DNA of 41,476 nucleotides, taken from the NCBI GenBank assembly GCA_020049015.1, contig JAIFLP010000101.1, positions 1 through 41,476 of the forward strand. Direction: 5' to 3'. Position 1 is the first letter of the stretch. Every line of letters starts with the position of its first letter. A model generated the notes under the pieces. That model searched no databases. It saw only the letters and a list, made by a program, of their open reading frames with translations, and was not told the origin of the DNA. A program made the position numbers and the translations under genes. Positions 1 through 41,476 of the stretch are shown here, one piece after another. Source of the stretch: Bacteroidota bacterium. Lineage in GTDB: Bacteria > Bacteroidota > Bacteroidia > Bacteroidales > DTGW01.

Positions 1-609
1 TTCAAGTTCATTATTCAGAAAAATGCAGGACCTGCTGCGGCTCGTAATAATGCAATTAAGAATACTTCTGGCAAGTATATACTACCACTTGATGCAGATG
101 ATAAAATTTCTAAAGATTATATTGGCCTTGCTGTAAAAGTTCTTGAGGCAAGCCCTAATGTAAAGCTTGTTTATTGTGAAGCTGAATTGTTCTTTAAGGC
201 AAAAGGAATTTGGAAGCTGAAAGATTTTTCGCTGAAAGAAATGTTATATGAGAATATGATTTTTTGTTCCGCATTATACAGACGATCGGATTATAATAGC
301 ACTTCTGGTTACGACGAACGTTTTAGGAAGGGTAGAGAGGATTGGGATTTTTGGTTGAGGCTATTAAAAAGCGGTGGAGAAGTGGTGAAGCTTCCTGATG
401 TTCATTTTTATTACCGAAAGCACAAAAAAGCCAGAACGAAATCCGCTAACAAAAATATTGAAGGAATTAGAAAGCTTATTTATGAAAATCATAAAGAGTT
501 ATATAATGATTTTTTTGATAATCCGATCAATATATATCACCAGCATGCATTTTATAAGACTAAGTATAATATTTTAAGAAAATTAACATTTAGAAAACCA
601 ATTGAATAG
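1..609 (+). CDS. Glycosyltransferase family 2, 5'-truncated by window edge
   Basis: Frame 1 is open from base 1: FKFIIQKNAGPAAARNNAIKNTSGKYILPLDADDKIS..., with GT-A motifs (AGPAAARNNAI, LDADD) upstream of the listed ORF, whose 'M' at 187 is a TTG codon. Confidence 0.88.
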   Translation, partial: FKFIIQKNAGPAAARNNAIKNTSGKYILPLDADDKISKDYIGLAVKVLEASPNVKLVYCEAELFFKAKGIWKLKDFSLKEMLYENMIFCSALYRRSDYNSTSGYDERFRKGREDWDFWLRLLKSGGEVVKLPDVHFYYRKHKKARTKSANKNIEGIRKLIYENHKELYNDFFDNPINIYHQHAFYKTKYNILRKLTFRKPIE

Positions 610-614
610 AGGCT

Positions 615-1400
615 ATGGTTTCATTAATTATTTCTTTTTATAAAGACATTATTGCTCTTGATTTAATATTTAAAACATTGAGTATTCAGACTTGTAAAGA
701 TTTTGAAGTAATTGTAGCAGAAGATGATAATGCTGTTTTGTCAAAAGAATTTATTGATAATGCTAAATCTATTTACTTTTTCCCGATTAAACATGTCTCT
801 CATGAAAAGTTAGGCTTCCGTAAAACCAAAATATTGAACGATGCAATAAAAATTTCTTCAAGCGAAAAGCTTGTTTTTATTGACGGCGATTGCTTGTTGC
901 ATAAACGATTTATTGAATCATATACTCAATTTATTAATGAGAATGGTTATTATTATGGCCGACGTGTCATGCTGTCTCCGTCGATAACAAAAAAAATATC
1001 TATTACTGGCGATATTTCGTTATTAAATAGTCTCTCTTTTATTCTTCATCGAGTACCCAATCCTGTCTCTTGGTTGTATTTACCTTTAGTTCCACAAGTT
1101 GCGAAGAGTAGCCGCGAGATTTGGGGTTGTAATTGGGGTGTTTTAAAAAAGTATGTAATAGGTGTAAATGGTTTTGATGAGGATTATAATGCCGCATGTT
1201 ATGGAGAAGATTTAGACATTGCTTGGAGATTGAAAAAAAAATACGAATTGAAACTGTATTCACTTCGCACCAGAGTAATTCAATATCATCTTGATCATCG
1301 TAAAAGCTATGAACAGCATGCCTTGCGTGAGTTGTATATAGAAAAAGTTAATGCGGCGATTGCTTTCTGTAAAAATGGAATTGAGAAACAGGCTTTATAA
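615..1400 (+). CDS. Glycosyltransferase family 2 (GT-A fold, galactosyltransferase-like C-terminal region)
   Basis: SLIISFYKD..., VFIDGDCLLH (DxD-like), REIWGCNWGVLKKYVIGVNGFDEDY..YGEDLDIAWRL. Confidence 0.88.
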   Translation: MVSLIISFYKDIIALDLIFKTLSIQTCKDFEVIVAEDDNAVLSKEFIDNAKSIYFFPIKHVSHEKLGFRKTKILNDAIKISSSEKLVFIDGDCLLHKRFIESYTQFINENGYYYGRRVMLSPSITKKISITGDISLLNSLSFILHRVPNPVSWLYLPLVPQVAKSSREIWGCNWGVLKKYVIGVNGFDEDYNAACYGEDLDIAWRLKKKYELKLYSLRTRVIQYHLDHRKSYEQHALRELYIEKVNAAIAFCKNGIEKQAL

Positions 1401-4400
1401 TTTTGGTAAGGTAATAATGAATTTGCTTCCCTTTCCAAGTGTGCTTTCAACTGAAATACTGCCTTTATGTAGTTGAATAAATTCTTTGCAAATTATTAAA
1501 CCCAAGCCGGTTCCTCTTTCACCTTGCGTGCCCGGAAGGGTAATATTTGAGTCAATTCGGAATAGCTTTTTAATTGTCGATTCATCCATACCTATGCCAT
1601 TGTCTTCAATTATTATTTCAATATTTCTTGTTGGATTAGAGTTATTATATAGGCTTATTATGCCGTCGTTGGGGGTAAATTTTATTGAATTACTTATTAA
1701 ATTTCTTATAATAGTTAGCAACATATTTACATCGCCATTAACTTGCAATTCTTTATCTATAGTGTTTTGAAGAGTTATCTTCTTTTTATCTGCACTCAAT
1801 TGTAATAGTATGAAGCATTGTTTTACAATTTCTGACACATAAAAAATCTCTGGTTTAAACTGAATATTTCCTGATTGAGATCGTGCCCAAGTAAGTAAGT
1901 TCTCTAGCAGCATGGAGGCACTGTTTGAAGATTCTTTGATCATTTTGATCATTTCATTTCTTTGAATTTCATCAATTTCTTTCATTTCTAATAAAAGTTG
2001 AGACAATCCGCTAATTGAGTGAAATGGATTTTTTAAATCATGCCCAATAATGGAGAAGAACTTATCTTTTGTTGCATTGAGTTGAATCAATTCAATGGCC
2101 TGTTTTTCTAGTGATTCTTTTTGAACTATAACTTCTTCTTGCCTTTCTTCTAAAATAGTATTAAGTGATTGTAGCTCCTCTTTCTGCTGCAATAATTCTT
2201 CTTTTTGTGCGCTTAAATCTCTGTTTACCATTCTTAATACTTCAGAATGCTGTTTAATTTCTTTTGTTTTTTCACGCACCAGTTTTTCTAGTTTATTCTT
2301 TTGTATTTTAATTTGCTTAATTCTGCCCCAGAAGATTAATGAGATGGATAAAACTATTAAAGCTAAAGACAAAAACCTGAACCACCATGTTCTCCAATAG
2401 GGTGGATGTACTATAATTTGAAGGCTAGTGGGTATAGTTTGCCATATATCATCAGGATTGCATGATATCACATCCAATTGGTATTTTCCCGGATCTAATG
2501 AAGTAAAATTAATGCTGTTTAGTGGGTATTCAATTTGTATCCAATTTGTAAAATTTTTATCGAAGCCAATCAATCTATATCTATATTTAGTGGCTTTCGT
2601 ATTGCCCATATGACTTGAAAAAAGATGGAATGTAATTATTTTATGATCATAATTGAATTCAATGGTTTGAGTTTCATCTATAGGTTTTTTTAGAATTATA
2701 GTGTTACCTAACGGTACATTAGGTAATATCTCACTTCCAAATACACTAACTTTATAAAACAGTGATTTTGGCTCTGTGGTATCTGTTATAAACATGCAAG
2801 GATTGAATAAAGTGATTCCATTTTGTCCTCCAAATAAGAATAATCCTTCTTTATTTACGTAACTGGCATTATGGTTGAATTCACTATCTCTTAATCCATC
2901 TGATTTATCAAAATTATTGAATGTACTGGTTTTTGTGTTAAAGGTTTTTATGCCTGAATTGGTGCTCAGCCAAATATTTCCATCCTTGTCTTCACTCATG
3001 CAATAAATTTTGTCCTTTTTAAGATCGTTTTGTTGATGCAATTTCTGATATTGCTTAGTTGTATCAAATTCAATTAATCCTGATGCTGTAGCTGAATAGT
3101 ATTTATTATTTTTAGTTTTCAGTATTTGAAATGAATGCTCAATGCTATTTTTATTATCAATAAGAATATAGCTTTTCGATTTTTTAAGAAAAGGGTTGAA
3201 TACTACTATGCCTTTATCATCTGTTGCTAATATTATATTGCCATTTTCAAAAAAATCGATATCCCATATTTGCTGTGACATAATTCCTGATTTTCCGGAT
3301 GAATCATAAGGAAAACATTTAAATTGCCCACTTGTTTGATCATATATTTCTAAACCTTTATCGAGACTCGCAATAAAAATATTTTTCCCTTTTTGCTTCA
3401 TGATTCTGATAGACCAGCCTTTAATACTAAATAGATCATTTTCATCATTGCGAATCCATTTAGAACGGTTGTTTTTTAAATCAATTTCTGTAATTGCTAA
3501 ATTGTAAGTACCTATCCAGTATTTATCATTTCCTAAATCTAATATGGATGAGATCATATTAGAATGTATTTTTAAACCGTTAGTAGCGCTATGAAGTATT
3601 TTTTTGAATCTAAATTCTTTGTCAGTAATAACTAGTCCATCTGTAAATGTGCCTATTAAATAGTCTCCTTGAGAGTTTTGATAAATATCAGTTGTGCTAA
3701 TTTCTGCATTCTTTGATTTTGACGTTGGTATCAGTTGGTGTTTAAATTTACTTTGACCTGTATAATGATAATTTACTCCCTTCATTGTCCCAATCCAAAA
3801 ATTTTTGTATTTGTCTATATAAAAACAAGTTAAACTATGTGGAGATAAAGCATTATTTTTCGAAAATGTGTTATTATATGTATATTCTTCACTCGCTTTA
3901 TTATAAGTTATTAAGCCAACAGAAGTATTAATAAATAAGAAACGCTCATCTCCGGTGATGGATAAAATATCAACAATAGGAGAATTGTTTTTTTGAATAA
4001 GTTTGATTTCACGAAAACTTGTTAATTCCGAATCTATTTTTGTAAAGTATTCGTGCGCTGTTACCCAAATGGTATTACTTTTATCTATAAAAACTTGAAA
4101 TGCAGCGCTTTTATTACTTGGTTTATAATGATACAATTCTTTGCTGAAGTTGTGGTTGTATATAAATAGCCCATTTGTAGATGTAATATATTGTTTATTT
4201 TCATGACTCTTGATTTGATTTATAAAACCGAGCTTATTTTCGGGTAATGAAATTCTCTTCCTTTCAAAGCTTTTAGAGTTTATTGTAAATATGTATTTAT
4301 TATTACGCGCAATTAAATTGCCTTCGTTATCTTCTGATTGAATTGTCAAAATATCTAGTTTAACTGCATTATAATCTTTGGAATATATATGCTTGAAATT

Positions 4401-4745
4401 ATCTTGCTCAGGCTGATATAATGAAATTGCAGAGTTAGTTGTAATATATAGTTGGCCATTTTTACTCTCATAAATATATTTTATTTCTGAATCTTTTAAG
4501 GAATTTGTGTTTTCAGATTGTATGGTGGTTTGATATGTTTTTATTTCGTAACCATTAAGCTTATTTAAACCAACCGAAGTTCCTACCCAAATATATCCTT
4601 TTTTGTCTTGTAAAATACAATTAACAATATTGTTACTCAGACCTTGATCGGTAGAGACGCTTTCAAATTCCATTTGGGGGAATTGACCAAATGCATAAAT
4701 GCTGATGAAGAATAGTGAAAATATGAATGCTGTTTTTAATCTCAC
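1395..4745 (-). CDS. Two-component sensor histidine kinase with N-terminal regulator-propeller repeats and Y_Y_Y domain; no receiver or AraC domain
   Basis: Signal peptide, repeated (Y/F/N)(I/F)W(V/I/L)GT/ST motifs (GYIWVGTSVGLNKLNG, NFWIGTMKGVNYH, NIWLSTNSGIKTF), Y_Y_Y-like segment, TM, coiled coil, H-box FSIIGHDLKNPFHSISGLSQLL, N-box NLISNSIKFTP, G-boxes EDNGIGMD and GTGLGLIICKEF. Start codon is GTG. Confidence 0.9.
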   Translation of the reverse strand: MRLKTAFIFSLFFISIYAFGQFPQMEFESVSTDQGLSNNIVNCILQDKKGYIWVGTSVGLNKLNGYEIKTYQTTIQSENTNSLKDSEIKYIYESKNGQLYITTNSAISLYQPEQDNFKHIYSKDYNAVKLDILTIQSEDNEGNLIARNNKYIFTINSKSFERKRISLPENKLGFINQIKSHENKQYITSTNGLFIYNHNFSKELYHYKPSNKSAAFQVFIDKSNTIWVTAHEYFTKIDSELTSFREIKLIQKNNSPIVDILSITGDERFLFINTSVGLITYNKASEEYTYNNTFSKNNALSPHSLTCFYIDKYKNFWIGTMKGVNYHYTGQSKFKHQLIPTSKSKNAEISTTDIYQNSQGDYLIGTFTDGLVITDKEFRFKKILHSATNGLKIHSNMISSILDLGNDKYWIGTYNLAITEIDLKNNRSKWIRNDENDLFSIKGWSIRIMKQKGKNIFIASLDKGLEIYDQTSGQFKCFPYDSSGKSGIMSQQIWDIDFFENGNIILATDDKGIVVFNPFLKKSKSYILIDNKNSIEHSFQILKTKNNKYYSATASGLIEFDTTKQYQKLHQQNDLKKDKIYCMSEDKDGNIWLSTNSGIKTFNTKTSTFNNFDKSDGLRDSEFNHNASYVNKEGLFLFGGQNGITLFNPCMFITDTTEPKSLFYKVSVFGSEILPNVPLGNTIILKKPIDETQTIEFNYDHKIITFHLFSSHMGNTKATKYRYRLIGFDKNFTNWIQIEYPLNSINFTSLDPGKYQLDVISCNPDDIWQTIPTSLQIIVHPPYWRTWWFRFLSLALIVLSISLIFWGRIKQIKIQKNKLEKLVREKTKEIKQHSEVLRMVNRDLSAQKEELLQQKEELQSLNTILEERQEEVIVQKESLEKQAIELIQLNATKDKFFSIIGHDLKNPFHSISGLSQLLLEMKEIDEIQRNEMIKMIKESSNSASMLLENLLTWARSQSGNIQFKPEIFYVSEIVKQCFILLQLSADKKKITLQNTIDKELQVNGDVNMLLTIIRNLISNSIKFTPNDGIISLYNNSNPTRNIEIIIEDNGIGMDESTIKKLFRIDSNITLPGTQGERGTGLGLIICKEFIQLHKGSISVESTLGKGSKFIITLPKL

Positions 4746-4854
4746 AATATAAATGATATTTTTAGTGTACGATTTCTTTTAAAATAGGTTTTCTTAAACT
4801 AATTAAATAAGTTATTATAAAATATATTTACTTAATTGCGAAGCTTGTATGCTT

Positions 4855-5286
4855 TTATTTTCCGGCCAGCAAGTCTGCCATATCCATTTTCTCAACTTTA
4901 CTCATGCCACTTATATCATCTAAGGCATGTTGAATTTTGGTTTTGAATTTCCAACAGGTCATTTGCCGCAACGATAGCTGGCGCGCAAATTCATAACTTG
5001 ACGTGGACGATTCTCCTTTGCATACTTGCCAGGCAATATAAAAGGCTTTGTGCATTGGAAATTTACAGTTATGAAATAAGGTATGTGCTGAGGCCGACTC
5101 TTCCGTCTTGCATTTGGTGCAACGACGGGAATAAGGCGATTTACCAGAGCAAGAATTAAGATTCCCACATTTCTTACATTCAAAACCATTTTCCCATTTA
5201 ACTTTAGCTAAAAATGCCAGACAATAATCATCATCCTGAAACAATCTATCCAACTCTTCTTTGCTCAATTCGTTTTTGAAAATCAT
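4855..5286 (-). CDS. Stand-alone IS1595-type transposase zinc-ribbon protein, without a DDE domain
   Basis: CKKCGNLNS...RRCTKCKTEESASAHTLFHNCKFPMHKAFYIAWQV resembles the zinc ribbon and following helices of IS1595-family transposases; the ORF stops at 143 aa before a catalytic domain. Confidence 0.72.
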   Translation of the reverse strand: MIFKNELSKEELDRLFQDDDYCLAFLAKVKWENGFECKKCGNLNSCSGKSPYSRRCTKCKTEESASAHTLFHNCKFPMHKAFYIAWQVCKGESSTSSYEFARQLSLRQMTCWKFKTKIQHALDDISGMSKVEKMDMADLLAGK

Positions 5287-5355
5287 TTTTAACTTATTGA
5301 TTTTGGCAAAGGTAAGATATTTTTTAGTGATATTAACATAATTTAAGTGATACTA

Positions 5356-5386
5356 TTGTGATTCAAATAAAAATGTTCTATCTTTG
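5356..5386 (+). promoter_or_regulatory. Putative Bacteroidota-type promoter for the 5402-9515 operon
   Basis: TTG (5356-5358), 20 nt spacer, TATCTTTG (5379-5386), matching TTTG-N19-TAnnTTTG approximately; 16 nt upstream of the first ATG. Confidence 0.6.
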
Positions 5387-5401
5387 TAAAAATTAAATGA
5401 A

Positions 5402-5638
5402 ATGGGAGCTTCTTGTGATGTTAAGAATAAGCCAGTTGGTGTTAAAGAATTATTGAGATCATGGTATTTTTGGAAACCAGTTTTAGGTATCTTTGTAGGC
5501 GCGATTGCTGGTTTTGCATATTATTATTTTGTGGGCTGTAAATCAGGTACTTGTCCGATAAATTCAAACCCATATATAAGCACAGCTTGGGGCGGATTAT
5601 TGGGTTACTTTTTGGTGAGCCCTTGTAAATCGTGTTAA
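5402..5638 (+). CDS. Small membrane protein, DUF6132-like, with Cys residues (CKSGTC, C-terminal CKSC)
   Basis: KPVLGIFVGAIAGFAYYYFVGCKSGTCPINSNPYISTAWGGLLGYFLVSPCKSC; two TM segments. Confidence 0.72.
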   Translation: MGASCDVKNKPVGVKELLRSWYFWKPVLGIFVGAIAGFAYYYFVGCKSGTCPINSNPYISTAWGGLLGYFLVSPCKSC

Positions 5639-5649
5639 ATTGATTTGGT

Positions 5650-6300
5650 ATGATGGTAGAAGAAATAAATAAAAGGTATTCTGGTTTGGCCGAAAGCAAT
5701 TGTTGTCTTTCATGTGGCGGGGCTGTAAATTATGTTGAGGCGCAGAAAGGTGAAGTATGTGTTGATTTGGGTTGCGGTAGAGGCAATGACGTACTGCGTT
5801 TAGCTGAAAAGGTTGGTGACGAAGGCTTTGTATATGGAATTGATATTTCAGATGGAATGATAACTAAGGCTCGTGAAAATGCGGCTAAATTTGATGTGAA
5901 AAACGTTGAATTTATTCAATGCGAACTCGAAAAGCTTACAATACCCCAAGGAAGAGCAAATGTTGTTATTTCAAATTGTGTACTGAATCATGCTTCGAAT
6001 AAACAAAAGGTTTGGCATGAAATTTATAAGGTATTAAAATATGGTGGCAGGTTTATCGTTAGTGATATATACTCAATTGAGCCTGTACCTGCAGAATTCC
6101 GCAACGATCCTTCTGCAGTTGCCGAATGCTGGGCTGGTGCTGTTCCTAAAGAAGAATATTTATTAAATATTCAAAGGGCTGGTTTTATAGATGTTGAAAT
6201 TATTGAAGAATCCCAGCCTTATCAGAAAGGGAAAATCCATGTTGCCAGTTTTACAGTAGCAGGTTTTAAGCCTAAAGGCGTTTGTTGTTGTTCAGTATAA
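5650..6300 (+). CDS. ArsM-like SAM-dependent methyltransferase
   Basis: N-terminal NCCLSCGG before the SAM motif VCVDLGCGRGNDVL, VYGIDISDGMITKARENA, VISNCVLNHASNKQKVWHEIYKVLKYGGRFIVSDI; C-terminal CCCS. Confidence 0.82.
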   Translation: MMVEEINKRYSGLAESNCCLSCGGAVNYVEAQKGEVCVDLGCGRGNDVLRLAEKVGDEGFVYGIDISDGMITKARENAAKFDVKNVEFIQCELEKLTIPQGRANVVISNCVLNHASNKQKVWHEIYKVLKYGGRFIVSDIYSIEPVPAEFRNDPSAVAECWAGAVPKEEYLLNIQRAGFIDVEIIEESQPYQKGKIHVASFTVAGFKPKGVCCCSV

Positions 6301-6315
6301 TTAATAATTGTTAAT

Positions 6316-6804
6316 ATGGATAAAAAGGTTTTTTTAGTATTAGTGGCATTTGCCTTTACAGTAACTGCCTGTCAGGCTCGCAGTGAAAAATCTGCTGCTG
6401 AAGAGTCTGCTGTGGTTAAAGAAGAAAACGCCGCTGGTTCTGTAATTTATTTAACTACAGCCCAGTTTAAACAAAAGGTATTCAACTATGATGTAAATAA
6501 GGAATGGAAATATGAAGGTGATTTGCCTTGTATTCTCGATTTTTATGCAGATTGGTGCGGACCTTGCCGAATGATTGCACCTACTTTGGAGCAATTGGCT
6601 AAAGAATATTCCGGTAAAATATATGTTTATAAAATTAATACCGATAAGGAAAAAGAATTAGCCCAGTATTTAGGGATTCAAAGCTTGCCTACCTTAGTAT
6701 TTGTGCCATTGAAAGGGGCTCCTCAGGTTTCAATGGGAGCAATGCCTAAGGAAACATTTGTAAAAACTATTAATGATGTAATGCTAAATAATAACAACAA
6801 ATAA
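6316..6804 (+). CDS. Thioredoxin-fold lipoprotein
   Basis: Lipobox-like signal MDKKVFLVLVAFAFTVTAC, then CILDFYADWCGPCRMIAPTLEQLAKEY and LPTLVFVP. Confidence 0.9.
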   Translation: MDKKVFLVLVAFAFTVTACQARSEKSAAEESAVVKEENAAGSVIYLTTAQFKQKVFNYDVNKEWKYEGDLPCILDFYADWCGPCRMIAPTLEQLAKEYSGKIYVYKINTDKEKELAQYLGIQSLPTLVFVPLKGAPQVSMGAMPKETFVKTINDVMLNNNNK

Positions 6805-6820
6805 TTTAAATCTAATAATT

Positions 6821-6919
6821 ATGAAAACGTTAATTAAAAAACAAAAGGAAAACCGCAAAGAAAAGGTGGCTCAATGCTGTGCTAAAACATCAAAAACTGT
6901 AGCTGGTTGTCACGACTAG
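6821..6919 (+). CDS. Putative RiPP-type precursor peptide (32 aa): MKTLIKKQKENRKEKVAQCCAKTSKTVAGCHD
   Basis: Read directly from sequence (ATG 6821, TAG 6917-6919); not in the supplied ORF track. Charged N-terminal half, Cys-containing C-terminal segment, 1 nt before a radical SAM/SPASM gene. Confidence 0.7.
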   Translation: MKTLIKKQKENRKEKVAQCCAKTSKTVAGCHD

Positions 6920-6920
6920 T

Positions 6921-8225
6921 ATGTACTTTTCAAGATATAATATATTTTCGAAAGTTAGAGATTCAGATAATTATTTTATTCTGAATCTCCTTTCAGGAAA
7001 TGCAGATATATTAAGTCCTGAGGAAGCTAGTTTAATAAGCAGTAAGCAATACGATAAGTTACCTAAGCTTGTAGAATTGGGTTATTATGTTGATGAACAA
7101 CTGGAAAAAAAGTTGTTCATGAATAAGTATCTCGACTTTATTGATGAACGCGATAAAGATGAAGTTCAATTGTTTTTTGTAACTAATTATTCTTGCAATT
7201 TTGCTTGTTTCTATTGTTATCAGGATGAATATGAGGCCGCTGTTACAAGTCTTACAACCGATGTGATTGATTCATGTTTTGAATACGTAAGAAACAATTT
7301 TGCAGGTAAGAGATGCTATTTTACTATTTTTGGAGGTGAGCCTTTACTTCCTTCTGAAAGTCAAATGTCAGTGATTCAGTACTTTCTTGAGAAAGCTAAA
7401 GTTGCCGGAATAGAAACATGTATTGTTACCAATGGTTATTCTCTTTCTAATTACATCCCTATATTAAAGGATATGATGATAAGAGAAATTCAGGTTACAC
7501 TTGATGGAACTGAAGCCATACATAATGAAAGAAGATATTTAAAAAGCAAAAAAGGAACATTTAACGAAATTGTAAGTGGAATTGATTCTTGCTTGGCTGC
7601 AAAAATTCCTGTGAATCTTAGGATGGTAATTGATAAACTGAATGTTGATAATTTACCTGAATTCTCTGAATTTGCTATCCAGAAAGCATGGACTAAAAAT
7701 CCGCTTTTTAAAACGCAATTGGGTAGAAATTATGAGCTTCATCACTGCCAGTCTTTAAAAGACAAGCTTTTTTCTAGAATAGAAATGTATACGCATATTT
7801 ATCATCTATTACTTCAATATCCTCATATAGCAGAATTCTATAAACCAGCTTTTTCAGTTTCTAAGTTTGTATTTGAACATGGCGATTTACCGGATCCATT
7901 ATTTGATTCGTGCCCCGCATGTAAAACAGAATGGGCTTTTGATTATACCGGAAAGATTTATCCTTGTACAGCTACTGTCGGAAAAAAAGGTGAAGAATTG
8001 GGAAGTTTTTATCCAACAGTTAGCTTGAATCAAGCTAAGGTTGATGATTGGATCTCAAGAGATGTTACTTCTATCAGTGAATGTAAATCATGCGAGTTGC
8101 AATTAGCATGCGGTGGAGGATGCGGCTCTGTTGCTAAAAATAATAAAGGTTCTGTATGCAATTCTGATTGCAGACCAGTAAAAGAATTATTAGAAATGGG
8201 TTTCGCTTATTATTTTAAAGAATAG
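6921..8225 (+). CDS. Radical SAM/SPASM peptide maturase
   Basis: CxxxCxxC motif in TNYSCNFACFYCYQDEY; FTIFGGEPLL; C-terminal SPASM-type Cys cluster CPACKTEWAFDYTGKIYPC...CKSCELQLACGGGCGS...CNSDC; N-terminal extension before the radical SAM core. Confidence 0.92.
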   Translation: MYFSRYNIFSKVRDSDNYFILNLLSGNADILSPEEASLISSKQYDKLPKLVELGYYVDEQLEKKLFMNKYLDFIDERDKDEVQLFFVTNYSCNFACFYCYQDEYEAAVTSLTTDVIDSCFEYVRNNFAGKRCYFTIFGGEPLLPSESQMSVIQYFLEKAKVAGIETCIVTNGYSLSNYIPILKDMMIREIQVTLDGTEAIHNERRYLKSKKGTFNEIVSGIDSCLAAKIPVNLRMVIDKLNVDNLPEFSEFAIQKAWTKNPLFKTQLGRNYELHHCQSLKDKLFSRIEMYTHIYHLLLQYPHIAEFYKPAFSVSKFVFEHGDLPDPLFDSCPACKTEWAFDYTGKIYPCTATVGKKGEELGSFYPTVSLNQAKVDDWISRDVTSISECKSCELQLACGGGCGSVAKNNKGSVCNSDCRPVKELLEMGFAYYFKE

Positions 8226-8246
8226 TCAATTATTAAATATTTTTTT

Positions 8247-9515
8247 ATGAAAGAAATCAGTTCTTCCGATTTCGAATTGGAAGTGTTATCTCAAAGTGCT
8301 TGCGTTGTTGATTTTTATTCAACCGAGTGTCCACCATGTGAGGCAGTAGCACCTAAGTTTGAATCCTTACATAATTTATATGGTGAGCATGTTCATTTCG
8401 TTAAAATATTTCGCCAAGGAAATAAAGAATTGGCAACAAAATTAGGTGTTAGTTCATCACCTACTTTATTGTTTTATAAAAATGGAGTTAGAGTGGGTGA
8501 TCAATTAAGTGGAGGGGTTAAAAAGTCTGACATTATTAAAAATCTTGATTTACTTATTACTCCTGATGAAGTTGTGAAAATTAAATCGGGTATGAAGCCA
8601 AGTAATACCTCACACGATGTGGTAATTCTAGGAGCAGGTCCTGCGGCTTTAGCTGCCGGAATTTATCTCGCGCAAGCTAAAACTGATACTTTAATTATTG
8701 ATACTGCATTACCAGGAGGCCAGGTTTCAACTACCCATCAAGTTTCAAATTATCCTGGTTTTGAAGAGCCAATACAAGGATATATGTTAGGACATCACAT
8801 GTCAGAACAAGCAAAAAAAGCTGGGGTGAAGTTTAAAGTTGCAGTTGATGTTAGTCATGTTGATTTAATAAAAAAAGAAATTGTAATTGATGAATTTGAA
8901 ACAATAAAGGCAAAAACAATTATTATTGCAACTGGTGCTTCACCCCGCAAGCTAAATATCCCAGGAGAAAAAGAGTTCAAGGGTAAAGGCTTGTCATATT
9001 GTGCTACCTGCGATGCCAAATATTTTCAAGATAAAGAGGTAATTGTTATAGGCGGTGGTAATTCTGCAGTGGAGGAATCAGATTTTATTGCTCGTTTTGC
9101 TTCCAAAATAACTATGGTACATCAATTTGATACCTTAACTGCAAATAAAGAAGCACAGGAGAAGATCTTGAATAATCCTAAAGTTAAAGTATTATTTCAA
9201 CATGAGCCACGCGCCTTTGCGAAGGAAGGCGATAAGATGGTTGTAACAATTGAAGACTTGTTAACTCACGAAACTAAGAAAATCGCTGCCGATGGAGTGT
9301 TTATTTTTGTTGGGATGTCGCCCAATCTCGATATCTTTAAAGAAGACCTGCAAAAAGACAAATGGGGTTATATTCTAACTGATGAAGACATGCATACTAA
9401 TATTAAAGGTGTGTTTGCTATTGGGGATGTAATCAGTAAAAAGTATCGCCAGATTACTACCGCAGTTGCCGATGGAACCATAGCTTCTATTGTAATTGCT
9501 AAAGAGCTGGGATAA
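8247..9515 (+). CDS. Thioredoxin–thioredoxin reductase fusion (Trx N-terminal, TrxB-like C-terminal)
   Basis: Residues ~1-110: VVDFYSTECPPCEAVAPKFESL (CPPC). From ~122: DVVILGAGPAALAAGIYLAQA, CATCDAKYF redox motif, VIGGGNSAVEE, GVFAIGDV. Confidence 0.92.
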   Translation: MKEISSSDFELEVLSQSACVVDFYSTECPPCEAVAPKFESLHNLYGEHVHFVKIFRQGNKELATKLGVSSSPTLLFYKNGVRVGDQLSGGVKKSDIIKNLDLLITPDEVVKIKSGMKPSNTSHDVVILGAGPAALAAGIYLAQAKTDTLIIDTALPGGQVSTTHQVSNYPGFEEPIQGYMLGHHMSEQAKKAGVKFKVAVDVSHVDLIKKEIVIDEFETIKAKTIIIATGASPRKLNIPGEKEFKGKGLSYCATCDAKYFQDKEVIVIGGGNSAVEESDFIARFASKITMVHQFDTLTANKEAQEKILNNPKVKVLFQHEPRAFAKEGDKMVVTIEDLLTHETKKIAADGVFIFVGMSPNLDIFKEDLQKDKWGYILTDEDMHTNIKGVFAIGDVISKKYRQITTAVADGTIASIVIAKELG

Positions 9516-9530
9516 AATAAAGCACTAGAT

Positions 9531-10301
9531 TCAACAATGATAGCGTTTTATTATACTGTTGCTAATTAGCTCGTATATATTCCTTTTATTTTCTTCATCT
9601 GTCAGTAATGATTTATGAAATTCGATTACTTGTAAATCATTTCTTCTGGCAGGGCCTGTTTGAGCTGCATGCGGATCGGTTTCAATTGCTTTTTCAACGG
9701 TTTCTTTGATAAGGGGAGTAAGAATGTTGTAATTGATGCCATTTTTATCGGCCAAATCTTTCCCTAATGTAATCATGTGGTTTACAAAATTGCTACAAAA
9801 TATTGCACAAACATGTAATACTCTTCTTTGATTTGTATCCATATAGTACACATTTTTTGTAATCAGATGTGCGGTGTTTTCAATTATTACTTTCGATGTT
9901 TCGTCGCAAAATTCGATACATGCGGGAATACTCATCCAATTAAGACTTCTAAATTTCGAAAATGATTGAAAAAGGTAAATTACTCCGTAATGTTTAGCGT
10001 ATGGTTTAAAAATGTTAATATCAATACTGCCTGCAGTATGCACTAATACATGTTTGTCCCAATTTCTTTGCTGAATTACATTTTCAATAGCATCATCGTT
10101 TACACATATATATACCAATCCGTCGGGAATGTCATGAATGCTTTTTAATTCAATACAACCTGATTCGTCAGCTAGTTTTTTTGATTTTTGGGGATTCCTG
10201 CCATACAAATATATATTCTGTACATTAGGCAGTGAGCACAAACGTTTAGCCAAATGATGAGCAACATTGCCAGTTCCAATGATAGTGATATTTTTGTCCA
10301 T
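9531..10301 (-). CDS. Rossmann-like and DUF2520 domain-containing protein
   Basis: ITIIGTGNVAHHLAKRL Rossmann motif; HVLVHTAGSIDINIF and ...ETVEKAIETDPHAAQTGPARRND typical of DUF2520 proteins. Confidence 0.82.
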   Translation of the reverse strand: MDKNITIIGTGNVAHHLAKRLCSLPNVQNIYLYGRNPQKSKKLADESGCIELKSIHDIPDGLVYICVNDDAIENVIQQRNWDKHVLVHTAGSIDINIFKPYAKHYGVIYLFQSFSKFRSLNWMSIPACIEFCDETSKVIIENTAHLITKNVYYMDTNQRRVLHVCAIFCSNFVNHMITLGKDLADKNGINYNILTPLIKETVEKAIETDPHAAQTGPARRNDLQVIEFHKSLLTDEENKRNIYELISNSIIKRYHC

Positions 10302-10314
10302 GATGCTATAAATT

Positions 10315-10344
10315 AAAAAAGCCGGCCTTATGAGCCGGCTTTTT
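10315..10344 (-). terminator. Intrinsic terminator (A/T-flanked, potentially bidirectional)
   Basis: AAAAAAGCCGGCCTTATGAGCCGGCTTTTT directly downstream of the acyl-CoA dehydrogenase stop on the minus strand. Confidence 0.88.
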
Positions 10345-10358
10345 ATGTTTCTAAACTA

Positions 10359-12074
10359 TTAGTTTAATTCCATTTTGTATTTGCCCAAATCGTCAACTGT
10401 AGAGTTGCTAATAAAATCAGCTTTGGCTTTATTTTCGCTTTTGCCCATTTTAATAAACACTTCCGCTGAGCGTGTAAACATATCCTCTTTGTTGGCATCA
10501 ATAACTAAAAGATGACCCATTATAATGTTTCCAGCCATTTCGACCATTCTGCGTGCATGGAAATCAATAAAGTCATTATCTTTTATTTCAATTACTTTAT
10601 TTACTACTTTTTCATAATCATCCGTCATTTCAACCAGCGATCTTTTTAATGATTCTAGTTCAGGTTTTACTTGTTCTTTTTCATAGCAATCTCTGATATG
10701 TTTTAGATAAGTATGTGTTGTAACTGCACGAATGGCAGCAACAACTTGAAGCTGAGTAGTACCTTCATATATGGAAGTGATGCGGGCATCTCTGTAAATT
10801 CTTTCAACAGGATAATCTTTCATAAATCCAGAACCGCCATGTATTTGAACCGCATCATAAGCTAATTGATTACAATATTCACTACTCAAACCTTTAGCTA
10901 GTGGGGTATATGCATCGGCCAATTTAGAATAGAATTTCATGTCATCTTGTTCTTCTTTGGTCAGTTTGCGTTCATCCGCAATGTGCATATAAGCTTTATA
11001 AACATCAACAAATCTTGAAGTTTCGTAAAGTAAAGCTCTTGAAGCATCAAGTTTTGCTTTCATATTGGTCAGCATTTCGTATACTGCCGGGAATTTTATG
11101 ATGGGTTTTCCGAATTGTTCACGGTCAATGGCATAAGCCAATGATTCTCTGTAAGCAGCTTCAGATAGGCCAACTGATTGAGCTGCAATACCTAAACGAG
11201 CTCCATTCATCAAAGCCATAACGTATTTAATCAAACCCAATTTTCTTTGTCCTACCAGTTCCGCTGGAGCATTTTTAAAAACCAATTCGCAAGTAGGTGA
11301 TCCTTTTATTCCCATTTTATTTTCAATACGGCGAACGATCATTGCTTGACTGTTTCTGTCGTATATAAACATTGATAAGCCACGACCATCTTGCGATCCG
11401 TCTTCAGAACGTGCCAATACCAAAGAGATGTGTGCATCACCATTGGTAATAAATCTTTTCACACCGTTAAGATACCATTTTTTATCAGCTTCGTTATAAG
11501 TTGCTTTTAATTGAACTCTTTGCAAGTCTGATCCCGCATCTGGCTCTGTTAAATCCATTGCACAAGTTTCACCACCAGAAACACGAGTTAAATATCGCAT
11601 TTTCTGATCGTCATCTGCAAATTCATTAATGGTTTCAGCACAATCTTGCAAGCCCCAAATGTTAACAAATCCCGCATCAGCTCTTGATACCATATCTGCA
11701 GCCATTACGTAAGGAACAATAGGAAAGTTTAAGCCGTTGTACTTGCGGGGTAATGTAATACCCATCAATCCGGCTTGCACTAGCGCATCATAGTTTTCTT
11801 TAGTTCCTTTAGCATATATAACTTCATTATTCACTAAATGAGGACCTTCAATATCAATATCTGCAGCATTGGGTGCAATAATCTCACCACAAATATCCCC
11901 TACAATTTCTAATACTTTGTCATAACTGTCAACAGCATCCTCAAAATCGATGGGCGAATGTTCGTATTTATCTTTTTCAGAAAAATTTCTTTCCTTCAGA
12001 GCAACAATTTTCTTCATCAAAGGATGTTGAAGCTGGAACTGTAATTCCTTATTATCTGTCCAAAAATTAGCCAT
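10359..12074 (-). CDS. Acyl-CoA dehydrogenase family protein
   Basis: CAMDLTEPDAGSDLQ, RFITNGDAHISLVLARS, AVQIHGGSGFMKDYPVERIYRDARITSIYEGTTQLQ. Confidence 0.94.
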   Translation of the reverse strand: MANFWTDNKELQFQLQHPLMKKIVALKERNFSEKDKYEHSPIDFEDAVDSYDKVLEIVGDICGEIIAPNAADIDIEGPHLVNNEVIYAKGTKENYDALVQAGLMGITLPRKYNGLNFPIVPYVMAADMVSRADAGFVNIWGLQDCAETINEFADDDQKMRYLTRVSGGETCAMDLTEPDAGSDLQRVQLKATYNEADKKWYLNGVKRFITNGDAHISLVLARSEDGSQDGRGLSMFIYDRNSQAMIVRRIENKMGIKGSPTCELVFKNAPAELVGQRKLGLIKYVMALMNGARLGIAAQSVGLSEAAYRESLAYAIDREQFGKPIIKFPAVYEMLTNMKAKLDASRALLYETSRFVDVYKAYMHIADERKLTKEEQDDMKFYSKLADAYTPLAKGLSSEYCNQLAYDAVQIHGGSGFMKDYPVERIYRDARITSIYEGTTQLQVVAAIRAVTTHTYLKHIRDCYEKEQVKPELESLKRSLVEMTDDYEKVVNKVIEIKDNDFIDFHARRMVEMAGNIIMGHLLVIDANKEDMFTRSAEVFIKMGKSENKAKADFISNSTVDDLGKYKMELN

Positions 12075-12078
12075 ATTC

Positions 12079-13098
12079 TTATTTTGTATTTTGTTTATAG
12101 TACTTGATCATTTTAGGGAGAACTTCAGCAATATCTCCATTGATAATGTAATCAGCAATTTTATTTATAGGGGCATTAGGATCATTATTTATAGCAATTA
12201 CCATTGCTGATTCTTGCATGCCCGCAATATGCTGTATTTGTCCTGAGATACCACATGCGATATATAGTTTTGGACGAACGGTTACACCAGTTTGACCAAT
12301 TTGTCTATCATGATCGGCATATCCCGCATCTACTGCTGCTCTTGATGCTCCAACTTCAGCGCCAATTACTTTTGCTAAATCGAAAAGAAGTTCAAAATTC
12401 GCTTTGCTTCCTACTCCATAACCACCAGCAATAATAATAGGAGAGCCTTTGATGTTTACTTTCGATTTTTCCATGTGGCGTTCAATAACTTTTACCACAA
12501 AGTCAGCATCGGTTAAATATTTATTAACATCCATCGGCTTTACTTCCCCTTTATGGGTAATGGAAAATACTTCTTTTCTCATCACACCTTCTCTAACAGT
12601 TGCCATTTGAGGGCGGTTGTCGGGATTGATAATAGTGGCGATAATATTTCCACCAAAAGCGGGACGTATTTGATAAAGTAAGTTTTCGTATACTTTATTT
12701 TCTTTTTTATCTTCATGACCACCGATTGCAAGTTCGGTACAATCTGCTGTTAAGCCACTTAATAAAGCTGAAGAAACGCGGGGACCTAAATCACGACCTA
12801 TTGGCGTTGCGCCCATAAGTGCAATTTGGGGTTTTTCTTCTTCAAATAATTTTATTAAAAGATTTGAATGGGGTAGGGTGGTATAAGGTTCCAAACGAGC
12901 ATCATCCGCAATATGAATTATGTCGGCACCAAATGGAAATAATTGGTTTTCCACACCATTCAATTGATTTCCAATAACAACGGCTTCCAGTTGGCATTTC
13001 AAATCATTAGCAAGCTTGCGGCCTTTAGTTAATAATTCAAGGCTAACATCAGCAACAACGCCATTTTCAACTTCGCAATAAACAAATATATTATTCAT
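12079..13098 (-). CDS. etfA: Electron transfer flavoprotein subunit alpha
   Basis: RPAFGGNIIATI, SPIIIAGGYGVGSKANFELL, GASRAAVDAGYADHDRQIGQTGVTVRPKLYIACGISGQIQHIAGMQES, AINNDPNAPI. Confidence 0.95.
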   Translation of the reverse strand: MNNIFVYCEVENGVVADVSLELLTKGRKLANDLKCQLEAVVIGNQLNGVENQLFPFGADIIHIADDARLEPYTTLPHSNLLIKLFEEEKPQIALMGATPIGRDLGPRVSSALLSGLTADCTELAIGGHEDKKENKVYENLLYQIRPAFGGNIIATIINPDNRPQMATVREGVMRKEVFSITHKGEVKPMDVNKYLTDADFVVKVIERHMEKSKVNIKGSPIIIAGGYGVGSKANFELLFDLAKVIGAEVGASRAAVDAGYADHDRQIGQTGVTVRPKLYIACGISGQIQHIAGMQESAMVIAINNDPNAPINKIADYIINGDIAEVLPKMIKYYKQNTK

Positions 13099-13140
13099 TT
13101 TTTAATTTTTTACGTTTTAAATCCATGCAATAATGATCTA

Positions 13141-14016
13141 CTAACCGATGGTATGGTTAATTATCAAATCTTTCATTAACCAATCAATATCCATATCAGA
13201 AGCCGTTAATGCTTTTGATTCTTTAGCTTGAAATACCACATTCTCAATTTTCTTTACTTTTGTGGGTGATCCTGTTAGTCCCAACCACTTGCTATCGGCA
13301 TTTATTTCAGCAGCGCTGATTTCTTTGATATTTAAGTAAGGTCTTATATTGTATATTGCGATATAATCATCAGTTAGCTCTTGTCTTTCAGTAATTGTTT
13401 TTGCATGTTTAAACTTCATGGTGAGTTTTGCATTGCGCGGGCGGCATTCAGGAGCGCTCGAATTAACTGTAATTACTGCAGGTATTGATCCTTCTACAAC
13501 TTCAATACCTCTATCAAGTCTTCTTTTAACTGTTACTTTTTTATTTTCAGCATGTAAAATTTCTTCTGCATAAGTTATTTGTGCAAGGTTCAATTTTTCT
13601 GCAACTTGTGGTCCAACTTGGGCTGTATCACCGTCAATGGCTTGTCTGCCACAAATTATAAGGTCGCATGTTCCTATACTTTTTATGGCCATAGAAAGTG
13701 CATATGATGTAGCCAAAGTGTCTGAACCTGCAAAAGCTCTGTCTGTTAGTAAATATCCATTGTCAGCGCCTCTGTATAGGGCTTCTCTGATTATTTCAGC
13801 AGCACGTCCGGGACCCATTGTTAACAAGGTAATGATAGTTCCAGGATATTTGTCTTTTAACCTTAATGCTTGCTCCAGTGCGTTCAAATCTTCAGGGTTG
13901 AAAATTGCAGGAAGCACGGCACGATTCACTGTCCCATCTGCTTTCATGGCATCTTTGCCTACATTGCGGGTATCGGGTACCTGTTTTGCTAATACTATTA
14001 TTCTTAATCCAGCCAT
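13141..14016 (-). CDS. etfB: Electron transfer flavoprotein subunit beta
   Basis: IIVLAKQVPDT, LTMGPGRAAEIIREALYRGADNGYLLTDRAFAGSDTLATSYAL, CGRQAIDGDTAQVGPQVAEKL. Confidence 0.95.
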   Translation of the reverse strand: MAGLRIIVLAKQVPDTRNVGKDAMKADGTVNRAVLPAIFNPEDLNALEQALRLKDKYPGTIITLLTMGPGRAAEIIREALYRGADNGYLLTDRAFAGSDTLATSYALSMAIKSIGTCDLIICGRQAIDGDTAQVGPQVAEKLNLAQITYAEEILHAENKKVTVKRRLDRGIEVVEGSIPAVITVNSSAPECRPRNAKLTMKFKHAKTITERQELTDDYIAIYNIRPYLNIKEISAAEINADSKWLGLTGSPTKVKKIENVVFQAKESKALTASDMDIDWLMKDLIINHTIG

Positions 14017-14141
14017 ATTTAATTGTTTGTTACTTTTCTAACTAATGCGGCACAAATATAAATATTAAAAAGTTATTCTAATATTTTAAATGATATTTAG
14101 AATTATTTTAAATAAAGAATTATCGTCTTCAAACGCTTATT

Positions 14142-15446
14142 TTATTTATGTACTTCAGTTTGGGGCGCTTGTTTAGATTCCTTATGAGGATCGTGAGGAT
14201 TCCAACCTACAATACTTAACATGACAAAGAAACCAACTATATAAGCGAGAGTAACATGCCAGCCTTTTTTTACATAATTTACAACCGATTTGGCTTCAGG
14301 AAACATATTTGAAAGAGCAACACCGGCAGATGAGCCAAACCAAAGCATTGATCCTCCAAAACCAACCGAATAGGCTAAAATACCCCAATCGTATCCGCCT
14401 TGTTCTAAGCATAATTTTGTTAAAGGAATATTATCAAAAACTGCCGAAACAAATCCTAAAATGAATGCGGTAAAATAGGATGCAGGGGGTAAATCATTTA
14501 CAGGCATAAGCGATGCACATGTAACTAAAGCCATTAAGAATATTGTTCCTTGCCATGAGCTTTTTAATTCATGCCATGGAGTTTTGGTGATTAATGCACC
14601 AATAAAAATAGCTATCCATACACCAACTGCAGGAAAATCTAAGAGGTAATTAGTTAGGATAGCTCCAACTAATATAAGCCCTACTACTATTATCTTTTTC
14701 CACTCAATTTTTACATTTGTTGCATTGTTTCTCTGGATGCGTTGATATTTATCCTGCTGAATGGCACCTACAACACCAAATATTAAAAAAGCTGCGATAG
14801 ATCCAATAAATGCATGGGTTACATCTATAGGACTAACACCATCTATCCACATAAGTGTTGTTGTTGTATCGCCTACAACGCTACCGGCTCCACCTGCATT
14901 ACTAGCAGCAACAATTGCGGCCAAATAACCTACATGCACTTTTCCTTTAAATACAACCATGGCAATGGCTCCACCAATCATAGCTGCAGCTATATTGTCG
15001 AGAAATGAAGAAATAACCATAATTAAAAATAATAGTAATAAAGGTCCTTTCCAGTCATTAGGTAATATATTGGGTAGAGCTTCCGGTATTTTTGATTCTT
15101 CAAAATGTTTAGCCAAAATAGCAAAACCAAAAAGAAGTCCAAGCAAATTTAACAATGTACGCCATTCCCCTTCATGGCCATGACCACCAATAATATGGAC
15201 ACCCAAATCAAATTGACTATCGAATATAAACTTGAACGTAAGGATTGCTATAAGACCTATTAAAGCAACATACATTACTTTATTGTGAAAAAGGGCAACG
15301 CCTAAAAGTGTTAATGCAAATAGAATAAATTCTAATCTTATTCCCATTATGGCAGGAACGGCCTCTATATTTCCCATTGAGAAAACTTTGGCAGGAAGCA
15401 AGAATACTCCCAATATTAGAAGCAAGTATTTGAATTTTTTATTCAT
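14142..15446 (-). CDS. nhaD: Na+/H+ antiporter, NhaD type
   Basis: Polytopic protein with SSFLDNIAAAMIGGAIA, AIVAASNAGGAGSVVGDTTTTLMWIDG and SAVFDNIPLTKL, characteristic of NhaD. Confidence 0.9.
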   Translation of the reverse strand: MNKKFKYLLLILGVFLLPAKVFSMGNIEAVPAIMGIRLEFILFALTLLGVALFHNKVMYVALIGLIAILTFKFIFDSQFDLGVHIIGGHGHEGEWRTLLNLLGLLFGFAILAKHFEESKIPEALPNILPNDWKGPLLLLFLIMVISSFLDNIAAAMIGGAIAMVVFKGKVHVGYLAAIVAASNAGGAGSVVGDTTTTLMWIDGVSPIDVTHAFIGSIAAFLIFGVVGAIQQDKYQRIQRNNATNVKIEWKKIIVVGLILVGAILTNYLLDFPAVGVWIAIFIGALITKTPWHELKSSWQGTIFLMALVTCASLMPVNDLPPASYFTAFILGFVSAVFDNIPLTKLCLEQGGYDWGILAYSVGFGGSMLWFGSSAGVALSNMFPEAKSVVNYVKKGWHVTLAYIVGFFVMLSIVGWNPHDPHKESKQAPQTEVHK

Positions 15447-15531
15447 AATAAATAGATATTTGTTTTTTTATGCATATTTATTTCACGTTAAATTAACGGA
15501 ATTGAGCACCAAAAATAATTAAAATTTGGAG

Positions 15532-15567
15532 AAAAAAAAGGCTTTCATATTCGAAAGCCTTTTTTTA
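15532..15567 (-). terminator. Intrinsic terminator downstream of DUF3467/rpoC unit
   Basis: AAAAAAAAGGCTTTCATATTCGAAAGCCTTTTTTT; symmetric A/T tracts. Confidence 0.88.
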
Positions 15568-15586
15568 TTTTTGAAAAAAATTATCA

Positions 15587-15901
15587 TCAAGCCTGAGCAG
15601 TAGGTCCGCCGAAACTCATTGGAATCATTGGTCCTCCGGGATTATCTTTGATAACACCATTAATAGATTCATACTTTGTAATATTATCACGCAATGCATG
15701 TAATAATCGCTTGGCATGTTCAGGCGTTAGGATAATCCTTGATTTTACATCAGCTTTAGGGATACCAGGCATAACTCTTACAAAGTCAATTACAAATTCA
15801 GCGGTAGAATGAGTAATGATGGCCAAATTAGAGTAAGTACCTTGTGCGATATCTTCCTTTAGCTCGATATTTAATTGATTGCCCTGATTTTTTTCTTCCA
15901 T
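15587..15901 (-). CDS. DUF3467 domain-containing protein
   Basis: LNIELKEDIAQGTYSNLAIITHSTAEFVIDFVRVMPGIPKADVKSRIILTPEHAKRLLHAL. Confidence 0.88.
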   Translation of the reverse strand: MEEKNQGNQLNIELKEDIAQGTYSNLAIITHSTAEFVIDFVRVMPGIPKADVKSRIILTPEHAKRLLHALRDNITKYESINGVIKDNPGGPMIPMSFGGPTAQA

Positions 15902-15913
15902 ATTAGAATTAAA

Positions 15914-18900
15914 TTAATCTTGTTCTTCAACCATTTCCATATCTTCAGCCTTCACATTCACCAATTTATCGTATTCTTCCATAGAACCAACGATAATATT
16001 GTTGTATTCGCGTGAACCTGTACCGGCTGGGATAAGATGACCAACGATAACATTTTCTTTTAAGCCTTCAAGATTATCTGTTTTACCCCAAACTGCAGCT
16101 TCATTCAGTACTTTTGTTGTTTCCTGGAATGATGCAGCCGACATAAAGCTCTTAGTTTGAAGAGCCGCTCTAGTTATACCTTGTAAAATTTGGCTACCGG
16201 TAGCGGGTATAGCATCTCTCGATTCAATGGGTTTCAAGTCTTTACGTCGCAATGCAGAATTTTCATCGCGCAATTTTCTGGCAGTAATTATTTGACCAGC
16301 TTTGAATAGGGTTGAATCTCCTGAATCAAAAACTACTTTTTTTCCGTAAATCCAGTCGTTTTCCTCCATGAATTCCCATTTATCTATAATTTGTTTTTCT
16401 AGGAATTTGGTATCACCTGGATCAACAATTTCCACTTTTCTCATCATTTGGCGAACGATAACTTCAAAGTGTTTGTCGTTAATTTTCACACCCTGTAAGC
16501 GATAAACTTCTTGAACTTCATTTACGATATATTCTTGAACTTTAGTAGGCCCTTTAATAGCTAAGATATCAGCAGGAGTTGTGGCTCCATCAGATAATGG
16601 TGTGCCCGCTTTAACATAGTCATTTTCCTGAACTAATATTTGACGTGATAATGGTACAAGATATTTCTTTAATTCATCAGTTTTTGATTTAATGATGATT
16701 TCACGATTACCACGTTTTACTTTACCAAATGAAACTTCACCATCAATTTCAGAAACAACTGCCGGATTGGACGGATTTCTAGCTTCAAATAATTCGGTAA
16801 CCCTAGGCAAACCACCAGTGATATCTCCAGTTTTACCAACTGCACGAGGAATTTTTACTAGAATTTGTCCTGCCTCTGCTTTTTCACCTTCTTCAACAAC
16901 AATGTGAGCTCCTACAGGTAAGTTATAAAGTTTTAAAGTTTCTTTTTTATCGTCCATAATTTTGATTACAGGGTTTTTTGATTTATCCCTGCTTTCAGTA
17001 ATTACTTTTTCTTTATAACCAGTTTGTTCATCTGATTCTTCGCGATAGGTAACACCTTCCGTGATACTTTCAAATCCTATTTTACCTGAGGTTTCAGAGA
17101 TAATAACAGCATTGTAAGGATCCCATTCGCAAATTAATTTGCCTTTGGCTACTTCTTCACCATTTTTGATATAAAGTTTAGAACCATAAGGAACATGTTG
17201 GGTTGTTAGAACGATACCGGTATTTTTATCCAATATCCTCAATTCACCCATACGACCGATTACAATCTGACTCTCGCCATCTTTATCTTTTTTGGTAACC
17301 ACTCTTAATTCTTCAATTTCTGCAACACCGTCGTAACGAGCAACCAAATTAGTTTCGCTGGTCACGTTTGATGCAGTACCCCCAACGTGGAAGGTTCTAA
17401 GAGTTAACTGAGTACCTGGTTCACCAATAGACTGAGCAGCAATAACACCCACTGCTTCACCATTTTGCACCATACGTCCAGTGGCAAGGTTACGTCCATA
17501 ACATTTGCTACAAACTCCCTTTTTGGATTCGCAAGTTAATACAGAACGGATTTCTACTTGTTCAATAGGCGAATCATCAATTATTTTACCTATTTCTTCG
17601 GTAATTTCTTCTCCTGCAGTAATAATTATCTTACCGGTAGTAGGATGGAATATATCGTGAACTGTAGTACGACCTAATATTTTATCATAAAGAGATTCAA
17701 TAACTTCTTCATTATTTTTTATTGCTGTAGCAACCAAACCACGAAGTGTTCCGCAATCAACTTCATTTATAATAACATCTTGAGCAACGTCAACTAAGCG
17801 ACGTGTTAAATAACCCGCATCAGCTGTTTTTAAAGCGGTATCGGCCAATCCCTTACGAGCACCGTGAGTAGAAATAAAATATTCAAGAACTGATAGACCT
17901 TCCTTAAAGTTTGAAAGAATTGGATTTTCAATAATTTCAGATGTTGAAGCACCTGATTTTTGAGGTTTTGCCATCAATCCACGCATACCTGATAACTGGC
18001 GAATCTGTTCCTTAGAACCACGAGCACCCGAATCCAACATCATATATACAGGATTAAATCCTTGATTATCGGTGGAAATTTGCTTAAGCAAAATTTGAGT
18101 TAAGCGGGCGTTGGTATGTGTCCAAATATCAATAATCTGATTGTATCTCTCGTTATTGGTAATGAAACCCATATTGTAATTATTCATTACTTCTTCTACT
18201 TGTTGATAGCCTTCCTCAACCAAAGTATTTTTTTCTGCAGGGATAATAACATCATCAAGGTTGAAAGACAAGCCTCCTTTAAAAGCCATCATATAACCAA
18301 GATTTTTAATATCATCAAGGAACTTAGCAGTACGTGATGTTCCAGCTTTTTTCAAAACGTTTCCGATGATATCGCGTAATGATTTCTTGGTCAATACTTC
18401 ATTGATATAGCCTACTTCTTCGGGTACAAATTCATTAAATAGAACTCGACCTACAGTCGTTTCAATTAATTTATCCTTACTAGGAAGCGTAGAATTTTCA
18501 AACCATCTCACTTTAATGATAGCATGCAAATCAGCTTTCTTTTCATTGTATGCAATTTTCACTTCCTCTGCGGAGTAAAAAATCATACCTTCTCCCTTAA
18601 CTATTTTTTCAGGAGTTGAGCGGCGCATTTTGGTGATATAATAAAGTCCCAAAACCATGTCTTGTGAAGGAACTGTAATGGGAGCACCATTTGCGGGGTT
18701 TAAAATATTATGTGCAGCTAACATTAATAATTGAGCTTCTAGAATAGCTGCATTACCCAAAGGTAAATGAACCGCCATCTGGTCACCGTCAAAGTCAGCA
18801 TTGAACGCAGTACACACTAAAGGGTGAAGCTGGATAGCCTTACCTTCGATGAGTTTTGGCTGGAATGCTTGTATACCTAATCTGTGTAGAGTAGGGGCAC

Positions 18901-20209
18901 GGTTTAACAATACAGGATGTCCTTTTAGGATGTTTTCCAGAATATCCCAAATAACAGGTTCTTTTCTGTCAACAATTTTTTTAGCAGATTTAACTGTTTT
19001 TACAATACCTCTTTCAATTAACTTGCGAATTACAAAAGGTTTGTATAATTCAGCTGCCATATCCTTAGGCAAACCACATTCATGAAGTTTTAATTCAGGT
19101 CCAACGACAATTACCGAACGGGCTGAGTAGTCTACACGTTTACCCAAAAGGTTTTGACGAAACCTACCTTGTTTTCCTTTTAAGCTATCGCTTAATGATT
19201 TAAGAGGGCGGTTTGCTTCAGTTTTTACAGCACTTGATTTTCTTGAATTATCGAATAATGAATCAACGGCTTCTTGCAGCATACGTTTTTCATTACGTAA
19301 AATAACATCAGGAGCTTTAATTTCAATCAATCGTTTTAAACGGTTGTTGCGAATAATAACCCTGCGATAAAGATCATTTAGGTCAGATGTTGCAAACCTA
19401 CCACCATCAAGGGGTACAAGAGGTCTTAATTCAGGTGGAATTACAGGTACCACCTTGGTAATCATCCATTCAGCCTTGTTTACATTTTTTGATTCACGGA
19501 AAGCTTCAACTACCTGCAAACGTTTTAGTGCATCGTTTTTACGTTGTTGAGACGTTTCGGTGTTAGCTTTATGGCGTAAATCGAAAGACAATGAGTCTAA
19601 TTCAATTCTCTCTAGTAATAAATATAAGGCTTCACCACCCATGCGGGCAATAAACTTATTAGGATCTTTATCATCTAAAAGTTGATTTTCCTTAGGAAGA
19701 CTATCTAGAATTGCAAGGTATTCTTCTTCGGTAAGTAAATCGAAAGAATTAATACCATCAGGTTTTTTAATACCTGGATTAACTACAATGTAACGTTCGT
19801 AATAAATTATAGAATCTAGTTTTTTTGATGGAATACCTAGCAAATAACCAATTTTATTCGGATTTGATCTGAAGTACCAAATATGAGCCACAGGAACAAC
19901 TAAAGAAATATGTCCCATTCTTTCGCGGCGTACCTTTTTTTCAGTTACTTCAACCCCGCATCGGTCACAAACAATACCTTTGTAGCGAATACGCTTGTAT
20001 TTACCGCAATGACATTCATAATCTTTCACAGGACCAAATATTCTTTCACAAAACAAACCATCCCGTTCAGGTTTATATGTCCTATAGTTGATTGTTTCAG
20101 GCTTTAACACTTCACCGCTAGAGCGCTCAAGTATTTCTTCAGGAGAAGCCAATCCTATGGTGATTTTTGTAAAGCTGCTTTTTGTTTTATTATCTTTTCT
20201 GAATGACAT
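15914..20209 (-). CDS. rpoC: DNA-directed RNA polymerase subunit beta'
   Basis: [15 protein letters not shown] catalytic motif, [24 protein letters not shown] zinc site, full-length 1431 aa. Confidence 0.99.
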
Positions 20210-20229
20210 ATCAATTTTTTTAAGTGTTA

Positions 20230-20256
20230 ATGGATGGGACTATACATCCCATCCAT
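20230..20256 (-). promoter_or_regulatory. Perfect 10-bp hairpin in the rpoB–rpoC spacer
   Basis: ATGGATGGGA-CTATACA-TCCCATCCAT; no downstream T tract on the minus strand. Confidence 0.75.
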
Positions 20257-20262
20257 AAATCA

Positions 20263-23200
20263 TTAAACCAAGTTAATACTTAATCCCAAACCACGTAATT
20301 CATGTAATAATACATTCAGTGATTCTGGAATACCGGGGCTAGGCATTGGCTCACCCTTAACGATTGATTCGTAAGCTTTAGCTCTACCTGCAACATCATC
20401 TGATTTGATGGTGAGTATTTCCTGAAGAATATTGGAAGCACCGAAAGCTTCGAGTGCCCAAACCTCCATTTCACCAAAACGTTGACCCCCAAATTGAGCC
20501 TTACCGCCTAATGGCTGTTGTGTGATCAGAGAGTATGGACCAATGGAACGAGCATGCATCTTATCATCAACCATGTGACCAAGTTTCATCATGTATATGA
20601 TTCCTACGGTTGCAGGTTGGTCAAATTTATCGCCTGTATTACCATCAATCAAGTAAGTTTTCCCAAATTTAGGTACGCCTGCTTTTTCGGTATATTCAGT
20701 TATTTGTTCTAGCGTGGCTCCATCGAAAATAGGGGTAGCAAATTTTACTCCTAGTTTTTCTCCTGCCCAAGCTAATACGGTTTCGTAAATCTGTCCAAGG
20801 TTCATACGCGAAGGTACACCCAATGGGTTCAGAACTATATCTACAGGAGTACCATCGTCTAAGAAAGGCATATCTTCATCGCGGACAATTCTGGCAACAA
20901 TACCTTTATTACCATGTCGACCGGCCATTTTATCACCTACCTTAATTTTACGTTTTTTTGCGATATATACCTTAGCTAATTTCACTATACCTGCAGGTAG
21001 TTCATCTCCAATAGTGAGGTTATATTTCTTACGTTTAAAAACACCATCTATGTCCTTAAATTTTAACAGATAATTATTAAATAATTCTTTTATCAAATCA
21101 TTTTTATCTTTATCTGTTGTCCATTTATTAGGATTGATATTCATGAAATCAAGATCCTGTAAAGATTTTTGAGTGAATTTGGCTCCTTTTGCTATGATGT
21201 CTTTGTTGTAATAATCTTTAACACCTTGTGAGGTTTTGCCATTTACCAAAGTAAACAGTTTTTCAGCCATTTGCTCGTTTATCGCTGTTAATTGAAGAGT
21301 AAATTCTTCGTCAATTTTGGCCAGGATATTTTTTTCGTTAACCCTTGTTTTCTTTAAATCTTTAACAGTTTTGGAGAAAAGAACTTTATTAATTACTACA
21401 CCTTCAAGTGAAGGAGAAGCCTTTAATGAAGCGTCTTTTACATCACCTGCTTTGTCACCAAAGATAGCTCTCAATAGTTTTTCTTCTGGAGAAGGATCTG
21501 ATTCCCCTTTTGGTGTAATTTTACCTATTAGGATATCACCAGGTTGAACATGAGCACCTACTCGAATAAGTCCGTTTTCATCCAAATTTTTAGTAGCTTC
21601 TTCACTTACATTAGGTATGTCAGCAGTTAGTTCTTCTAAACCTCTTTTGGTGTCTCTAACTTCAAGCATATACTCATCTATATGAATAGACGTAAATATA
21701 TCCTCTCTAACAACTCTTTCCGAAAGAACAATAGCATCCTCAAAGTTATAACCCTTCCAAGGCATAAACGCAACTTTCAGGTTTCTACCTAAAGCCAATT
21801 CTCCTTTTTGAGTTGAATATCCTTCAGAAATAATTTGTCCTTTAACAATTTTATCACCTTTTTTAACAAAAGGACGCATGTTTAAGCAAGTGCTTTGATT
21901 GGTTTTTTGGAATTTAGGAACCGGATATTTTTTTACAGGTTCGTTGAAGCTTAGGAATTTTTGTTCCTCATTCATTTCATAACGAATGGTTATTTCGCGG
22001 GCATCAACAGATTCTACAGTACCATTTCCTTCAGCAAGAATAAGTAAACGAGAGTCATTTACCACCTGATGTTCAATACCAGTACCAACAATAGGTGCTT
22101 CAGGTACTAAAAGTGGAACAGCCTGACGCATCATGTTTGATCCCATAAGGGCACGGTTTGCATCATCATGTTCAAGGAAAGGAATTAAAGATGCAGCTAT
22201 AGAGGCAATCTGATTAGGTGCAACGTCCATCAGGTTAACATTTTCAGCAGGTTCATTAGGGAAATCACCATTGAATCTAGATTTTACTCTACTTTCAGTG
22301 AATGCTCCATCGTCTTGAATCTGAGCGTTAGCCTGTGCTATTACTTTTTCTTCTTCTTCTTCAGCGCTTAAGTATATAATTCCTTTATCAGTTAAATCTA
22401 CTTTCCCTGTTTCTACTTTCCTGTAAGGGGTTTCGATAAAACCTAATGGATTAATTTTAGAGTACACGCAAAGAGAAGAGATCAGACCAATATTAGGACC
22501 TTCAGGGGTTTCGATAGGACAAAGTCTACCATAATGGGTAAAGTGAACGTCACGAACCTCAAAACCTGCTCTATCACGAGAAAGACCTCCCGGACCTAAA
22601 GCCGATACTCTTCGTTTATGGGTCATTTCCGATAGCGGATTGGTTTGATCCATAAACTGAGAAAGCTGGTTGGTACCAAAGAATGAGTTTATAACCGAAG
22701 AAAGAGTTTTTGCATTGATAAGATCGATAGGAGTAAATACCTCATTGTCCCTAACATTCATTCTTTCTCTTATGGTTCTTGCCATACGGGCTAAGCCAAC
22801 ACCAAATTGATTAGCAAGTTGTTCACCTACTGTTCTTACCCTACGATTGCTTAAGTGGTCAATATCGTCAACATCAGTTTTCGAATTGATCAGTTCAATA
22901 AGGTATTTGATGATACTAATAATATCTTCTTTAGTTAAAACCTTAGTTTCTGCAGCGATATTAAGTCCCAATTTTTTATTGATTCTGTAACGTCCAACAT
23001 CCCCAAGATCGTATCGTTTGTCAGAGAAAAACAATTTATCGATAACGTCTCTAGCGGTAGATTCATCGGGTGGTTCAGAATTTCTTAATTGTCGGTATAT
23101 ATGTAATACAGCTTCTTTCTCTGAGTTACAGGGGTCTTTATGAAGCGTATTATAAATAATTTCATAATCAGAATGGTTGTGGTTTTCTTTATGAAGCAGG

Positions 23201-24075
23201 ATGGTATTAACACCTGAATCGATAATTAGATCCACATGATCATTTTCAAGTACTGTTTCTCGATCGATAAGTACTTCGTTTCTTTCGATAGAAACAACTT
23301 CACCGGTATCTTCATCCACGAAGTCCTCAATCCATGATTTAAGAACCCTAGCAGCTAATTTGCGACCGACTAATTTCTTCAGTGCAGTTTTAGAAACCTT
23401 AATTTCATCAGCAAGGTCGAAAATTTCGAGGATATTTTTATCATTTTCGTAGCCAATAGCTCTTAACAAAGTTGTTACTGGAAGTTTTTTCTTACGGTCG
23501 ATATAGGCATACATAACATTGTTAATGTCTGTAGCAAATTCTATCCATGATCCTTTGAAAGGAATAATTCGGGCTGAATAGAGTTTGGTTCCATTGGTAT
23601 GTATGCTTTGACCGAAGAATACGCCTGGAGAGCGGTGTAATTGGGAAACGATAACACGTTCTGCACCATTAATTACAAAGGTACCCCTTGGGGTCATGTA
23701 AGGAATAACACCGAGGTAAACATCTTGAATAATTGTTTCAAAATCTTCGTGCTCCGGATCGGTGCAATAAAGTTTTAGTTTTGCTTTTAGCGGTACGCTA
23801 AAAGTTAATCCCCTAGCGATGCACTCTTCGATAGAATATCTTGGAGGATCAACATAATAATCCAGGAATTCTAACACGAAGTTATTCCTGGTATCCGAAA
23901 TAGGGAAATTTTCGGAAAATACTTTATACAAACCTTCTGTTCTCCTGTTTTCGGGATTAGTTTCCAATTGAAAGAAATCAGTGAACGACTTCAATTGGAT
24001 TTCGAGGAAGTCAGGATATTCAAGTTGGTTTTTAGTAGATGCGAAACTTATTCGCTGATTTTTTATTGAAGCCAT
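20263..24075 (-). CDS. rpoB: DNA-directed RNA polymerase subunit beta
   Basis: [60 protein letters not shown]-terminal clamp region. Confidence 0.99.
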
Positions 24076-24116
24076 GAAAGCAATTAATTAGTTGAACTTA
24101 ACAAAACGACAAACAA

Positions 24117-24152
24117 GGATAAGGGTACCCTGTTATACAGTTACCCTTATCC
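24117..24152 (-). promoter_or_regulatory. Long hairpin in the rplL–rpoB spacer
   Basis: GGATAAGGGTA (24117-24127) / TACCCTTATCC (24142-24152), perfect 11-bp stem; nested CTGT/ACAG in the loop. Confidence 0.75.
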
Positions 24153-24176
24153 TAAAACAAATTTTGTTTGCGCTGA

Positions 24177-24557
24177 TTATTTAAGTTCAACTTCAGCTCC
24201 TGCTTCTTCTAACTTAGCTTTTAATGATTCAGCTTCTTCTTTAGACACACCTTCTTTGATAGGTTTTGGGCAAGCATCTACAAGTTCTTTAGCTTCTTTT
24301 AAGCCAAGACCTGTTAAGTCTTTTACAACTTTAACAACTTGTAATTTAGCTGCACCAGCATTTTTCATAACAACATCAAATGTGGTTTTTTCAGGTGCAG
24401 CAGCGCCAGCACCGGCACCAGCAGCAGGACCAGCAACTGCAACAGCTGCAGCAGCAGGTTCAATACCATATTCATCTTTAAGAATTTTTGCAAGTTCATT
24501 TACTTCTTTTACAGACAAGCTCACTAATTGTTCTGCAAACGCCTTTAAATCTGCCAT
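24177..24557 (-). CDS. rplL: 50S ribosomal protein L7/L12
   Basis: [69 protein letters not shown]. Confidence 0.98.
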
Positions 24558-24594
24558 TTCAAATAATTTTAAAAGGTTATTTTAATACTAATAT

Positions 24595-25113
24595 TTATTC
24601 TTTTTTTTCTGATAAAGTTTTAACAATTCCAGCAAGTTTATTGCCACCCGATTGTAATTGGGAAACAACTGTTTTTGCAGGAGATTGTAACAGTGCTATA
24701 ATATCGCCAATCAACTCATCTTTTGATTTCAGACTAGCTAAAGCTTCAACCTGATCGCCAATGTATACAGATTCCTCAACGAAAGCTGCTTTAACAATGG
24801 GTTTGTCTTTGGTTTTTCTGATTTCTTGGATAAGACGTGCCGGAGAATTAGCTATTTCGGTAAGCATTAAAGAAGTACTTTGTGTTAACACTGGGTACAA
24901 TTCTTCATAGTTACCATCAAGCTTTTCTAAAGCCTTGCGTAAGAGTGTATTCTTAGTAACAATCAATTTGATATTACCATCGAAGCATTTCCTTCTTAAT
25001 TTACTGGTATCATCTGCATTTAATGCTGATATATCAGTAATATAGAAGTGTTTACTACCTTTAAGTTGCGTAACTAAATGGTCAATTATCGCGTTTTTTT
25101 CTTCTAACTTCAT
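24595..25113 (-). CDS. rplJ: 50S ribosomal protein L10
   Basis: L10-type sequence (LIVTKNTLLRKALEKL; PARLIQEIRKTKDKPIVKAAFVE) and rplA/rplL neighbours. Confidence 0.95.
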   Translation of the reverse strand: MKLEEKNAIIDHLVTQLKGSKHFYITDISALNADDTSKLRRKCFDGNIKLIVTKNTLLRKALEKLDGNYEELYPVLTQSTSLMLTEIANSPARLIQEIRKTKDKPIVKAAFVEESVYIGDQVEALASLKSKDELIGDIIALLQSPAKTVVSQLQSGGNKLAGIVKTLSEKKE

Positions 25114-25135
25114 AATTCACTTATTATCGATTTAA

Positions 25136-25831
25136 TTACTCAACCATAGTTTTGGTGTCAATTCTTAAGCCTGGGCTCATGGTAGTAGAAAGATAAACAC
25201 TTTTTACGTAAGTACCTTTAGAGGCAGAAGGCTTTAACTTCAGGATTGTATTGATAAATTCCCTGGTATTTTCTGAAATCATATCTGAAGAGAAAGAAAT
25301 TTTTCCTACAGAGCTGTGAACGATACCAAATTTATCAACCTTGAAATCAATTTTACCCGCTTTTACTTCTTTAACAGCATTTCCAATATCCATAGTAACA
25401 GTACCGCTTTTAGGATTGGGCATTAAACCACGGGGACCAAGCACCCTACCGAGAGGGCCAAGTTTTCCCATAACAGAAGGCATAGTGATAATAACATCAA
25501 TATCCGTCCATCCACCCTTAATTTTCTCGATGTATTCATCGAGGCCTACAAAATCAGCGCCTGCTGCTTTTGCTTCGGCTTCTTTTTCAGGGCTGCACAA
25601 TACTAAAACCCTAACCTGCTTACCTGTCCCATTGGGAAGTGTCACAACGCCACGAACCATTTGATTGGCTTTTCTGGGGTCAACACCCAAACGAACGTCC
25701 ACATCAACTGATGCATCAAATTTTGTAAAAGTTACCTCTTTCAAAAGTGATGCTGCTTCATTCAATGTGTAAGCTTTCTCGGGATCAACTTTCGAGTTGG
25801 CCAATTTTCTGTTTTTTGTTAATTTACTCAT
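25136..25831 (-). CDS. rplA: 50S ribosomal protein L1
   Basis: [54 protein letters not shown]. Confidence 0.98.
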
Positions 25832-25855
25832 TTTGTATAAGCAGAATTTTAATGA

Positions 25856-26296
25856 TTAAAACTGGGGGGCTTCACCCGTAACGGATATGCCCATACTTCT
25901 GGCTGTTCCTGCAACCATACTGGCAGCAGATTTCAACGTAAAACAATTAAGGTCGCTCATTTTATCTTGAGCAATTTGCGTAACCTGATCCCAGGTAACA
26001 GCGCCTACTTTGTTTCTGTTGGGTTCAGCCGAACCACCTTTAACTTTAGATGCTTCAATAAGTTGTACGGGCACGGGTGGAGTTTTTGTAATAAAATCAA
26101 ACGATTTATCAGAATAAACCGTGATAATTACAGGGATAACTTTTCCTGCCTTATCTTGGGTTCTTGCATTGAATTGTTTGCAAAACTCCATGATATTTAC
26201 ACCTTTAGAACCTAAAGCCGGACCTACGGGAGGTGAAGGGTTCGCTGCACCACCTTTAATTTGTAATTTAATTTGTCCTGAGACTTCTTTTGCCAT
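25856..26296 (-). CDS. rplK: 50S ribosomal protein L11
   Basis: [39 protein letters not shown]...[16 protein letters not shown]. Confidence 0.98.
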
Positions 26297-26375
26297 ATTA
26301 CATCTATTTAAGCGGCATTTTTATTGGTCAGGAAGCATTTAAAATGTTGACTTCTAAAAATACCGGCGGTTTCTA

Positions 26376-26921
26376 TTATTCTTTTTCTACTTGCATAAAG
26401 CTTAACTCAAGTGGTGTTTTTCTACCGAAAATTTTAACCATAACTTTGAGTTTCTTTTTCTCTTCATTTATTTCTTCTATCACACCAGAAAAACCATTGA
26501 ATGGTCCGTCAATTACTTTAACGGGTTCTGCTATGATAAACGGAGTGAGCATTTCTTCACCTTTATCGGCCAGTTCATCCACTTTGCCAAGTAATCGGTT
26601 TATTTCTGATTGTCGTAACGGTGTAGGCTCATTACCTTTTGAACCTAAAAATCCAATTACATTAGGTATGTTTTTGAGCATGTGAGGTATTTCCCCAATC
26701 AATGCTGCTTCAACCAAAACATAGCCCGGAAAAAATATCCGTTCTTTGCTGATTTTTTTACCATTTCGAACCTGATATATCTTTTCAGTAGGTATCAGCA
26801 CTTGGGCGATATACTCTTCCAATTTTTGGCTCTTTACCTCGAAATCGATGTACTCTTTTACTTTTTTTTCTTTTCCACCAATAGCCCGGACAACATACCA
26901 TTTTTTTTCCAATTCTGCCAT
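26376..26921 (-). CDS. nusG: Transcription termination/antitermination protein NusG
   Basis: KKWYVVRAIGGKEKKVKEYI, FFPGYVLVEA, EPVKVIDGPFNGFSGVIEEINEEKKKLKVMVKIFGRKTPLEL. Confidence 0.96.
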   Translation of the reverse strand: MAELEKKWYVVRAIGGKEKKVKEYIDFEVKSQKLEEYIAQVLIPTEKIYQVRNGKKISKERIFFPGYVLVEAALIGEIPHMLKNIPNVIGFLGSKGNEPTPLRQSEINRLLGKVDELADKGEEMLTPFIIAEPVKVIDGPFNGFSGVIEEINEEKKKLKVMVKIFGRKTPLELSFMQVEKE

Positions 26922-26935
26922 TTTAGCTTATAATA

Positions 26936-27124
26936 TTAAACTATACTATACAACAACTTAATAAGCTGCTCGAAAGAAAAATCCATTGCAAAAATCAGCA
27001 GTGAAAATATCACAGAAGCAATCATAACAACCATTGCGCTACTTTGCAGTTCAGACCAAGTAGGCCATGATACTTTGTGTAGCAGTTCGTTATATGTTTC
27101 TTTAAAATAATTAACTATTTTCAT
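26936..27124 (-). CDS. secE: Preprotein translocase subunit SecE
   Basis: MKIVNYFKETYNELLHKVSWPTWSELQSSAMVVMIASVIFSLLIFAMDF; start placed at the internal Met because the longer ORF runs into tRNA-Trp. Confidence 0.93.
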   Translation of the reverse strand: MKIVNYFKETYNELLHKVSWPTWSELQSSAMVVMIASVIFSLLIFAMDFSFEQLIKLLYSIV

Positions 27125-27139
27125 ATAAATTTTAAATTG

Positions 27140-27212
27140 CACGGGAGGAGCGACTCGAACGCCCGACACTCGGTTTTGGAGACCGATGCTCTACCAACTG
27201 AGCTACACCCGT
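27140..27212 (-). tRNA. tRNA-Trp (CCA)
   Basis: Cloverleaf ACGGGTG-TA-GCTCAGTTGGTAGAGC-A-TCGGT-CTCCAAA-ACCGA-GTGTC-GGGCG-TTCGAGT-CGCTC-CTCCCGT-G. Confidence 0.95.
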
Positions 27213-27220
27213 ATTTATAA

Positions 27221-27262
27221 ACACTTAAATGAGGAGCATGAATCCATGCCCTCATTTAATGT
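27221..27262 (-). promoter_or_regulatory. Long two-part hairpin in the tuf–tRNA-Trp spacer
   Basis: ACAcTTAAATGAG ... GCATG-AATC-CATGC ... CTCATTTAATGT; outer 9-12 bp stem plus inner 5-bp stem. Confidence 0.7.
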
Positions 27263-27280
27263 ATTTATTAATCAATTGTA

Positions 27281-28465
27281 TTAATCCATAATTTCAATTA
27301 CCTGACCAGCACCAACGGTTCTGCCACCTTCGCGAATCGCGAAACGAAGACCTTTGTTGATTGCAACAGGATAAATAAGTTTCACAGTGATGGTTACGTT
27401 ATCACCAGGCATTACCATTTCACGACCTTCAGGTAACTGAATTTCTCCAGTAACGTCTAATGTACGTAAGTAGAACTGTGGTCTGTAGTTATTGTGGAAA
27501 GGAGTGTGGCGACCGCCTTCTTCTTTCTTCAACACGTAAACTTCAGCTTTAAATGTTGTGTGAGGAGTTATACTACCTGGTTTGGCAATTACCATACCTC
27601 TTTTGATATCTTCCTTATCAACACCACGTAATAATAAACCTACGTTATCACCAGCTTCACCTGTATCTAAAATTTTACGGAACATTTCAACACCTGTAAC
27701 AACAGCTTTTTTGTCTTGTCCTAAACCTATGATTTGAATTTCTTCACTTGTTTTTACAACACCTGTTTCAATTCTACCTGTAGCTACTGTACCACGACCT
27801 GTAATAGAGAATACATCTTCAACAGGCATTAAGAATGGTTTTTCAACTTCACGAGGAGGAATTGGAATAAATGTATCAACAGCTTCCATCAGTTCCATGA
27901 TTTTAGGTTCCCATTTAGCGTCACCATTAAGACCACCTAGAGCAGAACCACGAATAACAGGAGCTTTATCTCCATCAAAACCGTAGAATGTCAATAATTC
28001 ACGTACTTCCATTTCAACTAGGTCAAGCATTTCTGCATCTTCAACCAAGTCAACTTTGTTCATGAAAACAACAATCTTAGGAACGTTTACCTGACGAGCT
28101 AATAGGATGTGTTCTCTGGTTTGAGGCATAGGACCATCGGTAGCAGCAACTACAATGATTGCGCCGTCCATCTGTGCAGCACCAGTAACCATGTTTTTAA
28201 CATAGTCAGCGTGACCAGGACAGTCAACGTGAGCATAGTGACGATTTGCTGTTGAGTATTCAACATGCGCAGTATTGATAGTAATACCTCTTTCTTTTTC
28301 TTCAGGAGCGTTATCGATTGAATCGAAAGAACGTATTTCTGAAAGACCTGCTTTTGCAAGAACAGTAGTGATAGCCGCGGTTAATGTAGTTTTACCGTGG
28401 TCAACGTGACCGATAGTCCCGATATTTACGTGAGGTTTCGATCTGTCAAATTTTTCTTTAGCCAT
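27281..28465 (-). CDS. tuf: Elongation factor Tu
   Basis: [44 protein letters not shown], full length 394 aa. Confidence 0.99.
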
Positions 28466-28531
28466 AATTCAGATATGTTTTATTTGATAAATATTTATTT
28501 TAAAATTATTAACACTTTAAAGTCTAAAGAG

Positions 28532-28603
28532 AGCCAATGATGGGAATTGAACCCATGACCCCTTCCTTACCAAGGAAGTGCTCTACCTCTGAGCTACATC
28601 GGC
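28532..28603 (-). tRNA. tRNA-Thr (GGT)
   Basis: GCCGATG-TA-GCTC..GAGC-A-CTTCC-TTGGTAA-GGAAG-GGGTC-ATGGG-TTCAATT-CCCAT-CATTGGC-T. Confidence 0.94.
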
Positions 28604-28691
28604 TTGCTAAAGCCTTTTGTACCTTTGCTTTTCCAATTCTCAAAGGGGACGCAGAAGGATCTCAAAAGCCCTCTAATCTTTTTCGTATAAG

Positions 28692-28764
28692 AGCGGGAGA
28701 CGAGACTCGAACCCGCGACCCTGACCTTGGAAGGGTCATGCTCTACCAACTGAGCTACTCCCGC
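28692..28764 (-). tRNA. tRNA-Gly (TCC)
   Basis: GCGGGAG-TA-GCTC..GAGC-A-TGACC-CTTCCAA-GGTCA..GCGGGTTCGAGTCTCGT-CTCCCGC-T. Confidence 0.95.
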
Positions 28765-28783
28765 GTGATATATTGAGCCATAG

Positions 28784-28866
28784 TGGGGAAAGGAGGATTC
28801 GAACCTCCGAAGTCATAAGACAACAGATTTACAGTCTGCCCCAGTTGGCCGCTTTGGTATTTCCCC
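28784..28866 (-). tRNA. tRNA-Tyr (GTA)
   Basis: GGGGAAATACC... anticodon stem-loop CAGA-CTGTAAA-TCTG, long variable arm, TTTCCCC-A. Confidence 0.95.
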
Positions 28867-28921
28867 ATAACCAACATATCATCACAAATACCGCACTTAT
28901 ACTAAAAGTTTAAGCAACATG

Positions 28922-28994
28922 AGCCGAAGAAGGGACTCGAACCCCCGACCAGCTGATTACAAATCAGCTGCTCTACCAGCTGAGCTACTTCGGC
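28922..28994 (-). tRNA. tRNA-Thr (TGT)
   Basis: GCCGAAG-TA-GCTC..GAGC-A-GCTGA-TTTGTAA-TCAGC..GGGGGTTCGAGTCCCTT-CTTCGGC-T. Confidence 0.95.
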
Positions 28995-29031
28995 AATAAT
29001 CAAAGAACGAATACCGAAAAATTTCGGACTG

Positions 29032-29062
29032 CAAATGTAGAGTTTTTTATTAATTAAACAAC
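29032..29062 (-). promoter_or_regulatory. Putative promoter of the tRNA–tuf–rpoBC unit
   Basis: Minus strand GTTG-N19-TACATTTG upstream of tRNA-Thr(TGT), matching the Bacteroidota -33/-7 consensus. Confidence 0.62.
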
Positions 29063-29091
29063 AAAAATTAACTTTTTTTTAGTATTTAAGG

Positions 29092-29391
29092 TTATTTCCC
29101 TTTAAGTTTTTCTTTGTGTTTCTCTAATTGCTTTTTCAAAGCATCAATGGCATCGTCGACTGCTTCTTCAAAACTCTTAGCATTTTTTTTCGCAAAGTTG
29201 TCAGAACCAGGCACTTCTAGTCTTATTTCCGCCAATTTATTTTCGGCTTTTTCATCTTTTTCTAATTTTAAGGTTACCTCAGCGCCTATGATACCTTCAT
29301 AAAACTGAGACACTTTCTCTATTTTTTTATTGATGAACTCAATAAGTTTTTTGTCTGCATCAAAATGCACCGAATTGATTTTTATCTTCAT
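29092..29391 (-). CDS. hpf: Ribosome hibernation-promoting factor / RaiA family
   Basis: MKIKINSVHFDADKKLIEFINKKIEKVSQFYEGIIGAEVTLKLE...FEEAVDDAIDALKKQLEKHKEKLKGK. Confidence 0.9.
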   Translation of the reverse strand: MKIKINSVHFDADKKLIEFINKKIEKVSQFYEGIIGAEVTLKLEKDEKAENKLAEIRLEVPGSDNFAKKNAKSFEEAVDDAIDALKKQLEKHKEKLKGK

Positions 29392-29416
29392 TGCTTTATA
29401 TTTTATTTCATTTATT

Positions 29417-30301
29417 CTATTCCCTTGGATGGGCTTTTGTATATGTGTCTTTTAATTTCTCAAATGTGTTATGGGTGTAAACTTGAGTTGCAGATAAATT
29501 AGCATGTCCCAAAATTTCTTTAATTGCGTTTAAATCAGCGCCTTTGTTTAACATGTGTGTAGCAAAACTATGTCTTAAAACATGAGGGCTTTTCTGATCC
29601 AGTGTGGTCACCATACCTATATATTTTACTACCAATGTGTGAACTTCTTTAGGATAAAGCTTTTTACCTTTTATTCCAACAAAAAAATTAGCAGTTTTAT
29701 TATACAGAAGATTTCTATCCTCAATATACTTTTTTAAAACGGCAACAAACGATGGATGAAAAGGAACTATGCGTTCTTTATTTCTTTTACCCAGTATTTT
29801 CACTTGCGCTGCATAGAAATCGATATCCTCATCCTTTATGTTTATAAGCTCAGATAATCGAATGCCTGTGCGGTAAAAGAATTCTATAATCAAGCGGTTC
29901 CTTTGTGCCATAAACCCACTTCCAAAATCCAAATCTTCAAAGAGCGTTGTTAACGATTTTTCTTCAACAAATGCAGGTAGCCTTTTTTTAGTTTTCGGGG
30001 CTGTAACTTTATCTAAGGGATTATATTCCAAGTGACCTTCCCTTATAAGGAATTTAAAGTAACTTTTTAGAGTCGAAAGCTTCCGGTTTACAGATCTTTC
30101 AGTTATCAATCCATCCATTAACTCTGAAATCCAAGACCTGACATGGCGGTGTGTTATCTCATTTTCTGATTGTAAACCGGTTGTGCCCGATAAAAAACCG
30201 TAAAATTGCCGCAAATCAGTTTCATACGAGATTATCGTATGGGATGAGTACCGTTTTTGATACTTCAGGTAGTCAATGAAACTAATGTTATACCCCAGCA
30301 T
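29417..30301 (-). CDS. Tyrosine recombinase, XerC/XerD-like
   Basis: Catalytic residues in FFYRTGIRLSELINI, SPHVLRHSFATHMLNKGADLNAIKEILGHANLSATQVYTH. Confidence 0.94.
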   Translation of the reverse strand: MLGYNISFIDYLKYQKRYSSHTIISYETDLRQFYGFLSGTTGLQSENEITHRHVRSWISELMDGLITERSVNRKLSTLKSYFKFLIREGHLEYNPLDKVTAPKTKKRLPAFVEEKSLTTLFEDLDFGSGFMAQRNRLIIEFFYRTGIRLSELINIKDEDIDFYAAQVKILGKRNKERIVPFHPSFVAVLKKYIEDRNLLYNKTANFFVGIKGKKLYPKEVHTLVVKYIGMVTTLDQKSPHVLRHSFATHMLNKGADLNAIKEILGHANLSATQVYTHNTFEKLKDTYTKAHPRE

Positions 30302-30317
30302 CCCTTAAACAGTGCAA

Positions 30318-30509
30318 CTATTCTTCGTTTGCCTGTAATTGCTGAACGTATATGGCTTTTAACTTAGCTTGTCTTAAACGAATTGATGGCTTTGTGAATG
30401 CCTGTCTGTCACGCAATTCCTTTACAGTCCCTGTTTTTTCAAATTTTCTTTTGAATTTTTTAAGGGAGCGTTCTAAATTTTCGCCTTCTTTAATTGGTAC
30501 AATAATCAT
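30318..30509 (-). CDS. rpsU: 30S ribosomal protein S21
   Basis: MIIVPIKEGENLERSLKKFKRKFEKTGTVKELRDRQAFTKPSIRLRQAKLKAIY. Confidence 0.96.
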   Translation of the reverse strand: MIIVPIKEGENLERSLKKFKRKFEKTGTVKELRDRQAFTKPSIRLRQAKLKAIYVQQLQANEE

Positions 30510-30657
30510 AATCCCATTTTTTTTGTGAGCCGCAAATTTATAATTTTTGTTTATAATTATATGTTTTTTTAATTAATATTTTACAATTATTGTTATTAAT
30601 GAACAGAAAAATAGCAATAAAATTGCGTAAAAGGGGATATAACAAGCTTTCTAATAC

Positions 30658-31353
30658 TTAAAAGTTTAAATAGGGCTTTATTTTCAAGGCCAAATCTTCT
30701 GAGATGATGTTGTTACTTATAAGCTCATTCAAACTATTTATTTTCCCGTTGTATTTTTTGAATTTCAAAATATCTCCGGCTATGTTTTTTCTTAGGTAGG
30801 GATGGTTTATAAGTGTTTTGTAATCGGCATCATTTATATTTATCTTTTTTAGCCGTGTTGTATCACATGTTGTATAGGATTGAACTTGCTTCAATAAGCT
30901 CGAGTCAATACCATAGACTTCTGATAATTGTGCTGTACTATACCAACCTCCAAGTTTGCGTCCGTACTTTATAATTCTGGAAGCAATAATAGGTCCAATC
31001 CCTTTTAAAAGTGTTAAATCAGCTGAATCGGCATGATTTAAATCCAAAATAGGAATCACTTTCTCCTCCCTTTGCTTTTTGGCATAAAAAGGTTTCTTGC
31101 TTATGAATTCATTTTTTGTAGTCTTATTTCGATACTTTAGTTTTGGTTTTTTTGGATACACCGCTTGTAATTCCTCTTTTTTATTAAGAGCTTTTAGTAA
31201 ATTAGGATCTATACTATTGGCAGGAGGATTTAAGTATTCATAAATGTATGGAAAAGCCAAGCTAATGAGGATGATAAATACCAATACCAGACTGCCGCGG
31301 AACTCTGATTGTCTTATCCCCCATGGGTTATGTATTAAATTTTTAAAATTCAT
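30658..31353 (-). CDS. ComEA-like helix-hairpin-helix protein with N-terminal TM
   Basis: DLNHADSADLTLLKGIGPIIASRIIKYGRKLGGWYSTAQLSEVYGID and ININDADYKTLINHPYLRKNIAGDILKFK: tandem HhH repeats. Confidence 0.85.
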   Translation of the reverse strand: MNFKNLIHNPWGIRQSEFRGSLVLVFIILISLAFPYIYEYLNPPANSIDPNLLKALNKKEELQAVYPKKPKLKYRNKTTKNEFISKKPFYAKKQREEKVIPILDLNHADSADLTLLKGIGPIIASRIIKYGRKLGGWYSTAQLSEVYGIDSSLLKQVQSYTTCDTTRLKKININDADYKTLINHPYLRKNIAGDILKFKKYNGKINSLNELISNNIISEDLALKIKPYLNF

Positions 31354-31376
31354 TTTCTTAATGGTTTAGGGGTATT

Positions 31377-33671
31377 TTAAAAGGGGTAGCCGATACCAAA
31401 ATTATAGCCAAAGTCGTCGGGTTTGTATTTTGTTGGATTTAACTTCCAACGCTGGTTTTCGGGCAACGCTGGATCACGAAGTTTGATACCTACATCGAAT
31501 CTGAAAATGAAGAAAGAGAAATCGACTCTCAGCCCTGAACCATAGTTGATGGCTATTTCTTTATAGAAGCGGTTAGGGTAAAAAATGTGATCATCGAATC
31601 TGCTCTTTACTGACCAAATATTTCCTGCATCTACGAATAATGCGGCAGCAAAGTTGTTTATTATTTTGAAACGATATTCTATATTGGCTTCTAATTTGAT
31701 ATCGGCTGTTTTAATAGGGAAACCTGTGGTTTTGGTTGTGTCAGAGCCGGGTCCTAAATCTCGGATTTGCCATGCTCGCATACCATTTGCTCCTCCTGAA
31801 AAATATCGTTTTTCAAAAGGCATTGCACGGGAATTTCCGTATGGTAATGCCCAGCCGCCAAAGATGCGGTAAGCAATATGATCGGTGCGGTTTACTGGTC
31901 GATAGAATCTTACGTCAATATCGCTTTTTACATACTGAGCAAATTCTAAATTAAATAATTCATAGGCTCCATTAGTATTTACTTGTTTGTCTGTTAGGTT
32001 GTATATACCCCGCAGAATATTGCCTGCTAATTCCCCTCCAATTCTGAAATACATAGATGGATTATTTTGTGAAGGATTATTGCTGTTGTATATAAATGAC
32101 ATACTAGAGGCTGTTACTATATGGTTATAGTAAATAAACTGATAATAACTATTATTAAAAAAATCGGTTGTTTTAGGTAATTGCACAAAAGTTAATTCAA
32201 AAGGATTAACAAAAAAATTGGTATAAGTATTTCCTTTCCAGTTGTAACCGAAGTTTGTATTAATCATGGTGTATATATAGTCAGGCCTAGCTTGATAATT
32301 ATAAGCTAGTTGTATGTTGGTTTTGGGATTATACTTTTTAACAAAATTTATTTGAGAGAATGGCAGTAATAATTGCGGGATACTGAGTGATAGTTCCGAA
32401 CCAAAAGCGGTAGTGTTATAAATTGTAGGATCATCTTTTTTTCTGAGAGTTTCAAAAGCTCCCCGCACTTTAAATTCTAGTATTTGTGCTCTTTTAAAGA
32501 GGTTTTTATGTTGATACGAAGTGTTAAATGCAATTCCCAAATGACCTGTATTATTGGTTCCTTCAATTTGAGCTTGATATGATTGTCGGTTATAAGCCGA
32601 AAGTGAAATATGAGCATCTAACTGGTAATGACAATCTGTGCTATCATTTAAAGGAACTTCGGTATAAACTATTTGTACTGTTTTGAAATTTCTAAGCGAG
32701 TTTATTTTTTGCAATGTATGTTCAGTTTCACTTGATTTGTATTGGTGTCCGGGAAGGATGTAAACGGATTGTGTTAGCGTGCGGGGTGTATATTTATTAT
32801 TACCATTACTGATGATATAAATATCGTCATGCAGGAGGGTATCAGTGTAAGCCGGTTTTAAATTGTCGGCTTGAGATATATAATCAGGATAGATATAAAC
32901 ATTTCGAATGGAATATCTTTTATGATTTTCCGAGCTAATTCTGTTTGCAGAATCAACTTGCAAATGTTTAGTAAAACCGATGGTAAGATTTACTTTATAA
33001 TTTCCAATACTGGTATCTGCCTCATAGTAAATAAATTCTTTATTAAAAAAATAAAACCCTAAATTCTTAATCAATCCTTCTAGTCTTTCTCTTTCCAGTT
33101 GCAATAAATCCAGATCAAATCGTTGACCTCTATGAATTAATCGAGCCGATGTATCAGGAAGGATATGGTGCATCAGGAGGCTATCATCGAATTTATATTC
33201 TATATTGTTTATAAAATATGGTTTACCGGTTGTGATTTGGTAAGAAGTATAGGATTTTTTATTTTTGAAAACGCTAGTATCAGAAACAACAGGATAAAAA
33301 TATCCTTTATTATTAAGAAAAACATACATCTGATTACGAGTTCTTCTTACTTCCCCTTCATCATAAATTACGGGTTCTTCCCCAATTTTTCTAAGCCATT
33401 TGTTTATTTTGGAACTACTTTTTTCATTCGATTGATTAAATAGCCAAAGGTGAAAACGGCCGCCCAATATTTTTTTATTGGGTTTTTGTTTCAGTATTCG
33501 CTGCAATTCGTAAATCTGAATGGCGCTGTTATCGCAATAAATGCTATTTTTCTCAACTAAATATTTCCCATCGGGTATTTTTTTAGTTGGGTTGCAAGCA
33601 ATTAAAAACAATATTGTAGAACCGTACAGGAATCGCTGCAAATATTTGTATACGTGTATTGTTGATAGCAA
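31377..33671 (-). CDS. BamA/TamA-family outer membrane protein
   Basis: Lipoprotein-like N-terminus (FLIACNPTKKIPDGKYLVEKNSIY), POTRA-like region, C-terminal barrel with FSGGANGMRAWQIRDLGPGS and YGSGLRVDFSFFIFRFDVGIKLRDP. Confidence 0.88.
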   Translation of the reverse strand: MLSTIHVYKYLQRFLYGSTILFLIACNPTKKIPDGKYLVEKNSIYCDNSAIQIYELQRILKQKPNKKILGGRFHLWLFNQSNEKSSSKINKWLRKIGEEPVIYDEGEVRRTRNQMYVFLNNKGYFYPVVSDTSVFKNKKSYTSYQITTGKPYFINNIEYKFDDSLLMHHILPDTSARLIHRGQRFDLDLLQLERERLEGLIKNLGFYFFNKEFIYYEADTSIGNYKVNLTIGFTKHLQVDSANRISSENHKRYSIRNVYIYPDYISQADNLKPAYTDTLLHDDIYIISNGNNKYTPRTLTQSVYILPGHQYKSSETEHTLQKINSLRNFKTVQIVYTEVPLNDSTDCHYQLDAHISLSAYNRQSYQAQIEGTNNTGHLGIAFNTSYQHKNLFKRAQILEFKVRGAFETLRKKDDPTIYNTTAFGSELSLSIPQLLLPFSQINFVKKYNPKTNIQLAYNYQARPDYIYTMINTNFGYNWKGNTYTNFFVNPFELTFVQLPKTTDFFNNSYYQFIYYNHIVTASSMSFIYNSNNPSQNNPSMYFRIGGELAGNILRGIYNLTDKQVNTNGAYELFNLEFAQYVKSDIDVRFYRPVNRTDHIAYRIFGGWALPYGNSRAMPFEKRYFSGGANGMRAWQIRDLGPGSDTTKTTGFPIKTADIKLEANIEYRFKIINNFAAALFVDAGNIWSVKSRFDDHIFYPNRFYKEIAINYGSGLRVDFSFFIFRFDVGIKLRDPALPENQRWKLNPTKYKPDDFGYNFGIGYPF

Positions 33672-33760
33672 ATTATTGATTTTACCACAAAGATAATAGA
33701 AAATGTTTTATAAAGTTCCGGAATATTACTTTTAGGGTATATTTGCATGAAAATAGCAGT

Positions 33761-34543
33761 ATGAAAATCAGCAAAAATGAGATCAAATATATCAGACAAC
33801 TGCATCAGAAGAAATATCGTGATGAGCGAGGGGTATTTATGGCTCAGGGTGAAAAGTTGGTGAAGGAGTGCATACAATTTCAGAAGGGATTAGAGTATTT
33901 GGTGGCAGGTGAAGAATGGATAAAAGAGCAAGGGCGGTATTTTGTAAATAATAATAAATTGCTGGTGAAAGAAGCCAGTTTTTTGGAGATGCAGCAAATT
34001 ACTACTTTAACTACGCCGCCAGAAGTGTTGTTGGTGATGAAGAAATTGTTACCTCCTCAAGATTTAAATCCAGAAAAGGGTAAATGGTCTTTATTATTGG
34101 ATGGGATAAAGGATCCGGGTAATATGGGTACAATATTGCGTTTGGCCGATTGGTTTGGGATTACCAGTGTTTTTTGTACTTTAGGGACAGTTGAATTGTA
34201 TAATCCAAAGGTAATACAAGCCAGTATGGGTGCATTTTTGAGAGTTAATGTGAGTTATATCGAAAATGATTGGCTTGAAAATATGAAAAGGCTAGGCTTT
34301 GATTTGGCAGGTGCTGATTTGGAAGGAAAAAATATTTATGAAGAAGATTTTAGGGGAGGGGGAATTTTGGTATTGGGAAACGAAGCCCATGGATTATCAA
34401 TGGGCTTGGAGGCTTTGTTAAATAAAAAAATAACGATTCCCAGTTTTGGAAAGCGTAAGACTAGTGAATCATTGAATGTAGCGATGGCTACAGCAGTAAT
34501 ATGCGGGGAAATAAGCAGACAGATGATGAATTATTCGAAGTGA
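33761..34543 (+). CDS. TrmH/SpoU-family RNA methyltransferase
   Basis: LLLDGIKDPGNMGTILRLADWFGI (motif 1), ILVLGNEAHGLS (motif 2), IPSFGKRKTSESLNVAMATAVICGEI (motif 3). Start moved from the listed TTG to ATG 33761. Confidence 0.93.
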   Translation: MKISKNEIKYIRQLHQKKYRDERGVFMAQGEKLVKECIQFQKGLEYLVAGEEWIKEQGRYFVNNNKLLVKEASFLEMQQITTLTTPPEVLLVMKKLLPPQDLNPEKGKWSLLLDGIKDPGNMGTILRLADWFGITSVFCTLGTVELYNPKVIQASMGAFLRVNVSYIENDWLENMKRLGFDLAGADLEGKNIYEEDFRGGGILVLGNEAHGLSMGLEALLNKKITIPSFGKRKTSESLNVAMATAVICGEISRQMMNYSK

Positions 34544-35259
34544 AAAGATACCATTACGATTTTCGATGTAAGTTTATCAAACGATCTGGCATACTGCTCA
34601 TTAAAGGGCGCAGGTTCATGTACTAAAACGTCATTAAAACCAAGACACAATTTTATTTCGTAGGCAAATTTAAAATATTGCATATAATTGTCGACACCGA
34701 AGCCTGCTTCTAAATAAAAATCCAAAGGTTTAAGTCTTACATATACTTCACTCTCCTCGTTATAGTCTTTTCGGGCAGCGAGATCGTATTTGGCGCTTAA
34801 TCCGGCAATAAAGTAGGGGGCAAAATTATTAACGCGTTTGGCTCGGTATTTAAAGAGGAAAGGCAGGTCTATAAAATTTGATTCAATGCGCATTTTCGAA
34901 GCCAGTTGATTGCCTTTGTAAAATGATAGGCTGCGCTGCCCAAAATTAATCCCGGGCATGCAACGGAGGTTGAAATACTTGCCCAAGCGCAAATCGGAGA
35001 TAACATTTACTTGAAATCCGGGTTCCATGATGGCAACATCGCCAAAAAGGGTGTCGTTGTTGGCAAAATCGATGGAGCGCCTAAAGCTGAAATCCATTCC
35101 ATTTAAACCGAGAGAAAATCCGAAATGCAAGCGTCTATCGTCATGAGTAGGATCGTTCATCACTTTGGGTTTCTGACCAGATGCTTCATAGTTGAATGTA
35201 AGGGCAGATAAGAATATTATGATATTAATTTTCAGCAAGTGCATATAGGCAAAACGCAT
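34531..35259 (-). CDS. PorT-like outer membrane beta-barrel protein (type IX secretion/gliding)
   Basis: HDDRRLHFGFSLGLNGMDFSF ... GKYFNLRCMPGINFGQRSL ... PFLFKYRAKRVNNFAPYFIAGLSAKYD; sits next to ubiE as porT/sprT often does. Confidence 0.8.
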   Translation of the reverse strand: MRFAYMHLLKINIIIFLSALTFNYEASGQKPKVMNDPTHDDRRLHFGFSLGLNGMDFSFRRSIDFANNDTLFGDVAIMEPGFQVNVISDLRLGKYFNLRCMPGINFGQRSLSFYKGNQLASKMRIESNFIDLPFLFKYRAKRVNNFAPYFIAGLSAKYDLAARKDYNEESEVYVRLKPLDFYLEAGFGVDNYMQYFKFAYEIKLCLGFNDVLVHEPAPFNEQYARSFDKLTSKIVMVSFHFE

Positions 35260-35296
35260 TTGAGGCGAAAATAGTATTTAATTTGCACATTCAAGT

Positions 35297-36025
35297 CTAT
35301 TTTGTACAAAAATAAGCAGAACAAATACCTCCGCTGTATTTTTTTTGTTGAATTGGTTGAAACCCACAAGAGATAAGGATATTTATAAATTCTTCATCTT
35401 GTGGAAACTGCAAAACAGAAGCGGGTAAGTAGGTATATGCTTCTGCATCTTTGGATAAAGTTTTTCCTAAAAAAGGCAGGATAGACTTAAAGTAAAACAG
35501 GTAGAGTTGTTTTAGGGGGAAGAAATGGGGTTTAGAAAATTCGAGAATGAGTACTTTTCCGTTTGGTTTTAAAACACGAAACATTTCAATGAGTCCTTTT
35601 TGAAGGTTTTCAAAATTCCTCACCCCAAACGCAACGGTAATGATATCGAAGCTGTGATCGGGAAAAGTCATATTTTCAGAGTCTCCTGTTTGCAATGAGA
35701 TAATGTGTTGCTGCTTTTTTTTGTTGATTTTTACCCTGCCGTATTCGAGCATTTTTTCGGAGATATCTATACCCACAATTTTTTCGGGTTGAAGTTTCAG
35801 ACAAGCCAAGGCCAAATCGCCTGTACCAGTTGCCACATCAAGAATTACAGGTTTTTTTTCGATGGATAGATTTGATAATATTTTTATGGCATTATATCTC
35901 CAGTAGGTATCAATATGTAAAGAAAGAAAGTGGTTTAAAAAATCATATTTTCCAGCAATATTGTCGAACATGCGGGAAACTTGAGATTTCTTATTATCAG
36001 AATCGGAATAAGGTTTTATTGACAT
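35297..36025 (-). CDS. ubiE: Demethylmenaquinone methyltransferase UbiE/MenG
   Basis: VSRMFDNIAGKYDFLNHFLSLHIDTYWR, VILDVATGTGDLAL, ITVAFGVRNFENLQKGLIEMFRVLKPNG. Start chosen at MSIKPYSDSD. Confidence 0.95.
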   Translation of the reverse strand: MSIKPYSDSDNKKSQVSRMFDNIAGKYDFLNHFLSLHIDTYWRYNAIKILSNLSIEKKPVILDVATGTGDLALACLKLQPEKIVGIDISEKMLEYGRVKINKKKQQHIISLQTGDSENMTFPDHSFDIITVAFGVRNFENLQKGLIEMFRVLKPNGKVLILEFSKPHFFPLKQLYLFYFKSILPFLGKTLSKDAEAYTYLPASVLQFPQDEEFINILISCGFQPIQQKKYSGGICSAYFCTK

Positions 36026-36085
36026 GAATTTTTTGTGCAAAGATATAAAAAGAAAATGGATGGCTTGAACCATCCATTTCTAGAA

Positions 36086-37675
36086 TTATTTTGCAACTGA
36101 TTTTTCATGTATTTCATTTGCTCTACCTGAAGGATCTTCACTTTTCTGCCATTTTGGTACCCATTTAAGAACACTTTTTACAGCATCGATGTGCGGGTAG
36201 TATTTTTCGAATATACTACGGTAGTAGAAAGCCTCTTTAGTAGAGGGTGTATTATGAGGAAATCTTTTGGCAGCGGTTGCAAATTCAGCATCTGATACCA
36301 TTTTTGTTGTATGGGCAACGATGGAATCAATCCAGTTGTATCCAACGCCATCGCTGAATTGTTCCTTTTGTCTCCAAAGAATTTCAGCAGGTAAATAGGG
36401 ATCGTTTTTATCGTCAAAAGCTCTGCGCAGAATGTCTTTCTCCATTTTACCTGCGGCTTTGTTGGGTTGTTTTGATTCGGGATTAAAAGTCATAACAGCA
36501 CCAACAAAATATCTATCTAAGAAAGGCACTCGTACTTCTAAGCCATGAGCCATGGTTGATTTATCGGCACGCAAACAGTCGGCTGTAGATAGGAGGCCAA
36601 CTCGGCGGATGGTTTCTTTTTGGAATTCCTCAGCTGAAGGGGCATTATGGAAATATAAGTATCCACCAAATATTTCATCGGCACCTTCTCCGGATAGTAC
36701 TACCTTGATTCCACTTTCGGTAATTGCCTTGGCCAAAAAGTACATAGGCGTTGAGGCGCGAATGGTAGTTACATCGTATGATTCGAGGTACCAAATAAGT
36801 TTTTCAACAATAGCTATGCCTTCTTCAACTGTAAAAGTGATTTCGTGGTGTTTGGTTCCAATAAATTCTGCAACTTTTCGGGCCGCTTTCATATCAGGAA
36901 CATCGTGATTGAGGCCTACGGAGAAAGAATGTAGCTCTTGATTGGTTCCTCTCATTATGCGTTTGGTAATAGATGAAATAAGGCTAGAATCGAGACCACC
37001 TGACAATAATACACCTAGTGGCACATCGCTCATAAGGCGTTTTTTAGTAGCTAAGGTAAGAGCATCATTTAATTTTACTGTATTACCATCATCTACACCC
37101 TCGTTATAATCAAAATAGCGAGGTTTGTAATATCTTACCAAGCCTTTTTCGCTTGAATAATAATGTCCAGGAGGAAAAGCTTCGAAATGTTCGCATTGGT
37201 CGGCAATAGGTTTCATTTCGGAAGAAAAGTATAAGTTACCTGCTTTGTCTTTACCATAATATAGAGGTTTAACACCAATGGGATCGCGACCGGCTAAAAA
37301 TTTATCACCATCAATTACAACAAAAGAGAAATCACCATCTAGGAAATTGCAAATTTCATCGCCAAATTCTTCATATAAATGTACAATTATTTCGCTGTCG
37401 CAGGTGGTTCTGAAATCATGACTAGGCAGCATGGCGCGCAGTTCAGCGTGGTTATAAATCTCACCATTGTGCACTACCCATGCATTATTGGTGCCCTGTA
37501 TTGGTTGGCGACCCGTTTTTAAATCAATAATGGAGAGTCTTTCGTGTGAAAGGATATATCCATTTGGAGCTTGGTAGATTCCGTTTTCGTCTGGCCCCCT
37601 GTGGCTCATACGGGCTGATAACTGCTTTATTTCCTGCACATCCCGTTTACCTATAACTGCTAATATTCCGCACAT
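36086..37675 (-). CDS. asnB: Asparagine synthase (glutamine-hydrolysing) type B
   Basis: MCGILAVIG N-terminal nucleophile Cys, SHRGPDENG, LLSGGLDSSLISSI PP-loop, GLEVRVPFLD. Confidence 0.97.
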   Translation of the reverse strand: MCGILAVIGKRDVQEIKQLSARMSHRGPDENGIYQAPNGYILSHERLSIIDLKTGRQPIQGTNNAWVVHNGEIYNHAELRAMLPSHDFRTTCDSEIIVHLYEEFGDEICNFLDGDFSFVVIDGDKFLAGRDPIGVKPLYYGKDKAGNLYFSSEMKPIADQCEHFEAFPPGHYYSSEKGLVRYYKPRYFDYNEGVDDGNTVKLNDALTLATKKRLMSDVPLGVLLSGGLDSSLISSITKRIMRGTNQELHSFSVGLNHDVPDMKAARKVAEFIGTKHHEITFTVEEGIAIVEKLIWYLESYDVTTIRASTPMYFLAKAITESGIKVVLSGEGADEIFGGYLYFHNAPSAEEFQKETIRRVGLLSTADCLRADKSTMAHGLEVRVPFLDRYFVGAVMTFNPESKQPNKAAGKMEKDILRRAFDDKNDPYLPAEILWRQKEQFSDGVGYNWIDSIVAHTTKMVSDAEFATAAKRFPHNTPSTKEAFYYRSIFEKYYPHIDAVKSVLKWVPKWQKSEDPSGRANEIHEKSVAK

Positions 37676-37732
37676 AATATTTAAGTTTTAATATTTTTTG
37701 CAATAATAAATTGTAATCAATAATTTCTGATA

Positions 37733-37763
37733 CAAAAATAATAGAAAAATATAAAAAATCAAA
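37733..37763 (-). promoter_or_regulatory. Promoter of asnB
   Basis: Minus strand TTTG-N19-TATTTTTG: exact match to the Bacteroidota consensus, about 58 nt upstream of the asnB ATG. Confidence 0.75.
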
Positions 37764-38124
37764 GAAAAATACGAAAATGTTATAAAAAAACTCAAAAAAC
37801 AGCAAAAATGTATTAATTGTTGATAGAAAATAGATGATTTGATTTAAAATCATCTATTTAATTACAATTTGAATGTTATATATTTTTACTAAAACTATCA
37901 TTTAATTAATAAAATGGTATCATAAAAGGGTAGATGGATGTTGAAAGTCAGGTATTTTTAAAACAACCTTATAGAAGTATAGGGGGACGGGGAAGAAAAA
38001 TCGATATTTAGAAACCTTAGGCTTCAGATTTGAGGTTACAGTTTGATAGTTGTAAATATTGATATGTAAATTGAATATTATAAACGTTAGCACTTTTTAA
38101 GTGCAACTTTTATATTTTTATTTT

Positions 38125-38151
38125 TTGGTTTCAAAAATAATTGTAAATTTG
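38125..38151 (+). promoter_or_regulatory. Putative promoter of the DNA methyltransferase gene
   Basis: TTG (38125-38127), 16 nt, TAAATTTG (38144-38151); spacing shorter than consensus. Confidence 0.45.
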
Positions 38152-38182
38152 TAACCATTGTGTAAGGTTAAGTAATTTGGTT

Positions 38183-39421
38183 ATGAAAGAATATTTAACA
38201 CTGTCTGAAGTAGCAGAATTTGTAGGTAAGAGTAAGGAAACTTTAAGAAGATGGGACAGGGAAGGTAAATTAACAGCTGTTCGTGAACCTATGAGTAATT
38301 ATAGGGTTTATAAACGAGACCAAATTGAAATTTTTTTTAAAGAATTTACAAATTTCAAAATCCAAGCATCAGACCTTAACTATGTTGTACCAGAAAATAA
38401 ATATACCGTATTGGAGTTATTTGCAGGCGCTGGAGGATTAGCTGTTGGTTTGGAAAAAGCAGGATTAAAATGTGTTGCCTTAAATGAAATTGATAAATGG
38501 GCTTGTGAAACATTGCGTACAAATCGTCCTAATTGGAAAGTTTTTGAAGGAGATATTAAGCTGTTTGATTTTTCAGCTTACCATAATAAAATAGATGTTG
38601 TAACTGGAGGTTTCCCATGTCAAGCATTTAGCTATGCTGGCAAAAAACTTGGCTTAAACGATGCACGAGGCACTTTATTTTATGAATTTGCAAGGGTAGT
38701 TAAAGAAGTTAATCCCCCTATATGTATTGGTGAGAATGTTAGAGGCTTATTAAGTCATGAAAATGGCAAAACATTACAAGGCATGATATCTATATTGGAC
38801 GAAATTGGTTATAATGTTGTTCCATATCAAGTTTTAAAAGCCATAAACTATAATGTGCCTCAAAAGCGAGAACGGTTAATAATAGTGGGAATTAGAAAAG
38901 ATATCAATACTAGATATGAATATCCTATTCCAAGTAAAAAAGTTTATAATCTTTATGATGCTCTGAAAAAGGGCGAACTATTTGATTGCAACGTTCCTTT
39001 TTCGGAAGGAGCAAAGTATCCTAATAGTAAGAAAAAAGTATTAGATTTAGTGCCTCAGAAGGGCTATTGGCGAGATTTACCCGTAGAAATACAGAAAGAA
39101 TTTATGGGTCAAAGTTTTTATTTGGGGGGTGGCAAAACAGGAATGGCTCGCAGAATTGGATGGGATGAGCCTTGTTTAACTTTAACTTGTAGTCCTGCTC
39201 AAAAACAAACGGAAAGATGTCATCCAGAGGAGACACGTCCTTTTACAGTTAGAGAATATGCAAGAATCCAAACTTTCCCAGATGATTGGACTTTTTCGGG
39301 TTCTACAGCTCAACAATACAAACAAATAGGAAACGCTGTTCCTGTTAATTTAGGTAAAGAAGTAGGATTCTCAATCGTGAAATTTCTAAACAATTATTAC
39401 CGTGAATTAAAAATGAAATAA
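38183..39421 (+). CDS. DNA (cytosine-5-)-methyltransferase with N-terminal MerR-like helix-turn-helix
   Basis: N-term LTLSEVAEFVGKSKETLRRWDREGKLTAVREPMSNYRVYKRDQIEIFF; MTase motifs VLELFAGAGGLAVGL, GGFPCQAFSYAG, IGENVRGLL, YNVPQKRERLIIVGI, QIGNAVPVNLGKEV. Start set to ATG 38183 (listed start is TTG 38177). Confidence 0.95.
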   Translation: MKEYLTLSEVAEFVGKSKETLRRWDREGKLTAVREPMSNYRVYKRDQIEIFFKEFTNFKIQASDLNYVVPENKYTVLELFAGAGGLAVGLEKAGLKCVALNEIDKWACETLRTNRPNWKVFEGDIKLFDFSAYHNKIDVVTGGFPCQAFSYAGKKLGLNDARGTLFYEFARVVKEVNPPICIGENVRGLLSHENGKTLQGMISILDEIGYNVVPYQVLKAINYNVPQKRERLIIVGIRKDINTRYEYPIPSKKVYNLYDALKKGELFDCNVPFSEGAKYPNSKKKVLDLVPQKGYWRDLPVEIQKEFMGQSFYLGGGKTGMARRIGWDEPCLTLTCSPAQKQTERCHPEETRPFTVREYARIQTFPDDWTFSGSTAQQYKQIGNAVPVNLGKEVGFSIVKFLNNYYRELKMK

Positions 39422-40120
39422 GGGCGAGTACCTTATTTCGTTTGCCAATTCTTCACATCCCTTTTTAAAGAAGTCTTTAGTATTAAGGTTTGCAATACAT
39501 TCATGCAGTGCAATAACCAATTGGTCATAGAAATTCGAAAAACCTGTAATTCTATGCCAAAAATCACGACCAATAAGAACAGGATGAATTTTATCGATTA
39601 TTTTGTAATGCATACTTAATTCTGATTGCTCGCCATAAAGAACACCTACTATAAAGTCAGTATTGTTAATACCTATAAGTGCCTTATTCGTTCTAGCCAA
39701 ATTTATTGTATCGGTAAATTTTTTAATTAAAGGGTTTACATCTTCTGAATTAATAGTATTGGGTCCTGATTTTAATTGACACCATTTTTTTCTACCATCA
39801 ATCTGATCAACAAATTCAATATCCATTCCTTTTATCATAGAACCTTGAGCAATACCAAGTTCAACGAACATGTCCTGAATTCTAGTGCCAAATGAGGTAT
39901 TAATGGAGGTTCCTAAAACTCTAGGATAAAACAATGCTTTTGCTACGCCTTCGGGACTATATTTATCATCCAATACCTTAGATAAATACTTTACAACTAT
40001 TGGATTGATGTTATAAGATTTAAGTTTTGTATGGTTTTTAAGTGATGAGTTTATATGTTGCTGAAATATATTCTTTTCAAAATAGACTACAATAATTTTA
40101 ATAAGTTCCTTTTCAGTCAT
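39407..40120 (-). CDS. PmeII-like Type II restriction endonuclease
   Basis: YNINPIVVKYLSKVL..SPEGVAKALFYPRVLGTSINTSFGTRIQ...GMDIEFVDQIDGRKKWCQLKSGPNTIN (PD-(D/E)xK-like D...QLK); tail-to-tail with the m5C MTase. Confidence 0.85.
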   Translation of the reverse strand: MTEKELIKIIVVYFEKNIFQQHINSSLKNHTKLKSYNINPIVVKYLSKVLDDKYSPEGVAKALFYPRVLGTSINTSFGTRIQDMFVELGIAQGSMIKGMDIEFVDQIDGRKKWCQLKSGPNTINSEDVNPLIKKFTDTINLARTNKALIGINNTDFIVGVLYGEQSELSMHYKIIDKIHPVLIGRDFWHRITGFSNFYDQLVIALHECIANLNTKDFFKKGCEELANEIRYSPLFHF

Positions 40121-40154
40121 TTTTATAAATTATGTATAAAGCCTATGAAATTTA

Positions 40155-41030
40155 CTATTTCAAAGCTTCCGCTCCACTTACTACTTCCAAAATTTGATTG
40201 GTAATGGAAGCTTGACGTGCTTTGTTGTAGTTTAATGTCAAGTCTTTTATCAGATCCGATGCATTATCAGTTGCCTTATGCATAGCGGTCATTCTAGCAC
40301 CTTGCTCTGAAGCATAGGAATCGCGTATAGCTTTGTATAACTGAATTTTAAGTGACTTAGGAATTAATTCTTCGATGATGTATTCTTTTGTTGGTTCAAA
40401 GATATAGTCTTTGTTGGCTTGTTTGTTATCGTTTTGTTTTGGAACCAAAGGCAGAAATTGTTCTCTGGTTACAATTTGAACGGCAGCATTTTTAAATTGA
40501 TTGTAAACAATTTCAATGACATCATATTTTTTTTGAGCAAAAGCGGCCATCAACCATTCAGCCAGCTCTTTGGTTGCATCAAATGAAATATTATCAAGAA
40601 TATGATTGTGTTGAGCAACCATAGGTAATTTCTTTGATTTGAAAAAATCACTGCCTTTTTTTCCAACTGCCAAGAAAGAAAGATTGCCTGAATCTAGAGC
40701 TGATTTATATTGACTTTGTGCGAGGGTGTAGGCAGATTTAATAACATTTGAATTAAATGCACCGCACATACCTCTATTCGAGGTTACCAATACAATTAAA
40801 ATTTTATTTTTATCCTCATTGCGGGTGTATGGATTGCTCTCGCTGAGGTTGACCGTTTGACTTACGTTTGACATAATGTCTTGTAATTTAACAGCATAAG
40901 GGCGCATTTGTGTAATGGCATCCTGGGCTTTTTTAAGCTTGGCAGCAGATACCATTTTCATTGCGCTGGTTATTTGACGCGTAGTAATAACTGAAGCAAT
41001 GCGAACCCTTATTTCTTTTAAATTGGCCAT
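40155..41030 (-). CDS. atpG: ATP synthase F1 subunit gamma
   Basis: MANLKEIRVRIASVITTRQITSAMKMVSAAKLKKAQ, TSNRGMCGAFNSNV, ARMTAMHKATDNASDLIKDLTLNYNKARQASITNQILEVVSGAEAL. Confidence 0.97.
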   Translation of the reverse strand: MANLKEIRVRIASVITTRQITSAMKMVSAAKLKKAQDAITQMRPYAVKLQDIMSNVSQTVNLSESNPYTRNEDKNKILIVLVTSNRGMCGAFNSNVIKSAYTLAQSQYKSALDSGNLSFLAVGKKGSDFFKSKKLPMVAQHNHILDNISFDATKELAEWLMAAFAQKKYDVIEIVYNQFKNAAVQIVTREQFLPLVPKQNDNKQANKDYIFEPTKEYIIEELIPKSLKIQLYKAIRDSYASEQGARMTAMHKATDNASDLIKDLTLNYNKARQASITNQILEVVSGAEALK

Positions 41031-41044
41031 AAATAAAGCGTATC

Positions 41045-41476
41045 TTAATTATATTTTTTCGACAAATCCAAAGCTGTTTTTTCAAGTACAGATGTTTCTT
41101 TTTCGCTGATATTACCTGCTTTAAGAGAATCTAAAACATCTCTGTGTTTCATTTCCATATACTCTAAAAAATCACTTTCAAATTCTTTAATTTTGATTTT
41201 GGGAATATCTTTCAATAAGCCTTTAACACCGCAATAAATGAGAGCAACTTGTTTTTCAACGGGCATGGTTTGGTGCAGACCTTGTTTTAATATCTCCACG
41301 TTTTTGGAACCCTTATCTAATACTGATAATGTAGCAGCATCTAAGTCGGATCCAAATTTTGAAAATGCTTCTAGTTCTCTATATTGAGCTTGGTCAAGTT
41401 TTAAAGTACCTGCAATTTTCTTCATTGATTTAATCTGTGCGTTACCACCAACACGTGATACTGATATACCAACATT
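41045..41476 (-). CDS. atpA: ATP synthase F1 subunit alpha, C-terminal part (truncated by window edge)
   Basis: Frame open to the window end: NVGISVSRVGGNAQIKSMKKIAGTLKLDQAQYRELEAFSKFGSDLDAAT. Confidence 0.96.
   Translation of the reverse strand, partial: NVGISVSRVGGNAQIKSMKKIAGTLKLDQAQYRELEAFSKFGSDLDAATLSVLDKGSKNVEILKQGLHQTMPVEKQVALIYCGVKGLLKDIPKIKIKEFESDFLEYMEMKHRDVLDSLKAGNISEKETSVLEKTALDLSKKYN

Follow-up and report, generated by a model that had tools for sequence, protein, structure and literature searches.

A 32-amino-acid open reading frame (ORF) was found directly upstream of a radical SAM/SPASM enzyme in the window, i.e. the whole stretch of 41,476 nucleotides of Bacteroidota DNA analysed here. 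It runs from the ATG at 6821 to the TAG at 6917-6919, and its product, MKTLIKKQKENRKEKVAQCCAKTSKTVAGCHD, contains the cysteines C19, C20 and C30. A single base, T 6920, separates its stop codon from the ATG of the radical SAM gene at 6921. The preliminary description had reported these coordinates, the 1-nt gap and a radical SAM neighbour with CxxxCxxC and SPASM cysteine clusters, all of which were confirmed in the sequence. Its pairing of peptide and maturase stood, but the unit proved larger: an ArsM-like methyltransferase, thioredoxins, a thioredoxin-thioredoxin reductase fusion and a DUF6132 protein had been missed. The features are as follows.

4855 to 5286, minus strand: IS1595-type zinc-ribbon protein, 143 aa, divergent, candidate regulator (PF12760)
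5402 to 5638, plus strand: small membrane protein of the DUF6132 family that contains Cys pairs, a frequent accessory (PF19628 above cut-off)
5650 to 6300, plus strand: ArsM-like SAM methyltransferase of the cassette, 216 aa (phmmer 1e-22 to CmArsM)
6316 to 6804, plus strand: thioredoxin with lipoprotein-type signal, 162 aa (TIGR01068 above cut-off)
6821 to 6868, plus strand: putative precursor leader, residues 1-16, MKTLIKKQKENRKEKV, variable in length and sequence
6869 to 6916, plus strand: putative precursor core, residues 17-32, AQCCAKTSKTVAGCHD, of fixed length
6921 to 8225, plus strand: radical SAM/SPASM maturase, 434 aa (Pfam Radical_SAM), orthologues 50-64% identical within the order
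6921 to 7160, plus strand: RRE-like N-terminal region of the maturase, residues 1-80
7194 to 7217, plus strand: CxxxCxxC radical SAM motif (C92, C96, C99)
7911 to 8171, plus strand: SPASM Cys region (C331, C334, C349, C388, C391, C397, C401, C413, C417)
8247 to 9515, plus strand: thioredoxin::thioredoxin reductase (Trx::TrxR) fusion, 422 aa (PF00085 and PF07992)

The source genome is a 2.37-Mb draft in 197 contigs with one close maturase copy. Elsewhere in the window a type II restriction-modification pair was noted, spanning 38177-40120, in which the C5 cytosine methylase carries a fused MerR-like HTH and the convergent EcoO109I-type endonuclease gene overlaps the end of the methylase gene.

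Conservation of the peptide was assessed at maturase loci from 12 of 99 order-level relatives and at 80 loci from a GTDB-based collection, the latter mostly Bacteroidales drafts together with records titled Ignavibacteria, Kapaibacterium, Spirochaetes and Elusimicrobia. Exactly one small ORF ending in A-Q-C-C-A-K-x-S-x4-G-C-H-D, with the stop codon directly after D, was present at 89 of the 92 loci. The exceptions were L048, where the contig was cut at the maturase, and L019 and L022, whose genomes had the peptide at another site, directly following the methyltransferase gene. Over 108 distinct loci the core followed the consensus A-[QL]-C-C-A-K-x-[ST]-x-x-x-x-G-C-H-D, with ten invariant positions, no insertion or deletion and the stop right after D; part of these loci had been collected via the motif, which partly predetermines C, C, A, K, [ST], G, C, H and D. 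In the set of 89, selection had imposed neither the fixed length nor A17, Q18, S24 or D32. Furthermore, in a motif-independent search that asked only for two or more Cys in an ORF upstream of orthologous maturases, most loci gave the same C-terminal sequence. In the set of 89, synonymous change was near saturation (pS 0.81) and amino-acid change was low (pN 0.11), indicating strong coding constraint. Neither of the two sequence-level refutations named in the preliminary description came about, since homologous maturase loci do have the peptide and its coding sequence is constrained. The leader varied in length and sequence but kept its start, M-K-S/T/N-L/V-I/V-K-K.

These results agreed with a division into leader and core near residue 16, as had been proposed, since the leader varies and the core is fixed. 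The three cysteines singled out earlier were all conserved across loci; A17, A21, K22, G29, H31 and D32, which are also invariant, had been overlooked. The one maturase genome among the 12 without the standard motif contained a variant peptide, ALCCAKSSKNVPGCHD. No selenocysteine form of the core (UGA read as U) was found among the collected loci. In a peptide from the spirochaete phylum (L192) the AQCCA unit was repeated (MKTLIKKKSAAQCCATAQCCAKISSIVAGCHD). No model covered the peptide in NCBIfam and Pfam searches, and Pfam Trp_leader2 gave a weak match (E 0.21). The earlier suggestion of a short Cys peptide, hitherto undescribed and with a SPASM maturase as its partner, was borne out, and the 32-aa ORF is a real gene and part of a new system.

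A DNA pattern search of the 99 relatives found the motif in 12 genomes; the maturase was present in 12, with 11 common to both. In a wider draw the motif was present in 48/393 order-level genomes, and a reversed control pattern in 0/393. When motif-bearing genomes were tested for the maturase, 36/37 were positive. Of the genomes sampled from the phylum to which the Spirochaetes locus belongs, 17/149 carried the motif, two of them (G894 and G930) on a single multi-megabase contig; nearly all of the 16 loci read from this phylum had the same genes and an unchanged core, with maturase identity down to 39-43%. The cassette methyltransferase-peptide-maturase-Trx::TrxR recurred in Bacteroidota, Spirochaetota and Elusimicrobia, and the core showed almost no change across many environmental bacteria, which belong to two phyla at least. 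Viral contigs gave no match to the peptide motif and plasmids none to the maturase. One genome, G002 (99% complete), had an intact peptide without the maturase and without the cassette methyltransferase. There the peptide (L101, 7850-8160) lay beside another class I methyltransferase, a DsrE-like protein and Hdr-like genes. In G710 a second peptide copy (L161, contig 7) was located between YgaP-like TM and DUF302 genes, away from the maturase. In view of G002 and the extra copy in G710, the peptide may also act unmodified in some cells.

The usual gene order was [zinc-ribbon, divergent]-DUF6132-ArsM-like methyltransferase-(thioredoxin lipoprotein)-peptide-maturase-Trx::TrxR-(DUF302). Among 57 loci with full flanks, the maturase was found in 54, the methyltransferase in 52, the thioredoxin reductase in 48, a separate thioredoxin in 30, and DUF6132 and DUF302 in 24 each. 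The distance matrices of maturase, methyltransferase and thioredoxin reductase were correlated at r 0.86-0.88, with 0/500 permutations as high, in a comparison confined to these three cassette genes; this points to their inheritance as a unit. The zinc-ribbon gene occupied the same divergent position in 23/92 loci and did not have the full transposase part; its product is possibly a domesticated regulator of the system. The DUF6132 protein has a CxxC tail and a GCxSGxCPI motif, which by eye looks like the Cys motif found in sulfur transporters of the YeeE type. A minority of loci had neighbours of sulfur/redox type, namely DUF1847, an SQR-like flavoprotein, YgaP-like TM, OsmC, YeeE-type Sulf_transp and methionine gamma-lyase. 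No dedicated exporter or leader peptidase, which a secreted bacteriocin system would have, recurred among the cassette neighbours, and ars-type transporters or regulators were absent from the recurring families among 107 flanking proteins.

The CxxxCxxC motif of the maturase was invariant over 39 orthologues, as were the SPASM cysteines save C334, kept in at least 90%, and C413. C276 and the stretch GRNYELH were likewise invariant. No NCBIfam model claimed the maturase, all scores being far below the cut-offs. The best full-length match was CefB (NF038107), at 146 bits where the cut-off is 600, followed by TIGR04463, Clo7bot and PapB. The precursor here does not have the Cys-every-fifth pattern but a CC-x9-C spacing, which together with the score places the pair outside CefA/CefB. 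The model for PapB-type maturases (NF047865) matched the radical SAM and SPASM parts with 114 bits, below the cut-off of 340. PapB joins Cys to Asp/Glu, and the core here likewise offers Cys and Asp in its C-H-D end; these are not, however, in the Cys-x3-Asp spacing of PapB.

A PDB sequence search with the maturase returned weak matches only. In the AF2 model (pLDDT 83.6 overall) the top PDB fold match was the ranthipeptide maturase CteB, nearly full length (5why/5wgg, E about 1e-17, 16% identity), and then anSME, SuiB, ChlB and TigE. Residues 1-80, named beforehand as the place to look for an RRE, formed three strands followed by helices (block pLDDT 74-94), an arrangement known from RRE domains. 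The region is RRE-like in the model, and CteB is the top fold match; Pfam PqqD did not match any of 39 family members, so the RRE assignment is a putative, structural one. CteB/CteA, a ranthipeptide/SCIFF pair, likewise combines a SPASM enzyme having an N-terminal RRE-like region with an adjacent short Cys peptide. However, SCIFF precursors have six Cys, compared with three conserved here, and the core differs; the maturase scored 66.5 bits to TIGR03974 against a cut-off of 425, which places the system outside SCIFF. A short leader/core precursor beside a modifying enzyme, the usual arrangement of a RiPP, was thus found, and the peptide is very likely the substrate of the adjacent maturase. 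We rate precursor and maturase as a new radical-SAM RiPP family, and no description of their gene setting was found in the libraries and papers searched. The searched literature held nothing relevant on the peptide, on its gene set or on DUF6132, and the radical-SAM RiPP atlas of Clark and Seyedsayamdost (2022) may list the cluster.

When the cassette methyltransferase (METHYLTRANSFERASE) was aligned with CmArsM, its C22, C110 and C160 corresponded to Cys72, Cys174 and Cys224, the As(III) ligands required for methylation (PMC3877260). Among methyltransferase sequences with letters at these positions, the three were kept in 95/95, 99/100 and 100/100, respectively. The enzyme has 216 aa, about 50 aa of ArsM being absent at the N-terminus and the C-terminal part missing as well; it has a CCLSCGGA motif and a Cys-rich tail. 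It scored 193.6 bits to PRK11873, below the curated cut-off of 263; it therefore has the three As(III)-ligand cysteines of ArsM but neither the curated score nor the canonical length. Within the 99 relatives, this subfamily (45-65% identity) occurred in exactly the same 12 genomes as the maturase. Canonical-length ArsM (~270 aa, 34-41% identity) formed a separate set, divided from it by a wide score gap and coexisting with it in 5/12 maturase genomes. The shared distribution, apart from canonical ArsM, indicates that the methyltransferase is a dedicated cassette partner. It adjoined the peptide even where the maturase lay elsewhere (L102 and L103). In L153 and L154, lipoprotein and TonB-dependent receptor genes were located between methyltransferase and peptide, a hint that a related compound is taken up or released in this family. 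For the related AS3MT enzymes, in vitro support by thioredoxin and thioredoxin reductase and an ability to methylate Cys thiols are described (PMC9013690), which fits a metal(loid) role and a peptide-thiol role alike.

Several readings of the locus were weighed. That the ORF arose by chance or is a regulatory leader peptide would agree with its shortness and the weak Trp_leader2 match, but it is extremely improbable given the protein-level constraint, a core fixed over at least two phyla and a peptide that moves with the methyltransferase away from the maturase; on these conservation data, chance ORF and attenuator were rejected. A secreted sactipeptide/ranthipeptide-type bacteriocin or signal might be expected from a maturase with its nearest fold in CteB and its nearest NCBIfam models among RiPP maturases. 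A core that stays invariant while the leader varies is the opposite of most toxin families, however, and no exporter, peptidase or immunity gene recurred, so this reading is very unlikely and was rejected on account of the missing exporter/protease and the invariant core. The core idea of the preliminary description is supported, but the invariant core and absent exporter favour a cofactor-like role over an ordinary sactipeptide or ranthipeptide product. Alternatively, the peptide could stay unmodified as a metal-binding mini-chaperone for the methyltransferase, while the SPASM enzyme modifies another target, e.g. the methyltransferase. The intact peptide without maturase in G002 and the tightest tie of the peptide, that to the methyltransferase, are in line with this, but maturase co-occurrence (36/37 and 11/12), the conserved leader start, the RRE-like domain and gene adjacency, all of them typical of a precursor and its maturase, make it unlikely.

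The remaining readings concern what the peptide does. It is possible, albeit doubtful, that the CC-x9-C peptide is a ribosomally made thiol carrier of As(III) or a similar soft element in place of glutathione, with the ArsM-like enzyme methylating it and thioredoxin/thioredoxin reductase giving electrons. All three As-ligand cysteines are conserved, these reductants are known for AS3MT (PMC9013690), and the adjacency of methyltransferase and peptide is the tightest link in the cassette. However, no ars transport or regulator genes recurred nearby, canonical ArsM was also present in 5/12 genomes, and the radical SAM step is left without a clear role. Short of probable but deserving consideration is a mature peptide that acts as a thiol/persulfide carrier in sulfide/methanethiol metabolism, the methyltransferase S-methylating the peptide or peptide-bound sulfur. 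The neighbours DUF302 (24/57), DUF1847, SQR-like, YgaP-like TM, OsmC, YeeE and methionine gamma-lyase, the DsrE-like and Hdr-like genes beside the G002 peptide, and the ability of an ArsM homologue to methylate Cys (PMC9013690) argue for it. Such neighbours were found in a minority of loci, though, and were missing from most spirochaete loci, and full retention of the As site is left unexplained. We give much the same weight to the sulfur/redox role as to the metal(loid) role.

The fixed core over such distances suggests that function demands one definite chemical structure, as it does for PQQ or mycofactocin, rather than a variable antibiotic. PQQ and mycofactocin are peptide-derived redox cofactors whose systems have an invariant C-terminal core, a radical SAM maturase with an RRE, a dedicated oxidoreductase and no known exporter. 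Their precursor sequences are unrelated to the one described here, their models do not claim the maturase, and a cofactor role here is putative. Judged by such comparison, an invariant core, variable leader, dedicated reductase and absence of export would match peptide-derived cofactors better than antibiotics.

Taken jointly, the data make it likely that the ORF encodes the precursor of a new radical-SAM-modified peptide family whose mature product is an intracellular cofactor or carrier. The RRE-like N-terminal domain of the SPASM enzyme would most likely bind the basic leader M-K-S/T-L-I/V-K-K, and the enzyme would act on AQCCAKxSxxxxGCHD, the invariant core, probably forming a thioether or related bond at one Cys or several; K, S, H or D of the core are possible sites. 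The product would be an intracellular thiol/His peptide serving partner enzymes as cofactor or carrier, rather than a secreted antibiotic. Its partner would be the ArsM-derived methyltransferase, which retains three soft-metal(loid) ligand cysteines, and the dedicated thioredoxin/thioredoxin reductase would reduce the thiols again. It is at most plausible that the methyltransferase receives from the peptide a thiol-bound group, be it As(III), another soft element or the peptide's own sulfur. The invariant core, the lack of a conserved exporter or protease and the three As(III)-ligand cysteines together suggest an intracellular, cofactor-like thiol peptide with a putative metal(loid)/thiol role. 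Counting against this best explanation, thioether formation would consume thiols needed for metal(loid) binding; the G002 peptide occurs without the maturase, and the recurring neighbours are of sulfur/redox and not ars type. Only tentatively, then, do we picture a ribosomally made, radical-SAM-finished thiol peptide with its own thioredoxin reductase, serving as a dedicated cofactor from which an ArsM-derived methyltransferase takes over a soft element (As(III) or an analogue) or a peptide-bound sulfur. The literature searched held no precedent for a peptide cofactor in metal(loid) or thiol methylation.

The motif was present in 48/393 order-level and 17/149 spirochaete-phylum genomes, yet it has no curated model or description in the searchable literature; its carriers are largely uncultured bacteria. 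A near-constant core that travels with a radical SAM enzyme, an ArsM-like enzyme and a thioredoxin reductase looks like a part of cell chemistry and not an antibiotic. The combination of a radical SAM peptide maturase, a relative of arsenite methyltransferases and a private thioredoxin reductase offers a testable link between RiPPs and metal(loid)/sulfur metabolism.
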